DNA of 64,000 bases from Spartobacteria bacterium (GCA_947471565.1 CANIVT010000008.1:1-64000); one strand, 5' to 3'. Shown: positions 1-64,000, counted from the stretch's first letter. The notes: generated by a model not told the origin, from the sequence alone. A program made the numbers and translations.

Positions 1-1
1 C

Positions 2-136
2 AGACTCCACAGAACCTTCCAGCTTTTGAGCATTCATCCCTTTGAGAAGGTGCCTATCCATGAACTACTTACAGAAACCGACTTCAAATCTTATATGCCT
101 CCAGAAAATAACCAGTTGATGCTGTGGGACTTATAA
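2..136 (+). CDS. C-terminal end of an unknown protein, possibly a transposase
   Basis: An open frame runs from the window edge to a TAA at 134-136 and encodes 44 residues, ending in QLMLWDL. The stretch is clearly richer in A and T than the smc gene beyond it, which suggests a different origin. The tail, with a patch reading LLSIHPFEKVPI, resembles from memory the C-terminal ends of some IS4-type transposases, but that is a weak impression. Only the last residues are visible, so no domain or catalytic residue can be checked. The gene would be transcribed towards the 3' end of smc (convergent). Confidence 0.45.
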   Translation, partial: RLHRTFQLLSIHPFEKVPIHELLTETDFKSYMPPENNQLMLWDL

Positions 137-148
137 CCGGACGCTTGT

Positions 149-182
149 GAATCGGCGCAGGAAATTAATCCCGCGCCGATTC
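149..182. terminator. 10-bp perfect inverted repeat after the partial gene
   Basis: GAATCGGCGC (149-158) pairs perfectly with GCGCCGATTC (173-182) across a 14-nt loop, 13 bases after the stop of the partial gene. There is no T-tract on either side, so factor-independent termination is not certain. It lies between convergent genes and could serve both, or it could be the end of a mobile element. Confidence 0.35.
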
Positions 183-300
183 CTCGGGGTGGGGGGAAAA
201 GGTGCCAGGGAGGGCAGCTTAGTCATGCGAGGCACGGCCGAGCAGTCCGATCCTGCTGTTGCGGGATCGGATGCCTGATCCGGGAGGATCGGCAGACAAT

Positions 301-3300
301 CTATGACTGAGCTTCCAATGAGGCCGGGGCGGCCTCCTTGGTCTCGTCGCGGAGGGTTGTGTTGGTAGCGGCGGCGGGCGGGAGTTGCTCGTCGCGTCCG
401 GTGAACTTCACGCTCAGTAGCTTGCTGATGCCGCGCTCTTCCATGGTCACGCCGTAAAGGGTGTCGGCACGGGACATGGTGCGCTTGTTGTGGGTGATGA
501 CCATGAACTGGCTCTGGCCGATGAACCGATCGAGCAGCTTGATGAAGCGACCGATGTTGCTCTCGTCGAGCGGTGCGTCCATTTCGTCGAGCACGCAGAA
601 CGGGGAAGGCTTCACCATGTAGATGGCAAAGAGCAAGGCCACCGCCGTCATTGTTCGCTCACCGCCCGAGAGGAGCGAGATGCTCTGGAGCTTCTTGCCC
701 GGGGGCTGGGCGATGATCTCGATGCCGCTCTCGAGCGGGTCGCTCTCGTCCATGAGGAGGAGATTGGCCTTACCGCCGCCGAAGAGTTGGGTGAACATCT
801 CCTGGAAGTTCAGGCGAATCTTCTCGAACGTCTCCGCAAAGAGCTCGCGGGTCGTCTTGTTGATCCGGGAGATGGCCTCCATCAGCTCCTCCTTGCCATT
901 GACGAGGTCGGTGTTTTGCTGCTCGAGGAAGTTGTAGCGTTCCTCCAGTTCGTCGTACTCCTGAATGGCGTCGAGGTTGACGGGTCCCATCGAGTCGACG
1001 CGCTCGGTCAGCTCGGCTACCACGGCCTCGATGCGTTCCCACGGGATCTCGGCCGGAATGGGGCCGGAAGCCGCTGCCTCCAGTACCTCGACGGGGACCT
1101 CCTCGGGATTTTCGTTGGAGAGAACTGGTGAATCGCCTTCCGTCGTCGCCTCGGGAAGCGCATTGCGACGTTCCTTCTCTTTCTGAGAAAGGACGGCCTT
1201 GAGCAGGGAGTAACGGTCGGGTTCGAAGCCGGCCAGATCGAGCTGGTAGCGGCGGGAGACGTGGTCGCGGATCGCCTCGGCGCGGAGTTTCAACTCCGCC
1301 AGGCGCACCTCGTTCTTGGAACGGTTGTCCTGAAGGTCGGAGAGGTTTTTGCGTGCACCGCGCAGGGCGATCTCGAGGGCCTCGACTCCCTGCTGAAGTT
1401 CGTTGCGGCGCGCACCAAGCTCAATGACCTTGGCCTCGGCCTCGGTGACCTCGAGCTTCCATCCCTCGACGCTGGAGGCGAGTTCCGCCGATTCGAGCTC
1501 CAAGGTGCGGATACGTTCCTCGTGGGAGGCGATGTCGCGCTCGCGGACGGTGATGGTCTCGGCGAGTTCGCGCAGGCGGGCCTCCATCGGGGCGCGCTGG
1601 CTGGCGAGTGACTGCTGGCGCTGTCGCTCGGTGGCGACGCGGAGACGGGCTTCTGCCAGTGCGTTGGCAGTCTCTGCCTCGGCCTCGCGGAGCAGGGCGA
1701 TTCTGGCTCCGGCGGCGGAGCGTTCCTCCCGGGCTGAGGAAAGTCCCGCATTGGCATTCTCGAGTTCCTGCTGGAGACCGGTGATGCGTCCTTCCAGCTC
1801 GCCCAGATGTGACTGGAGGGCAGCGATCTCACCGTCGAGGACCTCGTGGCGGTGGCGGACATTTTCGAGTTCGCGTGTGGCCAGGAGGTGGTCGGCCTGT
1901 GAGGCGGCGAGGAGCCCCTGGGTATTTCCAAGATGCTCACGGGCGTCGCGAAGACGGTTGATGGCGGCTTCCAGCGATGCGAGAGCCCCCTCGCGGGCAA
2001 GAGAGAGACGACTGAATTCGTTCCTCTGTGTCTCGACCTCGCGCTCGAGGGCGGCGATCTGCGAGTGGCGCAGCAGGGCGGAGGTATTGGTCTCGCCGGT
2101 GGCACCACCCTGGATCACGCCGTCATGGGCCACGTATTCCCCGTCACGGGTGGCAAAAGCGAGGTCCGGGTACTGGCGCTTGAGGCGGAGTGCCGAGGCC
2201 AGATCGGGAACGATGGCCACTCCCTCGAGGAGTCGGGCGACGAGGCTGCCTACGGATCCGGCTGAGCGGACCGCATCGGCGGCCCAGCCGAGGGCTCCCT
2301 CGGGGAGTCCGCTTCCCTGCTGGTGCAGGACGGGCAGTAGGTCACCTGCCAGCACGGAGGCCTTCCCCTGGGCGGCTTCGCGCAGGGTGCGCAGGGCTTC
2401 TTCGGCGACACCCGTGTCCTTGAAGACAATGGAGCGGCCCGCCGCACCGAGTGCGGCTTCGACAGCCGGAATCTCGGCGGGGGTCACCTCGATCAGCGAG
2501 GCGAGCGTGCCGGTGATGCCTGCCTGGAAAAACTCGGGGCGGTCGAGACCACGGAGGATTGCCTGCGCTCCTTCGCCGAGTCCCTCTCCCTCGCGCTCGA
2601 GTTGGAGGAGGATCTCGAGTCTGTGTTCCTTCTCGGAGAGTTGCTTGCCGGCTGTATTCCACTCGCTCTCAGCGATCTGGCGGGCGGTCTGAGACTCGTC
2701 GTGGGCCTGCTGGGCCTGCATGAGCTCGAGTTCGGCGGCGTCAAGTGCCTGACGTGTGGAGGCGAGCGCCGACTCGGTCTGGGCAGAGCGGGTCGCGGCC
2801 GTGGTGACGGCAAGCTCGGCGACGGAGGCCTGCTCTCGGAGCTGGAGGACGCGGGCGCTCTCGGCGTCCCGGCGCGCACCGGCTGTGGAAAGCTCGCCGC
2901 GGACATCGGTGAGGCGGTTCTCAAGCTCATGAAGGCGGCCGGTAAGCGCCTCGGTCTCCTGCTCGGCGACAATGCGCTCGCGCTGGGCCTCGGAGACGCG
3001 GGCAGTCGAGGCGGTGAGGGATTCCTCCTCGGCGCGGAGCACCTCGAGGAGTGAGGTGAGCTGCGCATCGGCCTGCTCGATCTCGCTCTCCTGCTCGCGG
3101 ATGCGCAGGTGCATGGAGTCGATGTCGGCGCGGGAACGCTCCATCATGCCGCGGAATTCGCCGGCGCGTTCGGAGTTCGTCTCGATGCGGTTCTCGCCGG
3201 AGAAGATCCGGTTGCGCAGAGTCTGCAGGTGGTCGCGCGCCCCCTCGGTCTCGGCGTCGAGGGTGGTCAGTTGCTCGCGTGCCCCGGCGACCTCGACCTC

Positions 3301-4095
3301 CTGTTCCTCAATCTCGCGTTCGTAGAGGGAGCGAGCATCGGCACTCTTGTCGACCTGCTCGGCCACCTCGGTGATGGAGCGCTCGAGGTCGAGGTAGGTG
3401 CGGTGGGAGAGGTGGGTGTCGAGGACGCGCAGGTCCTCCATGAGGGACTGGTAGCGACGAGCCTTCCCGGCCTGACGCTGGAGCGAGCCGATCTGGCGCT
3501 TCACCTCCTTGATGATATCGGAGACGCGCAGGAGATTGGCCTCGGTGTATTCGAGTTTACGGAGAGCCTCCTTCTTCTGGGCCTTGTACTTGGTGATGCC
3601 GGCGGCTTCCTCGAAGATCGAGCGGCGATCTTCCGGGCGGCTGTTGAGAAGGAGAGCGGTCTTGCCCTGCTCCATGATGGAGTAAGCGCTCCGGCCGATG
3701 CCGGTATCCATGAAGAGATTATGGATGTCCTTGAGGCGGCAGGGGGTACCGTTGATCAGGTACTCGCTCTTGCCGTCGCGGAAGACACGGCGGGTGATGC
3801 AGACCTCGTTCCACTCCGTGCCCAGCTCCTGCTCGCACTCGCCGAAGGTCATCGAGACCTCTGCCATGTTGTGAGGCTGTCGGGTGTCGGTGCCGTTGAA
3901 GATGACGTCCGCCATCTCGCCACCGCGCAGTGCCTTAGCCGACTGCTCGCCGAGCACCCAGCGGATGGCGTCGAGGACGTTGGATTTTCCGCAGCCATTG
4001 GGGCCGACGATGGCGGTCACGCCTCGGTGGAAGCGGAGGACGGTTTTCGGAGCGAACGACTTGAAACCGATGAGTTCGAGAGATTGAAGATACAT
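301..4095 (-). CDS. smc: Chromosome segregation SMC ATPase
   Basis: Structural maintenance of chromosomes protein, the ATPase core of bacterial condensin, which compacts and orients the replicated chromosome. The 1264 residues have the full family layout: Walker A GPNGCGKS at 31-38, a long coiled coil, a hinge around 520-680, a second coiled coil, then the ABC signature LLSGGERTM near 1141-1149 and the Walker B segment FCVLDEMDAPLD near 1166-1177. A stretch around 1000-1040 rich in Glu, Pro and Ala interrupts the C-terminal coil. The start is an ATG with a G-poor leader and no clear Shine-Dalgarno site. The ScpA and ScpB partners are not in the window. The gene is divergent from eda. Confidence 0.97.
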   Translation of the reverse strand: MYLQSLELIGFKSFAPKTVLRFHRGVTAIVGPNGCGKSNVLDAIRWVLGEQSAKALRGGEMADVIFNGTDTRQPHNMAEVSMTFGECEQELGTEWNEVCITRRVFRDGKSEYLINGTPCRLKDIHNLFMDTGIGRSAYSIMEQGKTALLLNSRPEDRRSIFEEAAGITKYKAQKKEALRKLEYTEANLLRVSDIIKEVKRQIGSLQRQAGKARRYQSLMEDLRVLDTHLSHRTYLDLERSITEVAEQVDKSADARSLYEREIEEQEVEVAGAREQLTTLDAETEGARDHLQTLRNRIFSGENRIETNSERAGEFRGMMERSRADIDSMHLRIREQESEIEQADAQLTSLLEVLRAEEESLTASTARVSEAQRERIVAEQETEALTGRLHELENRLTDVRGELSTAGARRDAESARVLQLREQASVAELAVTTAATRSAQTESALASTRQALDAAELELMQAQQAHDESQTARQIAESEWNTAGKQLSEKEHRLEILLQLEREGEGLGEGAQAILRGLDRPEFFQAGITGTLASLIEVTPAEIPAVEAALGAAGRSIVFKDTGVAEEALRTLREAAQGKASVLAGDLLPVLHQQGSGLPEGALGWAADAVRSAGSVGSLVARLLEGVAIVPDLASALRLKRQYPDLAFATRDGEYVAHDGVIQGGATGETNTSALLRHSQIAALEREVETQRNEFSRLSLAREGALASLEAAINRLRDAREHLGNTQGLLAASQADHLLATRELENVRHRHEVLDGEIAALQSHLGELEGRITGLQQELENANAGLSSAREERSAAGARIALLREAEAETANALAEARLRVATERQRQQSLASQRAPMEARLRELAETITVRERDIASHEERIRTLELESAELASSVEGWKLEVTEAEAKVIELGARRNELQQGVEALEIALRGARKNLSDLQDNRSKNEVRLAELKLRAEAIRDHVSRRYQLDLAGFEPDRYSLLKAVLSQKEKERRNALPEATTEGDSPVLSNENPEEVPVEVLEAAASGPIPAEIPWERIEAVVAELTERVDSMGPVNLDAIQEYDELEERYNFLEQQNTDLVNGKEELMEAISRINKTTRELFAETFEKIRLNFQEMFTQLFGGGKANLLLMDESDPLESGIEIIAQPPGKKLQSISLLSGGERTMTAVALLFAIYMVKPSPFCVLDEMDAPLDESNIGRFIKLLDRFIGQSQFMVITHNKRTMSRADTLYGVTMEERGISKLLSVKFTGRDEQLPPAAATNTTLRDETKEAAPASLEAQS

Positions 4096-4215
4096 GGCTT
4101 GAAAAGGATGAGGAGTGGTGGGGAAGAAGCGTGGCGTGGGGGTAACAGAAGCCTAGGGAGGGGTTATTGCGTGGACAATAAAAAACACTATGGGTTGGGC
4201 CTTTTGTGAATAACC

Positions 4216-4233
4216 ACCACTATATGTAGTGGT
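4216..4233. other. Short palindrome between smc and eda
   Basis: ACCACTA (4216-4222) and TAGTGGT (4227-4233) form a 7-bp stem with a TATG loop in the 234-bp gap between two divergent genes, about 100 bases before the eda start. The position and symmetry would suit an operator for eda or smc. A TTTTA run follows, so a weak terminator cannot be excluded. Confidence 0.3.
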
Positions 4234-4329
4234 TTTATCCTTCTGGAGGCTTTCTTCCCTGTGAAATCCGGACATCCTACTCCACAGGCAGGGCTTGGCC
4301 TAGGGATTGGGATTCACTAAAGAGGAAGG

Positions 4330-4995
4330 ATGTCTACCTTTGATTACTCCGCCATCCTTGCCAACCGCATCGTTTCCGTCATCACCATCGACCGCGCGGA
4401 GGATGCAGAGCCCCTAACTCAGGCACTCCTCGACGGGGGCCTCAATGCGCTGGAGGTGACCTTCCGCACTCCCGCCGCTCCCGAGGCCGTGAAGCGCATC
4501 AAGGCTGCCTTCGGCGACAAGGTACACCTCGGCGTTGGCACGCTGCTGACCGGGGCACAGGTAGTCCAGGCCGCCGAGGCGGGGGCCAGCTTCGGCCTTG
4601 CTCCTGGATTCAATCCGGATGTCGTCCGCGCCGCGCATGAGCGAGGTCTCGGCTTCATTCCCGGGGTCATGACTCCTTCGGAGATCGAGGGGGCGTTCGA
4701 GCTCGGCTGCACCGTCCAGAAGTTCTTCCCGGCTGACGTGGCCGGCGGCGTGAAGATGTTGAAAACCCTTTCGGGCCCCTACGGGCACCTCGGTATCAAG
4801 TTCATCCCGCTCGGCGGAGTGAGCGAGGCCACGCTCCAGGAATTCCTCGCTGCTCCCGGTGTCGCGGCGGTCGGCGGATCCTGGATCGCCGACAGGAATC
4901 TGATCAAGGCCGGTGATTGGAAGGGCATCACTACCCTCGCCCGCCGCGCTGTCGCCATCGCTACAGGCAAGGAAGAGGAAGGCGCGATCGGCTGA
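4330..4995 (+). CDS. eda: KDPG / 4-hydroxy-2-oxoglutarate aldolase
   Basis: Class I aldolase of the Entner-Doudoroff pathway that splits 2-keto-3-deoxy-6-phosphogluconate into pyruvate and glyceraldehyde 3-phosphate; many members also cleave 4-hydroxy-2-oxoglutarate. The 221 residues match the family size. Visible hallmarks are the LEVTFRT strand carrying the catalytic Glu (E42), GVGTLL near 69-73, GFIPGVMTP near 108-115 and the Schiff-base lysine K131 in VQKFFPAD. The start is supported by a purine-rich AGAGGAAGG directly before the ATG. It stands alone; the dehydratase edd is not nearby, so use in uronic acid breakdown is equally possible. Confidence 0.93.
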   Translation: MSTFDYSAILANRIVSVITIDRAEDAEPLTQALLDGGLNALEVTFRTPAAPEAVKRIKAAFGDKVHLGVGTLLTGAQVVQAAEAGASFGLAPGFNPDVVRAAHERGLGFIPGVMTPSEIEGAFELGCTVQKFFPADVAGGVKMLKTLSGPYGHLGIKFIPLGGVSEATLQEFLAAPGVAAVGGSWIADRNLIKAGDWKGITTLARRAVAIATGKEEEGAIG

Positions 4996-5043
4996 AATTT
5001 TTCCTGCCTCGACGCGGGAAGCCGGTAGAGTCTTTCAGTTGAA

Positions 5044-5119
5044 GCACCCGTAGCTCAGGGGATAGAGCAGGGGATTTCTAATCCCTTGGTCGCAGGTTCG
5101 AATCCTGCCGGGTGCGCCA
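5044..5119 (+). tRNA. tRNA-Arg(TCT)
   Basis: The sequence folds into a complete cloverleaf: acceptor GCACCCG with CGGGTGC, D stem GCTC/GAGC, anticodon stem GGGGA/TCCCT, T stem GCAGG/CCTGC around TTCGAAT. The anticodon loop TTTCTAA gives anticodon TCT, which reads AGA (and AGG). The 3' CCA (5117-5119) is encoded in the DNA. The metallo-hydrolase gene begins about 60 bases downstream and may share the transcript. Confidence 0.96.
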
Positions 5120-5177
5120 CAAAGGTCTCCACGTCGGTTTTCCTCGCGGAGCACGAGAGGCCTCCTATCCTGACACG

Positions 5178-5951
5178 ATGCTCGAGATCACCGTCCTGGC
5201 CAGCGGCAGTGCAGGGAATGCCACGCTCGTCCGCACGGAGGCGGCCTCCCTGCTGGTCGATGCCGGACTGAGCACGCGTGAACTGACGGCGCGTCTTGAT
5301 GTTTGCGGAGTAGAACCTCGGGAGATCTCCGCAATCCTAGTCACTCATGAGCATGGGGACCATGTGAAGGGCCTTGCTCAATGGACGAAGAAACACGCTA
5401 CGCCGGTCTACTGCAACAGGCGCACCGCGATGATCCTGAGGGAGAAGATGGAGGACTTCGGCGGATGGAATCTCTTCGAGAGTGGCGCGGGATTCGAACT
5501 GCACGGCGTCGCAGTGCGGACATTTTCCGTTCCCCACGATGCAGTTGATCCCGTTGGATTCACGGTGAGCTGCGGAGGGCGGTCCTTTGGGATTGCCACG
5601 GATCTTGGTCATGCAACCACGCTAGTTATCGAGTCACTGCGTGGCGTGGAGGGTCTCCTGCTGGAGGCCAACTATGACGAGGGGCTCTTGGAGAAAGACA
5701 CCAAGCGTCCTTGGTCCACAAAACAGCGCATCCAGTCGCGGCATGGCCATCTTTCCAACGGAGCCGCTGCTGGCTTGGCCTCCTCCATCCGCCACGCAGA
5801 GTTGACGCATGTCGTGCTTGGCCATCTGAGCCGCGACTGCAACAGCGAGGAACTCGCTCTGGCCGCGATGGCGCCAGTCATGTCAGGCGCTGCGGTTTCC
5901 CTCTCCTGCGCGGCGCAGGATGAGGTCAGCCCAGCGATCCGGTTGGTGTGA
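5178..5951 (+). CDS. YycJ/WalJ-like metallo-beta-lactamase fold hydrolase
   Basis: A 257-aa protein of the YycJ (WalJ) group of zinc-dependent hydrolases. The metal-binding HEHGDH motif is at residues 57-62. Later family blocks are visible: ATDLGHAT, LLLEANYD, GHLSNGAAA and VVLGHLSRDCN, the last supplying a metal-ligand histidine. YycJ proteins have been linked to nucleic-acid processing and cell-wall control in Firmicutes, but the substrate is not settled. The ATG at 5178 is chosen because an upstream in-frame start (5112) lies inside the tRNA and would add residues that do not fit the family. The gene ends in a repeat-rich convergent gap. Confidence 0.88.
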   Translation: MLEITVLASGSAGNATLVRTEAASLLVDAGLSTRELTARLDVCGVEPREISAILVTHEHGDHVKGLAQWTKKHATPVYCNRRTAMILREKMEDFGGWNLFESGAGFELHGVAVRTFSVPHDAVDPVGFTVSCGGRSFGIATDLGHATTLVIESLRGVEGLLLEANYDEGLLEKDTKRPWSTKQRIQSRHGHLSNGAAAGLASSIRHAELTHVVLGHLSRDCNSEELALAAMAPVMSGAAVSLSCAAQDEVSPAIRLV

Positions 5952-5960
5952 GGGGGAAGG

Positions 5961-6098
5961 GCTAAAAATGTTAAAGCGTTAAAAGGGTTAAAAGGGCCGA
6001 GTGAAGCAGGCTGATTCGGTGCTCCGGATCCCATTGCTCGGGTGCTCCGGACTTCACGTTGTAACCTTGTAACTGTTCTAACGTTTTTAACGTTCTGC
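5961..6098. repeat. TTAAAA-type phrase repeat pair in a convergent gap
   Basis: Left arm (5961-5996) repeats a TTAAA/GTTAAAAG word three times. Right arm (6058-6098) carries the opposite-strand version (TTGTAAC, TTCTAACG, TTTTTAACG). The two arms are imperfect inverted partners about 60 bases apart. The middle holds an 11-bp direct repeat, GGTGCTCCGGA, at 6019-6029 and 6041-6051. The stretch fills the whole gap between two convergent genes, so it may act as a two-way terminator. Similar arms recur at 22177-22390 and 23388-23503. Confidence 0.6.
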
Positions 6099-6106
6099 TT
6101 CCGCCC

Positions 6107-6544
6107 TTATTTCGATGTAACCCAATCAATAAACCCCTTCGGCCCGCCGGGGATATAGCCGCTCTGCTGCTTGATCACCTTGCCCTCGGGAGAGAGGAGA
6201 ACCAAAGTCGGCAACCCCTCAACCTGATACTGCTGCTGGAGCGCATCGTTCTGCTTTAAGACTTCGGAGCTCAGGGTCTTGCCGATTGGTTGGAACTCAA
6301 CCCTTACAAGTACAAGGTTCTTATCGGCGTATTCCTTAAAGGCCGCCTGGCTAAAGATATCTTTTTCAAGCCGGATGCACCAAGAACACCAACCAGTTCC
6401 CGTGAAATCTAATAGGACTTTCTTGTGTTCCTTGGCGGCCGTGGCTAGGGAGGCCTTGTAATCATCGCTCCATCCTCCGGCAAAGGCCGGGCAGATCAGG
6501 GCGACTGCGATGAAGAAGGTGAGGAGGGAACGGGGGGAGTTCAT
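6107..6544 (-). CDS. Secreted thioredoxin-like protein
   Basis: A 145-aa exported protein with one thioredoxin fold. Residues 1-22 form a signal peptide (basic start, hydrophobic core, AFA before the cut). The redox motif is C53-S-W-C56 within GWCSWC, followed by the cis-proline region GLPTLVL. The second motif residue pair SW is unlike the usual GP or PH; WCxxC forms of this kind occur in small periplasmic thiol-disulfide proteins of the thioredoxin_7 group. The ATG at 6542-6544 is preferred over an upstream start because it opens the signal peptide and has AGGGG upstream. It follows the ECF operon by 94 bases on the same strand and might be co-transcribed. Confidence 0.85.
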   Translation of the reverse strand: MNSPRSLLTFFIAVALICPAFAGGWSDDYKASLATAAKEHKKVLLDFTGTGWCSWCIRLEKDIFSQAAFKEYADKNLVLVRVEFQPIGKTLSSEVLKQNDALQQQYQVEGLPTLVLLSPEGKVIKQQSGYIPGGPKGFIDWVTSK

Positions 6545-6638
6545 ACAGGCCCCTGTTAGTTGATTTTCAGGACGTTGCGCAACAAAAAAAGTTGGGTGTG
6601 ACATAAATCCAGCACCGTTAACTGTTGGATGACTGCGG

Positions 6639-7550
6639 TTATTGAAGGTTTTTCACTGGGACTGGGCAGTTGCTCGAAGAGATCTTGTTCCAAAGATTAG
6701 CGGAGTTCTGTCCGGGAAGCCACGTGTTAGTCACGGGGCCAAAGCCAGAAGCCACATTTGGTTCTACACCGCATTCACGAAAGTTTCCCAACCAACCCGT
6801 CTCACCTTTCAAAGTATGAAGGTTTCCCTTCGGGTCGGTCCTCAAAAAAAGGGCATCTTCCAGAAATGCCATACCTATTTCCTTACTTCTTCCAACTGCA
6901 TGGTTGACTTCGGGTTCAATCAGAAGTCCCCACGGGGCTCCTTTGCGACGATTCTCCGCATAGAGGCTAGTGATGTTTCCAATGCGTTCATCAGTATCCT
7001 TTCCACCAGCTATCCATAAGGCCGGCACCTTTCTAAGGGCCGGCGTTGGAATGCCATGGTAATATGCACCCTTGTTTGCAATAAAGGCATACGTTCGCTG
7101 AGGTTTCCAGCATGCAAAGTTGTAGTTCCACTGGCCTCCGGCGGAGTGGCCCCAGAACCCTAGGGACAAATTTTCGAGTTCTGGATGATTACTATTACGG
7201 GCAAGCTCCGCTATGCCTTTTAGGAAAAGATCACCCGACCAATGTTCGACTTCATAATAACTTCCCCCCTGGTTTCCTCTATTTGAAAGACCAATCAAGG
7301 CGCAACCCGTACGCTGGGCCAATTTCATCCACTGGGGATCGTTGGCAAGACCGCGCCCGTCTGCATTGAGTCCTGGAACCAGAACAATAATGGCGCGAGC
7401 CCTCTCTAGACCATCTGGGAGATAGCATTTGAGCGCCATGACATGATCGTCTGTAAGCGGTGCTTCCCAGTCAAAAACAGCGGCGTTGGCTTTGTTGAAA
7501 ATGAGAAGCAAAGAAAATGCTGCGAAGCTGATAAACGGGTTCAGTATCAT
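6639..7550 (-). CDS. Secreted alpha/beta hydrolase with intact triad
   Basis: A 303-aa exported serine hydrolase. Residues 1-23 are a signal peptide ending in ANA. The nucleophile elbow GHSAGG places the serine at 136; GGKDTDE (D185 or D187) and EVNHAVG (H217) supply the likely acid and histidine. The last gene of the ECF operon, its ATG overlaps the stop of the 1341-aa gene by 4 bases (ATGA), implying coupled translation. The core is visibly similar to the C-terminal domain of that neighbour (shared blocks around W-x(3)-A-x(4)-G-x-x-L and EHWSG/AFWSG), so the two are paralogues. The substrate is unknown; esterase or peptidase activity are both possible. Confidence 0.85.
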   Translation of the reverse strand: MILNPFISFAAFSLLLIFNKANAAVFDWEAPLTDDHVMALKCYLPDGLERARAIIVLVPGLNADGRGLANDPQWMKLAQRTGCALIGLSNRGNQGGSYYEVEHWSGDLFLKGIAELARNSNHPELENLSLGFWGHSAGGQWNYNFACWKPQRTYAFIANKGAYYHGIPTPALRKVPALWIAGGKDTDERIGNITSLYAENRRKGAPWGLLIEPEVNHAVGRSKEIGMAFLEDALFLRTDPKGNLHTLKGETGWLGNFRECGVEPNVASGFGPVTNTWLPGQNSANLWNKISSSNCPVPVKNLQ

Positions 7551-10500
7551 GGGTTCCGTTTGGTTAGATGGGCTTTCCGAACAAAGAAGTCCTGGACGGT
7601 TTTCTCCATATCACCGGTCGGGACATGTCCCGTATTCGGCAACACTTGATACTCCACATCAGACCCCGCTTCCTTTGCCTCGGCAGCATACCCTTCAGTA
7701 ATCTTTCTTCGGTTAAAGATTCCAAATCTGGCATCGTCGCGGTCGCCGCAAGTAATGAGGAGCGGCACGGATTTAAGTTCGGAGAAGGGCTTCAGGTCGG
7801 GGCATCCGTCAAATCGGGTTGTCATGCTTCCGAAGCTGCTCAGTGATGCAGCAAGGCACCGTTCCGGGGCTAATCGCACAAAACCCGAGGCGAATATACC
7901 GCCCCCTCCGTATCCATGAATCAAGAATCGATCAGTGTTAACTGGGTATCGATCACCCAACCATTTCACTGCTTGAAGGAGGGTTTTCCCCGACCAGAAG
8001 GCAGCTTGTTCGTATTCATACCCTCCGCCTGCCCGTTCATTTCCAAATTCAAATTCGGGGATAAGAAGACAAATGCCGTATTCATCTGCAAAGCGCGCCC
8101 AGGAATTGGAATCCAAGATGTATTCTGCGCCGCTGTGATTGAAGGAAGGATTCAGAACGAGTAGCGGCATCTTGATCTCGGCCGATGTGGATGGTCCGAG
8201 AGGCAGTCTTAAAAGGAAGGTCGCCTTATCGCCCTTTCCCGACGCCCCTTTAATGGGAACCTGAAAAACCTTCAAGTGATCTGGAAGATCCTTTGTGGAT
8301 GAAAGAAGGCGGATGTCCCTCACGAGCCTCATGCCAACCGTGTTTAGGAATCCATCGTACTCAAATCGTAATCCCATCCCCGCAGGCCAGACATGAGTGA
8401 TGAATCTCATGGGAGGAGATTGCGTTGATGCTGCCGCTACATTTTCCAAGGCCAGCGAGAGGGACTCGGTTAAAAGGCCCTCTTTTTGGAGGCAACGCGC
8501 CATGTAAAGCCTAGCGTTCTCGCGAAGTTCTCGGGATTGCTTGGTGCTTAGAAGTGGCCCGTCCGGTATCGAAGCGACCAGACGAAACCATGGCTCTGCC
8601 TCCTGATAGTGCCTACCGTAGAAGAGGGTGCTTCCGTAGTTGAATAGAAAAGCGGCCTCCCTCTCTCCTAGCATCGGGGCCAGGGAGAGATCATCGGGAT
8701 GATACAACTCGTTCATCTTTCCAAGATGGCGAAGCGCAAACTCCGTGTATTTAGCTGCATTCAGGCCATGTCCGTCGGACATGAATGACCACCAGTCGGT
8801 TTTTTGCGTCGGGGAGTCGGCGAAACTGCCCGCGGCCGCCGCAATCTCTCTCGCTGAGATAGTTTCATAGGGGCGGCAGAATGCTTTTGTGGACTCCCAC
8901 GAATCCCAAATTTCAGTAGAAACCCGCCGGGGCATTTCCGGCCAATAATCATCGGTATACTGTGCGGGATTCTCACCTATTCTTTCAGCTGCCGCGACTA
9001 CGGTTTGGTAAAGTGACTTTTGAATGGAGTTAAATTCTTGGTCGCTGATCGAAGAGCTGTAGGAGTAGTAGCTGAGGTGTCTCACAAACTGATCCACTTT
9101 TTGTGCAAGGTACATCAATTCTCTCCCGTTTGATGCTCGGCCAAGCCATTTGGGAAAATTCCTCAAGCAATAATCCACAGTCTTTCGATATTTCATGCGT
9201 TCAGCTTTGGCATTGATCGGATCAGAAGACGGAAGGCCGAATGGAAACCCGACTTCATGAGTTGCCTTCTCGCAAAAACTCAGAAGAACAAGGGACTCAG
9301 GCGATTCATCAAACCATGAAGACGGAATGTAAGCGTAATGGCTGCCCCTTCCCAGAATATGAATGGCTGCGATGGCTTCCTGTTTCCATTGCTCTCTAGG
9401 AATCGTAAGTTTTTCCCACTCATTGCAACTCCAGCTTTCCAAGCTCCATTGCACTCCAACTTTTCCATCTTCAAGATTAATTTTGGGGCGTACTGCTGAG
9501 GGAAAAGGAGCCCCCGGCAATCCGGGAACACCCTCTATTTCACCCGCCGCTATACGCGCCAGAGTCTCGAGGTGACGTGCGCAGTCGAGGAGGTGCTGCG
9601 ACTCTTCAAACGATCCTTGCACGTTTGCTTGACCAAGGGCCTCGACGGTGGCGTGACAGGCCTTGATCCTTTCCTCAGGTGCCATTGAATCCATGGTATC
9701 GAACAGAAGCATGTATCTGGCAAAAGCTCCGGGAGCATTATCGGGATGTGACGCGACAAAGCTCCTCAGTGCCTTGATCGGATCAATTATTTCACCCGAA
9801 TAGAGAAGACCCGAAGGATCGTATTTCAGGAAGGAGGCGATCTTGTCGAGATCCAGCCAAGACCTGTAGGGGTCATTCTCGGGAAGGGATTTCCTCACCG
9901 TCTCCTTGAGGGCGTAGTTCAGAAAATTTTCCTCAAGACTGTATTTGCGGGTGAGGCTTTTCTTTTTAAATTGGTTTTTCTGGTTCGCTCCCTGCATCTT
10001 TTTGCCGATCAATGATGGATCGGAAGGGTTGGTGGTCAGCATGCGCAGCAGTTCTAGATTATTTTTTTCCTCCTCGTCCGTAATGGACTCCAATGACCAG
10101 GAATCCGGTGATATGAAATGCGAACCGATACCCCCCCCTTTTTTTACTTCGGGACGTTCTGCAGATTCGACGAGTTGATGCAGGTTTTGTCGCCATGAAT
10201 CCTTCGGATCATAGGAGGTAGTAGCCGTGGAACAGATAGTGCCGCTCAAAGTGTCAAAAAGCGTCCATTCCAGTTTTCTAGCATCAGCAAGCTTGGGAGT
10301 TGCCCTGAGGGACCAACGAGTTAGAAACCCGGGTGCTGTAAGCCACGCCTTGTCTGAACCGCCGACAATGGAATCGTATTCGTTTCGGTAGGAAGCAAGG
10401 TCAGAGGGAAGAACGATTTTGCCTGGGGCTAGGCGAACGAGTGCATCGACTGCCTTCATTTCCTGCAGGGGTTGGCTCTCCGAGCCCTGGATACCCAGAA

Positions 10501-11572
10501 AGGTGATCCCATCTGTGGGAATATTACTGCTCGGAACGGAAACACCCCGGCCCACGAGACACTCGCTTGCATAGCGCCTGACTGCATCCGCAAAAATCGG
10601 GAGCTTCAAGGCATCGTAGCACCGGGCTTCCCATTCGATCGCCTCAACGAACTTGTCGTCCAACCGTTCCGCCTCCCAAAAAGAGGAAAGTGCCGCAGGC
10701 AGATCCCCGTCCCTGTAATGTTTAATACCCTCGTAAAGTGGAGTCAGTGCTTCGATCTGGACTCTTGGTTCCAGGATGCTTGTTGGGGAGGGCTTCAGGT
10801 TTTTGTTCCGTTCAGTAAGAAGGCGAACTACCTCCTCCTGTGCCTTCATGAGTGGAAAGTCGGCCGCAGTCTCAATCCTCCCCTTCCGTGAATCGAGCAA
10901 CTGGAGGTGGAGTTGCTCTCCGTGAATCTGTCCTCGAACGAGATAGTCAGCTCCTGCCAAAGAACCACTGCTCTTGGATGAAATTCCCGATATTGAAAGT
11001 TCGTGTTCCGCAGCCGCGTGTTCGATGATGGATCTATCGAGCACCTCGAATCCCGCTGCTGCAAGACCGTCACGGATCTCCGCCGGCAGTCTGTAGTTAA
11101 TCCCGTCTTGTTCGGGAAAGTCCTCGACTGCTACCTTGACCGGCTTGCTGGAATGAATAGTTCTCTCCTCCGCTTTCTTCAGGAGATTTGCAACTTGATC
11201 GCTTAGATTTTCCCGAGGCGTTGTGCTCTGAGATAGGATTCGTCCGCTTGAGCAGTCGATGATCTCAACGGCCACCGCATCCCCCTCGCGGCGTACGGCC
11301 ATCAAGAAGTCCGCTCCCGCCAGTCTGGCGATTCGGGTATCGGGGTGGGATTGAGCAAATCCGGCGTTGATCGCCTTTTCCCCAAGAAGCTGCCTAAGGT
11401 TGCGCCGGTCGAGCAACTCTATCCCTTTGTCGGAGAGCGCAGCCACGCAAAGATCCTCAAGGTCGCGGTCTTTTCCGGCGGCGAACACCGCGACCTTGGT
11501 ATCAGCGGCCTGTGCCGTAGCAAGACTTGGCGACAGCAGCAGGAGGGTCAGAGCCCATGACGTGATCTTCAT
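7547..11572 (-). CDS. Giant secreted CsgG-like / helical / pseudo-hydrolase protein
   Basis: About 1341 residues. A signal peptide (1-23, ending TAQA) is followed by two repeats of a CsgG/LpoB-like fold (roughly 25-148 and 150-265), each with a stretch like ELLDRRNLRQLLGE or FEVLDRS and a GADxL core. A long helical, TPR-like middle (about 280-1090) follows. The C-terminal 240 residues form an alpha/beta hydrolase fold. Its nucleophile elbow reads HGYGGGG, so the position of the catalytic serine (about 1222) is glycine; the acid (GDRDD, near 1277) and histidine (NTGH, near 1316) remain. It is therefore probably a non-catalytic binding domain. The ATG at 11572 is preferred over a TTG two codons earlier. 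It lies 17 bases after the CsgG-like gene and overlaps the active hydrolase by 4 bases. I do not recognise this architecture. Confidence 0.8.
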   Translation of the reverse strand: MKITSWALTLLLLSPSLATAQAADTKVAVFAAGKDRDLEDLCVAALSDKGIELLDRRNLRQLLGEKAINAGFAQSHPDTRIARLAGADFLMAVRREGDAVAVEIIDCSSGRILSQSTTPRENLSDQVANLLKKAEERTIHSSKPVKVAVEDFPEQDGINYRLPAEIRDGLAAAGFEVLDRSIIEHAAAEHELSISGISSKSSGSLAGADYLVRGQIHGEQLHLQLLDSRKGRIETAADFPLMKAQEEVVRLLTERNKNLKPSPTSILEPRVQIEALTPLYEGIKHYRDGDLPAALSSFWEAERLDDKFVEAIEWEARCYDALKLPIFADAVRRYASECLVGRGVSVPSSNIPTDGITFLGIQGSESQPLQEMKAVDALVRLAPGKIVLPSDLASYRNEYDSIVGGSDKAWLTAPGFLTRWSLRATPKLADARKLEWTLFDTLSGTICSTATTSYDPKDSWRQNLHQLVESAERPEVKKGGGIGSHFISPDSWSLESITDEEEKNNLELLRMLTTNPSDPSLIGKKMQGANQKNQFKKKSLTRKYSLEENFLNYALKETVRKSLPENDPYRSWLDLDKIASFLKYDPSGLLYSGEIIDPIKALRSFVASHPDNAPGAFARYMLLFDTMDSMAPEERIKACHATVEALGQANVQGSFEESQHLLDCARHLETLARIAAGEIEGVPGLPGAPFPSAVRPKINLEDGKVGVQWSLESWSCNEWEKLTIPREQWKQEAIAAIHILGRGSHYAYIPSSWFDESPESLVLLSFCEKATHEVGFPFGLPSSDPINAKAERMKYRKTVDYCLRNFPKWLGRASNGRELMYLAQKVDQFVRHLSYYSYSSSISDQEFNSIQKSLYQTVVAAAERIGENPAQYTDDYWPEMPRRVSTEIWDSWESTKAFCRPYETISAREIAAAAGSFADSPTQKTDWWSFMSDGHGLNAAKYTEFALRHLGKMNELYHPDDLSLAPMLGEREAAFLFNYGSTLFYGRHYQEAEPWFRLVASIPDGPLLSTKQSRELRENARLYMARCLQKEGLLTESLSLALENVAAASTQSPPMRFITHVWPAGMGLRFEYDGFLNTVGMRLVRDIRLLSSTKDLPDHLKVFQVPIKGASGKGDKATFLLRLPLGPSTSAEIKMPLLVLNPSFNHSGAEYILDSNSWARFADEYGICLLIPEFEFGNERAGGGYEYEQAAFWSGKTLLQAVKWLGDRYPVNTDRFLIHGYGGGGIFASGFVRLAPERCLAASLSSFGSMTTRFDGCPDLKPFSELKSVPLLITCGDRDDARFGIFNRRKITEGYAAEAKEAGSDVEYQVLPNTGHVPTGDMEKTVQDFFVRKAHLTKRNP

Positions 11573-11589
11573 CGTCAAATCCGAGGGAA

Positions 11590-12537
11590 TTACGGATTGA
11601 CGATTTTGGGAACCAGACGCTCCAACAGGGTCCAGGAGGCATCCTGAAGAGCGATCTTTCCGGCCGTGGCCTCGGCAATGTCCACGGCAACGGCGTTCTC
11701 GCTGTCGGAATCAAGAAGCTTGCCGTCAGATTTTTTTATAGCCTTGATCTCAACACGGGCACGAGCAGAGACCAGTTGTCCGCGACGGGCGCCTGTCTCA
11801 CTGAATGCCTCGCCCGAGATAATGACCTCTGAGATTTTCTGCGAGTATGCCGGGTCAATTACCTCGAAGCCGAGCTCCTGGAGAACTTTCCTGAATTCGG
11901 TCTGAGCCGCGGGATCAATGGCTACGCGGCGCAGGTCCACCTCGGAGATGCCAACCTGAACGGAGGGAAGGTTCTTTCCCTTCACGATTTGTCTGAGGGC
12001 CTCCAGACGCTGTTCGTTCGTGACGAAAACAGGTATGAAGGAGGACCTCTGGGAATCCAAGAGTTTGCCGACCTTGGTCGAAAGTTCTCCGGTCGGTTTT
12101 TCCCACGATCCCTCTTTGGGAGCAGTGGCCGTCTCACCGAACACCCGTGATGTTTCCGTGCTGATGATCTTGGCCACCACGATCACGGATTCCCCGCTGG
12201 GGATAAGTCGCCCCGTAATCAAGGCTTTGGCCCCCAGCAACTTTCCGGTCTTTGCAGCAGTCGCGGGGTCGTTCAGTCCCGACAAACCCATGGTCTGCTC
12301 ACCTAGGACCTTGTCGATGTCCGCCCTCTCGATCGTCCAGAAATTACCGGAAGTCGAAAGCTGGGCGCTCAGAAGGGCCGCAGCCTCGGCGGCTTTTCCC
12401 TGAAGTTTTTCATCAGAGCTTTCAAAGTTGAGCACGGCGACGGTAAGCGGCGACGGTGAATTCGTGTTTTCAGCCCTCAGGGCGGGCAGAATAACGGCTA
12501 GAAGCCCGATGAGGAGCAGGGGTGTATTATTTTTCAT
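11590..12537 (-). CDS. Secreted CsgG/LpoB-like protein
   Basis: A 315-aa exported protein. After a signal peptide (to about residue 22, LRA), residues 30-165 match the CsgG/LpoB/FlgO style of fold: LTVAVLNFES, then FWTIERADIDKVLGEQ, then GKLLGAKALITGRL. A second, more divergent copy covers about 195-305 (VQVGISEVDLR, GFEVIDPA, ISEVIISGEAF). Family members are outer-membrane or periplasmic assembly or regulator proteins, for example the curli exporter CsgG and the activator LpoB; there is no lipobox cysteine here. The ATG at 12537 forms a 4-base ATGA overlap with the previous gene's stop, which fixes the start. Its fold matches the N-terminal part of the next gene, suggesting that the two proteins act together. 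Confidence 0.78.
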   Translation of the reverse strand: MKNNTPLLLIGLLAVILPALRAENTNSPSPLTVAVLNFESSDEKLQGKAAEAAALLSAQLSTSGNFWTIERADIDKVLGEQTMGLSGLNDPATAAKTGKLLGAKALITGRLIPSGESVIVVAKIISTETSRVFGETATAPKEGSWEKPTGELSTKVGKLLDSQRSSFIPVFVTNEQRLEALRQIVKGKNLPSVQVGISEVDLRRVAIDPAAQTEFRKVLQELGFEVIDPAYSQKISEVIISGEAFSETGARRGQLVSARARVEIKAIKKSDGKLLDSDSENAVAVDIAEATAGKIALQDASWTLLERLVPKIVNP

Positions 12538-13376
12538 GGGATTGCGGGGGTTTTCTGGATGATGTCGAACAGAAGTTTTTGGGCCTTTGGATCCTCGGCC
12601 CATCTGGCGGGTGCTGCATGGTGGATCACCATCTGGATGCGGCGATCCTGCGAGGTGAGGGTGATGTTCTCCGGTGCGGTAGGATCCTCGTGAAAAACCA
12701 TGAGCGAAGAACCGGAATCCATGGATAAGGGCGGTAGCGGAAGATCTTTGTGAAGGTCTCCCACAGCCACTGTGCCGGCTGGAAGTTTTGATGGTAAATC
12801 CCTGCCCAGATCCTCAAAGGGCACCTGCTTGAGACGCAGGAGTTCCCTAAGCCCCTTCATGTCACCGAAAAGTGAAAGATTGAGTGAGTGCCCGGCTGCC
12901 GTCTCGTCGGTGAAGCGCTTGCCAATCTGCCTAATGAACGTATCAGGATAAACCATTAAAGGAATGGAGGCTATTTCGTTCCCATCATTGGATCCGGTCT
13001 CACCGTGTCGGATCTTCAGAAGCATTAGGATGGGCTTTTCCACATCGGGAAGATCCAGAGAAAAGATCCCGGAGCTAAGTTCTTGGAATTTTCCATCAGG
13101 CTGAGTCTGAAAAGTGATGGCCTTTGCTATTGGTTCCCCAAGTTTCCCGCCGGAGAGGTAAAGGTCGGCCGCTACGCCGAGCTGTTGATTCTTTAGAAGA
13201 AATGAAACAGGCAGTTCCCTCGTTCCACCTCCGAAAACACAGCGAACATCATCGGCAGGTGAACTCGGCTTCTTTCCGACGCTGATCAGAAGGACATCAT
13301 TGGTCGATCCCAGTACGATCGCCGGAACCATCGCGAGGATGAGCGAAGACAGCCTCGCGAGCACGCTCCGTCTCAT
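12534..13376 (-). CDS. Secreted protein of unknown function in ECF operon
   Basis: A 280-aa protein with a signal peptide (1-23, ending VLGS). I recognise no domain. The sequence alternates hydrophobic and polar residues (VSFLLKNQQLGVAADLYLS, SLPLMVY-like patches), consistent with a beta-rich periplasmic or surface protein. Both ends are fixed by 4-base ATGA overlaps, with the anti-sigma gene upstream and the CsgG-like gene downstream, so it is made in step with them and probably works in the same envelope process. Confidence 0.75.
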   Translation of the reverse strand: MRRSVLARLSSLILAMVPAIVLGSTNDVLLISVGKKPSSPADDVRCVFGGGTRELPVSFLLKNQQLGVAADLYLSGGKLGEPIAKAITFQTQPDGKFQELSSGIFSLDLPDVEKPILMLLKIRHGETGSNDGNEIASIPLMVYPDTFIRQIGKRFTDETAAGHSLNLSLFGDMKGLRELLRLKQVPFEDLGRDLPSKLPAGTVAVGDLHKDLPLPPLSMDSGSSLMVFHEDPTAPENITLTSQDRRIQMVIHHAAPARWAEDPKAQKLLFDIIQKTPAIP

Positions 13377-13963
13377 GAGCGTCCTCCTTCGACTGCTTTG
13401 GCAATGACGGAGAATCCTTCAAATCCGGAGTCTTTTGAGCCATGGAGAAGCCGACGATCCGTGATGATCATTACGGATCCATCACTGCTTAGCAGAGGCG
13501 TTAACGCCGCAGTGTGACCTTCAAGTTGCAGGTTCACAGGCTGCCCGCTGTAGGTGAGAACCTGGATCAGACGCGTATTTTTCCGAAGAGTAATGAGGAT
13601 GCGCTGATCATTCGGGAGCGACTCTACGGAACCCGAAAGTTTGAGATCAAGGCGCTCGCCATCCTTGATGACTGCAAGGAGTCGGCCAGAGAACATCGAT
13701 TCGACCTCTGAAAACACGTGCAGATTCTGAGTTCGAGATCCGCTTTTCGGGAGCATGACGAGCGCTGCCGCAAATAGCGCCGCTGCACTTGCAAAAGAAC
13801 AAATCCACCAAGAGAGTCGCGAACGCTTCTTTTCATGAGTGGGATGATTCCGATACGCCGTGAGAGTACGATGGCGAGCCTTATCCCGAACGCTTTCGGA
13901 GACTGGATCGATCCTAAGGGCACGCAGGATCTGCTCTGGATTCTCTTCTTCGTTGGACTTCAT
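13373..13963 (-). CDS. Putative membrane-bound anti-sigma factor
   Basis: A 196-aa protein encoded directly after the ECF sigma gene with a 4-base ATGA overlap (13960-13963), which sets the start and strongly implies partnership. Residues 1-50 are charged and would be cytoplasmic, where an anti-sigma domain binds its sigma. A single membrane segment (SWWICSFASAAALFAAALVM) lies at about 52-71. The remaining 120 residues are predicted to be outside the membrane and may sense a signal. There is no ZAS zinc motif (HxxxCxxC). The function is inferred from position and topology. Confidence 0.7.
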   Translation of the reverse strand: MKSNEEENPEQILRALRIDPVSESVRDKARHRTLTAYRNHPTHEKKRSRLSWWICSFASAAALFAAALVMLPKSGSRTQNLHVFSEVESMFSGRLLAVIKDGERLDLKLSGSVESLPNDQRILITLRKNTRLIQVLTYSGQPVNLQLEGHTAALTPLLSSDGSVMIITDRRLLHGSKDSGFEGFSVIAKAVEGGRS

Positions 13964-14526
13964 TCGTTCACGAGTTTGCGCAGCCTGCGTTTGGCAAGAT
14001 GGATGCGCCAGGAAACAGTCGATTCGGCGCATCCCAGCCTTTGCGCCGCTTCTGCGTGGGTGCACTCCTCAAGAAAGACCAGCGCAACTGCCTCCCTCTG
14101 CTCGGAAGGCAGTGACTGCATGATGTAAAGAGCCCGTTCGCCCGCAGCATCTCCATTCCTGCCATCCCTGGCAATTTCTTGATACTGAGCAGCAAGTTCG
14201 AGTTTAGCATCGTGGGCGCGTTTTTGCCGGAGGGCATCACGCGCCGTGTTGCTGCAGATCCTATAGAGCCATGCTTGAAAGGTACTGCTGTCATGGAGGC
14301 CTCGTATCCCCCGTGCAGCTCTGATGAAACTTTCTTGAGTGACATCCTCAGCGGCAGCGTCATCGAGCATGATTCGGAAGGCAAACGCCCGAATGCGGTC
14401 GTAGTATAAGTCAAAGAGAAGACCGAAGGCAGATTCGTCTCCCGAGGCAGCCTGTGCTGCCAAGTCGGGGACGAGTGGGTAATCTTCATCGTTCGACATG
14501 CGTGCATTTTTATATATAAGACGCAT
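13960..14526 (-). CDS. ECF-type RNA polymerase sigma factor
   Basis: A 188-aa extracytoplasmic-function sigma factor that redirects RNA polymerase. Region 2 is visible as FGLLFDLYYDRIRAFAFRI followed by EDVTQESFIRA near residues 35-70, and region 4 as a helix-turn-helix (EQREAVALVF, then AAQRLGCAESTVSWRIHLA) near 138-178. The first ATG is at 14526, with AGGA three bases before it; an alternative ATG at 14499 would remove nine residues. It heads a coupled six-gene operon and probably controls its own promoter in the AT-rich 196-bp gap upstream. Bound and held by the next gene product, it most likely responds to an envelope signal. Confidence 0.9.
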   Translation of the reverse strand: MRLIYKNARMSNDEDYPLVPDLAAQAASGDESAFGLLFDLYYDRIRAFAFRIMLDDAAAEDVTQESFIRAARGIRGLHDSSTFQAWLYRICSNTARDALRQKRAHDAKLELAAQYQEIARDGRNGDAAGERALYIMQSLPSEQREAVALVFLEECTHAEAAQRLGCAESTVSWRIHLAKRRLRKLVNE

Positions 14527-14722
14527 GCATCCTGAAGATTCCTTGGGAAACTTTCGTTTTAACTGGATATTTCTTTATGAGGCTACCGTGACAGCGAAAT
14601 CTTTATTATCTCTAAAAAGTTATCGGTACGCTTTGTGTAAACGCGTATCTCTATAAATAGCAGTCAGATGTAGAGGATGCTGCAAGAGGTACCGCTTGCG
14701 ACATTGTTGGTGAAGAAGCGGG

Positions 14723-16963
14723 CTACGGTGTGACTGTTGGTGATGGACTGGGTGCAGGTCGTGATGGTTTGTTCTGCTGGGATTCCAGCAGAAGTGCATT
14801 CCGGCGATTGAGTAAAGCATTCAGGGCATCCCAGTTCTTATAGGTGCCAGTGAAAAACGCTCCGGCCCCATTACTGGCGCAGGACTCTGCAATGGCGATA
14901 TATTGCCGCCTAGCCTCTTCACTCACAGGAGTTTCGGCATAGGCGAGATCGTTAATCACGCTGCCATTGAGAAATACTGTGAGGTCATCCTTGGAGACGT
15001 TGTTGCTGGCGCAGTAATCCGGAAGTTGTGCCAGTTGTTTGAGTCCGGCTGCCAATATTAATGTCGCCTCAAGTTGCTTGCGGTAAGTTTCCATTTGCGG
15101 GAAGAACTCATTGGTTCTGAGCCCCTCGTACACTGGGGAGAGCCTCCCGAGGAAATAAGCACCGACCTTGTCGGCCTCGGCGGGATTATTCGTGGAGACG
15201 CCAAGGCCTGCTAGGAGCTTGGCATCCACGGCATCGAGGGTCTCCTTGACGCCTTTACGCTGTTGGATCTTCTCGGCAATTCGCGCTTTGGCCTTGAAGG
15301 TCTCTTCACTCGGAGGAGTCGTAATGGCGTAAATCAGGGCATAATTGAACGTGGAGGCCTGCCACGCATTTAGGGCGTTTCTGCGGATCTTGGCCGCCTT
15401 ATCGGTCTGCCCGTCGATCTGAGCAAAGAAGTAGGCGGAAAGCGCCGTCACCATCCTCGCGTTCTCATCCCCCATGGACATGAGTTGATCACGGGTCGGA
15501 CCATCACCCTGGATGAGAGGGGCAGACTTGTAGTTTTCGGTCAGGATCTGCTCCAGTCGGGTACGGATTTCCTTGGCCTTATCAGGCAGGGACTGACGCA
15601 TGGCAGCGAGCATCTGGTAGAGAGGCCCCTCGCCACGCTTGGGTTGATGCTGTTCATATCGCTGGGCGTATGCGGCACTCAGATTCCAGTCCTCTAGGAG
15701 AGCCGCACTCATGGCGAGCTCCCATGCCATGGCTTTGTTGGCGTTTTCCGGTGTGGGTGGATTCTGACCGAACAGCATAGACTTGGCCTGATCATCCAAT
15801 CCCATGCGGAGAAGTAGACCAACCAAGGGATAGGCGTCCCGTCCGCTACCCTTCTTCCCACCGGAAAGGCTTACAGCGGCCTCCTCAACCTTTCCGTGAC
15901 GTTCCAGGGCGTATCCATAAAAGTAGGGGATGCCGAATTCCCCGTAAAATCTCGAGGCAAGTCTCAGTTCCTGGAATTCCTGGTTGCTGATTTCATCAGG
16001 CGTTTTTGTCAGCGTCAGGAGAGCGGAGGAGAGGTACTTGCTATCCGGATGAGCTGCTTGAAGGGATGCCAAGGTCTTGGCGCCCTCCGCCGCTTTACCA
16101 TTCCCTTTCAGTTGGTAGGTAGCTTGAAAAAACTTCAGGATATCCGGCACCCCTTGGGGAAATGCCTTAAGCTTCTCATCCAGATCCTTGCACGCATTCT
16201 TGTAGCCTTGGGCCCAGGCGATGCATCGGGCGTGCTTGGCGACGGCAAAGGGATTGGCGGGATTATCCTTGAGGACTTCATCCCAAGCGACCGCCGCCTC
16301 TTTCCATTTTCTCTCCTGGCTGAGGGAAACGGGCGCCAAATACCGTTGATCCTCTGCAGAAATAGTTGGTGAGATGCCGGAGAACCTCGGATCCTGCTTT
16401 AGTATACCAAGAATATCGTCCCGCAGGACCTGCGGCTCTTCATACTGACCGTCGAGGCGGATGATTCCCTTCGGGTCAATCAGGTACCAGACAGGGATGG
16501 ATCCAATTTCGTAAAATTCCGGAGTCCCGTTCATCCCGGTAAAGGCACGGATCCCGTGAAAATCGGTCAGACTGTTGAACACAGCATCAGCGAGAGACAG
16601 ATCGTCATAGATCTCGACGAACTCAAAAGGCTTCCCCTCCAGATCTTTCCTGATGAAGGAAAAATACTGGGCCGTGGTTTCTGAGGAGGGGCACCAGCTT
16701 CCACCGATCTGAAGCAGCAACCAACGACCGGAGAAATCAGCAACCCTGTAAGTCATCCCATCGGTCGCCTGGAAGCTGAAGTCTGGAGCCTTCTGACCGA
16801 TCGCCGACTTGAGCTTAGCGGCAGCCTTCTTTTCGGAGGCAGGATCGGAGGGAGCTTCGGGATCTCTTGAGCCAGGATCATACTGGGCCTGAAGGTTTGG
16901 GTTAAAAGTATTCACCAGAAACAGGAACACAGCCGGCCAGACAAAGTGGGAATATCTGTACAT
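14723..16963 (-). CDS. Secreted redoxin-TPR protein
   Basis: A 746-aa exported protein. A signal peptide covers residues 1-26 (NLQA). Residues 55-190 form an AhpC/TSA or TlpA-like thioredoxin fold (GQKAPDFSF, WLLLQIGGSW, IPVWYLIDPKGII). The active site is C91-P-S-S94, so only the first cysteine of a CxxC is kept. From about 200 on the protein is helical with repeated tetratricopeptide-like units. The C-terminal tail is Pro/Ser-rich. Loss of the resolving cysteine suggests a one-cysteine peroxidase-like or non-redox role. It sits 196 bases upstream of the ECF operon on the same strand and may feed into the same envelope process. Confidence 0.8.
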   Translation of the reverse strand: MYRYSHFVWPAVFLFLVNTFNPNLQAQYDPGSRDPEAPSDPASEKKAAAKLKSAIGQKAPDFSFQATDGMTYRVADFSGRWLLLQIGGSWCPSSETTAQYFSFIRKDLEGKPFEFVEIYDDLSLADAVFNSLTDFHGIRAFTGMNGTPEFYEIGSIPVWYLIDPKGIIRLDGQYEEPQVLRDDILGILKQDPRFSGISPTISAEDQRYLAPVSLSQERKWKEAAVAWDEVLKDNPANPFAVAKHARCIAWAQGYKNACKDLDEKLKAFPQGVPDILKFFQATYQLKGNGKAAEGAKTLASLQAAHPDSKYLSSALLTLTKTPDEISNQEFQELRLASRFYGEFGIPYFYGYALERHGKVEEAAVSLSGGKKGSGRDAYPLVGLLLRMGLDDQAKSMLFGQNPPTPENANKAMAWELAMSAALLEDWNLSAAYAQRYEQHQPKRGEGPLYQMLAAMRQSLPDKAKEIRTRLEQILTENYKSAPLIQGDGPTRDQLMSMGDENARMVTALSAYFFAQIDGQTDKAAKIRRNALNAWQASTFNYALIYAITTPPSEETFKAKARIAEKIQQRKGVKETLDAVDAKLLAGLGVSTNNPAEADKVGAYFLGRLSPVYEGLRTNEFFPQMETYRKQLEATLILAAGLKQLAQLPDYCASNNVSKDDLTVFLNGSVINDLAYAETPVSEEARRQYIAIAESCASNGAGAFFTGTYKNWDALNALLNRRNALLLESQQNKPSRPAPSPSPTVTP

Positions 16964-17065
16964 GGGGTAGATGCCCTTATGTCGCGCGGGTGCATTCTTG
17001 GCAACACATTCTCCGTTTTAGCCGTGCGGCTCGAGATTTGGAGAAGGTTCGATCTTAGTGAGAGC

Positions 17066-18091
17066 TTAAAATCTTCCCCCAACCTGCCACTGCGGGGAGA
17101 TCTCGATGCCGACCGAGCTCTGCTTCCCTGCCCGAAGATGATGCATCGCGGCAAAGGCCATCATGGCGGCGTTGTCGGTAGCGAGTTCCGGCGAGGGGAG
17201 ATGCAGCGTCCACCCCTTGGTGGTGCAGAGATGCTGAAGGCCTTCGCGGAGGGCCCTGTTGGCGGCGACGCCTCCGGAGACTGCGACGCGGTCCAACCCG
17301 GAGATCTCGACGGCGCGGGCCGTTTTTTTGAGCAGCACTCCGACAATCGCGTGGCGGACCGAAGCACAGAGGTCGGCCATTCCATTCGGTGAGGAGGGGA
17401 GCAGGGGATTCTTCTCCAGAAAGTAGCGCACGGAAGTTTTCAGACCGCTGAAGCTGAAATCCAGGTTGCCGCTTTCCATGAGCGCCTGCGGAAATTCATG
17501 CCGTAGTGGATTTCCTTCCGCCGCGAGGCGGTCGATCTCGATCCCTCCCGGGTAGGGTAGGCCGAGGAGCTTAGCCGTCTTGTCGAATGCCTCTCCCGCC
17601 GCGTCATCCAACGTTCTCCCGAGAAGTGTGTACCGCCCCGCGCCACGCACTTCGGTCAGTTGCGTGTGGCCGCCGCTCACCAGGAGTGCGACGTGATGGG
17701 GGATCTCCTCGGAGCCGAGAAACGGGGAGAGAAGGTGACCTTCCAAGTGATTCAGGGCTAGATAAGGAATACCAAGCGCGAGCGCAAAGCCCTTGGCATA
17801 GGAGGCGCCGACGAGCAAAGCGGGAGCAAGACCGGGTCCGGAGGTTGCCGCCACGGCTCCGAGATCACGGGGCGTCACACCCGCCTCAGCAAGAGCTCGG
17901 CGGACCAGGGGGTCGACGGCCAGGAGGTGATTGCGCGAGGCAACCTCGGGAACCACCCCGCCGAAGCGTGAATGCTCCTCGGCCTGCGAGGCGATCAGGC
18001 TTGAGAGGATTGTCCCCGGCGGCCGCAGCACGGCGGCGGCTGTTTCGTCGCACGAAGATTCGATAGCGAGAATGAAAGAATCAGGAGACAC
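17066..18091 (-). CDS. tsaD: tRNA N6-threonylcarbamoyladenosine transferase
   Basis: TsaD adds threonylcarbamoyl to A37 of tRNAs that read ANN codons, together with TsaB and TsaE. The 341 residues have the family start ILAIESSCDET, the GVVPEVASRNH block, the iron-binding HLEGH pair, and the later LVSGGHT and VSGGVAAN blocks. It begins with GTG. A gap of 183 bases containing a repeat pair separates it from birA on the same strand, so it may be the last gene of the nuoB-tsaD operon or be transcribed separately. Confidence 0.95.
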   Translation of the reverse strand: MSPDSFILAIESSCDETAAAVLRPPGTILSSLIASQAEEHSRFGGVVPEVASRNHLLAVDPLVRRALAEAGVTPRDLGAVAATSGPGLAPALLVGASYAKGFALALGIPYLALNHLEGHLLSPFLGSEEIPHHVALLVSGGHTQLTEVRGAGRYTLLGRTLDDAAGEAFDKTAKLLGLPYPGGIEIDRLAAEGNPLRHEFPQALMESGNLDFSFSGLKTSVRYFLEKNPLLPSSPNGMADLCASVRHAIVGVLLKKTARAVEISGLDRVAVSGGVAANRALREGLQHLCTTKGWTLHLPSPELATDNAAMMAFAAMHHLRAGKQSSVGIEISPQWQVGGRF

Positions 18092-18154
18092 GGCTGAAAG
18101 GTTTAATCAGGAAATCAGGAAAGTATGAAGGGGAGAACCTGCGAAAGGTGAGGA

Positions 18155-18236
18155 GCCACAAAATGCACAAGAATCACAAAAGAGATTTTCAAGAAGGCCT
18201 CTTCTCCCGTGCCTTTTGTGCATCTTGTGGCCATTC
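18155..18236. repeat. CTTTTGTG-type phrase repeat pair
   Basis: Left arm (18155-18183) has the words GCCACAAAA, TGCACAAGA, ATCACAAAAG. Right arm (18211-18236) has the complementary words CCTTTTGTG, CATCTTGTGG. The arms are imperfect inverted partners separated by about 27 bases, so the transcript could fold into a long hairpin between birA and tsaD. The same word family occurs at 27461-27578. Confidence 0.6.
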
Positions 18237-18274
18237 GCCTAGTCTCCTCAATTCCTGTATTCTTGTTTTGCTTG

Positions 18275-18967
18275 CTAAGCCGTTGCTTCGTATTCGTTGA
18301 ATCCAGATTGTTGATCCGGCTTGGCTGCCTGAGTTGGAAGGAGGTGGCCATGCCATGCCGAGAGAAGTGTCTCTGGGGATTCGAGCATCAGGTGTTCTGC
18401 CTTTCTCAACTCTGCGATGAGGGTGGAGGCTACGGCGGTGCGATTGAAACGTGATCCGGCGACCAACGCCAGCGAGGTGGCACGATCCTTCAGTTCCTCG
18501 GGAAAGTCCTTCGGGCTGTGATTCACGTTCAAGCCGATCCCGATCACGGCGAAGGGATTCCTGCCTGGGCGCGTCTCCACAAGGATGCCAGCCACTTTCC
18601 TCCCACCGATCAGGACGTCGTTCGGGGCCTTGATCCCAGCGCTGATTCCGAGAGCTTGGAGGGTCTCCACCAACGACACCGCAGGGAAGGCCGAAAGAAG
18701 CGGAACTGTGCTATCATTGATGTCGAGGCGCAGGAGTAGCGAGAACCAAAGTCCTAGTCCGGAAGCGGAACTCCAAGAGCGCTGGAACTGACCGCGTCCC
18801 GCCGTCTGGCTCTCGGCAAAGAGTAGCGTCCCTTCGGGAGCACCTGCTTCCCCTCGGCAGAGGAGTTCATCGTTCGTAGAGGGGATTTCGGTGACCACCT
18901 CGGCCGGCACATGCCACGGGGAGACTGCGGTGAGAGCCGCCGCATCCAGGGCGGATTCAGGGGACAT
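18275..18967 (-). CDS. birA: Biotin-protein ligase
   Basis: Biotin-[acetyl-CoA carboxylase] ligase: makes biotinyl-AMP and attaches biotin to the carboxyl carrier protein. The 230 residues are the catalytic form without the N-terminal DNA-binding domain. Visible motifs are STNDE, AGRGQFQRSW (the biotin loop, usually GRGRxGRxW) and NDVLIGGRKVAGIL. The common KWPND here is KAPND, with alanine in place of tryptophan. The ATG overlaps the end of nadC by 11 bases. Not a regulator, since no helix-turn-helix is present. Confidence 0.92.
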   Translation of the reverse strand: MSPESALDAAALTAVSPWHVPAEVVTEIPSTNDELLCRGEAGAPEGTLLFAESQTAGRGQFQRSWSSASGLGLWFSLLLRLDINDSTVPLLSAFPAVSLVETLQALGISAGIKAPNDVLIGGRKVAGILVETRPGRNPFAVIGIGLNVNHSPKDFPEELKDRATSLALVAGSRFNRTAVASTLIAELRKAEHLMLESPETLLSAWHGHLLPTQAAKPDQQSGFNEYEATA

Positions 18968-19820
18968 CGGCGATCTCCAACGAGAGGTCGGCGTGTGGCG
19001 CGGAATGAGTCAGTGCCCCGACCGAGATACGATCGATTCCGGTCGCAGCGATTGCGGGAAGACGTTCCAGAGTCACGCCGCCGCTGGCTTCCAAAAGGAC
19101 GGCTGGAGCCTTGGAGTCTCGGAGAGTCACCGCTTGGCACATCTGCTCCGGAGTCATGTTGTCGAGCAGGATGACATCGATCCCCTTCATGCCGAGGAGT
19201 CGTTCGGTCTGATCGAGTGTGTCAGCCTCGATCTCAATGGGCAGGCCGGGATGTTCGGTGCGGAGGCGGTCAATGACGGGAGGCAGGAGTGCCAGGTCGC
19301 CAAGGGCCGCGAGATGATTGTCCTTCACCAGCACGGCGTCGTAGAGCCCCATGCGGTGGTTTGTGCATCTACCGGCTTTCACTGCAGCCTTTTCCAGAAG
19401 GCGCCAACCGGGTGTGGTCTTGCGTGTGTCGAGCAGAAGGGCCTTCGTGCCTGCCACGGTATCGGAGTAGCGGTGGGCCTGCGTGGCGATGCCGCAGAGT
19501 CGCCCCAGGAAATTGAGGGCGGTCCGTTCCCCGGAAAGGATCGAGCGTGAGGAGCCGTGAAGATCGATTAGTGAGGATCCCTTGGCAACGGGATCGCCCT
19601 CGGCACAGTGTGGGACGACTTTGAGTGAGGGATCGACACGGCGAAACACCTCGATGGCAACTTCCAATCCAGAGGCGATGCACGCCTCGCGTGCCACGAT
19701 CCGGGCATGGGAACGGGACGCTTCTGGAATGAAAGCCCGGGAGGTGATGTCGCCTGTCCCACCGAGGTCCTCGGAGAGAGCGAGGTCGATCAATGTCCCG
19801 ACGCTTTCCGGGAGATTCAT
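18957..19820 (-). CDS. nadC: Nicotinate-nucleotide pyrophosphorylase
   Basis: Quinolinate phosphoribosyltransferase, which turns quinolinate and PRPP into nicotinate mononucleotide in NAD synthesis. The 287 residues contain the family blocks LSEDLGGTGDITS, FLGRLCGIAT, LLDTRKTTPGWR, KDNHLA, IEIEADTL, VILLDNM, LEASGGV and GIDRISVGALTHSA. It lies between rnd and birA; the upstream leader holds a direct repeat CCCCTAACG and no Shine-Dalgarno site. Confidence 0.96.
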   Translation of the reverse strand: MNLPESVGTLIDLALSEDLGGTGDITSRAFIPEASRSHARIVAREACIASGLEVAIEVFRRVDPSLKVVPHCAEGDPVAKGSSLIDLHGSSRSILSGERTALNFLGRLCGIATQAHRYSDTVAGTKALLLDTRKTTPGWRLLEKAAVKAGRCTNHRMGLYDAVLVKDNHLAALGDLALLPPVIDRLRTEHPGLPIEIEADTLDQTERLLGMKGIDVILLDNMTPEQMCQAVTLRDSKAPAVLLEASGGVTLERLPAIAATGIDRISVGALTHSAPHADLSLEIADVP

Positions 19821-19842
19821 GGAAGGAGCGTTAGGGGTGCCG

Positions 19843-20946
19843 TTAGGGGGTGAGTGAGGAAGCGGTGCCCGGGGCGGGCTTCAGTCCGAGAAGCTCGAGC
19901 TGCCAGGGGAGAAGGGGGATTTCCTCTTTGCCGTAGGCCACGGCCTCAAGGGCGGCCTTGGGAGCCACGATCGAGGGATCGAGGTCGATCTGAGTGGCCA
20001 CTTTGTCGCGGTGCTCGCGAAGCTCATTGAAGTGGTCGACCTGCTGCTTGGAGGCGCGAATGCGGACTCCCTTGATCACCTGAGGCCACTGTTCCTCTGG
20101 TAGGGCAAGCGCCTCCTCCAGCGTCTCCTCGAGACGGGTCATGCGGGCCTGAGGGAGTCGGGGACGGGAGAACTTACCGCCCTTGGAGGCCTCGTCGGCG
20201 AGGCGCAGGAGATTCTCGTTGGAGAGGACATGGAAGGGCGGGCGATCCCATCCCCTTGCCTCGCCGTCGCGCCACTGCCAGAGGGCGCGCAGGAGGGCCC
20301 ATCCGCGCCGCGAGAGGGCGGCATGACCGGTGATACGCCAGAGATTCTCCTCGTCGCGCTGACGTGTCTCGCGGGTGCCGCGGATCATCCGGTCGCGCGA
20401 CTGGCGGTACCAATCCATACGGCCTAGTTCGGCCAGGCGATTCCCAAGGATGGAGGCGAGCTGCGGAAGGAACCGGACGTCGTTGAGCGCGTACTCGGTC
20501 ATCTGGTCGGAGAGGGGGCGTTGGGCCCAGTTGGCCTTGCGGGAAGCCTTGGAAAGGGTGATGCCGAAGTATTTTTCCACCAGTCCCGCGAGTCCCAGCT
20601 GCGGTTCGCCGCAGAGCCGCGCGGCGATCATGGTGTCGAAGATATCCTCGTCGGGAAATTCCCCGGAGCGGCGCAGGAGGCGCAGGTCGTAGTCGGCGTC
20701 GTGGAAGAGAACCTGTTTCCCCTTCAGCACCTCGAAGAATTCCGTGAGCGGAAGTCCCGCCAGCGGGTCGATGAGGCGCAGGTCCGTTGCCAGGCCGGTG
20801 TCCGGTTCCTCGCCCCATCCGCTCTGGATGAGGCAGAGTTTCTCAAAGTAGCAGTGCAGGCTGTCCGCCTCGGTGTCGAGGGCGACCTGCGACTGCCCCT
20901 TCAGTCCGGCGAGATAATCCCGGAAGGCCGATTCCGAGGAGATCAA
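19843..20946 (-). CDS. rnd: Ribonuclease D
   Basis: 3'-to-5' exoribonuclease that trims tRNA and other small RNAs. The 367 residues hold the DEDDy exonuclease core: VALDTEADSL (first Asp/Glu pair), LFHDADYDLRLL, and YALNDVRFLPQL with the Tyr-x3-Asp, followed by an HRDC-type helical part (RRGWALLRALWQWRD onward). The start is a TTG at 20944-20946 that overlaps the nuoC stop (TTGA), with GGAG just upstream; earlier in-frame starts would run through nuoC and encode an implausible Arg/Pro/His-rich leader. Confidence 0.9.
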   Translation of the reverse strand: MISSESAFRDYLAGLKGQSQVALDTEADSLHCYFEKLCLIQSGWGEEPDTGLATDLRLIDPLAGLPLTEFFEVLKGKQVLFHDADYDLRLLRRSGEFPDEDIFDTMIAARLCGEPQLGLAGLVEKYFGITLSKASRKANWAQRPLSDQMTEYALNDVRFLPQLASILGNRLAELGRMDWYRQSRDRMIRGTRETRQRDEENLWRITGHAALSRRGWALLRALWQWRDGEARGWDRPPFHVLSNENLLRLADEASKGGKFSRPRLPQARMTRLEETLEEALALPEEQWPQVIKGVRIRASKQQVDHFNELREHRDKVATQIDLDPSIVAPKAALEAVAYGKEEIPLLPWQLELLGLKPAPGTASSLTP

Positions 20947-21563
20947 GGCTCCGCAATGAAGGTGGCCGTCGTCGGGAGATCCCCGGCATGGCGGGCACGG
21001 GGCTCGCGAACCTCGGTGTTCCCCTCGGTCGGGATGGTCACGAAGGGACCGCCGGCAAGCGGGGCGACCTCGGTGAAGGCCACATCCGGCACGTCGGTCG
21101 GGATACCCTCGAGAGGGAAGTCCTTGCGCAGGGGGTGGTAGGGATACCCCTCCCACATGAGGATGCGGCGCAGGTCGGGATGGTTGCGGAACTTGATTCC
21201 CATCATGTCCCAGACTTCGCGCTCGTGCCAGTTGGCGGTGGGCCAGATGTCGGTGACGGAATCGACCTCTGCAGCATCCTCCGAGGCCGTGCACTTGAGA
21301 CGCAGATGGTTCTTTCCGGCAAGGGAGAGAAGCTCGTAAACAACCTCGAAGCGAGGGTCGCGTCCAAAATGGTCGACGCTGCAGAGATCGAGCAGCAGAT
21401 TGTAGCCGAGCGAGTCGCGGCAGAAGAGGGCGATGTCATGAATCCGGGCCGTGGCCACGGTAATGGTCGTCTCGCCGCGGAATTCCGTGGTGCCGAGGAT
21501 ATCGGCACCGAATTGGGCGGAGAGTTTGGAGGCGTGCTCCTGCGAAAGGGAGGAGGCGCTCAT
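20943..21563 (-). CDS. nuoC: NADH-quinone oxidoreductase subunit C
   Basis: 30-kDa-type subunit of the peripheral arm of respiratory complex I. The 206 residues contain [11 protein letters not shown], the [10 protein letters not shown] strand, the block [17 protein letters not shown] and the signature [20 protein letters not shown]. It overlaps nuoB by 4 bases (ATGA) and rnd by 4 bases, so the three are translated together. Not fused to nuoD. Confidence 0.95.
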
Positions 21564-22120
21564 CGCAGGGATTCCAACAGGGCCTTCTTCTGGTCGAGGA
21601 AGGAGTGCTCGGTCATGAGCTTGTTCTGAAGCTTCATCAGGCCGTCCAGCAGAGCCTCAGGGCGTGGAGGGCAACCGGAGATGTAGACATCCACGGGGAT
21701 GATCTGGTCGACGCCCTGGAGTGTCGCGTAGCTGCGGAACATGCCGCCCGAGGAGGCACAGGCGCCCATGGCGATCACCCACTTGGGCTCGGGCATCTGC
21801 TCGTAGATGCGCTTCACCGAAAGGGCCATCTTGTAGGTCACCGTACCGGCCACGATCATCACGTCCGACTGGCGGGGCGAGAAGCGCATCACCTCGGCGC
21901 CGAAGCGGGAGATGTCAAAGCGGGAAGAGGAGGCGGCCATGAGCTCAATCGCGCAGCAGGCGAGACCCATCGGCATCGGCCAGAGGGAGTTCTTGCGCAT
22001 CCAGTTGATGGCGGCGTCGAGCTTGGTAATGATGATGTTTCCCTCGATCTTCGAGTCGAACGCCATGGGCGTCGGGACCGGAGTCCTGTGAGGATGGGTG
22101 GGAAGGGTCGCCGTGGACAT
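21560..22120 (-). CDS. nuoB: NADH-quinone oxidoreductase subunit B
   Basis: The 20-kDa subunit that carries the last iron-sulfur cluster (N2) before quinone. The 186 residues hold the ligand cysteines: the paired CC in [10 protein letters not shown] in MGACASSGG and C in ISGCPPRPE. The N-terminal 20 residues (Thr/Pro/His-rich) are unlike the conserved core. nuoA, which usually precedes nuoB, is absent; upstream lies a 406-bp gap and a divergent gene. Confidence 0.96.
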
Positions 22121-22176
22121 AGTGGGAACAGAGTAATGGAGGGGGGGGCAGGAACAAGGCGGAAATCTGGGAGCCG

Positions 22177-22390
22177 GGTTAAAAAGTGAAAAAGTGAAAT
22201 GTTAAAAGTGAAAAAATAGGTTAAAATTGTTAAAAAGTTAAATCGTTGCAACGTGAGGAACGTGATTAGTCGAGAAGTCTGATATTGAAGGTTACAGAAG
22301 TAACAGAGACACAAGAGTGGGTTGCAATCCTCGGATCCGGTTGCTGCTTACACCCCTTTTTAACGCTTTTAACGCTTCAACTTTTTAACC
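22177..22390. repeat. TTAAAA/GTGAAAA phrase repeat pair upstream of nuoB
   Basis: This lies in the 406-bp gap (22121-22526) between divergent nuoB and prmA. The left arm (22177-22250) repeats GGTTAAAA, AGTGAAAA and GTTAAAAAG words about seven times; the right arm (22351-22390) has TTTTTAACGC, TTTTAACGC, TTCAAC, TTTTTAACC. The arms are inverted partners some 100 bases apart. Between them is a patch with ACAGAGACACAAGAG, related to the CTTTTGTG family. The rest of the gap, near prmA, holds a perfect 8-bp hairpin (CTACAGGA/TCCTGTAG, 22465-22483). I see no gene in the gap. Confidence 0.6.
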
Positions 22391-22485
22391 ATAAGAGAAG
22401 CCACCAACCCTAGAGGCAGCACCCCAGACCTTTTCCCGCGCTCTATTCTTGAATCCGGGTTCATCTACAGGAGTTTCCTGTAGCC

Positions 22486-22517
22486 CCTTTCATCATTCAT
22501 CCTTCTGACTTCATCCA
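22486..22517 (+). repeat. TTCATCATTCATCC leader repeat ahead of prmA
   Basis: The 41 bases before the prmA ATG are pyrimidine-rich, contain two G residues and repeat the word TTCATC/CATTCATCC. There is no Shine-Dalgarno site. The same words precede ribH on the other strand (29508-29540). This may be an unstructured leader that aids initiation rather than a mobile repeat. Confidence 0.45.
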
Positions 22518-22526
22518 TTTCTGCCC

Positions 22527-23441
22527 ATGTCTACTCATCTCTGGTCACGCCTTTCCTCTGCAAAATGGGAGGATGCCTGGGTTGAGAGGCTTCGGTTTGC
22601 CGGGGAGCAGAATCTGGTCATCAGGAAATTCCCTGCCTCCCGCTCCATTCGCCTCGATCTCTACATCGACGCCGCCACGGCCAAGAAGGTCAAACAAGCC
22701 TTCGGCGGCACGGTTCGTCCCTTCGATTCGTCCAAGTGGACACCGCCCGCTCCAAAAAAGACCACCCCGCTCCGCATCAGCGGCGCCCTGCGTGTTTATG
22801 GCGATGAGGAGCGGTTTACCAAGGAGCGTGCCTCCGGTCGTGGTAAGGCCCTCTTCATCCCGAGCGGTCTGGCCTTTGGCACAGGAGATCATGCCACCAC
22901 GGCACGCTGCCTGCAGTTGCTCGTCGAGGCTGCGAAGCCCCTCGCGGGAAAAGAATGGTCCCTGCTCGATCTTGGGTGCGGCTCGGGAATCCTCGCGCTG
23001 GCGGGCGAACTGCTCGGTGCCCGCAAGATCCTCGGGTGCGATTTCGACGAGCGGTGCGTGAAGACCTCCAAGGAAAATGCCACGCTCAATGATCTTCCCA
23101 GATCACGCTTTGTGAAGGCCGACGTCCTGCGCTGGAAGCCTCCGCAATCGGGTGGCAAGCCGTCCACCTACGACATCGTGGCGGCGAACCTCTACTCCAC
23201 GATCCTGACGGCTGCTGCGCCGATGATCATCGAGACGATCCGTTCCGGAGGGGTGCTGATTCTGTCCGGCATCCTTTCAGTCGAGGAGTCGGCGCTTAAG
23301 AAGACATTCAGCTCCCTGCGTCATCAGCAGACCCTCCGCCGTGGAAAATGGTCGGCAATGATGTTCCGAAAGAAAAAGGAAGGGGAAGGTTGGAAAGTTA
23401 AAGAGTTAAACGTGGGCCGAAACAACATGCCCCAAGCTTGA
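22527..23441 (+). CDS. prmA: PrmA-like ribosomal protein L11 methyltransferase
   Basis: S-adenosylmethionine-dependent methyltransferase; PrmA methylates ribosomal protein L11. The 304 residues hold the family linker block AFGTGDHATT near 116-125, the SAM-binding LLDLGCGSGILAL near 145, CDFDERCV, and DIVAANLYSTIL. The usual N-terminal substrate domain is short and diverged, so the target protein could differ. The last 18 residues (about EGWKVKELNVGRNN) are encoded by an arm of the intergenic TTAAA repeat family, so the C-terminus was probably lengthened by a repeat invading the stop. Convergent with the CDGSH gene. Confidence 0.85.
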   Translation: MSTHLWSRLSSAKWEDAWVERLRFAGEQNLVIRKFPASRSIRLDLYIDAATAKKVKQAFGGTVRPFDSSKWTPPAPKKTTPLRISGALRVYGDEERFTKERASGRGKALFIPSGLAFGTGDHATTARCLQLLVEAAKPLAGKEWSLLDLGCGSGILALAGELLGARKILGCDFDERCVKTSKENATLNDLPRSRFVKADVLRWKPPQSGGKPSTYDIVAANLYSTILTAAAPMIIETIRSGGVLILSGILSVEESALKKTFSSLRHQQTLRRGKWSAMMFRKKKEGEGWKVKELNVGRNNMPQA

Positions 23442-23503
23442 GCGATTTAATCGGAAGGATCCCTTTGACCCTTTTAACTTTTTAACGATTCAACGTTTTA
23501 ACC
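23388..23503. repeat. TTAAAA-type phrase repeat pair reaching into prmA
   Basis: Left arm (23388-23414) has GGTTGGAAAG, TTAAAGAG, TTAAACG; right arm (23466-23503) has CCCTTTTAAC, TTTTTAACG, ATTCAACG, TTTTAACC. These are inverted partners. The left arm lies inside the prmA reading frame before its TGA at 23439-23441, the right arm in the convergent gap. The pair could form a transcript hairpin with a U-rich side and end transcription of prmA. Confidence 0.6.
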
Positions 23504-23584
23504 ACTCGGATAGTATGTCATCCGAGTGGCGGCTCCAGGATCGTGCCCACTGCCCGGCTGCAGTGGGGCTTTACGGCAAATCTT

Positions 23585-23824
23585 CTACAGATTCTTGTGG
23601 GCGCCGTCGCAGAGGGCGCCGTTCCCGCTGTGCTTGCAGCCGCAGAAGTAAACGGTTCCATCCTTCTCGGCGGTGTAGGGCTTGGGGGCAAAGTCGCTTC
23701 CCTTGTGCGCACCGTCGCAGAACGGCTGGGAGGCACTCTTGCCGCAGGAGCACCAGTAGTAGGTCTGGCCTGCTTTGACCTCGACAGGGATGGGTGATTT
23801 TTGGGCGATGACGGGTTCGGACAT
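23585..23824 (-). CDS. Small protein with two CDGSH iron-sulfur motifs
   Basis: A 79-aa protein with two CDGSH zinc-finger-like motifs that each bind a [2Fe-2S] cluster through three Cys and one His: CSCGKSASQPFCDGAH (about 24-39) and CGCKHSGNGALCDGAH (about 61-76). The second lacks the proline before the last cysteine. Such double-CDGSH proteins are electron-transfer or redox-sensing proteins in the cytoplasm; their partners are mostly unknown. It lies alone, upstream of a convergent repeat region. Confidence 0.9.
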   Translation of the reverse strand: MSEPVIAQKSPIPVEVKAGQTYYWCSCGKSASQPFCDGAHKGSDFAPKPYTAEKDGTVYFCGCKHSGNGALCDGAHKNL

Positions 23825-23865
23825 GATGTGTGGATGGTTAGGGTTGGGAGTTCGGTGAAGGGGGA

Positions 23866-24348
23866 TTAATGATGGTGACCACCCGGGCCGTGGACATGAC
23901 CGTGCTCGATCTCTTCGGCAGTGGCTTCACGGACCTCGCGGATCGTGATGTCGAAATGGAGCGTCATGCCGGCCAAGGGATGGTTGCCGTCCAGGGTGAC
24001 ATTGTTTCCCTCGATCTTGGAAACCACGACGATCTGCTCACCCTCGTCATTGGAGGCCTCCAACTGCATCCCCTCATCGAGATCCTCGCCACCCTCGATC
24101 TGGTCGGCGGTGACCACGGCGATCTTCTCCGGATCGGGAAGGCCGTAGGCCTCCTCGGGAGAGACCGTGACTGAAAACGAATCCCCAGCTTTCTTTCCCT
24201 CCATGACCTTTTCAAGTCCCTTCACGATCTGACCTTCACCATGCAGGTAGGCAAGGGGACCGCCTTCCTTGGAGGAATCGATGATGTCCTTCTCGTCGTC
24301 GGTGAGGGTGTAGTCGAACAGGACGACAGATCCAGCAGTGATGGTCAT
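23866..24348 (-). CDS. SlyD-like FKBP peptidyl-prolyl isomerase
   Basis: A 160-aa FKBP-type prolyl isomerase with an IF (insert-in-flap) chaperone domain. Visible are VVLFDYTL, the GQIVKGLEKVMEGKKAGD block, VSPEEAYGLPDP, and GNHPLAGMTLHFDITI. The C-terminus ends in a His-rich HGHVHGPGGHHH tail, as in SlyD, which binds nickel and helps hydrogenase or urease maturation in some bacteria. The ATG at 24348 is chosen because the upstream in-frame extension is not conserved in type. Cytoplasmic. Confidence 0.9.
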   Translation of the reverse strand: MTITAGSVVLFDYTLTDDEKDIIDSSKEGGPLAYLHGEGQIVKGLEKVMEGKKAGDSFSVTVSPEEAYGLPDPEKIAVVTADQIEGGEDLDEGMQLEASNDEGEQIVVVSKIEGNNVTLDGNHPLAGMTLHFDITIREVREATAEEIEHGHVHGPGGHHH

Positions 24349-24534
24349 GGGATGAAAAGGTTGAAGGTGAAAAGCAAACGTAAAGAAGGACAATAGCCAA
24401 GGGGTGTGGCCGTACCAGCAACTAAAGGGTTTTAGCGGGAAGATGTTCCGGCAGGCCGACGGCCTACTCATAGGGCCACGTTCTTAAGACAACTATGGTC
24501 AGGCGTTACAGACCCAAGGAATCGCAAGCACCCG

Positions 24535-24882
24535 CTAGCTTCGCTTGCGGCTAAGCATAAATTCGTTGCCCTCGGTATCCACACACATCGCCAGATGCGG
24601 GGGTTCCCCGTTCTCAGGCTGCGGTTCCCTCAGTAACTGACCGCCTGCCGCAACGATCTCGGCGGCTCCCTCAATCACATCAGGCACCTGAAAGCTCATC
24701 CCGGTCCAGGTTCGCTTGCCCTCGCCGCCGCCATGAATCCCGATGATGCCTCCTGCGATTTCAAGATCGATCACCGCAGGATTCTCCCGGATGATTTTTC
24801 CTCCGAAGACCTTGGTGTAGAAGGTCACTGCACGAGCCCGATCCGCAGACCAAATAATGTATTTAAGTCGCTCGACGTGCAT
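24535..24882 (-). CDS. VOC superfamily (glyoxalase-like) protein
   Basis: A 115-aa protein of the vicinal oxygen chelate fold: paired beta-alpha-beta-beta-beta modules, seen in KYIIWSADRARAVTFYTKVFGG and GMSFQVPDVIEGAAEIVAAGG, ending in DTEGNEFML. Family members include glyoxalase I, dioxygenases and resistance proteins; the substrate cannot be read from the sequence. It follows the thiC remnant on the same strand, but the link to thiamine synthesis is only positional. Confidence 0.8.
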   Translation of the reverse strand: MHVERLKYIIWSADRARAVTFYTKVFGGKIIRENPAVIDLEIAGGIIGIHGGGEGKRTWTGMSFQVPDVIEGAAEIVAAGGQLLREPQPENGEPPHLAMCVDTEGNEFMLSRKRS

Positions 24883-24909
24883 GGTCTGGGCCCAAGGGAG
24901 CGATTACTC

Positions 24910-25047
24910 TCAGGCTTTGGTATAGACCTCGGCGCCCTGCTGCACGAATTCGGCTGACTTCTCCTCCATGCCCTTTTTGAGGGCTTCTTCTTCGGAGAGG
25001 TTTTGAGCGGCGGCGTATTTGCGGGAATGAAGAGTGATTTTGACTCC
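24910..25047 (-). pseudogene. Remnant: second copy of the thiC 3' end
   Basis: The frame ending at 24910-24912 encodes 45 residues (from about [11 protein letters not shown] to AEVYTKA) that match the last 45 residues of Thi[18 protein letters not shown] against [17 protein letters not shown], and the shared ending YTKA. It lies 93 bases downstream of the intact thiC stop. An ATG in frame at 25138-25140 overlaps the thiC stop, so a 76-aa product could be made, but its first 30 residues run through a hairpin array and look random. The likely origin is partial replacement or tandem duplication of thiC that left the old tail behind. Confidence 0.75.
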
Positions 25048-25116
25048 GCCGATGCCCATCGTCGGCGCCCTTCGGGCCCACCTGCGGTGGCTCTGACTCG
25101 GCCGTTCCCAACGGCC
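25048..25116. repeat. Four consecutive short hairpins between thiC and its remnant
   Basis: Four inverted repeats follow one another: GCCGA/TCGGC (25048-25066), GCCC-TTC-GGGC (25067-25077), CCACC-TGC-GGTGG (25078-25090) and GGCCGTT-CCC-AACGGCC (25100-25116). The last three each have a three-base loop. Together they would make a densely folded 3' region on the thiC transcript; there is no T-tract. They may protect the message from decay or mark a recombination scar. Confidence 0.55.
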
Positions 25117-25139
25117 TCGGCTCATGGAGTCAATGCGCA

Positions 25140-27160
<2,021 letters not shown>

Positions 27161-27183
27161 GAAAAAGACGGAAATTGGTAAAA

Positions 27184-27218
27184 TGAAAGGGCCACGCGTG
27201 GGTTTGCAAAGCGTGGCC
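27184..27218 (-). terminator. thiC: Terminator hairpin of the thiC riboswitch
   Basis: On the minus strand GGCCACGC (27218-27211) pairs with GCGTGGCC (27197-27190) around a 13-nt loop and is followed by CTTTCATTTT. It stands between the TPP aptamer and thiC, the usual place for the expression platform of a transcriptional riboswitch. Confidence 0.8.
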
Positions 27219-27221
27219 TGA

Positions 27222-27300
27222 GTCTTCTCCCTGAACTGTGTCAGGTTCAAAGGGTCGTTCGGATGATCCCGAACCTCTCAGCCAGTCGGCTCCCCCGCAT
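27222..27300 (-). promoter_or_regulatory. TPP (THI-box) riboswitch
   Basis: On the minus strand the conserved aptamer blocks appear in order: GGGGGAGCC, then GGCTGAGAGG, then GACCCTTTGAACCTGA. These bind the pyrimidine part of thiamine pyrophosphate. The 3' half is shorter than usual: instead of the long helix and the GCGnAGGGAA block there is CTGACACAGTTCAG followed by GGAGAAG. It precedes thiC by about 100 bases and is followed by a terminator hairpin, so ligand binding most likely ends transcription early. Confidence 0.88.
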
Positions 27301-27372
27301 GTTGTCCTGCCAGCATAGGCTGACAAGGGGGCGGGTCAACGAGGCATTTGAAGATATCTGGCTAAAAGTTTT

Positions 27373-27672
27373 CCCGCAGAGGCGCAGAGGCGCAAAGAGG
27401 AGATAAGGGATTGAATACGCCTGATTCTATATCGGCTCTAGAGCGTTTTAAACTGATTCATGGCCACAAGATGCACAGAATGCACAGAGATTGTGATTGC
27501 TATGGAGCGCATCCCATCAGCGTTGAATCGTGGTCAGGGCACCTTCTGCTTTTGTGTCTCTTGTGCCTTTTGTGGCTACACCTTTTCTGAACATGCTCTA
27601 GGTCGAGAACCGTACCGATCCTTAAATCCTTGGTTCCTTTAAAATCTCTGCGTCTCCGCGCGAGATTATTTC
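27373..27672. repeat. Nested ~300-bp imperfect palindrome of two phrase families
   Basis: The outer arms are GC-type words: CGCAGAGGCGCAGAGGCGC (from 27376) against CTCTGCGTCTCCGCG (27646-27660). A middle pair, TCGGCTCTAGAG (about 27432) and CTCTAGGTCGA, lies inside. The inner arms are TGGCCACAAGATGCACAG (27461) against CTTTTGTGTCTCTTGTGCC and TTTTGTGGCTA (27549-27578). The arms are symmetrically ordered around a ~57-base centre. It occupies the gap between ftsY (same strand, upstream in sequence order) and the thiC riboswitch. No gene is seen in it. Confidence 0.65.
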
Positions 27673-27684
27673 CCTGCATCTTTC

Positions 27685-28536
27685 CTACAACATTCTCTCC
27701 AGAAAGGAGGAGCGATCGAAGAGGGCGAAATCTGCCTCCCCTTCGCCGGTGCCGAGGAAGCGGGGGTGGACACCTGTTTCGCGGGCGATTGCGACGGCGA
27801 CACCTCCCTTTCCGGAGCCGTCGAGCTTGGTCAGGATTAGTCCTGTAAGCGGTGTGGCCGCATGGAACTCCCGAGCCTGCACGACGGCGTTGCTGCCGGT
27901 GGTCGTATCAGCGACGAGGAAGACCTCATGGGGGGCCGAGGGATCAAGCTTACCAAGAGAGCGGCGGACTTTGGCCAGTTCCTGCATCAGGTTGTCCTTG
28001 GTGTGGAGGCGTCCGGCGGTGTCGCAGATCAGAAAGTCGGCCTTCAGGCGCTTTGCCTTGGCAAGGGCGTCGTGGCAGAGGGCTGCGGGATCGGAACCGT
28101 AGGTGCTGGAAACCACCTCGATACTCAGTCGCTCACCCCAAGCTTTGAGCTGCTCGACGGCTGCCGCCCTGAAGGTGTCGGCGGCGCAGAGAAGCACGGA
28201 GTGACCACGGCTTTTGAGAAGGGAGGCAAGCTTCGCGCTGCTGGTGGTCTTGCCCGTCCCGTTCACGCCGACCATCAGGATGACGACGGGGCCCCCTGAC
28301 GAGGGAACGAGATCGACTCCTTTCTCCGGGAGATGCTTCGCCGCTTCGGAGCGTGCGGCTTCCAGCACATTGTCCGCGTGGAGTGAGAGACCCTGGTCTT
28401 TGAGCGCCTTGAGGATTGCCGTGGCCGTGGGAGCACCCAGGTCGGATTGCCAGAGAGCGGCCTCGACCTCATCCCAATCAACCGCCTCATGGGTTCCGGT
28501 CAAACGGCCAAGAACCCCCTTCAGCCACCCCGCCAT
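27685..28536 (-). CDS. ftsY: Signal recognition particle receptor FtsY
   Basis: Membrane-docking GTPase that receives ribosomes carrying SRP and hands nascent membrane proteins to SecYEG. The 283 residues contain the N domain and the GTPase motifs GVNGTGKTTSSAKLA, DTFRAAAVEQL, DTAGRLHTK and TKLDGSGKGG. The long acidic A domain of E. coli FtsY is absent, as in many other phyla. The ATG overlaps the nusB stop by one base (TGATG). Confidence 0.95.
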   Translation of the reverse strand: MAGWLKGVLGRLTGTHEAVDWDEVEAALWQSDLGAPTATAILKALKDQGLSLHADNVLEAARSEAAKHLPEKGVDLVPSSGGPVVILMVGVNGTGKTTSSAKLASLLKSRGHSVLLCAADTFRAAAVEQLKAWGERLSIEVVSSTYGSDPAALCHDALAKAKRLKADFLICDTAGRLHTKDNLMQELAKVRRSLGKLDPSAPHEVFLVADTTTGSNAVVQAREFHAATPLTGLILTKLDGSGKGGVAVAIARETGVHPRFLGTGEGEADFALFDRSSFLERML

Positions 28537-29000
28537 CAGTCTTCGGTCGGTTGGTTGCCCTGTGCCTGTTTGCCGCCCGCAGGAGTCCGCTCGGGGCGCT
28601 TCAGGGTTGCCTTGATCTTGTCGAGGACGCCGTTGACGAAGCGGCCCGATTCCTCGGTGCCGTATTTCTTGGCGATGTCGATCGCCTCGTTGATGGAGAC
28701 CACGGGCGGAATATCATCGCAGTGGAGCATTTCGTGGACGGCGAGGCGCAGGATATTCCTGTCCACGGCGGAGAGGCGCTCGAGTTCGTAGTTCTGGGTG
28801 TGCTCGCGCAGTGCCACATCGATCGACTCGGTGTGCTGGAGAAGTCCCGAGACCAGTCCCTCGCAGAAGCGTCGAGCCGAGGGGCTCAGTCCCCGGAAGG
28901 CGTAGAACTCCTGGAGGTCCGAGACCGCGGCGCCTCCGCCGAGGTCTCGCTGGTAAAGGAATTGGATGGCGGCCTCGCGGCCTTCGCGGCGTACTCCCAT
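28536..29000 (-). CDS. nusB: Transcription antitermination factor NusB
   Basis: RNA-binding helical protein that with NusE/S10 binds boxA to prevent early termination in rRNA operons. The 154 residues hold the NusB block REAAIQFLYQRDLGGG at the start, VDRNILRLAVHEML and VSINEAIDIAKKYGTEESGRFVNGVLDKI. The C-terminal 18 residues are charged and variable. The ribH-nusB order is a widespread conserved pairing. Confidence 0.93.
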   Translation of the reverse strand: MGVRREGREAAIQFLYQRDLGGGAAVSDLQEFYAFRGLSPSARRFCEGLVSGLLQHTESIDVALREHTQNYELERLSAVDRNILRLAVHEMLHCDDIPPVVSINEAIDIAKKYGTEESGRFVNGVLDKIKATLKRPERTPAGGKQAQGNQPTED

Positions 29001-29017
29001 GGTCTTCTGGTTTCTTG

Positions 29018-29497
29018 TTAGCGGGTGGAGAGGGTTCTGGACGAGCGGAGGATTTCGACAGCCGCACGGGCTGCCTCGGTCCCGCGGTTCATTTCATCTC
29101 CTAGGCAGCGCTCACGGGCCTGCTCTTGGTCATTCAGAAGCAACACTCCGTGGATGACGGGAATGAGCTTTTCCACCGATAGGCGGCAGAGGGCGTCGCT
29201 CACGGAGGCGGCAATCAGGTCGGCGTGACCAGTCTCTCCTTTGAAAATCACTCCGAGGCAGATCACGGCATCGGGTTTGACCTTGGAGACGGCGTTTGCC
29301 GCTAGGAAGGGGATCTCGAACGAACCTGGCGCGTGAACGATATCGACTCTGGTTCCGGGTTCGACGACAGCGAGTTCTTCAACAGCCTTGTTCACCATCG
29401 GCTCGACGAATTCCCAGTTATAGCGGCTGGCCACCACGACGATCCGGTTGTTCGCCGCCGTGGAGAGACGTGGTCGTGTCGGGATCGGAGTGAGCAT
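29018..29497 (-). CDS. ribH: 6,7-dimethyl-8-ribityllumazine synthase
   Basis: Makes the lumazine precursor of riboflavin from 5-amino-6-ribitylaminouracil and dihydroxybutanone phosphate; forms icosahedral or pentameric shells. The 159 residues include VVASRYNWEFV, HAPGSFEIPFLA, AVICLGVIFKGETGHADLI and IPVIHGVLLLNDQEQA with the catalytic His in GETGH. It stands between ribBA and nusB; its leader holds a TTCATC repeat rather than a Shine-Dalgarno site. Confidence 0.95.
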   Translation of the reverse strand: MLTPIPTRPRLSTAANNRIVVVASRYNWEFVEPMVNKAVEELAVVEPGTRVDIVHAPGSFEIPFLAANAVSKVKPDAVICLGVIFKGETGHADLIAASVSDALCRLSVEKLIPVIHGVLLLNDQEQARERCLGDEMNRGTEAARAAVEILRSSRTLSTR

Positions 29498-29507
29498 GCG
29501 CTACGGA

Positions 29508-29540
29508 AATGATGAATGATGAAGGAGGAATGAAGAAGGG
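29508..29540 (-). repeat. TTCATCATTCATC leader repeat ahead of ribH
   Basis: On the coding strand the words are CCCTTCTTCATTCC, TCCTTCATCATTCATC, ending about 12 bases before the ribH ATG. It is G-free over about 30 bases and matches the leader of prmA (22486-22517). No FMN riboswitch is seen in this 105-bp gap. Confidence 0.45.
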
Positions 29541-29602
29541 TTTTCGCAAGGGATGCCGTGGTCGGGGGCGATGCCGATGACCAATGGCCGATATCCTATT
29601 TC

Positions 29603-30874
29603 CTAAAACAAATGTCCGAGTTTCTTTTTCTTGGTCTTGAGGTATCGGGCGTTGTGAGCGTTTGGCTCGGGACGAATCGGGACGCGCTCCACGATTTCCA
29701 ATCCGTAGCCCTCCAAGCCGACGACTTTCCGGGGATTATTGGTGAGGAGACGAATTTTCCGGATGCCGAGATCGGCGAGGATCTGGGCGCCGGTGCCGTA
29801 TTCGCGCAGGTCGGGCGGGAAGCCGAGTCTCTTGTTGGCCTCCACGGTGTCGAGTCCCTCTTCCTGGAGCTTGTAGGCATGGATCTTGGCTGGGAGTCCG
29901 ATGCCGCGTCCTTCCTGACGCATGTAGACGAGGACTCCGTGTCCGTTTTCTGAAATCTGACGCAGGGCGCGGTGGAGTTGGCTGCCGCAGTCGCAGCGGC
30001 GGGAGCCAAAGACATCACCGGTCAGGCATTCACTGTGGACACGGACCAGAGCCGGTTTGGAGGGGTCGATGGGCCCCTTTACCAATGCAACATGGTGCTG
30101 GTGATCCACCTCCGTGCCATAAAGGAACATTCTGAAGTCGCCGTAATCCGTGGGCATCGTGATCTCCTGCTCCCGGCGAACGAGTTTCTCGCTGCGGCGA
30201 CGATGAGCGATCAGGTCGCGAATCGAGCAGATCTTGAGACCATGCTTTTTACGGAACTTAAGCAGGTCGGGCAGTCGGGCCATGGATCCATCCTCGTTCA
30301 GGATCTCGCAGATCACCCCAGAGGGATCGAGACCGGCAAGTCTGGCCAGATCAACGCCCGCCTCGGTGTGTCCTGCCCGATGGAGGACCCCGCCGTCTGC
30401 GGCTTGGAGCGGAAAGATGTGTCCCGGTTGGCGGAGATCGCCGGGTGTGGAGGAGGTATCAGCTAGGGCACGGATCGTGGCGGAACGATCGCGGGCACTG
30501 ATCCCGGTCGTGGTGCCGTGGGTCGCGTCGACCGAGACGGTGAAATCGGTGGCATGCAGCTCCCGGTTATGGGCCACCATCCTCTGAAGACCGAGATGGG
30601 TGGCTCGTTCGGCGGTGATCGGTGCGCAGATCAGGCCTCGGCCGTGTGTGGCCATGAAGTTGACAGCCTGCGGTGTGACCTTGGCGGCGGCCATGACGAG
30701 ATCACCCTCGTTTTCCCGATCCTCGTCATCGGTGACGATGACCATCCGGCCCTTTCGGATCGCTTCGATGACTTCGGGGATCGGATCGAAGGAAGAGGTG
30801 CTTTTCCGAGCGGTACGCGGGGCAGGTTTTTTGGGTGCGGCCCGGCGAGCGGTCTTTACGGTCTTTTTCTTCAT
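29603..30874 (-). CDS. ribBA: Bifunctional DHBP synthase / GTP cyclohydrolase II
   Basis: Carries out both entry steps of riboflavin synthesis. After a Lys/Arg-rich 27-residue tail, the dihydroxybutanone phosphate synthase domain (about 30-230) has [25 protein letters not shown] and [13 protein letters not shown]; the GTP cyclohydrolase II domain (about 235-423) has [10 protein letters not shown], the zinc site RRCDCGSQL and RQEGRGIGL. The two active sites look complete. It overlaps mnmA by 4 bases (ATGA). Confidence 0.96.
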
Positions 30875-32019
30875 GCGGGGACGGCTTCAGTCTGTCGGGG
30901 ATGCATGGCGGTGAGTGTCCGGCGGGCGATCCAGCCTCCTCCGATCACACGGTCCCCATCGTAGAAGACGGCTGCCTGCCCCGGCGTTACGGCCCGGATC
31001 GGCTCCGAAGGTCTGATCACTGCCTCCCCGTCGGCGGTTGCCGTTACCTCGGCGGGTTCTCCGGTGTGGCCGTGGCGGACCTTAATGGTGATCGGGAAGG
31101 GGTTCGCTGGTGGTGTGCCGTGCCAGGTGACCCTGTTGGCGATGAATTCACCGCAGAGCAGGTCTTCCTCAGATCCAAGAAGGACGCGCCCCCTCTCGGC
31201 ATCGATGTCGACGACATAACGAGGAGTTCCACCGCCGCCCGGAAGTCCCTTGCGCTGACCGATGGTGAAAAATTCGATCCCCTCGTGGTCGCCGAGGTGG
31301 TTTCCCTCCAGATCGTAGAATCCACCCGGCTGAAATGACTCCCCGCGCTCCTCGAAACGGCCCTTGAGGAAGCCCTTGTAATCCTTGCCCGGGACAAAGC
31401 AGATCTCCTGGCTGTCCTCCTTATCGGCCACTTTGAGTCCGAGTTTGCGGGCGATGTCACGGATCTCCGGTTTGGTCAGCTTGCCCAGCGGGAAGAGGGT
31501 GCTGGAAAGCTGGGAGGAATTGAGACTGAACAGGAAATACGACTGATCCTTCCTCGGATCGAGTCCCCGGCGCAGGATCGGTGCCTGGCCCTCCGGATGC
31601 TCGACGATGGCATAGTGGCCGGTCGCAATGAAATCGGCGCCGAGTGCGGCAGCCTTGTCACGGAGGTTCCCGAACTTCACCCGTTCGTTGCACATGATGC
31701 AGGGGTTGGGGGTGCGCCCGGCCTTGTATTCCTCCGCAAAGTAATCGATCACGAGGCGCTCAAAGGGAACAGCCTCGTCGACGACGTAATGAGGGATGCC
31801 GAGCGCGTGGGCGACGCCGCGTGCGTCAGCGATGGCCTGGGGGCCGCAGCACTTGTCCTCGGCCCGGGTCATGCAGTCCTGAGGCCAGAGTTTCATGGTC
31901 ACGCCGATGACCTCCCATCCCTGTTCCTTGAGAAGCCAGGCGGCCACGCTCGAGTCCACGCCGCCGCTCATCCCGATGACGACGCGTTGGTTGGAGGCTG
32001 ATGGGTTCGGTTGGCTCAT
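30871..32019 (-). CDS. mnmA: tRNA-specific 2-thiouridylase
   Basis: Transfers sulfur to U34 of Lys, Glu and Gln tRNAs. The 382 residues have the PP-loop [15 protein letters not shown], the first catalytic cysteine in [13 protein letters not shown] and the second in EICFVPG. The ATG at 32019 is chosen; an upstream in-frame TTG at 32049 has no support. First gene of the operon mnmA-ribBA-ribH-nusB-ftsY. Confidence 0.95.
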
Positions 32020-32065
32020 GAAGGGAATGGTGATCGGCGCGGGGTTCAAAACTAGGCGTGATGCC

Positions 32066-32101
32066 TGAAAAAAGAAAGACCCCGGAGTTTCCTCCGGGGT
32101 C
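32066..32101 (-). terminator. Intrinsic terminator of the outer-membrane protein gene
   Basis: On the minus strand GACCCCGGAG (32101-32092) pairs perfectly with CTCCGGGGTC (32087-32078) across a GAAA loop and is followed by TTTCTTTTTT. It sits 28 bases after the stop at 32130 and 47 bases before the mnmA start. Confidence 0.92.
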
Positions 32102-32129
32102 TTCAGAGTGGTTTTTAGATCAGGAGATC

Positions 32130-32672
32130 TTAGAACACGAAACGGGCACCTGCACGGAAGAGGTTCTCGCTCAGGCCGTTGTTGCCGTAGAGCCAGCGAT
32201 AGTCGCCGAAGAGACCGAAGCCGCGGTTGATGCGGTACTCAACGCCACCACCGACATTGCCGTTACCCTGACCGCGGTTGCCGCCCCAGAAGGCGCCGCC
32301 GCCGACCATGGCGTAGGGAGCGAGGTGGAGGCTCTCGATCGGGAGACGACCGATGAGCTGGCCCTGGAGTGCGTCGATGGCGCCACCGGAGGAGCCATTG
32401 CCGCCAACGGTACCGCCGAGGGAGTTGTCGATGCCGATGCCGATGTACTTCGTGAGGAAGTAGCTGAGTCCGAGGCCGCCACCGAGGGCGCCGACGTTGT
32501 TGTGGTTGCCGTACTTGCCAGCGGCGCCAGCGACGAAAGCGTCAACCTGGACTTCACCAGCGCGGAAGAGCTCATCCTGAGGAGCCACGACGACTTTCTT
32601 GGAGGCCGTGCCGGCGAACGAGGTCGCTGCGGTGGCCACTACGACTGCAAGGAGTGTAAGGGTTTTGTTCAT
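32130..32672 (-). CDS. Small outer-membrane beta-barrel protein
   Basis: A 180-aa exported protein. The signal peptide covers residues 1-21 (SFA). The rest is Gly-rich with alternating aromatic/hydrophobic residues (GLGLSYFLTKYIGIGI, YAMVGGGAFWGG, NRGFGLFGDYRWLYG) and ends in the beta-signal-like FRAGARFVF with a terminal Phe, typical of OmpA-like 8-strand barrels. The ATG at 32672 opens the signal peptide. It has its own terminator and an AT-rich upstream region, so it is probably a well expressed single gene. Its exact role is unknown. Confidence 0.78.
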   Translation of the reverse strand: MNKTLTLLAVVVATAATSFAGTASKKVVVAPQDELFRAGEVQVDAFVAGAAGKYGNHNNVGALGGGLGLSYFLTKYIGIGIDNSLGGTVGGNGSSGGAIDALQGQLIGRLPIESLHLAPYAMVGGGAFWGGNRGQGNGNVGGGVEYRINRGFGLFGDYRWLYGNNGLSENLFRAGARFVF

Positions 32673-32941
32673 GTATATTTGGGTTTGTGGTTGTACTGAC
32701 GGTGACTTGCATAGGGGAAACACGGATTCCTGTCAATCTGGTTATTCACAAAAGTTTCCCCTCAAAAGAGAGGCGTTTCTTCAGGTTAAGGGGAATGCTT
32801 AGGTAGGATGATTCCGTCTTCAAGGGATGGATGATCAGGAAGCGAAGGCGGATCTTGTGGGTGTGCATGCTTCCCGATTGCTTCATGGACGGAAAAGGTC
32901 TTTTCCTTCGCAAGGGAGCTCGGCAACCTTCGAATCCCTAC

Positions 32942-34495
32942 ATGATGAAATTTCTCCACCTTTCCAAGGCGGCTGTGATCGCGCTGGCTGCCGCGCTCTC
33001 GCTCGCTCCTATTTTCTCTCTCAAGGCCGCGCCCCCCAGTAAAAAGCCCAATATCCTCATCATCTGGGGCGATGACATCGGCCAGTTCAATATCAGTGCG
33101 ATCAATCGCGGTATGATGGGTTACCGTACCCCCAATATCGACCGCATTGCCAGCGAGGGCGCCTATTTCACAGATTGGTATGGCCAGCAATCCTGTACGG
33201 CTGGGCGTGCGGCCTTTATCACCGGCCAGTCGCCGATCCGCACAGGCCTTACCAAAGTCGGTCTCCCGGGAGCGCCCGAGGGGATGAAAAAAGAGGATCC
33301 GACCATCGCGACCCTGCTGAAGGCCCAGGGGTATGTCACCGGCCAGTTTGGCAAAAACCATCTCGGCGATCGGGACGACATGCTGCCGACCAGCCATGGA
33401 TTCGACGAGTTTTTCGGCAATCTCTATCACCTCAACGCCGAGGAGGAGCCTGAGCATCCCGACTATCCGAAGAATCCCGAGTTCAAGAAGAAGTTCGGGC
33501 CGAGGGGCGTCATTCACAGCTTTGCCAACGGCTCTATCAAGGACACGGGCCCACTAAGCAGAAAACGCATGGAGACGATCGATGACGAGGTCAATGAGAA
33601 GACCTTCGCCTTCATGGAGCGCGCCGCCAAGGAAGGAAAGCCCTTCTTCATCTGGTGGAACTCGACCCGTATGCACATCTTCACGCACCTAAAGAAGGAG
33701 TCCGATGGCAAGACCGGTCTCGGTATTTACGCCGACGGCATGGTCGAACACGACGCGCATGTGGGTCAGTTGCTCGCGAAGCTCAAGGAACTCGGCCTCG
33801 AGGAAAACACCATCGTGATGTATTCCAGCGACAATGGCGCCGAGTCCTTTACCTGGCCCGACGGAGGCACCACGATGTTCCGCGGAGAGAAAAACACCCA
33901 GTGGGAGGGAGGATATCGCGTGCCGACATTCATCCGCTGGCCCGGCGTCATCAAGCCCGGCACCGTGATCAACGACATCGGTGCCCACGAGGATATGTTG
34001 CCCACTCTTCTCGCCGCCGCCGGGAATACCACGGTAAAAGAGGATCTGCTCGGGGGGCTCAAGGTCGGGGACTCGAGCTACAAGGTGCATCTGGATGGCA
34101 ACAACCTCCTGCCTGCGCTCAAGGGAGAGGCCTCGTGGCCGCGCAAGGAATTCATCTATTGGACAGATGATGGCAATGTGGCGGCCCTTCGCTACGAAAA
34201 TTGGAAGATCACTTTCCTCAAGCAGAACGCCCACGGCATGGATGTGTGGCTGCATCCCTTCGAGGCCCTTCGGGCGCCGATGGTCACCAATCTGCGCATG
34301 GATCCCTTTGAGTTGGCACCGGAGATCGGCATGGGTTACCAGCGCTGGTTCCTGGACCACATGTTTGTCATCGCTCCCGCCGCGAGTTATGTCGGCGGAT
34401 GGTTGCAGAGCTTTCGAGAGTTCCCACCGCGTCAAAAGCCGGGCAGCTTCAATCTCGACCGAGTGATGGAGTCGGTGACCGCGGCGCATGAGTAA
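32942..34495 (+). CDS. Secreted arylsulfatase
   Basis: A 517-aa type I sulfatase that cleaves sulfate esters outside the cytoplasm. The signal peptide covers 1-30 (LKAA). Asp44-Asp45 in IWGDDIG are calcium ligands. The nucleophile is Cys85 in SCTAGRAAFITG, which must be turned into formylglycine; the CxAxR form suits the FGE encoded two genes on. The block GQFGKNHLGD (Lys and His) and HDAHVGQLL, SDNGAE follow. The ATG at 32942 starts the signal peptide; an in-frame start at 32831 would add an unrelated leader. First gene of a three-gene cassette. Confidence 0.93.
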   Translation: MMKFLHLSKAAVIALAAALSLAPIFSLKAAPPSKKPNILIIWGDDIGQFNISAINRGMMGYRTPNIDRIASEGAYFTDWYGQQSCTAGRAAFITGQSPIRTGLTKVGLPGAPEGMKKEDPTIATLLKAQGYVTGQFGKNHLGDRDDMLPTSHGFDEFFGNLYHLNAEEEPEHPDYPKNPEFKKKFGPRGVIHSFANGSIKDTGPLSRKRMETIDDEVNEKTFAFMERAAKEGKPFFIWWNSTRMHIFTHLKKESDGKTGLGIYADGMVEHDAHVGQLLAKLKELGLEENTIVMYSSDNGAESFTWPDGGTTMFRGEKNTQWEGGYRVPTFIRWPGVIKPGTVINDIGAHEDMLPTLLAAAGNTTVKEDLLGGLKVGDSSYKVHLDGNNLLPALKGEASWPRKEFIYWTDDGNVAALRYENWKITFLKQNAHGMDVWLHPFEALRAPMVTNLRMDPFELAPEIGMGYQRWFLDHMFVIAPAASYVGGWLQSFREFPPRQKPGSFNLDRVMESVTAAHE

Positions 34496-34510
34496 GGAGG
34501 GGCTCTCCCG

Positions 34511-35494
34511 GTGATACGCCGCGCCCTTCTCACGCTGGGATCGATTCTCTGGTCCGCACTGACGGCCCATGCGGGCGAGCCTCTGCCGTCTTGGAACGAC
34601 GGAACTTCAAGGAAGGCTATCATCGCCTTCGTGGAGAAAGTTACCGACGAAAAAGGGGGGAGTTTTGTTCCTCCCTCCGAGCGGATCGCTGTCTTCGACA
34701 ATGACGGCACGCTCTGGCCCGAAAATCCGGTCCCATTTCAGATCTCATTCAGCATTGATGAACTGAAACGACGGCTTCCCGATCACCCCGAGTGGAAATC
34801 AGACAAGGATATTCAGGCCGCGCTTTCGGGTGATCTGACGCCGCTCTTGCTGGACCACTACAAGGGCCTGTTTCACATTATCTTCGTTGCCGGATCAGGC
34901 ATGACCACAGGGGAATTCGACAAAAATGTCCACCGTTGGTTCGCCACTGCCATTCATCCCCGATTTAACAGAACCTATGACAGGCTTTCGTACCAGCCGA
35001 TGCTGGAGGTTCTCTCCTACCTGAGGGCGAATGGATTCAAAACCTACATCGTTTCCGGCGGCGGCTTCGACTTCATGCGCGTCTTTAGCGAGCGGCTTTA
35101 CGGCATTGTGCCCGAGCAGGTTATCGGATCCCACACGGACGTGGTTTATGAACTGAAGGAAAGCGGCCCCGTGCTCGTCAAAACCATGAATCGTCCCTTT
35201 GTGGATGACGGTGCCGGAAAACCCGAGGCTATCCACCAATTCATCGGACGCCGGCCGATCGCGGCCTTTGGCAACAGCGACGGGGATAAGGCGATGCTGG
35301 AATACACCACCATCGGGAACCCACGCCCGTCCTTCGGGCTTCTTGTTCATCACTCCGACGCTGATAGGGAATATGCCTACGACGCCGAACCGCGGAGCAG
35401 CGGGAAGCTTGTGGCAGCCCTTGCTGACGCCCCCGACCGAGGATGGGTCGTCGTTGATATGCGGAAAGACTGGCGATCGATCTTTTCAAAGTAG
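34511..35494 (+). CDS. Secreted HAD-superfamily phosphatase
   Basis: A 327-aa haloacid dehalogenase-type hydrolase, likely exported (signal peptide 1-21, AHA). Motif I is FDNDGT with Asp63 and Asp65, motif II is IVSGGG, and motif IV is GNSDGDKAM. The C1-type cap follows motif I. A GTG start is fixed by a strong AAGGAGG nine bases upstream that overlaps the end of the sulfatase gene. The gene is held between the sulfatase and its activating enzyme, so it may remove phosphate from a sulfated substrate or its products; the substrate is unknown. Confidence 0.85.
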   Translation: MIRRALLTLGSILWSALTAHAGEPLPSWNDGTSRKAIIAFVEKVTDEKGGSFVPPSERIAVFDNDGTLWPENPVPFQISFSIDELKRRLPDHPEWKSDKDIQAALSGDLTPLLLDHYKGLFHIIFVAGSGMTTGEFDKNVHRWFATAIHPRFNRTYDRLSYQPMLEVLSYLRANGFKTYIVSGGGFDFMRVFSERLYGIVPEQVIGSHTDVVYELKESGPVLVKTMNRPFVDDGAGKPEAIHQFIGRRPIAAFGNSDGDKAMLEYTTIGNPRPSFGLLVHHSDADREYAYDAEPRSSGKLVAALADAPDRGWVVVDMRKDWRSIFSK

Positions 35495-35523
35495 CGCGTT
35501 CCCCGCTCCCGTTAACAAAGACG

Positions 35524-36561
35524 ATGAAGGCCCTACTTATCATGATAGTGCCCGCAATGCTTAGCATGGCGGGGTGCCATTCCTCCAAACCTACCGGCGA
35601 CATGGTCTTGATTCCCGGCGGGGAATTCATGATGGGTTCCGATGCCGGAGACGCTTTCCCCAACGAAAGACCGGCGCACCGCGTGAAGGTCAAACCATTC
35701 CTCATGGATGTTCATCCGGTGACAAATGCCGAGTTTGCGAGATTCGTGAAGGCCACCGGCTATGTCACTGTGGCCGAGCGACCCGTCGATTGGGAGGAGT
35801 TGAAAAAACAGGTTCCGCCCGGCACGCCAAAGCCTCCCGACGAAATGCTTATGCCGGGATCGCTGGTTTTTCACCCCACCGATGGTCCCGTGGATTTGCG
35901 GGGGATGGCCGCATGGTGGCGATGGGTGAATGGCGCTTCGTGGCGTCATCCAGAAGGCCCTGACAGCAACATCGCGGGCAGGGAGAACCACCCTGTGGTG
36001 CACGTTGCCTGGGAGGATGCGAATGCCTACGCCTCCTGGGCCGGGAAACGCCTTCCCACGGAGGCGGAATGGGAGTTTGCAGCGATCGGGGGAAGCGTGG
36101 GAAAACGCTATGCTTGGGGCAATGAGGAACGGTCCGGAGGTCGTTTCATGCTGAATCGCTGGACCGGACAATTCCCGTACCGCAACGATGCTTCGGATGG
36201 TTTTGCCGGCACCTCTCCTGTCGGGTCCTTTCCGGCGAATGGCTACGGGCTTTACGACATGGGAGGCAATGTATGGAACTGGTGCAGCGACCTCTACCGT
36301 GCCGATACCTATTCCAAGCAGGCCGAAAGCAGCTTGGTTTGTTGTGATCCCTCCGGTCCCAAAACTATCCAGGGAGAAACATCCATCCCAGGTGATCCCT
36401 CACCGCCCAGCGTTCCGGGTGCAGAGCGACGGGTCACTAAGGGAGGATCATTCCTCTGTCATCCCGATTATTGCGAAAGCTATCGCCCTTCTGCAAGGCG
36501 AGGCACCCCTCCCGATACCGGCAGCAGCCACGTAGGCTTCCGCTGCGTGAGCACCCCCTGA
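35524..36561 (+). CDS. Formylglycine-generating enzyme (SUMF1-like)
   Basis: Oxidises the active-site cysteine of sulfatases to formylglycine. The 345-aa protein has a lipoprotein-type signal (SMAGC at 16-20), so it would be anchored in the membrane facing the periplasm. Family blocks are MVLIPGGEFMMGS, HPVTNAEFARFV, VAWEDANAYASWAGKRLPTE, YDMGGNVWNWCSD and the copper-site pair C312/C317 in FLCHPDYCESYR, as in known FGEs. Both cysteines are present, so it should be active. It is third in a cassette with the sulfatase and the HAD phosphatase. Confidence 0.93.
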   Translation: MKALLIMIVPAMLSMAGCHSSKPTGDMVLIPGGEFMMGSDAGDAFPNERPAHRVKVKPFLMDVHPVTNAEFARFVKATGYVTVAERPVDWEELKKQVPPGTPKPPDEMLMPGSLVFHPTDGPVDLRGMAAWWRWVNGASWRHPEGPDSNIAGRENHPVVHVAWEDANAYASWAGKRLPTEAEWEFAAIGGSVGKRYAWGNEERSGGRFMLNRWTGQFPYRNDASDGFAGTSPVGSFPANGYGLYDMGGNVWNWCSDLYRADTYSKQAESSLVCCDPSGPKTIQGETSIPGDPSPPSVPGAERRVTKGGSFLCHPDYCESYRPSARRGTPPDTGSSHVGFRCVSTP

Positions 36562-36611
36562 ACATTCCCCCTTGAACAGGGTGAATGACTTGATAAGCTC
36601 CAACCCCCAAT

Positions 36612-36685
36612 GCCAGTGTAGCTCAGTTGGTTAGAGCGAGGGACTCATAAGCCCTAGGTCACAGGTTCGATCCCTGTCACTGGCA
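36612..36685 (+). tRNA. tRNA-Met(CAT), elongator type
   Basis: Cloverleaf: acceptor GCCAGTG/CACTGGC, D stem GCTC/GAGC, anticodon loop CTCATAA giving CAT, T stem ACAGG/CCTGT. The lower anticodon stem shows an A-G mismatch at its loop end. No CCA is encoded (ACTCTC follows), unlike tRNA-Arg in this window. A lysidine-modified tRNA-Ile(CAT) cannot be excluded from the anticodon alone, but the acceptor is not the usual initiator one. Confidence 0.9.
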
Positions 36686-36722
36686 CTCTCATTATACCGA
36701 ACACCCACCCAACCCCTTTCCC

Positions 36723-37100
36723 ATGGCCACATCCAAAGCAGCAGCCAAGAAGAGCAAGTCCGACCTCAAGCGCAAGCGCCAGGCGGTCAAGCGTCACGCC
36801 CGCAACAGCAGCATCCTGAGCCGCCTCAAGACCGAGGAGAAGAAGCTCCGCTCAGCCCTTCAGGAGGGAGTCACCGATGTGAAGGCCCTTTACGCCGCCT
36901 TTGCCTCCGCCCTCGACAAGGCTGCCAAGAGTGGTGCCGTTCACAAGAACGTAGCCTCCCGCAAGAAGAGCCGCCTCAACACCCGGGTCGCCGGTGGAAA
37001 CAAGACCGCCGCCGAGGCCAAGCCCAAGAAGTCCGGAGGAGCCAAGGCTGCAGCCACCAAGTCCAGGTCCAAGGCAGCCAAGGCTGCCAAGAAGAAGTAA
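36723..37100 (+). CDS. rpsT: 30S ribosomal protein S20
   Basis: Binds 16S rRNA in the small ribosomal subunit. The first ~88 residues are S20 (SDLKRKRQAVKRHARNSS, VASRKKSRLN). A Lys/Ala-rich tail of about 35 residues (from near 90) makes the protein 125 aa long against the usual 85-95. The leader (36686-36722) has one G in 37 bases. A strong terminator follows. Confidence 0.95.
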   Translation: MATSKAAAKKSKSDLKRKRQAVKRHARNSSILSRLKTEEKKLRSALQEGVTDVKALYAAFASALDKAAKSGAVHKNVASRKKSRLNTRVAGGNKTAAEAKPKKSGGAKAAATKSRSKAAKAAKKK

Positions 37101-37121
37101 GCAACAGGTTTCCGTTTTTAA

Positions 37122-37156
37122 GAAGCCCGGCTTCCCGAAAGGGGGCCGGGCTTTTT
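37122..37156 (+). terminator. rpsT: Intrinsic terminator of rpsT
   Basis: AGCCCGGC (37124-37131) pairs with the complementary GCCGGGCT (37145-37152) and a CTTTTT tract follows. It begins 21 bases after the rpsT stop. Confidence 0.92.
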
Positions 37157-37273
37157 GTCTGCCGGTCGTCCCCGACCAGGCATCCTGGAATCTTTTGATT
37201 CCAGGACTTCTCGGCCCTCTGCCTCGAATGACTAAGCCGCGTCCCCACGCGCCTTTTATTTGATTCTCAAGAT

Positions 37274-37412
37274 GAGGCGCGGAGGCGCAGAGATAGGGAG
37301 GGGAATCAGGAGGACTTCCAACAAGACTCCGTAATTTGGGTGTTTCCGGGGAATTAAAATCCCTGCAGTTTAATTTTTCTCCGCGTCTCTGCGCCTCCGC
37401 GCGAAAAATCCC
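37274..37412. repeat. CTCCGCG/CTCTGCG phrase repeat pair
   Basis: Left arm GAGGCGCGGAGGCGCAGAG (37274-37292); right arm TCTCCGCGTCTCTGCG then CCTCCGCGCG (37379-37402). Inverted partners, about 85 bases apart, in the 330-bp gap between convergent rpsT and the homocysteine methyltransferase gene. After the rpsT terminator the rest of the gap is otherwise featureless. The words match the outer arms at 27373-27672. Confidence 0.6.
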
Positions 37413-37430
37413 TAGTTTGAATAGGTAAGA

Positions 37431-39251
37431 CTATCGTCCCCGCACGAAAGCGCAGAGTTCCTCGGTGGTCTGGTAGGCGAGGAAGGGGGTCATGAAGTAG
37501 ACCCCGGGGAAATGATCGAGGACGGCACGGGTCACCTCCTTGGCGACGGCGACTCCTTCCTTGCGGCCGGCATCCCCCTCGAGCCCCTCCATCCGGGCCA
37601 TGATGGCGTCAGGGATGGAGATGCCGGGGACCTCGTTGTGGAGGAACTTCGCCTGTCGGCCATTGAGCAGGGGCCAGACGCCGGTGAAGACAGGGATGCC
37701 GAGATGCGCGGTGCGACATGCCGTCTCCTCGACGAGGCGCGTTTCGAAGACCGGCTGGGTCATCACGTAGCGGGCACCGGCCGCGACCTTGCGCTCGAGT
37801 TTCTGGACCTGGGCGTCGAGATTCCGGGAGTTCGGATTGAAGGTGCAGCCGGCCACTAGATCGGGGCGTGCCTGAAGATCGGTTCCGGCCTGAGTGAAGC
37901 CCTCGTTGAGACGACGGATGATGCCGAGCAGGCCGATCGAGTTGACGTCATAGACGGAGGTTGCGTCGGGATGGTCTCCCCCCTTGGCCGGATCTCCGGT
38001 GAGAGCGAGAACATGGCGCATTCCGAGTGCCGCCATCCCAAGGAGTTCGCTCTGAAGACCGATAACGTTCTTGTCGCGGCAGCTCAGATGGAGGAGGGGA
38101 AGGATCCCCTTCTGCTTGAGCAGGGCCGCCACGGCGAAATTGCTCACCCGCAGGATGGCGAGGGAATTGTCGGCGAGCGTGATCGCGTCGCTCCCGGCGC
38201 GGGTGATGGCCTCCGCAGCATGGAAAAACTTCTCGAGTGGCAGGGTCTTGGGAGGATCGAGTTCGGTGACGATGACGGTTTTCCCGGCAGCTACCAGATC
38301 TAGGAGACTTGTTTCCTTGGATTCCGAAGTTGCGACGGATGTTTCAACCGTGACAGCGGCTTCCCTCCTGAGGGTGCCCGGTTTGAGACCATGGATTGCG
38401 GCGGAGAGAGCGCGGATATGCTCGGGAGAGGTGCCGCAGCAACCGCCGACCAGTGCGGCTCCGCCTTCCGCCATCCGACGGCCGAGATCAGCAAAGTATT
38501 CCGGCGAGGTGCCGTAGGAGATCCGGCCCTCCTGATACGAGGGGCGACCCGCATTCGGAAAGAGAGCGAGCGGGCGACACGGCGCGATCTTTTCCAACAG
38601 TCGGAGCATTGCCTGAGGGCCGTTGACGCAGTTCAGTCCCACGACATCCGCCCCTGCTTCTGCGAGGCGGTCCAGAGCTTGGCCGATCGGCGCACCGCCG
38701 GGAAGACGGCCGCTTTCCGGCGAGGCAAGCAGGGTGATGACCGGTGTGTCGCCTAGGGATTTGGCGACGTGGAGTGCCAGGTGAAGTTCCTCGGGATCCT
38801 GAAACGTCTCCAACAGGATGATGTCCGCTCCACCCTCCAGTAGTCCTGCAATCTGTTCGCGGAAGAGCGCTTCCCGGTCGAGGTCGCTCAGGGAGACTTC
38901 TCCCTCAGGAATTCCGAGCGGCCCGACGCTTCCAGCAACCCAGGCCGTTTTTCCAGAATGGGCAATGGCACCTTTGGCCAGCGCTGCCGCGGCGCGGTTG
39001 ATCTCCGTGACGCGCTCCTGCAGCCCGAAGGTCGCTAGTTTCAGAGCATTGGCACCGAAAGAGTCGGTCGTGAGGATTTCCGCGCCCGCCTCCAGATAAT
39101 CGGCATGGAGGGAGGAGATGAGTTCAGGGCGCGAAAGGCAAAGTTCCTCGAAACAGCTTCCTGCGGGAACGCCACGTTCAGCAAGCAGCGTGCCGATAGC
39201 CCCGTCGCCGCAGAGCACCCGTTTCCGAAGTGTTTCCAGAAATCCAGCCAT
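37431..39251 (-). CDS. Bifunctional homocysteine methyltransferase / methylenetetrahydrofolate reductase
   Basis: A 606-aa fusion resembling B. subtilis YitJ. Residues 1-300 form a cobalamin-independent homocysteine S-methyltransferase barrel with zinc-ligand cysteines in GLNCVNGP and GGCCGTSPEHI. Residues 320-606 form the MTHFR barrel that reduces methylene-THF to methyl-THF (VTELDPPKT, GDPAKGGDHP, VMTQPVF). Joining the two halves links folate methyl groups to methionine regeneration. It starts three bases after the ABC permease stop, the last gene of the tyrA operon. No SAM or cobalamin riboswitch is visible nearby. Confidence 0.93.
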   Translation of the reverse strand: MAGFLETLRKRVLCGDGAIGTLLAERGVPAGSCFEELCLSRPELISSLHADYLEAGAEILTTDSFGANALKLATFGLQERVTEINRAAAALAKGAIAHSGKTAWVAGSVGPLGIPEGEVSLSDLDREALFREQIAGLLEGGADIILLETFQDPEELHLALHVAKSLGDTPVITLLASPESGRLPGGAPIGQALDRLAEAGADVVGLNCVNGPQAMLRLLEKIAPCRPLALFPNAGRPSYQEGRISYGTSPEYFADLGRRMAEGGAALVGGCCGTSPEHIRALSAAIHGLKPGTLRREAAVTVETSVATSESKETSLLDLVAAGKTVIVTELDPPKTLPLEKFFHAAEAITRAGSDAITLADNSLAILRVSNFAVAALLKQKGILPLLHLSCRDKNVIGLQSELLGMAALGMRHVLALTGDPAKGGDHPDATSVYDVNSIGLLGIIRRLNEGFTQAGTDLQARPDLVAGCTFNPNSRNLDAQVQKLERKVAAGARYVMTQPVFETRLVEETACRTAHLGIPVFTGVWPLLNGRQAKFLHNEVPGISIPDAIMARMEGLEGDAGRKEGVAVAKEVTRAVLDHFPGVYFMTPFLAYQTTEELCAFVRGR

Positions 39252-39254
39252 GAC

Positions 39255-40061
39255 TCAACCGCGACGGGAACGTTTCGCCACCAACCGGACACTGACAGCA
39301 AAGAGCACCGCGGCAAACAGTGCCGTGACGCAGACCCCGGTCACATATCCTGAGAAAAGGGATTCCGAAATAGTCGGGGCAAAGGAGGAGCGGATCGCCT
39401 CCACCCCGTAGCTGACGGGATTGAGCAGTGCGACGAGATGGAGCCAACCGGTCCCGACTGGCATCGGGAAGAGAGCGCCAGACATCATCCAGAGCGGCAT
39501 CAGGAAGATGTTCATGATGGCATGGAATCCCTGCGTGGAGTCCATCGGCCAGGCGACGAGGAATCCGAGCCCTGTCATGGCAAATCCGGTGACGATGAGG
39601 GCGGGCATGAGAAGCAGGATCTGATGAAGACCAATCGGAAGACCGGCCAATGGAGCAAGGAGGCAGAAGAGCAGGGCTTGAAGGACCGCAAGCGTCGTGC
39701 CTCCGAGGAATTTGCCGAGCGGGATCGCGGCAGGGGAGAGAGGGGCGACGAGCGCTCCCTGAAGAAATCCCTCCCTGCGGTCCTCGATCACCGAGATGGT
39801 GGAGAAAATCGCCGTAAAGAGCATGATCAGCACCAGGATTCCGGGGAAGAAATAGGCGAGGTAGCTACCTGCCGCACCTGCGGCGGCGACTGCGGCTGGA
39901 TTGCGAAACGATGGGCCGAACCCTGTTCCGACAAGCAGCCAGAAGACCAGAGGGGTGGCGAGTGCGCCGATGATGCGGTTGCGCTGGCGGAGGAAACGGA
40001 TGACGTCGCGCCACCAGAAGGCGACCGACGGGGTCCAGAGAAGCTGTTTGGCGGGCGTCAT
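39255..40061 (-). CDS. ABC-2 type transporter permease
   Basis: A 268-aa membrane protein with about six transmembrane helices (for example ALATPLVFWLLVGTGFG, YFFPGILVLIMLFTAIF, ILLLMPALIVTGFAM, GVCVTALFAAVLFAVS). The ABC-2 signature lies in the VIEDRREGFLQGALVAPLSP block. It forms an exporter with the ATPase 13 bases upstream. The ATG at 40061 is chosen because earlier in-frame starts fall inside the ATPase gene. The cargo is unknown: a lipid, polysaccharide or drug are possible. Confidence 0.9.
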   Translation of the reverse strand: MTPAKQLLWTPSVAFWWRDVIRFLRQRNRIIGALATPLVFWLLVGTGFGPSFRNPAAVAAAGAAGSYLAYFFPGILVLIMLFTAIFSTISVIEDRREGFLQGALVAPLSPAAIPLGKFLGGTTLAVLQALLFCLLAPLAGLPIGLHQILLLMPALIVTGFAMTGLGFLVAWPMDSTQGFHAIMNIFLMPLWMMSGALFPMPVGTGWLHLVALLNPVSYGVEAIRSSFAPTISESLFSGYVTGVCVTALFAAVLFAVSVRLVAKRSRRG

Positions 40062-40074
40062 GGAAGGGGTCGGA

Positions 40075-41067
40075 TCAGTGCCTTTTTTTCTTGGGGGCCG
40101 GGCGGCTATCGGGTTCCAGATTCTCGTCGGCGAAGAGTCGACCGGTACGGGCAACGAAGACATCCTCCAGCGTGGGACGGGCAATCCGCAGAGAGGAGAT
40201 CTCACCGGGGAAGTCTCCGGCGATTCGCGCCGCCAGCGCGTAGGCCTCGCGGGACTCGAGTCGCACCTCGGCTTGGACGACGCTGGCCGGCAGGCCTGTC
40301 TTTTCCGTGATCCGTTTGGCCAGTAGATCGGCACCCGTACCGGGATTCACGCCGAGGCTGATGACATCTCCGCCCAGCGCCGAGGTGAGTTCCTCGGGGG
40401 TGCCCAAGGCGACGAGTTTGCCGGCACTGACAATACCGACGCGGTCTGCTCGTGCAGCCTCCTCCATGAGATGGGTCGTGCAGAGGGCGGTCACCCCGTG
40501 TTTGGTGCGAAGTTCCTCCAGTGCGGCCCAGAGATCGAGCCGGGCGCCGGGATCGAGTCCGGTGGAGGGTTCGTCCAGCAGCAGGACCTCGGGTCGGATC
40601 AGTAGGCACTTGGCGATCTCCGCGCGGCGCTGGAGTCCTCCCGAGAGTGTCTCGACCAGATCACCGAGGCGGTCGCTGAGATTCAGGGCAGAGGCTGCAT
40701 CACGGATGCGGGACTCGAGTTCCTCGCCACGGAGTCCGTAGAGTGCGCCCCCGCAGCGGAGGTTCTCGAGGATGGTCAGCTTGCCATCGAGACTCGGAGA
40801 CTGGAAGACCACGCCGAGCCGTGCCCGGACCGAAGGGGCGTCCGCGACAACATCATGCCCCGCGATTACGGCGGAACCCGAGTCGGGAAGCGAAAGGGTG
40901 GCCAAGATCCTGAAGAGGGTGCTTTTGCCACCGCCGTTGGGACCGAGTAGGCAGAAAATTTCTCCCCGACGCACCTCCAGCGAGATGCCGTCGAGGGCTC
41001 GGCGATCGCCGAACGATTTGACGAGATCGCTGACAACGATGGTGGCGTTCGGATCCGGATGGCTCAT
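40075..41067 (-). CDS. ABC transporter ATP-binding protein
   Basis: A 330-aa ATPase of the DrrA/NodI type. Walker A GPNGGGKST near 40-48, Q-loop VVFQSPS, signature LSGGLQRRAEIA, Walker B VLLLDEPSTGLD and the H-loop in CTTHLMEEA. The C-terminal ~100 residues are the extension found in exporter ATPases of this kind. Overlaps plsC by 4 bases and pairs with the permease downstream. Confidence 0.95.
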   Translation of the reverse strand: MSHPDPNATIVVSDLVKSFGDRRALDGISLEVRRGEIFCLLGPNGGGKSTLFRILATLSLPDSGSAVIAGHDVVADAPSVRARLGVVFQSPSLDGKLTILENLRCGGALYGLRGEELESRIRDAASALNLSDRLGDLVETLSGGLQRRAEIAKCLLIRPEVLLLDEPSTGLDPGARLDLWAALEELRTKHGVTALCTTHLMEEAARADRVGIVSAGKLVALGTPEELTSALGGDVISLGVNPGTGADLLAKRITEKTGLPASVVQAEVRLESREAYALAARIAGDFPGEISSLRIARPTLEDVFVARTGRLFADENLEPDSRPAPKKKRH

Positions 41068-41738
41068 GAAGGGATGAGTCTCTCGTCTGTCTTTCCCGAT
41101 GGCAAGGACTCGGGCAGTTTCAGCGCGGCGATCGCCTCCATGACGCGGTCTGAGAGTTTCTGGTAGAGGGCGCGTTCGTCACCGTCACAGGAGGCGGGAT
41201 CGAGTTCCTCCGGGGTAAAGCGGATCGGTTCTCCGACGACCACCGTAATGGGGACGGCGGTGATCTTACCGGAGCCTTTTGGAAAGGCCTCGTGTGCCCC
41301 GAAGATCCTCATCGGCTGCACCGGGGCCCGTGACTTGGCAATGATCAGGCCGATGCCTGGCTTGCCCCGCTGGAGCTCTCCATCAGGTGATCGCGTCCCC
41401 TCGGGGAAGAGAACAACCCCTTTGCCGGAACGCACGAGTCGGATGATCGTCTTGAGAGCCGACATGTCGTTGCCGTCCCGATCGACGGGGATGACATTGA
41501 TGTGAGGCAGGAGTTTGCCGAGCAGAGGGACGTCGAGGAGTGTTTTTCGGGCGAGATAATAGACATCGCGTTTCGAGCAGATCCCCACCAGTGGAGGATC
41601 GAAGTAGCTCTGGTGGTTGGAGGCGAGGATAACCGGACCCTCCTCGATCAATCGCTCCGGATAAACAACGCGCAGACTCAAGAAGAGACGCGCGGTGATC
41701 TTCGAGAGCGTGTACCAGAAATAGTAGGTGAAGGTCAT
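41064..41738 (-). CDS. plsC: 1-acylglycerol-3-phosphate acyltransferase
   Basis: Adds the second acyl chain in phospholipid synthesis. The 224 residues carry the catalytic NHQSYFD (H-x4-D), the FPEGTRSPDG substrate block and an N-terminal hydrophobic stretch that anchors it to the membrane. Overlaps cmk and the ATPase gene by 4 bases each. Confidence 0.92.
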   Translation of the reverse strand: MTFTYYFWYTLSKITARLFLSLRVVYPERLIEEGPVILASNHQSYFDPPLVGICSKRDVYYLARKTLLDVPLLGKLLPHINVIPVDRDGNDMSALKTIIRLVRSGKGVVLFPEGTRSPDGELQRGKPGIGLIIAKSRAPVQPMRIFGAHEAFPKGSGKITAVPITVVVGEPIRFTPEELDPASCDGDERALYQKLSDRVMEAIAALKLPESLPSGKTDERLIPS

Positions 41739-42367
41739 CGCAGGCCCTCCGCATTGAGTCGCCCGAGCACCGCCTCAATCACTCCCTCGAGGTCGAGATG
41801 CGTCGTGTCGATCACAATGGCTCCTTCCGGAATGGTGAGCGGGGCGGTGGCGCGTGTGGAATCAAGGCGATCACGCTCAGCCACCGAGTCGACCGCGCCC
41901 TCCTTGGCTCGGCGGCGGGCTCTCTCCTCGGGGGAGGCATCGAGATAGAACTTCCACGGTGTGTCGGGTAACACCACCGAACCGATGTCACGCCCTTCCA
42001 TGACGAGGTCGTGTTCCGCAGTCAGCGCGCGGAGTCGAGCATTCACTGCGTCGCGGACGGAGGGCACCGCGGCAAGAGGCGAGACCATCGAAGCGGTGGT
42101 CGCCTCGGAAAGGTGTGGGGTGGCATTTTCCCCATCGAGTAGAAGGGAAACCCCCGAGGCATCACGGCGCACTTCCAGCTTCCGTCCTGTGATCCAGAAG
42201 GGTGCCTGCTCCGGGGAAATTCCATCGCGCGCGGCACCCCATGCAAAGGCACGGTAGAAGTGTCCGGAGCTGACAAAGAGAAAACCGAGTCTTTCCGCAA
42301 CGCCGCGCGAAACGGAACTTTTTCCCGAGGCGGCCGGGCCGTCGATGGCAATGACTCGTCCGGGCAT
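41735..42367 (-). CDS. cmk: Cytidylate kinase
   Basis: Phosphorylates CMP and dCMP. The 210 residues show the P-loop IDGPAASGKSSVSRGVA near 7-22, VVLPDTPWKFYLDAS and ARRRAKEG. The aroA-cmk-plsC order is common across bacteria. Starts six bases after aroA. Confidence 0.95.
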   Translation of the reverse strand: MPGRVIAIDGPAASGKSSVSRGVAERLGFLFVSSGHFYRAFAWGAARDGISPEQAPFWITGRKLEVRRDASGVSLLLDGENATPHLSEATTASMVSPLAAVPSVRDAVNARLRALTAEHDLVMEGRDIGSVVLPDTPWKFYLDASPEERARRRAKEGAVDSVAERDRLDSTRATAPLTIPEGAIVIDTTHLDLEGVIEAVLGRLNAEGLR

Positions 42368-42373
42368 CGTGGA

Positions 42374-43681
42374 TCAGCGTCCGAGTACGGAGGCTAACGT
42401 GGCCCCGAAGGTGGGGTAGGAGGTATCGACGCACTCGACATGTTCGATGACGGTTTCTCCCTCGGCAAAGAGTCCCGCGATGGCGCCCGACATCGCGATG
42501 CGGTGATCGTGGAAGCACTGAAGTGTGGCCCCGTGGAGAGGGTGTCCTCCCTCGATCACCATGCCATCCTCGGTCTCGGTGACCTTTGCGCCCATGGCGC
42601 GGAGATTGCCGGCGACGGCGGCGATGCGGTCTGTCTCCTTGACGCGGAGTTCCTTCGCATCACGGATGATCGTCGTGCCCGAGGCAATGGCCCCTGCAAC
42701 GGCGAGGATCGGAAGTTCGTCGATGACATTCGGAATCTCCGCTCCCGCGATCACCGTTCCGGTGAGCTTGCCTCCCGTCACGACGATCGTGCCCGAGGGT
42801 TCTGCGGCCGTAGGATCTGAGGGGGTTGCGGTGATATCAGCCCCCATGCGACGGAGAACCGAGATGATGCCGTCACGGGTGGGATTGAGTCCGATCCCGT
42901 GCATCGTGATTTCCGATCCTTCCTTGGCCGATCCGGCCACGAGCCAGAAAGCGGCGCTCGAAATATCGCCAGGGACGGCAAAGTCACGCGCACGGAGCTT
43001 CTGGGGTCCCTTGAGGGCGATGCGCCGCCGCCCGTTAGAGTCAGGGGTGCCGAGATCGAGCGTGACTCCAAACTCTTGGAGCATCCGCTCGGTATGGTCG
43101 CGGCAGGCGGCCGGTTCGACGACGCTGGTCTCACCTTGGGCGGAAAGGCCCGCGAGCAGGACGGCGCTTTTGACCTGCGCGCTGGCCACGGGCATTTCAT
43201 AGGAGAGCGGCTTGAGCGACCCGCCCTCGACGACGAGGGGAGGCTTGCCGTCACCACCCTCGGCGGTGAAGCGGGCCCCCATCTCGGTGAGCGGCTTGAT
43301 AACGCGGCCCATGGGCCGCTTGGAGAGAGACACGTCCCCCGTCATGCGTGCCCGGATCGGCTGGGAGGCAACAATTCCGGAGAGGAGGCGCATTGTGGTT
43401 CCGGAGTTCCCGCAATCGACATCACCCGAGGGTTGAGCGAGGTGTCCGCCTGTTCCCTCGATGGCGAAGGTCCCTTGACCCATGTGCTCGATGTGAGCCC
43501 CGAGGGATCGCATGGCATTGACGGTCGAGAGGCAGTCCTCGGCTTCGAGAAATCCGGTGATCACACTGCGTCCCTCGGCGAGCGACGCGAACATGGCGCT
43601 CCGGTGGGACATGCTCTTGTCTCCTGGAATAACGAGGGTGGCCTTGATTGGGCCGCAGGCCCGGACGGTGAATCTCTTCAT
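42374..43681 (-). CDS. aroA: 3-phosphoshikimate 1-carboxyvinyltransferase (EPSP synthase)
   Basis: Sixth step of the shikimate pathway. The 435 residues include the phosphate loop PGDKSMSHR near 19-27, GNSGTTMRLLSGIVA near 91, GDISSAAFWLVA, RDAKELRVKETDRI and CFHDHRIAMSGAIAG. Both halves of the inside-out barrel are complete. Confidence 0.97.
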   Translation of the reverse strand: MKRFTVRACGPIKATLVIPGDKSMSHRSAMFASLAEGRSVITGFLEAEDCLSTVNAMRSLGAHIEHMGQGTFAIEGTGGHLAQPSGDVDCGNSGTTMRLLSGIVASQPIRARMTGDVSLSKRPMGRVIKPLTEMGARFTAEGGDGKPPLVVEGGSLKPLSYEMPVASAQVKSAVLLAGLSAQGETSVVEPAACRDHTERMLQEFGVTLDLGTPDSNGRRRIALKGPQKLRARDFAVPGDISSAAFWLVAGSAKEGSEITMHGIGLNPTRDGIISVLRRMGADITATPSDPTAAEPSGTIVVTGGKLTGTVIAGAEIPNVIDELPILAVAGAIASGTTIIRDAKELRVKETDRIAAVAGNLRAMGAKVTETEDGMVIEGGHPLHGATLQCFHDHRIAMSGAIAGLFAEGETVIEHVECVDTSYPTFGATLASVLGR

Positions 43682-43732
43682 GATGGCAAAAATCGTGGTT
43701 GGTATCGTGTGCTGCCCCGGCGGAAGTCAGGT

Positions 43733-44653
43733 TCAAGGATTCTCGTCAGGAGGCGGGAGCGGCAGGGAATCACGATGCTCCTTGGCTCGGGTTAAAAAAT
43801 CGAGAAGGGAGTCCGTCTTTTCCTCGCCGAGGGCGGATGCCATGGAGGTAAGGAGTGATGCCATCTCGCGCAGGGCGGCAGCAACCTCGGTACGGTTTTC
43901 GGTGAGGATGCCGTTCCAGAGCGTCGGATCGCTCATGGCGACACGTGTGGCGTCGCGGAAACTGCCGCCGGCGAGGTCTTGTGCCCCCGGGGGAAGGGTG
44001 TCGATCACGAGATTCACCAGGGCGAAGGCCAGAGCGTGCGGGAGGTGGCTGATCCGTGAGACCAGCTTGTCATGTTCCAAAGGGGTCATCCGGGTGAGGC
44101 GGCACCCGAGGGCGGTCCAGAATTCCTCCACTCTCGCCAAGGATTCCGAATTGGCATCCCCTCCAGGTGTCACGATGCACGGGGCGGAATCAAAAAGGTT
44201 TGCGCGTGCCGCAGAGATGCCGGAGCGCTCGCTGCCGGCCATGGGATGGGCACCGACAAAGCGACGGCCCAGGATCGGTGTGAGTCGATCGACCACGGGG
44301 AGTTTCACGCTTCCTGTGTCGGTGACGACGACGTCCTCGGAGAGGGCGGGGGCGAAGGCCGAGGCAAGTTGCTCCATCGTTGCCACGGGTGTGCAGAGCA
44401 CGACGAGGTCCGCATCCTTCACGGCTGATGCCGGATCTGTCTCAACTCGATCTGCGAGTCCACGCTTGAGGAGTTCGCCCAAGGTGGAGTAATCGCGGTC
44501 CCAGACGGTGATCGGGAGGGAGGGACGCTTCGCCCGGAGAGCCATGGCGACAGACCCTCCGATCAGGCCGGGCCCGAAAATGGCTATTCCGCGGTTTCCA
44601 GCCGAGGCGCTCAAGAGGGATCGGTGTCGTTGATCCGGTGGATCAAGGAACAA
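43733..44653 (-). CDS. tyrA: Prephenate dehydrogenase
   Basis: Oxidative decarboxylation of prephenate towards tyrosine. The Rossmann motif [15 protein letters not shown] lies near 25-39; [33 protein letters not shown] and [12 protein letters not shown] are family blocks. The annotated start is a TTG at 44653 overlapping the lipoprotein gene by 11 bases; another TTG 13 codons later is equally possible. No ACT domain is present. Followed by aroA. Confidence 0.9.
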
Positions 44654-45053
44654 GGAAAATCTTCCCGGAGTAGGGATCCTTCACCTCGGAGCCGGGAGGG
44701 AAGCCGCGCACGTCGACATACCCGGCTGTCGGGGAGTGGGGACTGGTGACGAAACCGGGTTTGCCCGGAACAGGCGTTCCGTAGGGAAGGTCGCGCGGTG
44801 CGGCGGCAGGGACAGGGGTCGGCGTGGCAAAGGGATTGGCCGGACTGGAGATCGCATTGGTCACCGCTGCATTGGTGTCAGCGATCAACGAGGCATCCCC
44901 GGTGACGGCGTTGGTATCGGCCACCCCGGTGTACTGGGAATCCTGTGTCTGAGCGGTGTGTTTTTTCTTGGGAGGGTAGACTTCCCCTTCGTCGGCGCAT
45001 CCGGCGAGAGCTAGTAGGGAAACGAGAGCCAGGAGGTTGGGAAGTTTGTTCAT
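44643..45053 (-). CDS. Putative lipoprotein
   Basis: A 136-aa protein with a lipoprotein signal (LLALAGC, cysteine at about 19). The middle is low-complexity Ala/Thr/Pro/Asn; the end, [24 protein letters not shown], is the only part that looks conserved in style. No known domain. First gene of the tyrA operon. Confidence 0.75.
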
Positions 45054-45367
45054 GGATGACGGCGAGTGTGAACGGGTTGTGCCGCACCAAGGTCATCCAC
45101 GATTTGCCGCCGGACATCAATTGTTTTCCGCCGGGAGGGGATGGAGCGGGGCCGTCACAAAAACGACACACAAAGAATTTCTGTTGCCAAACCCATCGGT
45201 CGGCACCATAGGTTTCTGCCGAAGTTCGATGATAGCGTTTCAGGCAATGCAGGTTCCCCGCAGGTCGGGTGTACTGCTCCGTGTCCCCTCAGATGAGCGG
45301 CAGGTGCATTCCGCGAAGTAGCCGTCAGCGCAACAGGAACAAACAACACAACAAAGCAGTCAGCAGT
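45054..45367 (+). other. 314-bp gap with long leader of the RRM gene
   Basis: Divergent gap between the lipoprotein gene and the RRM gene. No gene is seen. A possible weak promoter is TTGCCA (45184-45189) and CATAGG (45207-45212) with a 17-base spacer. The last ~40 bases before the ATG are A/C-rich with repeated CAACA words and no Shine-Dalgarno site. A long leader on an RNA-binding protein gene may be a site of self-regulation. Confidence 0.35.
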
Positions 45368-45868
45368 ATGAAACTCTACATCGGGAATCTTCCCTTCTCC
45401 GCAACCGAGACCGACCTCCGCGAGGTCTTTGGCGCCCACGGCACCGTCACCGACGCCATCGTCATGATGGACCGCGTCACCGGCCGCTCCCGCGGTTTCG
45501 GATTCATTACTTTCAGCAGCCCCGAGGAGGGCAAGGCCGCGATCGCGGCTCTCAGCGGTGCCGACATGGGCGGCCGCAACCTCACCGTCAACGAAGCCCG
45601 CCCCATGGAGGAGCGTCCTCCCCGTCGTGAAGGCGGTTACGGAGGCGGAGGCGGAGGCGGCTACCGTGGGGGTGGCGGCGGAGGCGGTGGATACCGTGGA
45701 GGTGGCGGCGGAGGCGGCGGCTACCGTGGAGGTGGCGGCGGCGGTGGATACCGTGATCGCGATGGTGGCGGCGGAGGCGGCTACCGTGGAGGTGGCGGCG
45801 GTGGTGGATACCGTGACCGCGATGGCGGTGGGTATCAGGACCGTGGTCCCCGCGAGGATTACCGCTAA
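45368..45868 (+). CDS. RRM RNA-binding protein with Gly/Tyr/Arg-rich tail
   Basis: A 166-aa protein. Residues 1-80 form one RNA recognition motif with RNP2 LYIGNLPF at 3-10 and RNP1 RGFGFITF near 41-48. The rest is [11 protein letters not shown]-type repeats with occasional RDRDGG, an RGG-box-like disordered tail that can bind RNA and drive condensation. Single-RRM Gly-rich proteins occur in cyanobacteria and other phyla, where several are cold-induced. The ATG at 45368 opens the RRM. A strong terminator follows. Confidence 0.93.
45661..45832 (+). repeat. In-frame tandem repeat in the RRM gene
   Basis: A 30-base unit, CTACCGTGGAGGTGGCGGCG followed by GAGGCGGCGG or a variant, recurs at 45661, 45691 and 45721. 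A longer 60-base unit at 45721-45780 is repeated nearly base for base at 45781-45832. The differences are mostly silent third positions. Its copy number probably varies between strains. Confidence 0.8.
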
Positions 45869-45893
45869 GCTGGAGTCCAGTTTTTTCAAGGAG

Positions 45894-45925
45894 CGGCCCG
45901 GGTCATCCCGGGCCGTTTCATTTTT
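45894..45925 (+). terminator. Intrinsic terminator of the RRM gene
   Basis: CGGCCCGGG (45894-45902) pairs perfectly with CCCGGGCCG (45907-45915) across a TCAT loop, followed by TTTCATTTTT. It begins 26 bases after the stop. With pabB convergent beyond it, it may also limit read-through from the other side. Confidence 0.95.
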
Positions 45926-45962
45926 CTGGAGGATTCCTAGAAGATTCCTAGAGGAGCGAAAA

Positions 45963-47153
45963 TCAGATCGTGTGAGCGGCGGCTTTCAGGATGCCTGCTG
46001 CCTTGTGCAGGGTCTCCTGCCATTCCTGCACGGGGTCGGAGTCTGCCGTGATTCCGGCGCCGACATGGAACTCTGCCCGTCCACCCCGTGTGACCACCGT
46101 CCGGATGGCAATGTTGAACTGGCTCTGCCCGCAGTAGCCGAAATAGCCGATCGCCCCAGTGAATACTCCTCTCGGGACCGGTTCGAGTTCCCGGATGATT
46201 TCAAGGGCCCTCTTTTTTGGGGCTCCGGAAATCGATCCGCCGGGGAAGCAGGCGGCCACGGCCTGCACATGGGAGACCCCATCGCGGAGGGTTCCCTCTA
46301 CTGTCGAGACCAAGTGGAAGACCTGGGGGTGGCGTTCCAGTTCCAGTAACCGGGAAACCGTCACGCTGCCGAACTCGCAGACTTGCCCGAGATCATTGCG
46401 CTCCAGGTCGGTGATCATCAGTAATTCGGCCGATTCTTTCGTGGAATCGGTGAGTTCGCGTGCAAGGCGCGCATCCTCCAAGGGTGAGGATCCCCGGGGG
46501 CGCGTTCCCTTGATGGGGCGGGTCATGATGGAGCGACCATCCATTTTCAGGAAACACTCGGGCGAACTGCTGAGGATCGTCTCGTCCCCGAGCGACAGAA
46601 AGGCCGCATGAGGTGCGGGGGATGCCTCACGTAGAGAGTTATAGAGCGGCCAGGAATCCCCTTCAAACGGAGCCGAAAAGCGGTGAGCAAGGCAGACCTG
46701 ATAGATGTCGCCTGCCGCCACGTATTCCTTGGCCCGTCGAACCATCGCGACATAGGCCTCCTGCGTGATCTCGGAGCTGAAGGAAATCGGAGTGGAAACA
46801 GGCGAAGCGGCCGCACTGGGCAAAAGATCCGGGGCTGTTGCCCAGCATTTCCCGTGATGGAGCAGGGGGCGGTTGTAGAAACCAAAGCGGAAAGACCCGT
46901 CAAAGCGAAAAAATCCGATGGCGGCCCCATTTGCCAATCCTTCCCCGGAACAGGACTGGCGCCGCTGCTCCAATTCGTGCTCCAAGCGCGGCAAGTCCCC
47001 TACGCTACCCTCCAGGATCAGTTCCGGCTCGGCGCCTATCAGCGAGAGACCACTCTCCGCCGAGGAATCGATCCAGACGAAACCTGGACGGTGACGCATG
47101 CTGTCGGCGACATCCTGCAGGGACTGCGTGGAGGAGGTGTCTGAGAAGTTCAT
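45963..47153 (-). CDS. pabB: Aminodeoxychorismate synthase component I
   Basis: Makes 4-amino-4-deoxychorismate for folate from chorismate and ammonia. The 396 residues hold the chorismate-binding domain: AAGDIYQVCLAHRFS, SPECFLKMDG, the diagnostic PIKGTRPRG (lysine is PabB-type, alanine would suggest TrpE), ITDLERNDLG, FPGGSISGAPK and GAIGYFGYCG. No glutamine amidotransferase (PabA) or lyase (PabC) is next to it. The ATG at 47153 is chosen; a TTG at 47195 with AGGA upstream is an alternative. Confidence 0.9.
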   Translation of the reverse strand: MNFSDTSSTQSLQDVADSMRHRPGFVWIDSSAESGLSLIGAEPELILEGSVGDLPRLEHELEQRRQSCSGEGLANGAAIGFFRFDGSFRFGFYNRPLLHHGKCWATAPDLLPSAAASPVSTPISFSSEITQEAYVAMVRRAKEYVAAGDIYQVCLAHRFSAPFEGDSWPLYNSLREASPAPHAAFLSLGDETILSSSPECFLKMDGRSIMTRPIKGTRPRGSSPLEDARLARELTDSTKESAELLMITDLERNDLGQVCEFGSVTVSRLLELERHPQVFHLVSTVEGTLRDGVSHVQAVAACFPGGSISGAPKKRALEIIRELEPVPRGVFTGAIGYFGYCGQSQFNIAIRTVVTRGGRAEFHVGAGITADSDPVQEWQETLHKAAGILKAAAHTI

Positions 47154-47261
47154 CGGGAGCGTGCCTACTGGGAGTCTCTTGCCATCACCGCCCAATTTTG
47201 ATTCCTTGGCAAGGTTCTGACCCTTGATCCCTCAAGAATCAGTCCCAGAAAACTCCTCTCC

Positions 47262-48095
47262 ATGAATCGCCCTCTTCCGCAACTCCTTGCCTCTCTCTGC
47301 ATTCTCTGCCCCCTGCTGCCTCTTGCCGCTCAGGATCAGGCTGCACCCTCAAATAACGCAGGCCCTCTTCAGATCCAGGAACAGGCGGTTCCCGGCACGA
47401 TGCCTGCTCCTTCACTTTTCGGCCCGGACAAGGCTTCCGCCTCGCCTTCGCCGGTCGGCGCCGATGCCCCTGCCGATTCTAATTCACCCACCGCCGCGCC
47501 GCTGGCCGTTGATTCGAATGCCCCGGCTTCCAATTCCGGAATGGGCTCTCCTGGTCAGAACCCGCCTCCGAGCGATCCCAATGCCCTCATCCCCCCTCCG
47601 GTGGAGCCTCAGCAACCGTCTCCCGTCAACGCCTCCGGCAATGAGGCCAAGCAACGCGAGGATCAAAAGACCCGCTACTACACTGCCAAGACGCAGGCTG
47701 ACAAGGAGGAGGCCTTGGCATCGCTTCAAGCCAAGGCTGATAAAGCCAAGTCCGACGAGGCCAAGCGTCAGGCCCTGCGCTCCTACTACGACCTGCTTGC
47801 CAAGCGCATGAAGAAGATCGACCCCTCGATCTCGGAATGGATCGACACAATGCACGCGGCTTACCTGCGACGTCTGGAGCAGGTGCGCGTGGAACCGACC
47901 ATCCCCCTCAATCCTCCACCCGCTCCTTCAGTGGACTCCACGCCCACCCCTGAGAAGAAAAAGAAGAGCAAGAAGGCTGATGAAGACGCCGATGCTTCTC
48001 CTACTCCTTCCCTCAAACAGCCCAAGAAGAAAGTCGCCGATCCTGATGCCTCGGCAAGTCCTACTCCGAAAGCATCGGCCAAGAAATCGCAGTAA
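47262..48095 (+). CDS. Secreted Pro/Ala/Ser-rich protein with basic tail
   Basis: A 277-aa protein with a signal peptide (1-23, LAAQ). The first half is low-complexity Pro/Ala/Asn/Ser; the middle (about 125-210) is a charged helical stretch with repeated AKxxKxDEAKRQ-type heptads, probably a coiled coil; the last 70 residues mix Lys runs with ASPTP. No known domain. It may be a spacer or surface-attached protein. It precedes the glycosyltransferase by 31 bases. Confidence 0.7.
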   Translation: MNRPLPQLLASLCILCPLLPLAAQDQAAPSNNAGPLQIQEQAVPGTMPAPSLFGPDKASASPSPVGADAPADSNSPTAAPLAVDSNAPASNSGMGSPGQNPPPSDPNALIPPPVEPQQPSPVNASGNEAKQREDQKTRYYTAKTQADKEEALASLQAKADKAKSDEAKRQALRSYYDLLAKRMKKIDPSISEWIDTMHAAYLRRLEQVRVEPTIPLNPPPAPSVDSTPTPEKKKKSKKADEDADASPTPSLKQPKKKVADPDASASPTPKASAKKSQ

Positions 48096-48126
48096 GCCGA
48101 CAGTTGCCGACTAACCGAACTGCGCG

Positions 48127-49344
48127 ATGAGGGAGGCTCTTCTCCTGATCGGTGTGGTCATGGAGTGGGTGATCATTCCCCTACTCGGTTTCAGCCTCAT
48201 TCACGCTCTCGTCAGCATGAGGCTCTTGCGGAGGCTGGGGCCTACCGAACCGGCTTCGGGCGACACGATTTCGGACGTCTCGGTCCTTGTCCCCGCGCGC
48301 AACGAGGAGGCTCGTATCCGCGACTGCCTCGCCTCCCTTGCCGCACAGCACCCCCCTGTCCGCGAGGTCATTCTGCTCGACGACCGCTCCACCGATCGCA
48401 CCGGGGAGATTGCGCGGGAATTGGGATTCCGTGAGGAAGCCGGATGTCGTTTGCGCCTCATCCATGGAACCGATCTGCCCGAGGGATGGATTGGCAAGAA
48501 CTGGGCCTGTCATCAGTTGTCCAAGGTGGCCGATCCCTCAAGTAGCCATCTCCTCTTCACCGATGCTGACACGGTTCACGGGACGGGTTGCGTCTCCGCG
48601 GCTCTCGCCTATGCCCGTTCTGTTCGTGCAGATCTCCTCTCGCTCTGGCCCGACCAGATCACCGGTACATGGTCGGAAAAACTCATCATCCCCCTCGGCT
48701 ACCTCCTCTTCATGTCCTTCCAACCTTTTCTCTTTCTGAGATGGCTCCAGCTTGACCCCGCACGAGCGCAGCGCTTGGGACTCGATCGCCGTCGTCTCGC
48801 AGGACTGGGGGCCGCGAACGGTCAGTTTCTGCTGTTTCGCCGCGAGGCCTACGACTCACTCGGTGGTCATGAGGCGCTGCGGGATCACCTCGTCGAGGAT
48901 ATCGCCTTTGGCCGACGTGTGGCCTCACGCACCGGTGAGGGGATGCGACTATTCAACGCGGATGGCATCAATCTGCTGAAGTGCCGCATGTACACGGACT
49001 TTGCCGGTGTCTGGGAAGGATTCTCCAAGAATATGCGCCCTGTCTTTGAGGAGTCTCCCAAATCGTTTTTGCTCTTCGGAATCGTGATCTTCGGACTCTT
49101 CCTGCTCCCGTTCCTGATGTTCCCTTGGATTCCCTCGGCTGGAATCGCTGTCGGATTGATTCTGTTGAACCGATTTGTCCTAACTCTGCGTTTTCGCACC
49201 TCGTGGTTCGGATTCCTTGCCCATCCGTTTGCCATCGTGCTTGCGCTGCTGGTTGCTTTGAACAGTTGGCGTCTTTGCCTCCGCCGCGGGATTGTCTGGA
49301 AGGGGCGTGTCTATTCCGGTGCGACCCGGAGTGTGATTGACTGA
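48127..49344 (+). CDS. Membrane glycosyltransferase family 2 protein
   Basis: A 405-aa GT2 enzyme related to carotenoid/hopanoid glycosyltransferases (CrtQ/HpnB style). An N-terminal membrane helix is followed by the GT-A domain: VSVLVPARNEE near 57, LLDDRSTDRT near 88, GWIGKNWACHQL near 122, FTDADT near 144 and EDIAFGRRV near 257. Three or four helices at the C-terminus (LLFGIVIFGLFLLPFLMF, SAGIAVGLILLNRFVL, FAIVLALLVALNSWRL) hold it in the membrane. The sugar donor and acceptor lipid are not readable from the sequence. Confidence 0.85.
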   Translation: MREALLLIGVVMEWVIIPLLGFSLIHALVSMRLLRRLGPTEPASGDTISDVSVLVPARNEEARIRDCLASLAAQHPPVREVILLDDRSTDRTGEIARELGFREEAGCRLRLIHGTDLPEGWIGKNWACHQLSKVADPSSSHLLFTDADTVHGTGCVSAALAYARSVRADLLSLWPDQITGTWSEKLIIPLGYLLFMSFQPFLFLRWLQLDPARAQRLGLDRRRLAGLGAANGQFLLFRREAYDSLGGHEALRDHLVEDIAFGRRVASRTGEGMRLFNADGINLLKCRMYTDFAGVWEGFSKNMRPVFEESPKSFLLFGIVIFGLFLLPFLMFPWIPSAGIAVGLILLNRFVLTLRFRTSWFGFLAHPFAIVLALLVALNSWRLCLRRGIVWKGRVYSGATRSVID

Positions 49345-49834
49345 CTGCAGGATGAAGAAAAGCGACCGCATCGCGCAGTTTGTGCAGGGATTGGAAGTCC
49401 GAGAGGGAAATGACATCGACTCCCGCCTTGCAGGATACTTCGAGTGCTTCAACTCAGGTTGCTACTATGAAGCGCATGACGTGCTCGAGGATCTTTGGCT
49501 TCGTCAGGGAAAGGATCATCCCGACCATGCCTTTCACAAGGGGCTTATCCAGCTCGCCGGAGGTTTCGTTCACCTAAGACTGCAGTATCTTCATCCGGAT
49601 CATCCCAAGCATGGCCGTCGTCTTGCACCTGCCTGCAGGCTCCTGTTGCTAGCAGTGGGAAATCTGCATCCCTATCCGCCACGGCATCTTGGGGTCGATG
49701 TTGCTGCGGCAATCCAACTCGCCAAGGAGACCTCAGAGTGCATCGGGGAGGTAGGCGGATGGATCAACCCATGGAGTCCCTCGATGTTACCCAGTCTAAA
49801 ACTCACATTTCCTCCCGATCAGGAAAGGCGTTGA
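49337..49834 (+). CDS. DUF309 family protein
   Basis: A helical protein of the DUF309 group with the diagnostic YFECFNSGCYYEAHDVLEDLW block near 33-53 and FHKGLIQLAGGFVHL near 65. Family members have no proven function. The TTG start at 49337 overlaps the glycosyltransferase by 8 bases and has GGAG upstream; an ATG at 49352 is the alternative and would give 160 residues. Confidence 0.85.
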   Translation: MTDCRMKKSDRIAQFVQGLEVREGNDIDSRLAGYFECFNSGCYYEAHDVLEDLWLRQGKDHPDHAFHKGLIQLAGGFVHLRLQYLHPDHPKHGRRLAPACRLLLLAVGNLHPYPPRHLGVDVAAAIQLAKETSECIGEVGGWINPWSPSMLPSLKLTFPPDQERR

Positions 49835-49867
49835 TTCCATCGGCGTCCTCCGCGACAACATTCTTCT

Positions 49868-50860
49868 GTGTTCCACTCCTCCAAGGCTCTGATCCGCAAT
49901 CCCCGCCTCGCCCTCGCGGCGGGAATCGGCGTTGCGGTGCTTTTGCAGCTCGGGGGTGGGTGGATCGATCCGTACACAACCCAGGTGGTCCTCTTTGCGG
50001 CGATCAACGTGATTCTGGCAGTCAGCCTCAATCTCGTGATGGGGGAGACCGGACAGTTTTCGCTCTGTCATGCCGCCTTCATGGCGGTCGGTGCCTACAC
50101 CTCGGCTCTCCTGACTGGAAAGGCGCTTCCCACTTTGTTGCCACACCTCTCCTGGACCGGCTCCTCGTGGGCCTCACAGGTTTTTTTCCTGCCGGTGCTT
50201 TTGGTCGGCGGTTCTGTGGCTGCGCTCGCAGGGTTGATCGTGGGCGGGCCATCACTGCGGCTGCGCGGTGACTATCTTGCGATGGTGACGCTAGGCTTCG
50301 GCGAGATCATCCGCGTCCTCCTGCAGAACGCAAACTTCGTCGGCGGGGCGCGCGGGATGGAGGGGATCCTGCCGGCAACCAATCTCTTCTGGGCCGTTGG
50401 CTTCGCCGTCCTCACGGTCTACACAATGATCGCATTGGTCCGCTCCACCTACGGGCGTGGCTTCCAAGCGGTGCGTGACGACGAGATCGCCGCTGCGGCG
50501 ATGGGAATCGACACCACGCGAGTCAAGGTAACGGCCTTCGTGATCGGTGCGTTCTTTGCGGGGGTGGCGGGCGGCCTCTATGCCCATGCGGTGGAATTCA
50601 TCAGTCCCGAGGGATTCAACTTTCTGCGTTCCTTTGAGATCATCGTCATGGTGATCCTGGGCGGCCTTGGCCGTCCTGTCGGCGTGGCGATCGCGGCCAT
50701 CCTGATTACCCTTCTCAATGAGTGGTTACGGGATCTCTCCCAATACCGGATGGTCGTCTATGCCCTCATCATCATTCTCTTCATGATCCTGCGTCCCGCC
50801 GAGACCCTGAGGCCGCTTCTTTCGCGAGTTCTTCCGGGTCGCAAACCCGCCGCGTCATGA
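49868..50860 (+). CDS. livM: Branched-chain amino acid ABC transporter permease
   Basis: Inner-membrane permease of a LIV-type uptake system. The 330 residues contain about nine helices and the LivM blocks LNLVMGETGQFSLCHAAFMAVGAY and GDYLAMVTLGFGEIIRV, FEIIVMVILGGLG. A GTG start is used. The partner permease LivH and the binding protein LivK are missing here, so the rest of the system lies elsewhere or uses other partners. The ligand may be amino acids, amides or urea. LivG follows with a 4-base overlap. Confidence 0.92.
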   Translation: MFHSSKALIRNPRLALAAGIGVAVLLQLGGGWIDPYTTQVVLFAAINVILAVSLNLVMGETGQFSLCHAAFMAVGAYTSALLTGKALPTLLPHLSWTGSSWASQVFFLPVLLVGGSVAALAGLIVGGPSLRLRGDYLAMVTLGFGEIIRVLLQNANFVGGARGMEGILPATNLFWAVGFAVLTVYTMIALVRSTYGRGFQAVRDDEIAAAAMGIDTTRVKVTAFVIGAFFAGVAGGLYAHAVEFISPEGFNFLRSFEIIVMVILGGLGRPVGVAIAAILITLLNEWLRDLSQYRMVVYALIIILFMILRPAETLRPLLSRVLPGRKPAAS

Positions 50861-51651
50861 CGAGCGCCGGAACTCCTCTTCTGGAAGCCCGCAACTGCTC
50901 GCTCCGTTTTGGCGGCATTGCGGCCCTGACCGATGTCTCGCTGCGCATCGACGCGGGTGAGCTTGTCGGCCTCATCGGTCCCAATGGCGCGGGGAAGACG
51001 TCGCTTTTCAATATCCTGACAGGGGTTTACCGGCCTACCGAGGGGGAGATCCTGCTGGAGGGGCGCCCCGTGACCGGCTTGGCGCCACACCGCATCAATC
51101 GGTTCGGGGTGGCCAGAACATTCCAGAACATCCGCCTCTTTGGCTCGCTCGACGTGCGGATGAATGTCAGGACATCCTTTATCGCCCGCCTCCGGGGAGG
51201 TCTTCTCGAGGTGGTCCGGCGGGGGAAAACCTTCCGTTCCGAGGAACGTGAAATCCAGGAGGAGGGACGACGCCTGCTGGCCTATTTCGGGCTGGAAGAA
51301 GCCTCCATCCTGCCCAGCCGTAGTCTTCCTTACGGGGATCAGCGACGTCTTGAGATTGTGCGGGCCCTGGCGACACGACCGCGGTTGCTTCTGCTCGACG
51401 AGCCCGCAGCGGGCATGAACCCCACTGAGAAGGAGGAGCTCAAGCAACTCATCGCGCGGATCCGCGCGGAGTTCAGCACAGCGATCCTTCTGGTAGAGCA
51501 TGATATGAAGGTGGTGATGGGAATCTGCGAAAGACTCGTTGTCCTCGACCGTGGCGCCCTGCTGGCCACGGGAACACCGGCTGAAGTGAGGGCTGATCCC
51601 AAAGTGATTGCCGCGTACCTTGGTGAAGAGCACGGAGAGGAGGAGTCATGA
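50857..51651 (+). CDS. livG: Branched-chain amino acid ABC transporter ATPase (LivG)
   Basis: 264-aa ATPase: Walker A GPNGAGKT near 42-49, HRINRFGVARTFQNIRLF, the GDQRRLEIVRALATRP block with the signature motif written LPYGDQRR, Walker B LLLLDEPAAGMNPTE and LVEHDMKVV. The ATG at 50857 overlaps the livM stop (ATGA); the upstream in-frame stretch is livM sequence in another frame. Confidence 0.94.
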   Translation: MTSAGTPLLEARNCSLRFGGIAALTDVSLRIDAGELVGLIGPNGAGKTSLFNILTGVYRPTEGEILLEGRPVTGLAPHRINRFGVARTFQNIRLFGSLDVRMNVRTSFIARLRGGLLEVVRRGKTFRSEEREIQEEGRRLLAYFGLEEASILPSRSLPYGDQRRLEIVRALATRPRLLLLDEPAAGMNPTEKEELKQLIARIRAEFSTAILLVEHDMKVVMGICERLVVLDRGALLATGTPAEVRADPKVIAAYLGEEHGEEES

Positions 51652-52367
51652 GTGCGTCGCTTCTTGAAATCCGCGATTTGACCGTCCGTTACGGAGGCAT
51701 TCAGGCACTCCATGGAATTTCCCTTTCAGTTCCACAGGGAAGCATCGTCACTCTGATCGGCGCCAACGGGGCGGGAAAATCGACCACACTCCGCACGGTT
51801 TCCGGGTTGGTGACACCCTCTGCGGGTTCGATCTGTTTTGATGGTATGGAGATCTCGGGACAACCCGCCCATCGGATCGTCGCTGCCGGCCTTGCGCATG
51901 TGCCCGAGGGGCGTTTGGTCTTCCCTGAACTGAGCGTGAAGGAGAACCTCCGGATGGGGGCCTATCTGAGGCGTGATCGCAAGGGGATCGCCGAGGATCT
52001 GGAGTGGGTCTGCGAATTTTTCCCGCGCCTCAAGGAGCGCCTGACCCAGCAGGCTGGCACACTCAGCGGAGGGGAGCAGCAGATGCTTGCCATCGGTCGT
52101 GCCCTGATGGGCAGGCCCCGATGCCTGATGCTCGATGAACCCTCCCTCGGCATCGCTCCCCTGCTGACAGAGACGATTTTCACCCGTCTGGTGGATCTGA
52201 ACCGGGAGCGAGGCATGACTATGCTGCTTGTGGAGCAGAATGCCTCGCTGGCCCTGAGAGTGAGTCATCACGCCTACGTGCTTGAAAGTGGACGCATTCA
52301 TCTGGAAGGTCCCTCCGCTGAAATCCGGAAACGACCCGAAGTGAAGGCTGCCTATTTGGGACACTGA
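51648..52367 (+). CDS. livF: Branched-chain amino acid ABC transporter ATPase (LivF)
   Basis: 239-aa ATPase, partner of LivG. Walker A GANGAGKST near 38-46, HVPEGRLVFPELSVKENLRMGAY split as the typical LivF block, LSGGEQQMLAIGRALM signature, LMLDEPSLGIAP, VEQNASLAL. The ATG has a strong AGGAGG site inside the end of livG and a 4-base overlap with it. Confidence 0.95.
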   Translation: MSASLLEIRDLTVRYGGIQALHGISLSVPQGSIVTLIGANGAGKSTTLRTVSGLVTPSAGSICFDGMEISGQPAHRIVAAGLAHVPEGRLVFPELSVKENLRMGAYLRRDRKGIAEDLEWVCEFFPRLKERLTQQAGTLSGGEQQMLAIGRALMGRPRCLMLDEPSLGIAPLLTETIFTRLVDLNRERGMTMLLVEQNASLALRVSHHAYVLESGRIHLEGPSAEIRKRPEVKAAYLGH

Positions 52368-52390
52368 GCCGCCCCTTCCGGAGGGGGCAG

Positions 52391-52424
52391 GTATTTAGGC
52401 TATAGGCTTTTAGGCTATTAGGGA
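52391..52424 (-). repeat. CCTAATAG phrase repeat, reversed, after livF
   Basis: Read on the minus strand: CCCTAATAG, CCTAAAAG, CCTATAG, CCTAAATACC. It matches the leader repeat of thiC almost word for word but faces away from the downstream yajC. It lies 24 bases after the livF stop. Confidence 0.6.
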
Positions 52425-52470
52425 GAGAGACCTTGCCCTGATGGTAGGGGGTAGGCTACCAAAGAAGACT

Positions 52471-52815
52471 ATGGTTTTTTCCGCCACCCTCTTCCTCTTG
52501 TCTGATGCCGCTGCTTCCGGTGCCAATCCTGCACCGAGCCCGATTGCCCAGTTCGCCCCGCTGATTTTCATTGGAGTCATCTTTTACTTCCTGCTGATCC
52601 GTCCCCAGCAGAAGCAGCGCAAGGAGCAGCAGAAACTTATCGAGGCACTCAAGACCGGCGACAAGGTAGTCACTTCCGCCGGCATCCATGGCCTGATCGC
52701 TAATGTGAAGGAGAAAACTGTGCTGCTCAAGGTCGCCGATAACGTGAAGATCGAGATCGACAAGGCCGCCGTGGCTACCGTCCTAGAGCGTTCATCCGAC
52801 GAGTCCGCCTCCTGA
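52471..52815 (+). CDS. yajC: Preprotein translocase subunit YajC
   Basis: Small membrane partner of SecDF at the Sec channel. 114 residues with a single helix (IAQFAPLIFIGVIFYFLLI, about 24-42) followed by the basic RPQQKQRKEQQ and the conserved LKTGDKVVTSAGIHGLI block. The ATG at 52471 is preferred over one at 52441 because it fits the family N-terminus. secDF follows. Confidence 0.93.
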   Translation: MVFSATLFLLSDAAASGANPAPSPIAQFAPLIFIGVIFYFLLIRPQQKQRKEQQKLIEALKTGDKVVTSAGIHGLIANVKEKTVLLKVADNVKIEIDKAAVATVLERSSDESAS

Positions 52816-52846
52816 TCCCTGAGATCACACCGACCGCCGACTCCTC

Positions 52847-55168
52847 ATGACACCACTTCTCACCTTCTTTTTCGGGCTTCTTCTGCTCGGACTCTTCGCC
52901 TGGTACTTTTCCACGGAGAGCGACACCCGCAAGCGTTGGCTCGGCGCGGTCCTGACGTTGCTGTTGGTGCTCTTCTGTCTCGATTCGGTGACGCCTCCCG
53001 CCCAGAAGATCCGTCTCGGGCTTGACCTGCGCGGCGGTACTTCGTTCCTGCTCCAGTTGGTGCCACAGAACGGGCAGGAGATCACAGCTGACATGCTTCA
53101 GCAGGCGGTCGAGGTAATCCGCAAGCGCGTCGACAAGTTCGGTGTGAGCGAGCCGGTCATTGCTCCGCAGGGGGCAAGCCGTATCCTCGTGCAGATTCCC
53201 GGTCTCGATCCCGCCCAGATCCAGTCGACCAAGGAGCAACTCCAGCAGGTGGCCAAACTCGAATTTGCGGAGGTGCACCGCGATTCCGACACCCTCCTTC
53301 CGCAGATCGAGAAGGGGGAGGCCATCGTTCCCCCCGGTTTTGAGATCAAGGAATATTCCCTCGATCGGGAAACGGCCAAACCCGTCGTCATGAAACTCCT
53401 CGTGAAGAAAACGGCTGACCTGACCGGCGACCATGTCACCAAGGCCTATGCCTTCTTCGACAACCACGGCTACGCCGTCGGGCTTGCCCTCGACGGGGAG
53501 GGTGCCAAGCAGTTCTTCGACCTGACCACAGCGCTGGCGCCCCATCACGGTCGCCTTGCGATCCTGCTCGACGGCAAGGTCCAGAGTGCCCCGCAGGTCA
53601 ATGAACCCATCCCGGACGGGCACGCCACGATCTCGGGTAACTTCAAAGAGAAGGAGGTCCGTGAACTCGCAAGCGTCCTGGAGAATCCGCTCCGCACCCC
53701 AGTCACGATCGAGGAAACCCGCAGCGTTTCACCGACCCTTGGGCAGGACTCAATCCGTAGCGGCATCGTCTCAGGTCTGGGTGGTCTCGCCCTGGTGATG
53801 CTCTTCGTCCTTTTCTACTACCGACTCGCCGGATGCGTGGCGTTGGTTGGTCTTCTCCTCAACATCGTCCTCCTTTTCGGGATGATGGCGATGTTCCATT
53901 TCGTCCTGACCCTACCCGGCATCGCAGGCATCATCCTCACAATCGGGCTCGCTGTGGATGCGAACGTGCTGCTCTACGAGCGTCTTCGTGAGGAAATGGC
54001 CGCTGGCAAGTCCCTCGGGGCTGCCATCGACGGAGCGTACAGCAAGGCCTTTAGTGCGATCTTCGACGCCAATGCGACGACACTGATCACCGCCGGGATC
54101 CTTTTCTGGCAGGCCAGCGGACCGGTGCGAGGATTCTCGATCACCCTGATCCTCGGCATCATTGCCTCGCTCTTCTCGGCGATTCTCTTCACCCGGACTG
54201 CTTTCCGTTGGATGATGGGGATTGGCGGGCTCAAGCGCCTGACCATGGCGAATCTCGCGCCGCGTCATCAGTTCAACTTCCTCGGTAAGCGGGTGCTGGC
54301 GGTCTTTGTCTCTCTCGTGCTGATCGGGGGATCGATCGCATTCTTCGCCGTGAGGGGTCCTAACAACTTCGGCATCGATTTCCGCGGTGGAGACCTGCTT
54401 GTCGTTGACGCTAAGCCCGCCCTGACCGTTGCTGAGGCGCGCACGGCCCTTGAACCGCTTCACCTCGCAGAGGCGACTATCCAGCAGGAGAAGGCCGGCA
54501 CTCAGGAGATGCTTGCCATTCGTAGCGCCGTCGACACCTCTGCAAAAATTCTCACGAGGCTTCAGGAGGCCTTTCCCCAGCGCGGCATCAAGACTGCCCA
54601 GCAGGAAAAAGTCGGCGCCCAGATTGGTGTTGAATTCGCCAAGAAGGCCCTTCTCGCCCTTGGCCTGGGCATGATTGGCATCCTCATCTTCGTGACCCTT
54701 CGGTTTGAATTCTCCTTTGCCGTGGGGGCGCTGGTTGCGCTGTTGCACGACGTGATCATCACGGCGGGCGTCTTCTCGCTCACCGGTGGCGAGTTCTCGC
54801 TCGTCATGGTCGGCGCGATTCTCACGATCGCCGGTTACTCAATCAACGATACGATCGTCGTTTACGACCGTATCCGCGAGGGACTCCGACACCGTACCGG
54901 TGGCAGTATCGAGGCCCTCATGAACCGCTCCATCAACGAGACGCTTGGCCGTACGATCCTCACTGGCGGCATGACGCTTCTCTCGGTGGCCACGCTCTTC
55001 TTTTTTGGAGGTTCGGTGCTGAAGGATTTCGCCTTTGTGATCCTTATCGGTATTTTGGTGGGCACTTACTCCTCGGTCTTCGTGGCTTCCCCGATCGTCC
55101 TCTGGTGCTCTCGTTGGGGTGATCGCAAGGCAGCCAAGACCGCAGCCAAGGGCGGCGTGACCGCCTGA
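52847..55168 (+). CDS. secDF: Protein translocase fusion SecDF
   Basis: SecD and SecF joined in one 773-aa chain of 12 helices, using the proton gradient to pull secreted proteins out of the Sec channel. The SecD half has LGLDLRGGTSFLL near 49, the periplasmic P1 region and SGLGGLALVMLFVLFYYRLAG; the SecF half, from about 475, has NFGIDFRGGDLL and TLRFEFSFAVGALVALLHDV, YSINDTIVVYDRIRE. Such fusions occur in Gram-positive bacteria and scattered Gram-negatives. No frame break is seen at the join. Confidence 0.96.
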   Translation: MTPLLTFFFGLLLLGLFAWYFSTESDTRKRWLGAVLTLLLVLFCLDSVTPPAQKIRLGLDLRGGTSFLLQLVPQNGQEITADMLQQAVEVIRKRVDKFGVSEPVIAPQGASRILVQIPGLDPAQIQSTKEQLQQVAKLEFAEVHRDSDTLLPQIEKGEAIVPPGFEIKEYSLDRETAKPVVMKLLVKKTADLTGDHVTKAYAFFDNHGYAVGLALDGEGAKQFFDLTTALAPHHGRLAILLDGKVQSAPQVNEPIPDGHATISGNFKEKEVRELASVLENPLRTPVTIEETRSVSPTLGQDSIRSGIVSGLGGLALVMLFVLFYYRLAGCVALVGLLLNIVLLFGMMAMFHFVLTLPGIAGIILTIGLAVDANVLLYERLREEMAAGKSLGAAIDGAYSKAFSAIFDANATTLITAGILFWQASGPVRGFSITLILGIIASLFSAILFTRTAFRWMMGIGGLKRLTMANLAPRHQFNFLGKRVLAVFVSLVLIGGSIAFFAVRGPNNFGIDFRGGDLLVVDAKPALTVAEARTALEPLHLAEATIQQEKAGTQEMLAIRSAVDTSAKILTRLQEAFPQRGIKTAQQEKVGAQIGVEFAKKALLALGLGMIGILIFVTLRFEFSFAVGALVALLHDVIITAGVFSLTGGEFSLVMVGAILTIAGYSINDTIVVYDRIREGLRHRTGGSIEALMNRSINETLGRTILTGGMTLLSVATLFFFGGSVLKDFAFVILIGILVGTYSSVFVASPIVLWCSRWGDRKAAKTAAKGGVTA

Positions 55169-55180
55169 TCTAGGGTCCCT

Positions 55181-55210
55181 CAATAGCCTTCAGTCTTCAG
55201 CCTAACACCC
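55181..55210 (+). repeat. CCTTCAG/CCTAACACC leader repeat ahead of the PfkB kinase
   Basis: Words CAATAG, CCTTCAG, TCTTCAG, CCTAACACC end seven bases before the ATG of the kinase gene. It matches the leaders of thiC and priA. Confidence 0.6.
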
Positions 55211-55217
55211 TTTTCTT

Positions 55218-56156
55218 ATGTCCCTTCTTGTTCTCGGATCCATCGCCCTCGACAGCGTCAAAACTCCGCTCGACGAGCGCCATGACCAACTTGGCGGGTC
55301 GGCCTCCTATGCTGCCGTTGCAGCAAGTTTCTTCTCCCCTGTTAATCTGGTCGGGATCGTCGGCGATGATTTTCCCAAGGAGCACATTTCTTTCTTCAAG
55401 GATCGCAATATTGATCTGACTGGAATGCAGGTGGTTCCCGGCAAGACCTTCCGCTGGTCCGGCGAATACATGTGGGACATGAACCAGCGGGAGACCCGTT
55501 CAGTGGAGCTGAATGTCTTCGAAAATTTTACCCCCGAGCTTCCCGAGTCCTATCGCTCGGCCCGCATGGTTCTACTCGGCAACATCGCCCCGGCGCTCCA
55601 GCATCATGTGCTCGACCAGCTTGTTAGGCCCCATTTCGTGATCGCTGACACGATGGATCTTTGGATCAACATTGCCAAGGAGGAGCTCCTCAGCCTGATT
55701 GCTCGCGTCGACATGCTGATTCTCAACGACGGTGAGGCCCGCGAACTCACCGGGGAGACAAGTCTGATCCGCGCCGGCCGCAAGATCCGTGAGATGGGGC
55801 CCTCCGCGGTAGCTATTAAAAAAGGGGAGCACGGCTGCCTGCTCTTCGGCGACGGTCAGTTCTTCAGCTGCCCGGCTTATCCTTTGGAAGACATCCATGA
55901 CCCGACTGGGGCGGGAGACTGTTTCGCGGGTGGCCTCGCTGGCCATCTGGCCAGCCGCCACCTCTCTGATGCCGACCTATCTGAAAAGAAAGAGATCCCC
56001 TTTGAGTACCTCAAGCAGGCTGTCGTCGAGGGGAGCGTGATCGCCAGCTTCAATGTCGAATCCTTCAGCATGGATCGCCTCCGCACCGTCTCGAAGGCCG
56101 AGATCGCCGAGCGCTACGAGATCTTCCGCACGCTCGGACGCTTTGAGGCGGTCTGA
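55218..56156 (+). CDS. PfkB-family carbohydrate kinase
   Basis: A 312-aa ribokinase-type sugar or nucleoside kinase. Visible are the N-terminal GGSASYAAVAASFF substrate block near 27-40, NLVGIVGDDFP, LILNDGEARELTG and the anion-hole/catalytic base DPTGAGDCFAGG near 231-242. The phosphate acceptor is not readable; adenosine-kinase-like and sugar kinases are both possible. It stands between secDF and glgB and has a phrase-repeat leader. Confidence 0.9.
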   Translation: MSLLVLGSIALDSVKTPLDERHDQLGGSASYAAVAASFFSPVNLVGIVGDDFPKEHISFFKDRNIDLTGMQVVPGKTFRWSGEYMWDMNQRETRSVELNVFENFTPELPESYRSARMVLLGNIAPALQHHVLDQLVRPHFVIADTMDLWINIAKEELLSLIARVDMLILNDGEARELTGETSLIRAGRKIREMGPSAVAIKKGEHGCLLFGDGQFFSCPAYPLEDIHDPTGAGDCFAGGLAGHLASRHLSDADLSEKKEIPFEYLKQAVVEGSVIASFNVESFSMDRLRTVSKAEIAERYEIFRTLGRFEAV

Positions 56157-56216
56157 ATTGTTCCATTAACCGGATAGCTTGCCTGCGCTGAGGGTGGGCA
56201 GCATGATGCGGAAACA

Positions 56217-58439
56217 ATGAATCCCCCATCGGTTATGGCATCATCCCTCCCTCCGGAGGATCTTTACCCGCTCATCGAGTGCCGCCATAGCGACCCGCAC
56301 CGCGTTCTTGGTGTGCGTCCTAGAATACAGGGGGGGAGTGTTGTACGGGTTTTCCAGCCAGAAGCCATATCGGTCTCCATGCTCCTTGCCGACGGGAGGC
56401 GCCTCCCTCTGACCAAGGTTCATGCCTCTGGTATTTTTGAGTCCTGCTCTGAAGGGGTTCTTCCATCAGGCCCCTGTGATTACACGATCGAGGCTGTTTT
56501 CGGAAACGGGATCAATGCTGCATGGAGCGATCCGTATGCTTTTCCTCCGACCTTGGGTGAAGTGGATCTTTACTTGCTAGGTCAAGGGGAACACCTCGAA
56601 GCCTACCGCGTTCTGGGAGCCCATCTCCGGACGCTCGAGGGAATCCAAGGCACATCCTTTGCGGTTTGGGCTCCCAATGCGCAGCGAGTGAGCGTCGTGG
56701 GCGATTTCAACTTCTGGGATGGCCGTGCTCACATGATGCGACGTCTTGGTGGATCGGGGATTTGGGAGATCTTCATTCCCGGCGTGGATGAGGGGGATCA
56801 TTACAAATTTGAGATCCGTGGACCTCAGGGCGACGTATTCCTCAAGACCGATCCCTTCGGCTTCTTTGCGCAGCACGACCTGCGCACCGCCTGCCTGGTC
56901 ACCGATCTGGGTCGCTATGCTTGGAGCGACGGAGACTGGATGGAGAGACGCTCTCAGCGGAATGCTTATGCCGAGCCGATGTCGGTCTACGAGGTGCATC
57001 TCGGCTCCTGGAGGCGGAGACCGGAGGAGAAGGACCGGCCGTTGAGCTATCTTGAGTTGGCCGAGGAGTTGGTGGCCTATGTCACGGAAATGGGGTTCAC
57101 CCATGTGGAGCTTCTGCCTGTGATGGAGCACCCCTTCGATGGGTCGTGGGGCTATCAGGTCGTGAATTTCTTCGCACCCAGTAGCCGGTTCGGAACGCCC
57201 GATGAATTCCGCCACCTCATCGACGCTCTACACCGAGCGGGGATCGGCGTGATTCTGGACTGGGTGCCGGGACATTTCCCCAAGGATGCTCACGGACTGG
57301 CGCGCTTCGATGGTACTTCTCTGTATGAGCATGAGGATCCTCGGCTTGGTGAGCATCGTGACTGGGGAACGCTGATCTTCAACTATGGGCGCAACGAGGT
57401 GCGGAATTTTCTGATCGCAAACGCACTCTTCTGGCTCGACCAATATCATATCGACGGCCTGCGCGTGGATGCGGTCGCCTCGATGCTCTATCTCGACTAT
57501 TCGCGCAACGCAGGGGAGTGGGTGCCGAACCGTTTCGGAGGCAGGGAGAATCTTGAGGCGATCGAGTTCCTGAAGGCCTTCAATACGGCTTGCTACGCCC
57601 GTCATCCGGGGGTCATGACGATCGCCGAGGAGTCGACTGCTTGGCCTGGTGTCTCCAAGCCTATCTATGAGGGAGGCCTCGGATTCGGCTTTAAGTGGAA
57701 CATGGGATGGATGAACGATTCGCTCCGATATATCGCGCGGGAACCGATTCACCGCAGGCATCATCAGGGCGAGATCACTTTCTCCATGCTCTATGCCTAC
57801 CATGAGCATTTCATCCTCGTGCTCAGCCACGACGAAGTGGTGCATGGCAAGGGATCTCTCCTCAACAAGATGCCTGGCGATGACTGGCAGAAGGCGGCAA
57901 ATCTCCGGATGTTCCTGAGTTGGATGTGGACGCACCCCGGGAAGAAACTTCTCTTTCAGGGCGGGGAACTCGGCCAGTGGACTGAGTGGAACCACGACCG
58001 GAGCATCGACTGGCATTTGGTGGAGCAACAGCCTCATACGGGTATCCAATGTCTGGTTCGGAGGCTGAATGAACTCTACCGATCAGAACCGGCACTCTCG
58101 GTGCTCGATGATCGCCCCGAGGGATTTGAGTGGGTCGATTTCCGCGACGCGGACAACACGGTCTGGTCCTTTCTGAGAAAGGCTCCCGCCGACAGTGGAG
58201 CAAAGGACATTCTGGTGATTGTGAATGCAACCCCAGTGCCGCGGGATGGCTACAGGATCGGGGTGCCGGAATGCGGGCTGGCTTGCATCATCCTGAATTC
58301 CGATGATTCCGAATTCTGGGGGAGCGGTTATTTGGATCGCCGTGAGATGCCAGTCGATGCACATCCGATTCATGCTCGGCCATGTTCCATCAGCCTCGAT
58401 CTCCCCCCGCTTTCCGTCGTCATCCTGCGACTCGAATAA
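56217..58439 (+). CDS. glgB: 1,4-alpha-glucan branching enzyme
   Basis: Introduces alpha-1,6 branches into glycogen. The 740 residues comprise an N1 module and CBM48 (FAVWAPNAQRVSVVGDFNFWDG near 148), the GH13 barrel with GLRVDAVASMLY (nucleophile Asp), TIAEESTAWPGV (acid Glu) and LSHDEVVHGKGSL (third Asp), and the C-terminal beta domain. No glycogen synthase or glucose-1-phosphate adenylyltransferase is nearby. Confidence 0.96.
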   Translation: MNPPSVMASSLPPEDLYPLIECRHSDPHRVLGVRPRIQGGSVVRVFQPEAISVSMLLADGRRLPLTKVHASGIFESCSEGVLPSGPCDYTIEAVFGNGINAAWSDPYAFPPTLGEVDLYLLGQGEHLEAYRVLGAHLRTLEGIQGTSFAVWAPNAQRVSVVGDFNFWDGRAHMMRRLGGSGIWEIFIPGVDEGDHYKFEIRGPQGDVFLKTDPFGFFAQHDLRTACLVTDLGRYAWSDGDWMERRSQRNAYAEPMSVYEVHLGSWRRRPEEKDRPLSYLELAEELVAYVTEMGFTHVELLPVMEHPFDGSWGYQVVNFFAPSSRFGTPDEFRHLIDALHRAGIGVILDWVPGHFPKDAHGLARFDGTSLYEHEDPRLGEHRDWGTLIFNYGRNEVRNFLIANALFWLDQYHIDGLRVDAVASMLYLDYSRNAGEWVPNRFGGRENLEAIEFLKAFNTACYARHPGVMTIAEESTAWPGVSKPIYEGGLGFGFKWNMGWMNDSLRYIAREPIHRRHHQGEITFSMLYAYHEHFILVLSHDEVVHGKGSLLNKMPGDDWQKAANLRMFLSWMWTHPGKKLLFQGGELGQWTEWNHDRSIDWHLVEQQPHTGIQCLVRRLNELYRSEPALSVLDDRPEGFEWVDFRDADNTVWSFLRKAPADSGAKDILVIVNATPVPRDGYRIGVPECGLACIILNSDDSEFWGSGYLDRREMPVDAHPIHARPCSISLDLPPLSVVILRLE

Positions 58440-58548
58440 AAAATTGGTCCGCTTCCAAAAGAGAGCTTGACCCAATAAAAACGCGGCTCCATCTTGCGCC
58501 AACTAGGAATCCACCCCAACAATCCCAACTCAACAACCCACAAACCCC

Positions 58549-59133
58549 ATGAAAACACTCAAGACCCTCCGCAGCAAATTTGCCGCGTTCACCCTCATCG
58601 AGTTGCTCGTCGTGATCTCGATCATCGCGGTTCTCGCCTCCCTCGCGCTTCCTGCTGTTACTGGAGCATTGACTAAAGGCCAGATCACACAGACCACCAG
58701 TAATTATCGCCAGTTGTATGTGCTTACACAGGCAGCGTCTCTTGATTCTCAGCAGGGCGGAGGTCCGGGTGCATTTCCAGGGGATCTTAGCGGCAGCGGA
58801 GCGAACTGGTCTAACGCGCTTACATCCAATAACGCTTATTGTTCCTCAAATACCTTTGCTAACCTTTATAATGTGAAAGGAACTAGCTCCAATTCACTCT
58901 ACTGGAACGTTAGCTCCTCCTCTGAACCAAATTCTGTTTTTATCACCGTTAAGGGAGTAACTGGATCTTCAAACAGCATCAGTTATGATGGCACGGGTCC
59001 TTACCTTGCCAAGGGAGGTGCAGTGGTAACTGTTGGCGGTTCCGCAGTCAGTTTTATTAGTGCAAATTCGGCAGTATTGACAAACGGATCAGTGACTGGT
59101 GGAACCAACACTGCAGGGCTAAGTTCCTTCTAA
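58549..59133 (+). CDS. Type II secretion / type IV pilin-like prepilin
   Basis: A 194-aa protein with a type III (prepilin) signal: basic leader, then FTLIELLVVISIIAVLASLA, the membrane/assembly helix with Glu at +5. The residue before the cut is Ala instead of the usual Gly. The mature part is rich in Ser, Asn, Gly and Thr, with no recognised domain; its GC content is clearly lower than the flanking genes. The leader (58501-58548) is almost free of G. A strong terminator follows. Orphan pseudopilins of this type are numerous in Verrucomicrobiota. Its partners are not nearby. Confidence 0.85.
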   Translation: MKTLKTLRSKFAAFTLIELLVVISIIAVLASLALPAVTGALTKGQITQTTSNYRQLYVLTQAASLDSQQGGGPGAFPGDLSGSGANWSNALTSNNAYCSSNTFANLYNVKGTSSNSLYWNVSSSSEPNSVFITVKGVTGSSNSISYDGTGPYLAKGGAVVTVGGSAVSFISANSAVLTNGSVTGGTNTAGLSSF

Positions 59134-59149
59134 ACTTTAATAAAATAAG

Positions 59150-59178
59150 AAAAAGGGGGGCTATTGCCCCCCTTTTTT
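59150..59178 (+). terminator. Intrinsic terminator of the prepilin gene
   Basis: AAAAAGGGGGG (59150-59160) pairs with CCCCCCTTTTT (59167-59177) around a six-base loop, ending in a T-tract. It is symmetric enough to work in both directions. Confidence 0.93.
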
Positions 59179-59226
59179 GTCTCTCGACACTATTACCTTT
59201 TTTCGGCAATTATTAGCATTTGCCCC

Positions 59227-61023
59227 ATGCCCTCGAAACTCACGTCCAAGAAAGTGAAAAAAACCAAGTCCTCTGGGAAATCTCTCTTTTCAGAGAGAGG
59301 TCCTGTTATGAACGGGGCGGAGATTTTGGTAGCCTCTCTGGAACGTGAGGGCGTGGAGTATATCTTTGCTTATCCTGGCGGGTGCTCAATGCCTCTTCAC
59401 CAGGCACTGACCAAGTCCAAGAAGATCCGCACGATCCTGCCACGACATGAGCAGGGAGGAGGCTTTGCTGCCGAGGGGTATGCCCGCGTGACAGGTCGGG
59501 CTGGAGTTTGCATGGCGACCTCGGGTCCCGGGGCCACCAATCTTGTGACATGTATCGCCGACGCCTACATGGATTCGGTACCGCTCGTGGCGATCACGGG
59601 TCAGGTCCCCCAAGAGATGATTGGACGCGGCGCATTCCAAGAGACCGACTTTTTCGGCATCACGCTTCCGATCGTGAAGCACAGCTACCTTGTCTGGGAC
59701 ATCAACGACATTCCCCGCATCATCAAGGAGGCGTTTCACATCGCCCAGAGCGGTCGTCCCGGGCCGGTCCTGATCGACATTCCCAAGAATATCCAGAACC
59801 AGACTGCCCAACCGGTCTTCCCCAAGAGCATCACGCTCAAAGGATATAACCCGGTACGCCGTGCCGACGAGGTGGCCCTGCAGGAGATGCTCGGCCTGAT
59901 TGCCACGGCAAAACGGCCAATGATCTACTGCGGTGGCGGAGTGCTGAGCGCCGAGGCCTCTGCGGAGCTCCGCGAGTTCGCCGAGCGGACCCAGATTCCC
60001 GTGGCCACAACGCTCATGGGGATCGGCTGTTTCCCCGAGACTCACCCCCTGTCGCTGAAGTGGCTCGGGATGCACGGCACCGTTTACGCCAACAATGCCG
60101 TGAACGAGGCCGATTTGTTGCTGGCCATCGGAGTGCGCTTCGATGACCGCGTGACCGGCAAGGTGGAGAAATTCTGCGAGCATGGGACGATCGTTCACAT
60201 CGATATCGACAACTCCGAGATCAACAAGAACAAGTGGGTGAAGCTTCCCATCCTCGGCGATGTGAAGGATGCCCTGACGCGCCTCAATCGCGCGCTTGAC
60301 CGATCGGGCAGCAAGCCCCTCGCCAAGGGGTACACCCGCTTCCCCGCTTGGTATCGCCAGATCGAAAAGTGGAAAAAGGAGCACCCGCTCCGCTATCAGG
60401 ACACTCCTGACGCGATCCAACCTCAGCACGTCATCCAGTTGCTCTGCGAACTCACCAAGGGTGACGCCATCATCGCGACAGGTGTGGGCCAGCACCAGAT
60501 GTGGGCTGCCCAGTTCTACAACTTTACCAAGCCACGCACCCTCGTCACCTCAGCAGGACTCGGCTCCATGGGATACGGTTATCCTGCTGCGATCGGAGCG
60601 AAGCTGGGGCGTCCCGACAAGCAGGTGATCGACATTGATGGTGACGGATCATTCCTCATGAATGTCCAGGAACTGGCCACCGCGCACATCGACGGGATCG
60701 CCCCGAAGGTGATCATTCTCAACAACCAGCACCTTGGCATGGTCGTGCAGTGGGAGGATCGCTTCTACGACAGCAACCGCGGGCATACCTTCCTCGGTGA
60801 TCCCAAGGATCTGACGCGCATCTATCCCGACTATCTCGGTATCTGCAAGGGATTCGGCGTTCCGGCCGAGAGGGTCATTCACAAAAAGGATCTCCGTGCG
60901 GCTCTCCAGCGCATGCTCGATTCCAAGGAGACCTATGTGCTCGATGTGATGACGCCCTATACCGAGCACGTGCTCCCGATGATCCCTTCCGGAAAGACCT
61001 ACAAGGATATCATTACGGAGTGA
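59227..61023 (+). CDS. ilvB: Acetolactate synthase large subunit
   Basis: Thiamine-diphosphate enzyme that makes acetolactate or acetohydroxybutyrate for Val, Leu and Ile. The 598 residues include [24 protein letters not shown], the catalytic Glu in [27 protein letters not shown], and the ThDP/Mg motif [11 protein letters not shown] Lys/Ser-rich 23-residue N-terminal tail precedes the core. The ATG at 59227 is chosen; an upstream TTG at 59164 falls inside the terminator. The small regulatory subunit ilvN is not adjacent. A stem-loop GAGGTT/AACCTC overlaps the stop. Confidence 0.95.
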
Positions 61024-61048
61024 GGTTACAGCATTGCTGCAACCTCAC

Positions 61049-61191
61049 GGGCTGAAGGGTGATGGACTGAAGACTGAAGGATTGAAGCGAGTTCAGTAGA
61101 ATGGTTTTGCATGGTCAGGTTTTGGCTTCATGGGTGTATTTGCTCGGTTAAGATGCAGACCTAACAGTCTTCAGCCTTCAGTCTAAACACC
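61049..61191. repeat. CTTCAG phrase repeat pair ahead of priA
   Basis: Left arm (61049-61087): GGGCTGAAGG, GACTGAAG, ACTGAAGG, ATTGAAG. Right arm (61160-61191): CCTAACAG, TCTTCAG, CCTTCAG, TCTAAACACC, ending about nine bases before the priA ATG. The arms are inverted partners 72 bases apart. The right arm matches the leaders of thiC and the PfkB kinase. Confidence 0.65.
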
Positions 61192-61200
61192 TCGTCTGCC

Positions 61201-63444
61201 ATGCCCAACTTCGTTCGCGTTCTGGTTGACCGCTCCGAGGGGCAGGAACTCGACTACTCAGTGCCGGAGTCTTTCCGTGGGGATGTCACCGTCGGTTCAA
61301 GGGTGATCATCCCGATGCGCGGGCGCCGTGCAATCGGGACGGTTCTTGAATTGCTGGATCACTCTGGGGTCCCGGGAATCAAGCCGATCGAGTCTATTAT
61401 TGAGCCGGAGGCTTCCGCATCACCAGCCCTGATGCGGTTGGGACGTTGGATAGCCGATTACTACTGCGCACCGCTTGCCTCGGTGATGAGAAGTATCCTG
61501 CCTCCTACGATTCGAGGTGAAAAAATTACGGGTAAAAAGATCCGGATGGCCGGGTTGGTGAAAAAGCCCTCGGCCGAAGAGATGAATCACATCCTCAAAA
61601 AGGCACCCAAGCAGGGAGCCTTACTTCGTGCCCTTGCCGACTCTTCCGACCGCATTTCCGTTGCTGACCTACTCGCTTCCTCGGGAGCTTCCGAAGCCTC
61701 GTTGCGATCGCTTATCAGCTCCGGATGGGTGGACCTGAAGGAGAAAAGGGTAGTCTCTTTGGGGAGTTCGGGAGCCGCCGTTCTGCCGGGAAAAATCCCC
61801 GAACTCAATCCCGATCAGCATTGTGTGGTGGAGGAATTACTCGACGCTGTCGCGCAGGGTGGGGGCAAGAAGGCAATGATGCCCTTTCTCCTTCATGGGG
61901 TCACGGGCAGTGGAAAGACGGAGGTTTATCTCCGACTTCTTGCCAAGGTTCTTGAATCTGGAAAGAGCGCGATCGTGCTGGTGCCGGAGATTTCACTCAC
62001 CCCACAGACGGTGGAACGGTTTCGTTCGCGATTCGATCATGCCGGGGGAGGAGGAGTCGGGGTAGCCGTTCTGCACAGCCATCTTACGGAGGCAGAGCGC
62101 CGCGAGGAATGGCTCCGCCTGCAACGGGGTGAAGCGAGGATTGCCATCGGGGCTAGGAGTGCCGTTTTTGCCCCATTGGCGAACCTGGGACTCATCATCG
62201 TCGATGAGGAGCATGAGAACACCTACAAGCAGGAGGAGACTCCGCGCTATCATGCCCGCGACGTCGCCGTGATGAGGGCAAAACTAGAGGAATGCCCGGT
62301 GCTGCTGGGTAGTGCCACCCCGTCGATCGAGAGCTATCGCAACGCCGTGAGCAGCAAATACCGTCTACTCGAACTGCCACGACGCGCCGACGGTCAGGTA
62401 ATGCCCCTGATCCGGGTGGTTGATCTTCGCCTCCAGGGAAAGCGGGCGAAGTCGGATGGCGGGCTCTCCGCCCCGCTCCAGATGGCGATCACCCGTCGTC
62501 TCGAACTCGATCAGCAGACGATCCTCTTCCTGAACAGGCGAGGGTTCGCCACCTCGATGCTCTGCGAGCCATGCGGTTATGTCTGCAAGTGTCCCAACTG
62601 TAGTCTCGCCATGACGTTCCATCGCGCTGCAGAGCGTCTGGCCTGCCACCTTTGTGGTCATTCGGCCGTCCCCCCCTCACGATGCCCTGAGTGCGGCGAT
62701 CCCGGCATCCGTCACTCCGGGATAGGTACCCAGCGTGTGGAGGAGTCGATCCAAAAGAGCTTCCCAAAAGCCAGGATTGCCCGGATGGATGCTGACACAA
62801 TGACCCGTCGCGGTTCCTATGAGGAGGTCCTGGGAAAATTTCGCGCCCGCCAGATCGACATTCTGGTGGGTACCCAGATGATCGCCAAGGGACTTGATTT
62901 TCCGAATGTCACCCTTGTGGGGATCATCAATGCCGACATAGGCCTTCATTCCCCTGATTTCAGGGCCGGCGAGAGGACTTTCCAACTGCTGACTCAGGTA
63001 GCGGGGCGTGCGGGACGGGGCGAGACCGAGGGAGAGGTGATCGTCCAGACATTTTCGCCGGGGAGTCCCTCTCTCCAGCATGCGAGGCATCATGATTTTG
63101 CAGGTTTCTATGAGCAGGAGATTTCGTTTCGAGAGGCCTTCCGGCATCCCCCCTTCTCCCGGATGCTGTTGGTGAGGATCCGGAGTATTTCTTTGGAAAA
63201 AGCCTCCCGGACGGCATCCATGGCCTCTGCCTGGCTTAGGAAACACGCCCCCGCCTCGGTCGAGGTTTCCGAGGCCGCACCCGCACCCCTGGAGAAATCA
63301 CACGGGCAATATCGCTACCATATCATTCTCAAGGCCTCCTCGGGAGTTGTCCTGGGGCGCTTGGGCCGCGACTTGATCAGCCTCTTCACGATTCCCGAGG
63401 AGGTGGTGATGACCCTGGATGTGGATCCCTACTCCATGATGTGA
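61201..63444 (+). CDS. priA: Primosomal protein N' (replication restart helicase)
   Basis: Binds stalled forks and reloads the replicative helicase. The 747 residues include the 3'-BD domain, Walker A GVTGSGKTEVYLR near 237, DEEH box, GSATPSIES, and eight zinc-binding cysteines in pairs (CEPCGYVCKCPNC and CHLCG, CPECG), then GTQMIAKGLDFP and VAGRAGRGE. All helicase motifs look intact. Confidence 0.96.
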   Translation: MPNFVRVLVDRSEGQELDYSVPESFRGDVTVGSRVIIPMRGRRAIGTVLELLDHSGVPGIKPIESIIEPEASASPALMRLGRWIADYYCAPLASVMRSILPPTIRGEKITGKKIRMAGLVKKPSAEEMNHILKKAPKQGALLRALADSSDRISVADLLASSGASEASLRSLISSGWVDLKEKRVVSLGSSGAAVLPGKIPELNPDQHCVVEELLDAVAQGGGKKAMMPFLLHGVTGSGKTEVYLRLLAKVLESGKSAIVLVPEISLTPQTVERFRSRFDHAGGGGVGVAVLHSHLTEAERREEWLRLQRGEARIAIGARSAVFAPLANLGLIIVDEEHENTYKQEETPRYHARDVAVMRAKLEECPVLLGSATPSIESYRNAVSSKYRLLELPRRADGQVMPLIRVVDLRLQGKRAKSDGGLSAPLQMAITRRLELDQQTILFLNRRGFATSMLCEPCGYVCKCPNCSLAMTFHRAAERLACHLCGHSAVPPSRCPECGDPGIRHSGIGTQRVEESIQKSFPKARIARMDADTMTRRGSYEEVLGKFRARQIDILVGTQMIAKGLDFPNVTLVGIINADIGLHSPDFRAGERTFQLLTQVAGRAGRGETEGEVIVQTFSPGSPSLQHARHHDFAGFYEQEISFREAFRHPPFSRMLLVRIRSISLEKASRTASMASAWLRKHAPASVEVSEAAPAPLEKSHGQYRYHIILKASSGVVLGRLGRDLISLFTIPEEVVMTLDVDPYSMM

Positions 63445-63493
63445 AGTCTTTCCGTCGCTTTACACCGCCGCCCGCAACCTTGAAGGTGATCTT

Positions 63494-64000
63494 GTGAAAG
63501 GACTGATCAAAGTCACGCCGCGCCGTCTGCGCGTCCAGGTGAGAACGCTCCGCGACAAGGTCGAGGATGCAATGCGCTGGCTTGCCGCATGGATATTCGG
63601 TCTGGCGTTCCTTCTTCTGGTGGCGGGAATTCCCACGCTGCTTTTTATCACCTCGACCGCGGGACTCGGCAGCGCCGTGAGATTCCGCGCGGAATCACTT
63701 TTGGGTGGAAAAAACTACGAGGTGCACCTGCAGAAGGTTCTCTTCAACCCGACACGGGGATTTCTTCTCGAGGGCATGCAGGTTTATGACAGGTCCCCCG
63801 ACCGGCGTCTGGTTGTCTCGGCCAACAGGATCGCGGTATCCATGAACATGGATTCCTTGATCCGGGGAACGCCCCGGATTGAGAGGATCTACCTTCGCGA
63901 CGCCACGCTGGATATTCCCCTAGGCGCAGGTTCGGAACCGCGCCTGAGGTTGGACCGTGTCAGGGGACTCATCCTCTGCCCTGCGGACCAGTTTCGCGTG
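63494..64000 (+). CDS. AsmA-like inner-membrane protein, 5' part
   Basis: The frame is open from a GTG at 63494 to the window edge (169 codons). AAGGTGAT lies five bases before the start. A membrane helix (LAAWIFGLAFLLLVAGIPTLLF, written as two parts) lies at about 32-54, followed by NPTRGFLLEGMQVYDR and RIYLRDATLDIP, the pattern of repeated beta strands found in AsmA/TamB-type proteins that span the periplasm and move lipids. The rest is outside the window. Confidence 0.72.
   Translation, partial: MKGLIKVTPRRLRVQVRTLRDKVEDAMRWLAAWIFGLAFLLLVAGIPTLLFITSTAGLGSAVRFRAESLLGGKNYEVHLQKVLFNPTRGFLLEGMQVYDRSPDRRLVVSANRIAVSMNMDSLIRGTPRIERIYLRDATLDIPLGAGSEPRLRLDRVRGLILCPADQFRV

Follow-up and report, generated by a model that had tools for sequence, protein, structure and literature searches.

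The minus-strand operon analysed here belongs, as one subtype, to a broader modular family of ECF sigma factor systems, whose gene order, promoter and sigma group recur in other families, orders and phyla. It lies at positions 6,639 to 14,526 of a 64,000-nucleotide stretch of Spartobacteria bacterium DNA (CANIVT010000008.1, the window). In kind it is known, a probably autoregulated ECF system, with an apparently undescribed effector set. A preliminary description knew of no described system with this gene set, and we likewise found no account of the gene set or of the PVC-wide sigma group in the literature searched; the sigma group may already carry a number in the ECF classification. Our preferred reading, which we hold to be reasonably probable, is that the operon makes an exported complex of CsgG modules under autoregulated ECF control, with an esterase-type output on an ester-bearing polymer in this lineage.

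Computation established the gene order, the conservation, the grouping of the sigma factors, the motif in the promoter and the loss or retention of catalytic residues. Re-reading the region from open reading frames and translations gave a six-gene minus-strand layout that agrees with the preliminary description at every junction. The genes encode an ECF sigma factor (13960..14499, annotated from 14526), a putative anti-sigma factor with one predicted transmembrane helix (13373..13963), an exported two-domain protein previously listed as a secreted unknown and here called P3 (12534..13376), a small exported CsgG-like protein (11590..12537), a giant exported protein of 1341 aa (7547..11572) and an exported alpha/beta hydrolase (6639..7550). 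Four junctions are 4-base ATGA overlaps (13960/13963, 13373/13376, 12534/12537 and 7547/7550), and a 17-base gap separates the end of the CsgG-like gene (11590) from the start of the giant (11572). The preliminary reading as an ECF-sigma operon whose products are exported is supported; on visual inspection, each of the last four products has an N-terminal signal sequence. The proposed production in a fixed ratio is not general: relatives often have a short gap in place of an overlap, and in some a further copy of the promoter precedes P3.

Directly downstream, 34 bases past the operon stop, begins a gene for a thioredoxin/DsbH-like protein (6107..6604, minus strand), a possible read-through seventh gene that may be co-transcribed with the operon. 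It is also found downstream in a second genome of the genus, with one gene inserted, and falls outside the core in other loci. Directly upstream of the operon, a minus-strand gene (14723-16963) encodes a thioredoxin domain of TlpA/AhpC-TSA type and, after it, a long stretch that is probably helical; this gene is not the operon's neighbour in the second genome.

The giant is present in 2 of the 16 genomes of the genus. The second carrier (G004) has an identical six-gene order with proteins 58-81% identical; its upstream neighbour differs (tsaD) and the downstream thioredoxin is shared with the window. A first contig scan with the giant alone as query gave no match. With a two-sequence profile, full-length giants were recovered from other families (G091, G118, G113) and from another order (G390, G428), adjoining the same genes wherever the contig extends far enough; among relatives from the window's probable order, those with names are Chthoniobacteraceae and Terrimicrobiaceae MAGs. 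A seven-sequence profile also recovered the giant from another class of the phylum (G634), and one relative (G252, L039) lacks the hydrolase domain and is located away from the core. The operon is patchy within the genus but ancient.

The small CsgG-like protein, which is the most conserved exported core product (32-79% identity across the family), reaches further. A scan of named genomes with it gave 192 relatives, and the best 80 of the 192, which were examined, come from Verrucomicrobiota, Kiritimatiellota, Lentisphaerota, Planctomycetota and MAGs labelled Omnitrophota. A few of the MAGs bear proteobacterial labels, possibly through errors of binning. Over 86 loci a core is evident that consists of the ECF sigma factor, the one-helix anti-sigma factor, P3 and the small CsgG-like protein, usually accompanied by large exported proteins with N-terminal CsgG-like domains. 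Among the 72 loci with more than 3 kb upstream, P3 was found in 61, the anti-sigma factor in 42, the sigma factor in 41 and all three in 36; the absence of a detected sigma or anti-sigma factor from about half of the loci is due partly to contig ends and gene calling and is partly perhaps real. Larger CsgG-type proteins lie near the core in 70 loci, and a large gene is inserted between the anti-sigma factor and P3 in L087, L097 and L099. Junctions of at most 30 bases, many of them 4-base overlaps, join P3 to the CsgG-like gene (57/70) and sigma to anti-sigma factor (31/41). Within five genes upstream of the CsgG-like gene, 46/315 ORFs are sigma ORFs, as are 2/495 elsewhere in the loci, a contrast that is somewhat favourable, the sigma model having been refined on the same loci. 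The preliminary description had named a failure of the genes to co-occur in relatives as refuting its claim; they do accompany the sigma factor in distant relatives.

The sigma factor contains regions 2 and 4 (Pfam Sigma70_r2 and r4_2, 4.8e-14 and 6.1e-13; TIGR02937, 4.3e-24) and no further domains in its 179-188 aa. In a tree with 28 other ECFs from four genomes, 44 of the 45 system sigmas form one group, and there are 2 label changes where shuffling gives 22.6; the branch that joins them has middling support (85/83). The adjoining anti-sigma factor has a hydrophobic helix that peaks at residue 53 in the window protein, and a single such helix is present in 44 of 45 homologues. The predicted layout is a cytoplasmic N-terminus of about 50 residues, the helix and a periplasmic C-terminal domain. 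One homologue carries zf-HC2 (7e-6), and none of the anti-sigma domain models matched the window protein. An identity as PycTM was rejected, the match being weak, located at the membrane helix and below the cut-off.

Upstream of the sigma gene we found a two-box motif, TTC(C/A)AAGGATTT-N12-CGTCTAAT. In the window this ECF-type promoter (14515..14548, minus strand) has the -35 box TCCCAAGGAATC (14548-14537), a 13-base spacer and the -10 box CGTCTTATA (14523-14515). The true start of the sigma factor is probably ATG 14499 (MSNDED..., 179 aa) rather than 14526, because the -10 box falls within the annotated ORF; the distance from the -10 box to ATG 14499 is 16 bases and is equal in the G004 relative, whose promoter scores 25.6 after correction of the sigma start. 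The window promoter scores 21.6 in leave-one-out and 22.8 as the full score, compared with a median of 5.6 and a maximum of 13.8 in shuffled upstream regions, and is the top site in the 64 kb window (runner-up 14.0). Across the 43 loci scored, leave-one-out scores exceed the shuffled maximum in 35 and the 95th percentile (10.4) in 38, and the spacer is 12 in 39. A conserved promoter before the sigma gene, as computed here, supports autoregulation.

A strict-pattern scan of the whole window genome returned this promoter and a single chance-level site. Looking for further members of the regulon, we examined the window genome and five others; only operon promoters stood out, and the remaining hits were within genes or repeats. 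Sigma-70-type promoters and terminators in the operon region were at or below shuffled expectation. A single transcript from the 14548-14515 promoter is likely in the window genome, since the only convincing site there is at the operon head. Elsewhere, second copies of the motif stand before P3 (L086, L094, L097, L098, L102, L107, L138 and L141), and the motif also precedes separate large CsgG genes (L073, L118 and L127). In silico, the regulation of the operon is well supported.

Like operons of the RpoE-RseA type (group IV sigma70; general features in PMC8103513), the regulatory part pairs a two-domain sigma factor with an adjacent one-helix, putative anti-sigma factor and has a CGTC -10 in a promoter of autoregulatory type. 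ECF promoters usually have CGTC at -10 and AAC in the -35 (PMC8103513); in contrast, the -35 of this system is CAAGGA/CAAAGA, without AAC. Unlike known ECF/anti-sigma operons, its regulon looks local and made of exported proteins with CsgG folds.

The small CsgG-like protein matches PF03783 (1.5e-13) and aligns with E. coli CsgG in hhalign (E 1.9e-5). It shares with the curli channel protein a homologous alpha/beta periplasmic part, but the alignment ends at CsgG residue 149, before the pore-forming part, and the sequence has no hairpin-length insert after it. The lipobox is missing in the window protein and in 95 of 101 family members. When the profile of the CsgG-like protein was run against PDB sequences, no match rose above chance level (E 0.03 and worse). 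The earlier CsgG/LpoB-like label does not imply a curli pore: the protein has a module in common with CsgG, and a curli-type channel role is unlikely. P3 was studied with AlphaFold2, Foldseek and VIA-align. The model (pLDDT 81.9) has an Ig-like beta-sandwich (23-147) and a C-terminal alpha/beta domain (147-275), and a profile of P3 found no PDB or Pfam relatives. Structural matches to the N-terminal domain (Z 7-9) were discarded as a functional clue, as they reflect a common beta-sandwich arrangement.

The giant was dissected with Pfam, homologues, AlphaFold2, Foldseek and a motif survey. By sequence, its N-terminal part contains two CsgG-like domains (about 25-135 and 142-256; PF03783 at residues 174-216, 8.2e-5). 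In the AlphaFold2 model of residues 142-1341, which is of middling confidence (pLDDT 68.6), there is a TPR-like segment (273-339), and a third beta-alpha-alpha-beta-beta-beta-alpha element (353-472) has the strand and helix order of the CsgG-like domains. The C-terminal part consists of a helical solenoid (about 500-1047) and an alpha/beta-hydrolase fold without the nucleophile serine (1100-1335), for which the best Foldseek matches are esterases. The nucleophile elbow in the window is GYGGG, with Gly replacing Ser. Of 10 giants, 8 have another residue in place of the catalytic serine (Gly in 4, Thr in 3, Ala in 1), and L071 and L074 retain Ser. The separate hydrolase has GHSAGG (Ser136), with Asp185 and His217 (NHAVG) as candidates for the remaining catalytic residues and a distant similarity to the PHA depolymerase family; GxSxG is intact in 5 of 5 separate downstream hydrolases. 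Both domains recall LpqC, PHA-depolymerase and feruloyl-esterase hydrolases, the giant in its C-terminal fold and the last gene in its GxSxG and His, but the sequences are distant, and the copy in the giant is joined to CsgG-like modules and has mostly lost the serine.

The effector end is variable. The separate-hydrolase position is occupied by another hydrolase in L080 and L082 and by a polysaccharide deacetylase in L074 (the G118 locus; PF01522, 2.2e-21), and in L091 a hydrolase is fused to the giant. C-termini of the large proteins vary by lineage between hydrolase, FGE-sulfatase (1.6e-48), SGL-like propeller and TPR. The six-gene system of the preliminary description is real, and it represents one subtype of a family in which large proteins with other C-termini occur elsewhere.

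In the reading that we prefer, the membrane anti-sigma factor would hold the sigma factor and expose a periplasmic domain; an envelope signal would free the sigma factor, which would transcribe its own operon from the CAAGGA/CGTCTWA promoter. The remaining products are exported and probably assemble, in the periplasm or at the surface, into a complex of CsgG-fold modules, with the small CsgG-like protein and P3 as the constant part and the giant as a scaffold with an interchangeable C-terminal effector. In the window lineage the effector would be the pseudo-hydrolase together with the separate intact alpha/beta hydrolase. Because a pseudo-hydrolase is paired with an intact hydrolase, the output is probably de-esterification (editing) of an ester-bearing envelope or surface polymer. 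We infer the signal, the complex and the exact function of the operon, and the substrate is a guess from distant relatives. A wider formulation, which we put forward tentatively, is that of a PVC-specific envelope machine with its own ECF group, a core of P3 and CsgG-like protein, giant scaffolds with exchangeable effectors, and a pseudo-hydrolase that positions or regulates the active hydrolase.

Other functions have been weighed against polymer editing. It is unlikely that the operon serves nutrient scavenging, with a sigma factor that responds to a polymer outside the cell, or to what is released from it on breakdown, by inducing secreted feruloyl-esterase or polyester-depolymerase-type esterases with a carrier scaffold. 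Export of the products would fit, as would the closest relatives of the hydrolase domain, which are feruloyl and other esterases among solved folds and poly(aspartic acid) hydrolase-1 and LpqC by sequence. However, loci that have no hydrolase of this kind still keep the core, most giants have a dead hydrolase domain, and neither transporters nor glycoside hydrolases were seen recurring in the operon. A role as a helper of Tol-Pal or peptidoglycan synthesis, in which CsgG-fold modules like TolB_N or LpoB tie envelope layers together under stress, is distinctly improbable. Weak matches to TolB_N (0.0013), the TolB propeller (0.0019) and LpoB (0.09) speak for it, together with a propeller-like end on one large relative, and some large relatives may join CsgG/TolB_N-type domains to propeller-like C-termini. 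These matches are below curated cut-offs (TolB_N 19.3 bits against 22.4), the window proteins have no propeller family and no lipoprotein anchors, and no Tol, Pal or PBP genes were seen recurring in the operon; unlike TolB, the system has two or three CsgG-like domains and a long helical middle.

Curli-like secretion would make the CsgG-like protein an outer-membrane pore and the large proteins its cargo or plugs. The PF03783 and hhalign matches speak for it, but the truncated alignment and the family-wide lack of the lipobox run against it, no csgA/B/E/F was noticed recurring among the labelled neighbours, and we regard it as very improbable. That the cluster is a lineage-specific assembly held together by chance, without general meaning, agrees with its presence in so few genomes of the genus and is scarcely credible otherwise: phylum-wide conservation rules out both chance and an oddity of the genus. 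Anti-phage defence was also dropped as a candidate, with no PADLOC match for five operon proteins.

Envelope biology and signalling are poorly known in Planctomycetota, Verrucomicrobiota and their relatives. The system offers a sigma/anti-sigma group that is well delimited and whose promoter can be read, a few constant exported proteins without assigned function and a modular giant family, and the pairing of pseudo-enzyme and enzyme is a specific, testable mechanism. Its function is directly testable because relatives of the core occur in isolate records, namely of Geminisphaera colitermitum TAV2, Verrucomicrobium sp. BvORR034 and Rhodopirellula sp. JC639.

Relatives of the large proteins and of the CsgG-like protein occur in further arrangements. 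Homologues of the giant's C-terminus form tandem stand-alone hydrolases (L061:8026-10517, L062:6057-9472, L063:6990-9741, L066:8057-10984 and L067:6864-9585), which recur in one phylum group, keep GYSAG-type motifs and adjoin a Wzy_C/O-antigen-ligase-like gene; from this neighbour of distant relatives, a surface polymer is weakly suggested as the hydrolase substrate. A planctomycetal protein (L120:16787-20797, Planctomycetota) joins an N-terminal CsgG-like domain to a C-terminal FGE-sulfatase (formylglycine-generating enzyme-like) domain. At L081:10894-20891 (a locus also listed as L036), the core is followed by two copies of the giant in tandem and a 1066-aa CsgG-type protein, each giant being split by a stop or frameshift through assembly error or decay. 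Downstream of the CsgG-like gene in L094, L098 and L086 are rows of paralogous small CsgG-like proteins of about 305-340 aa.
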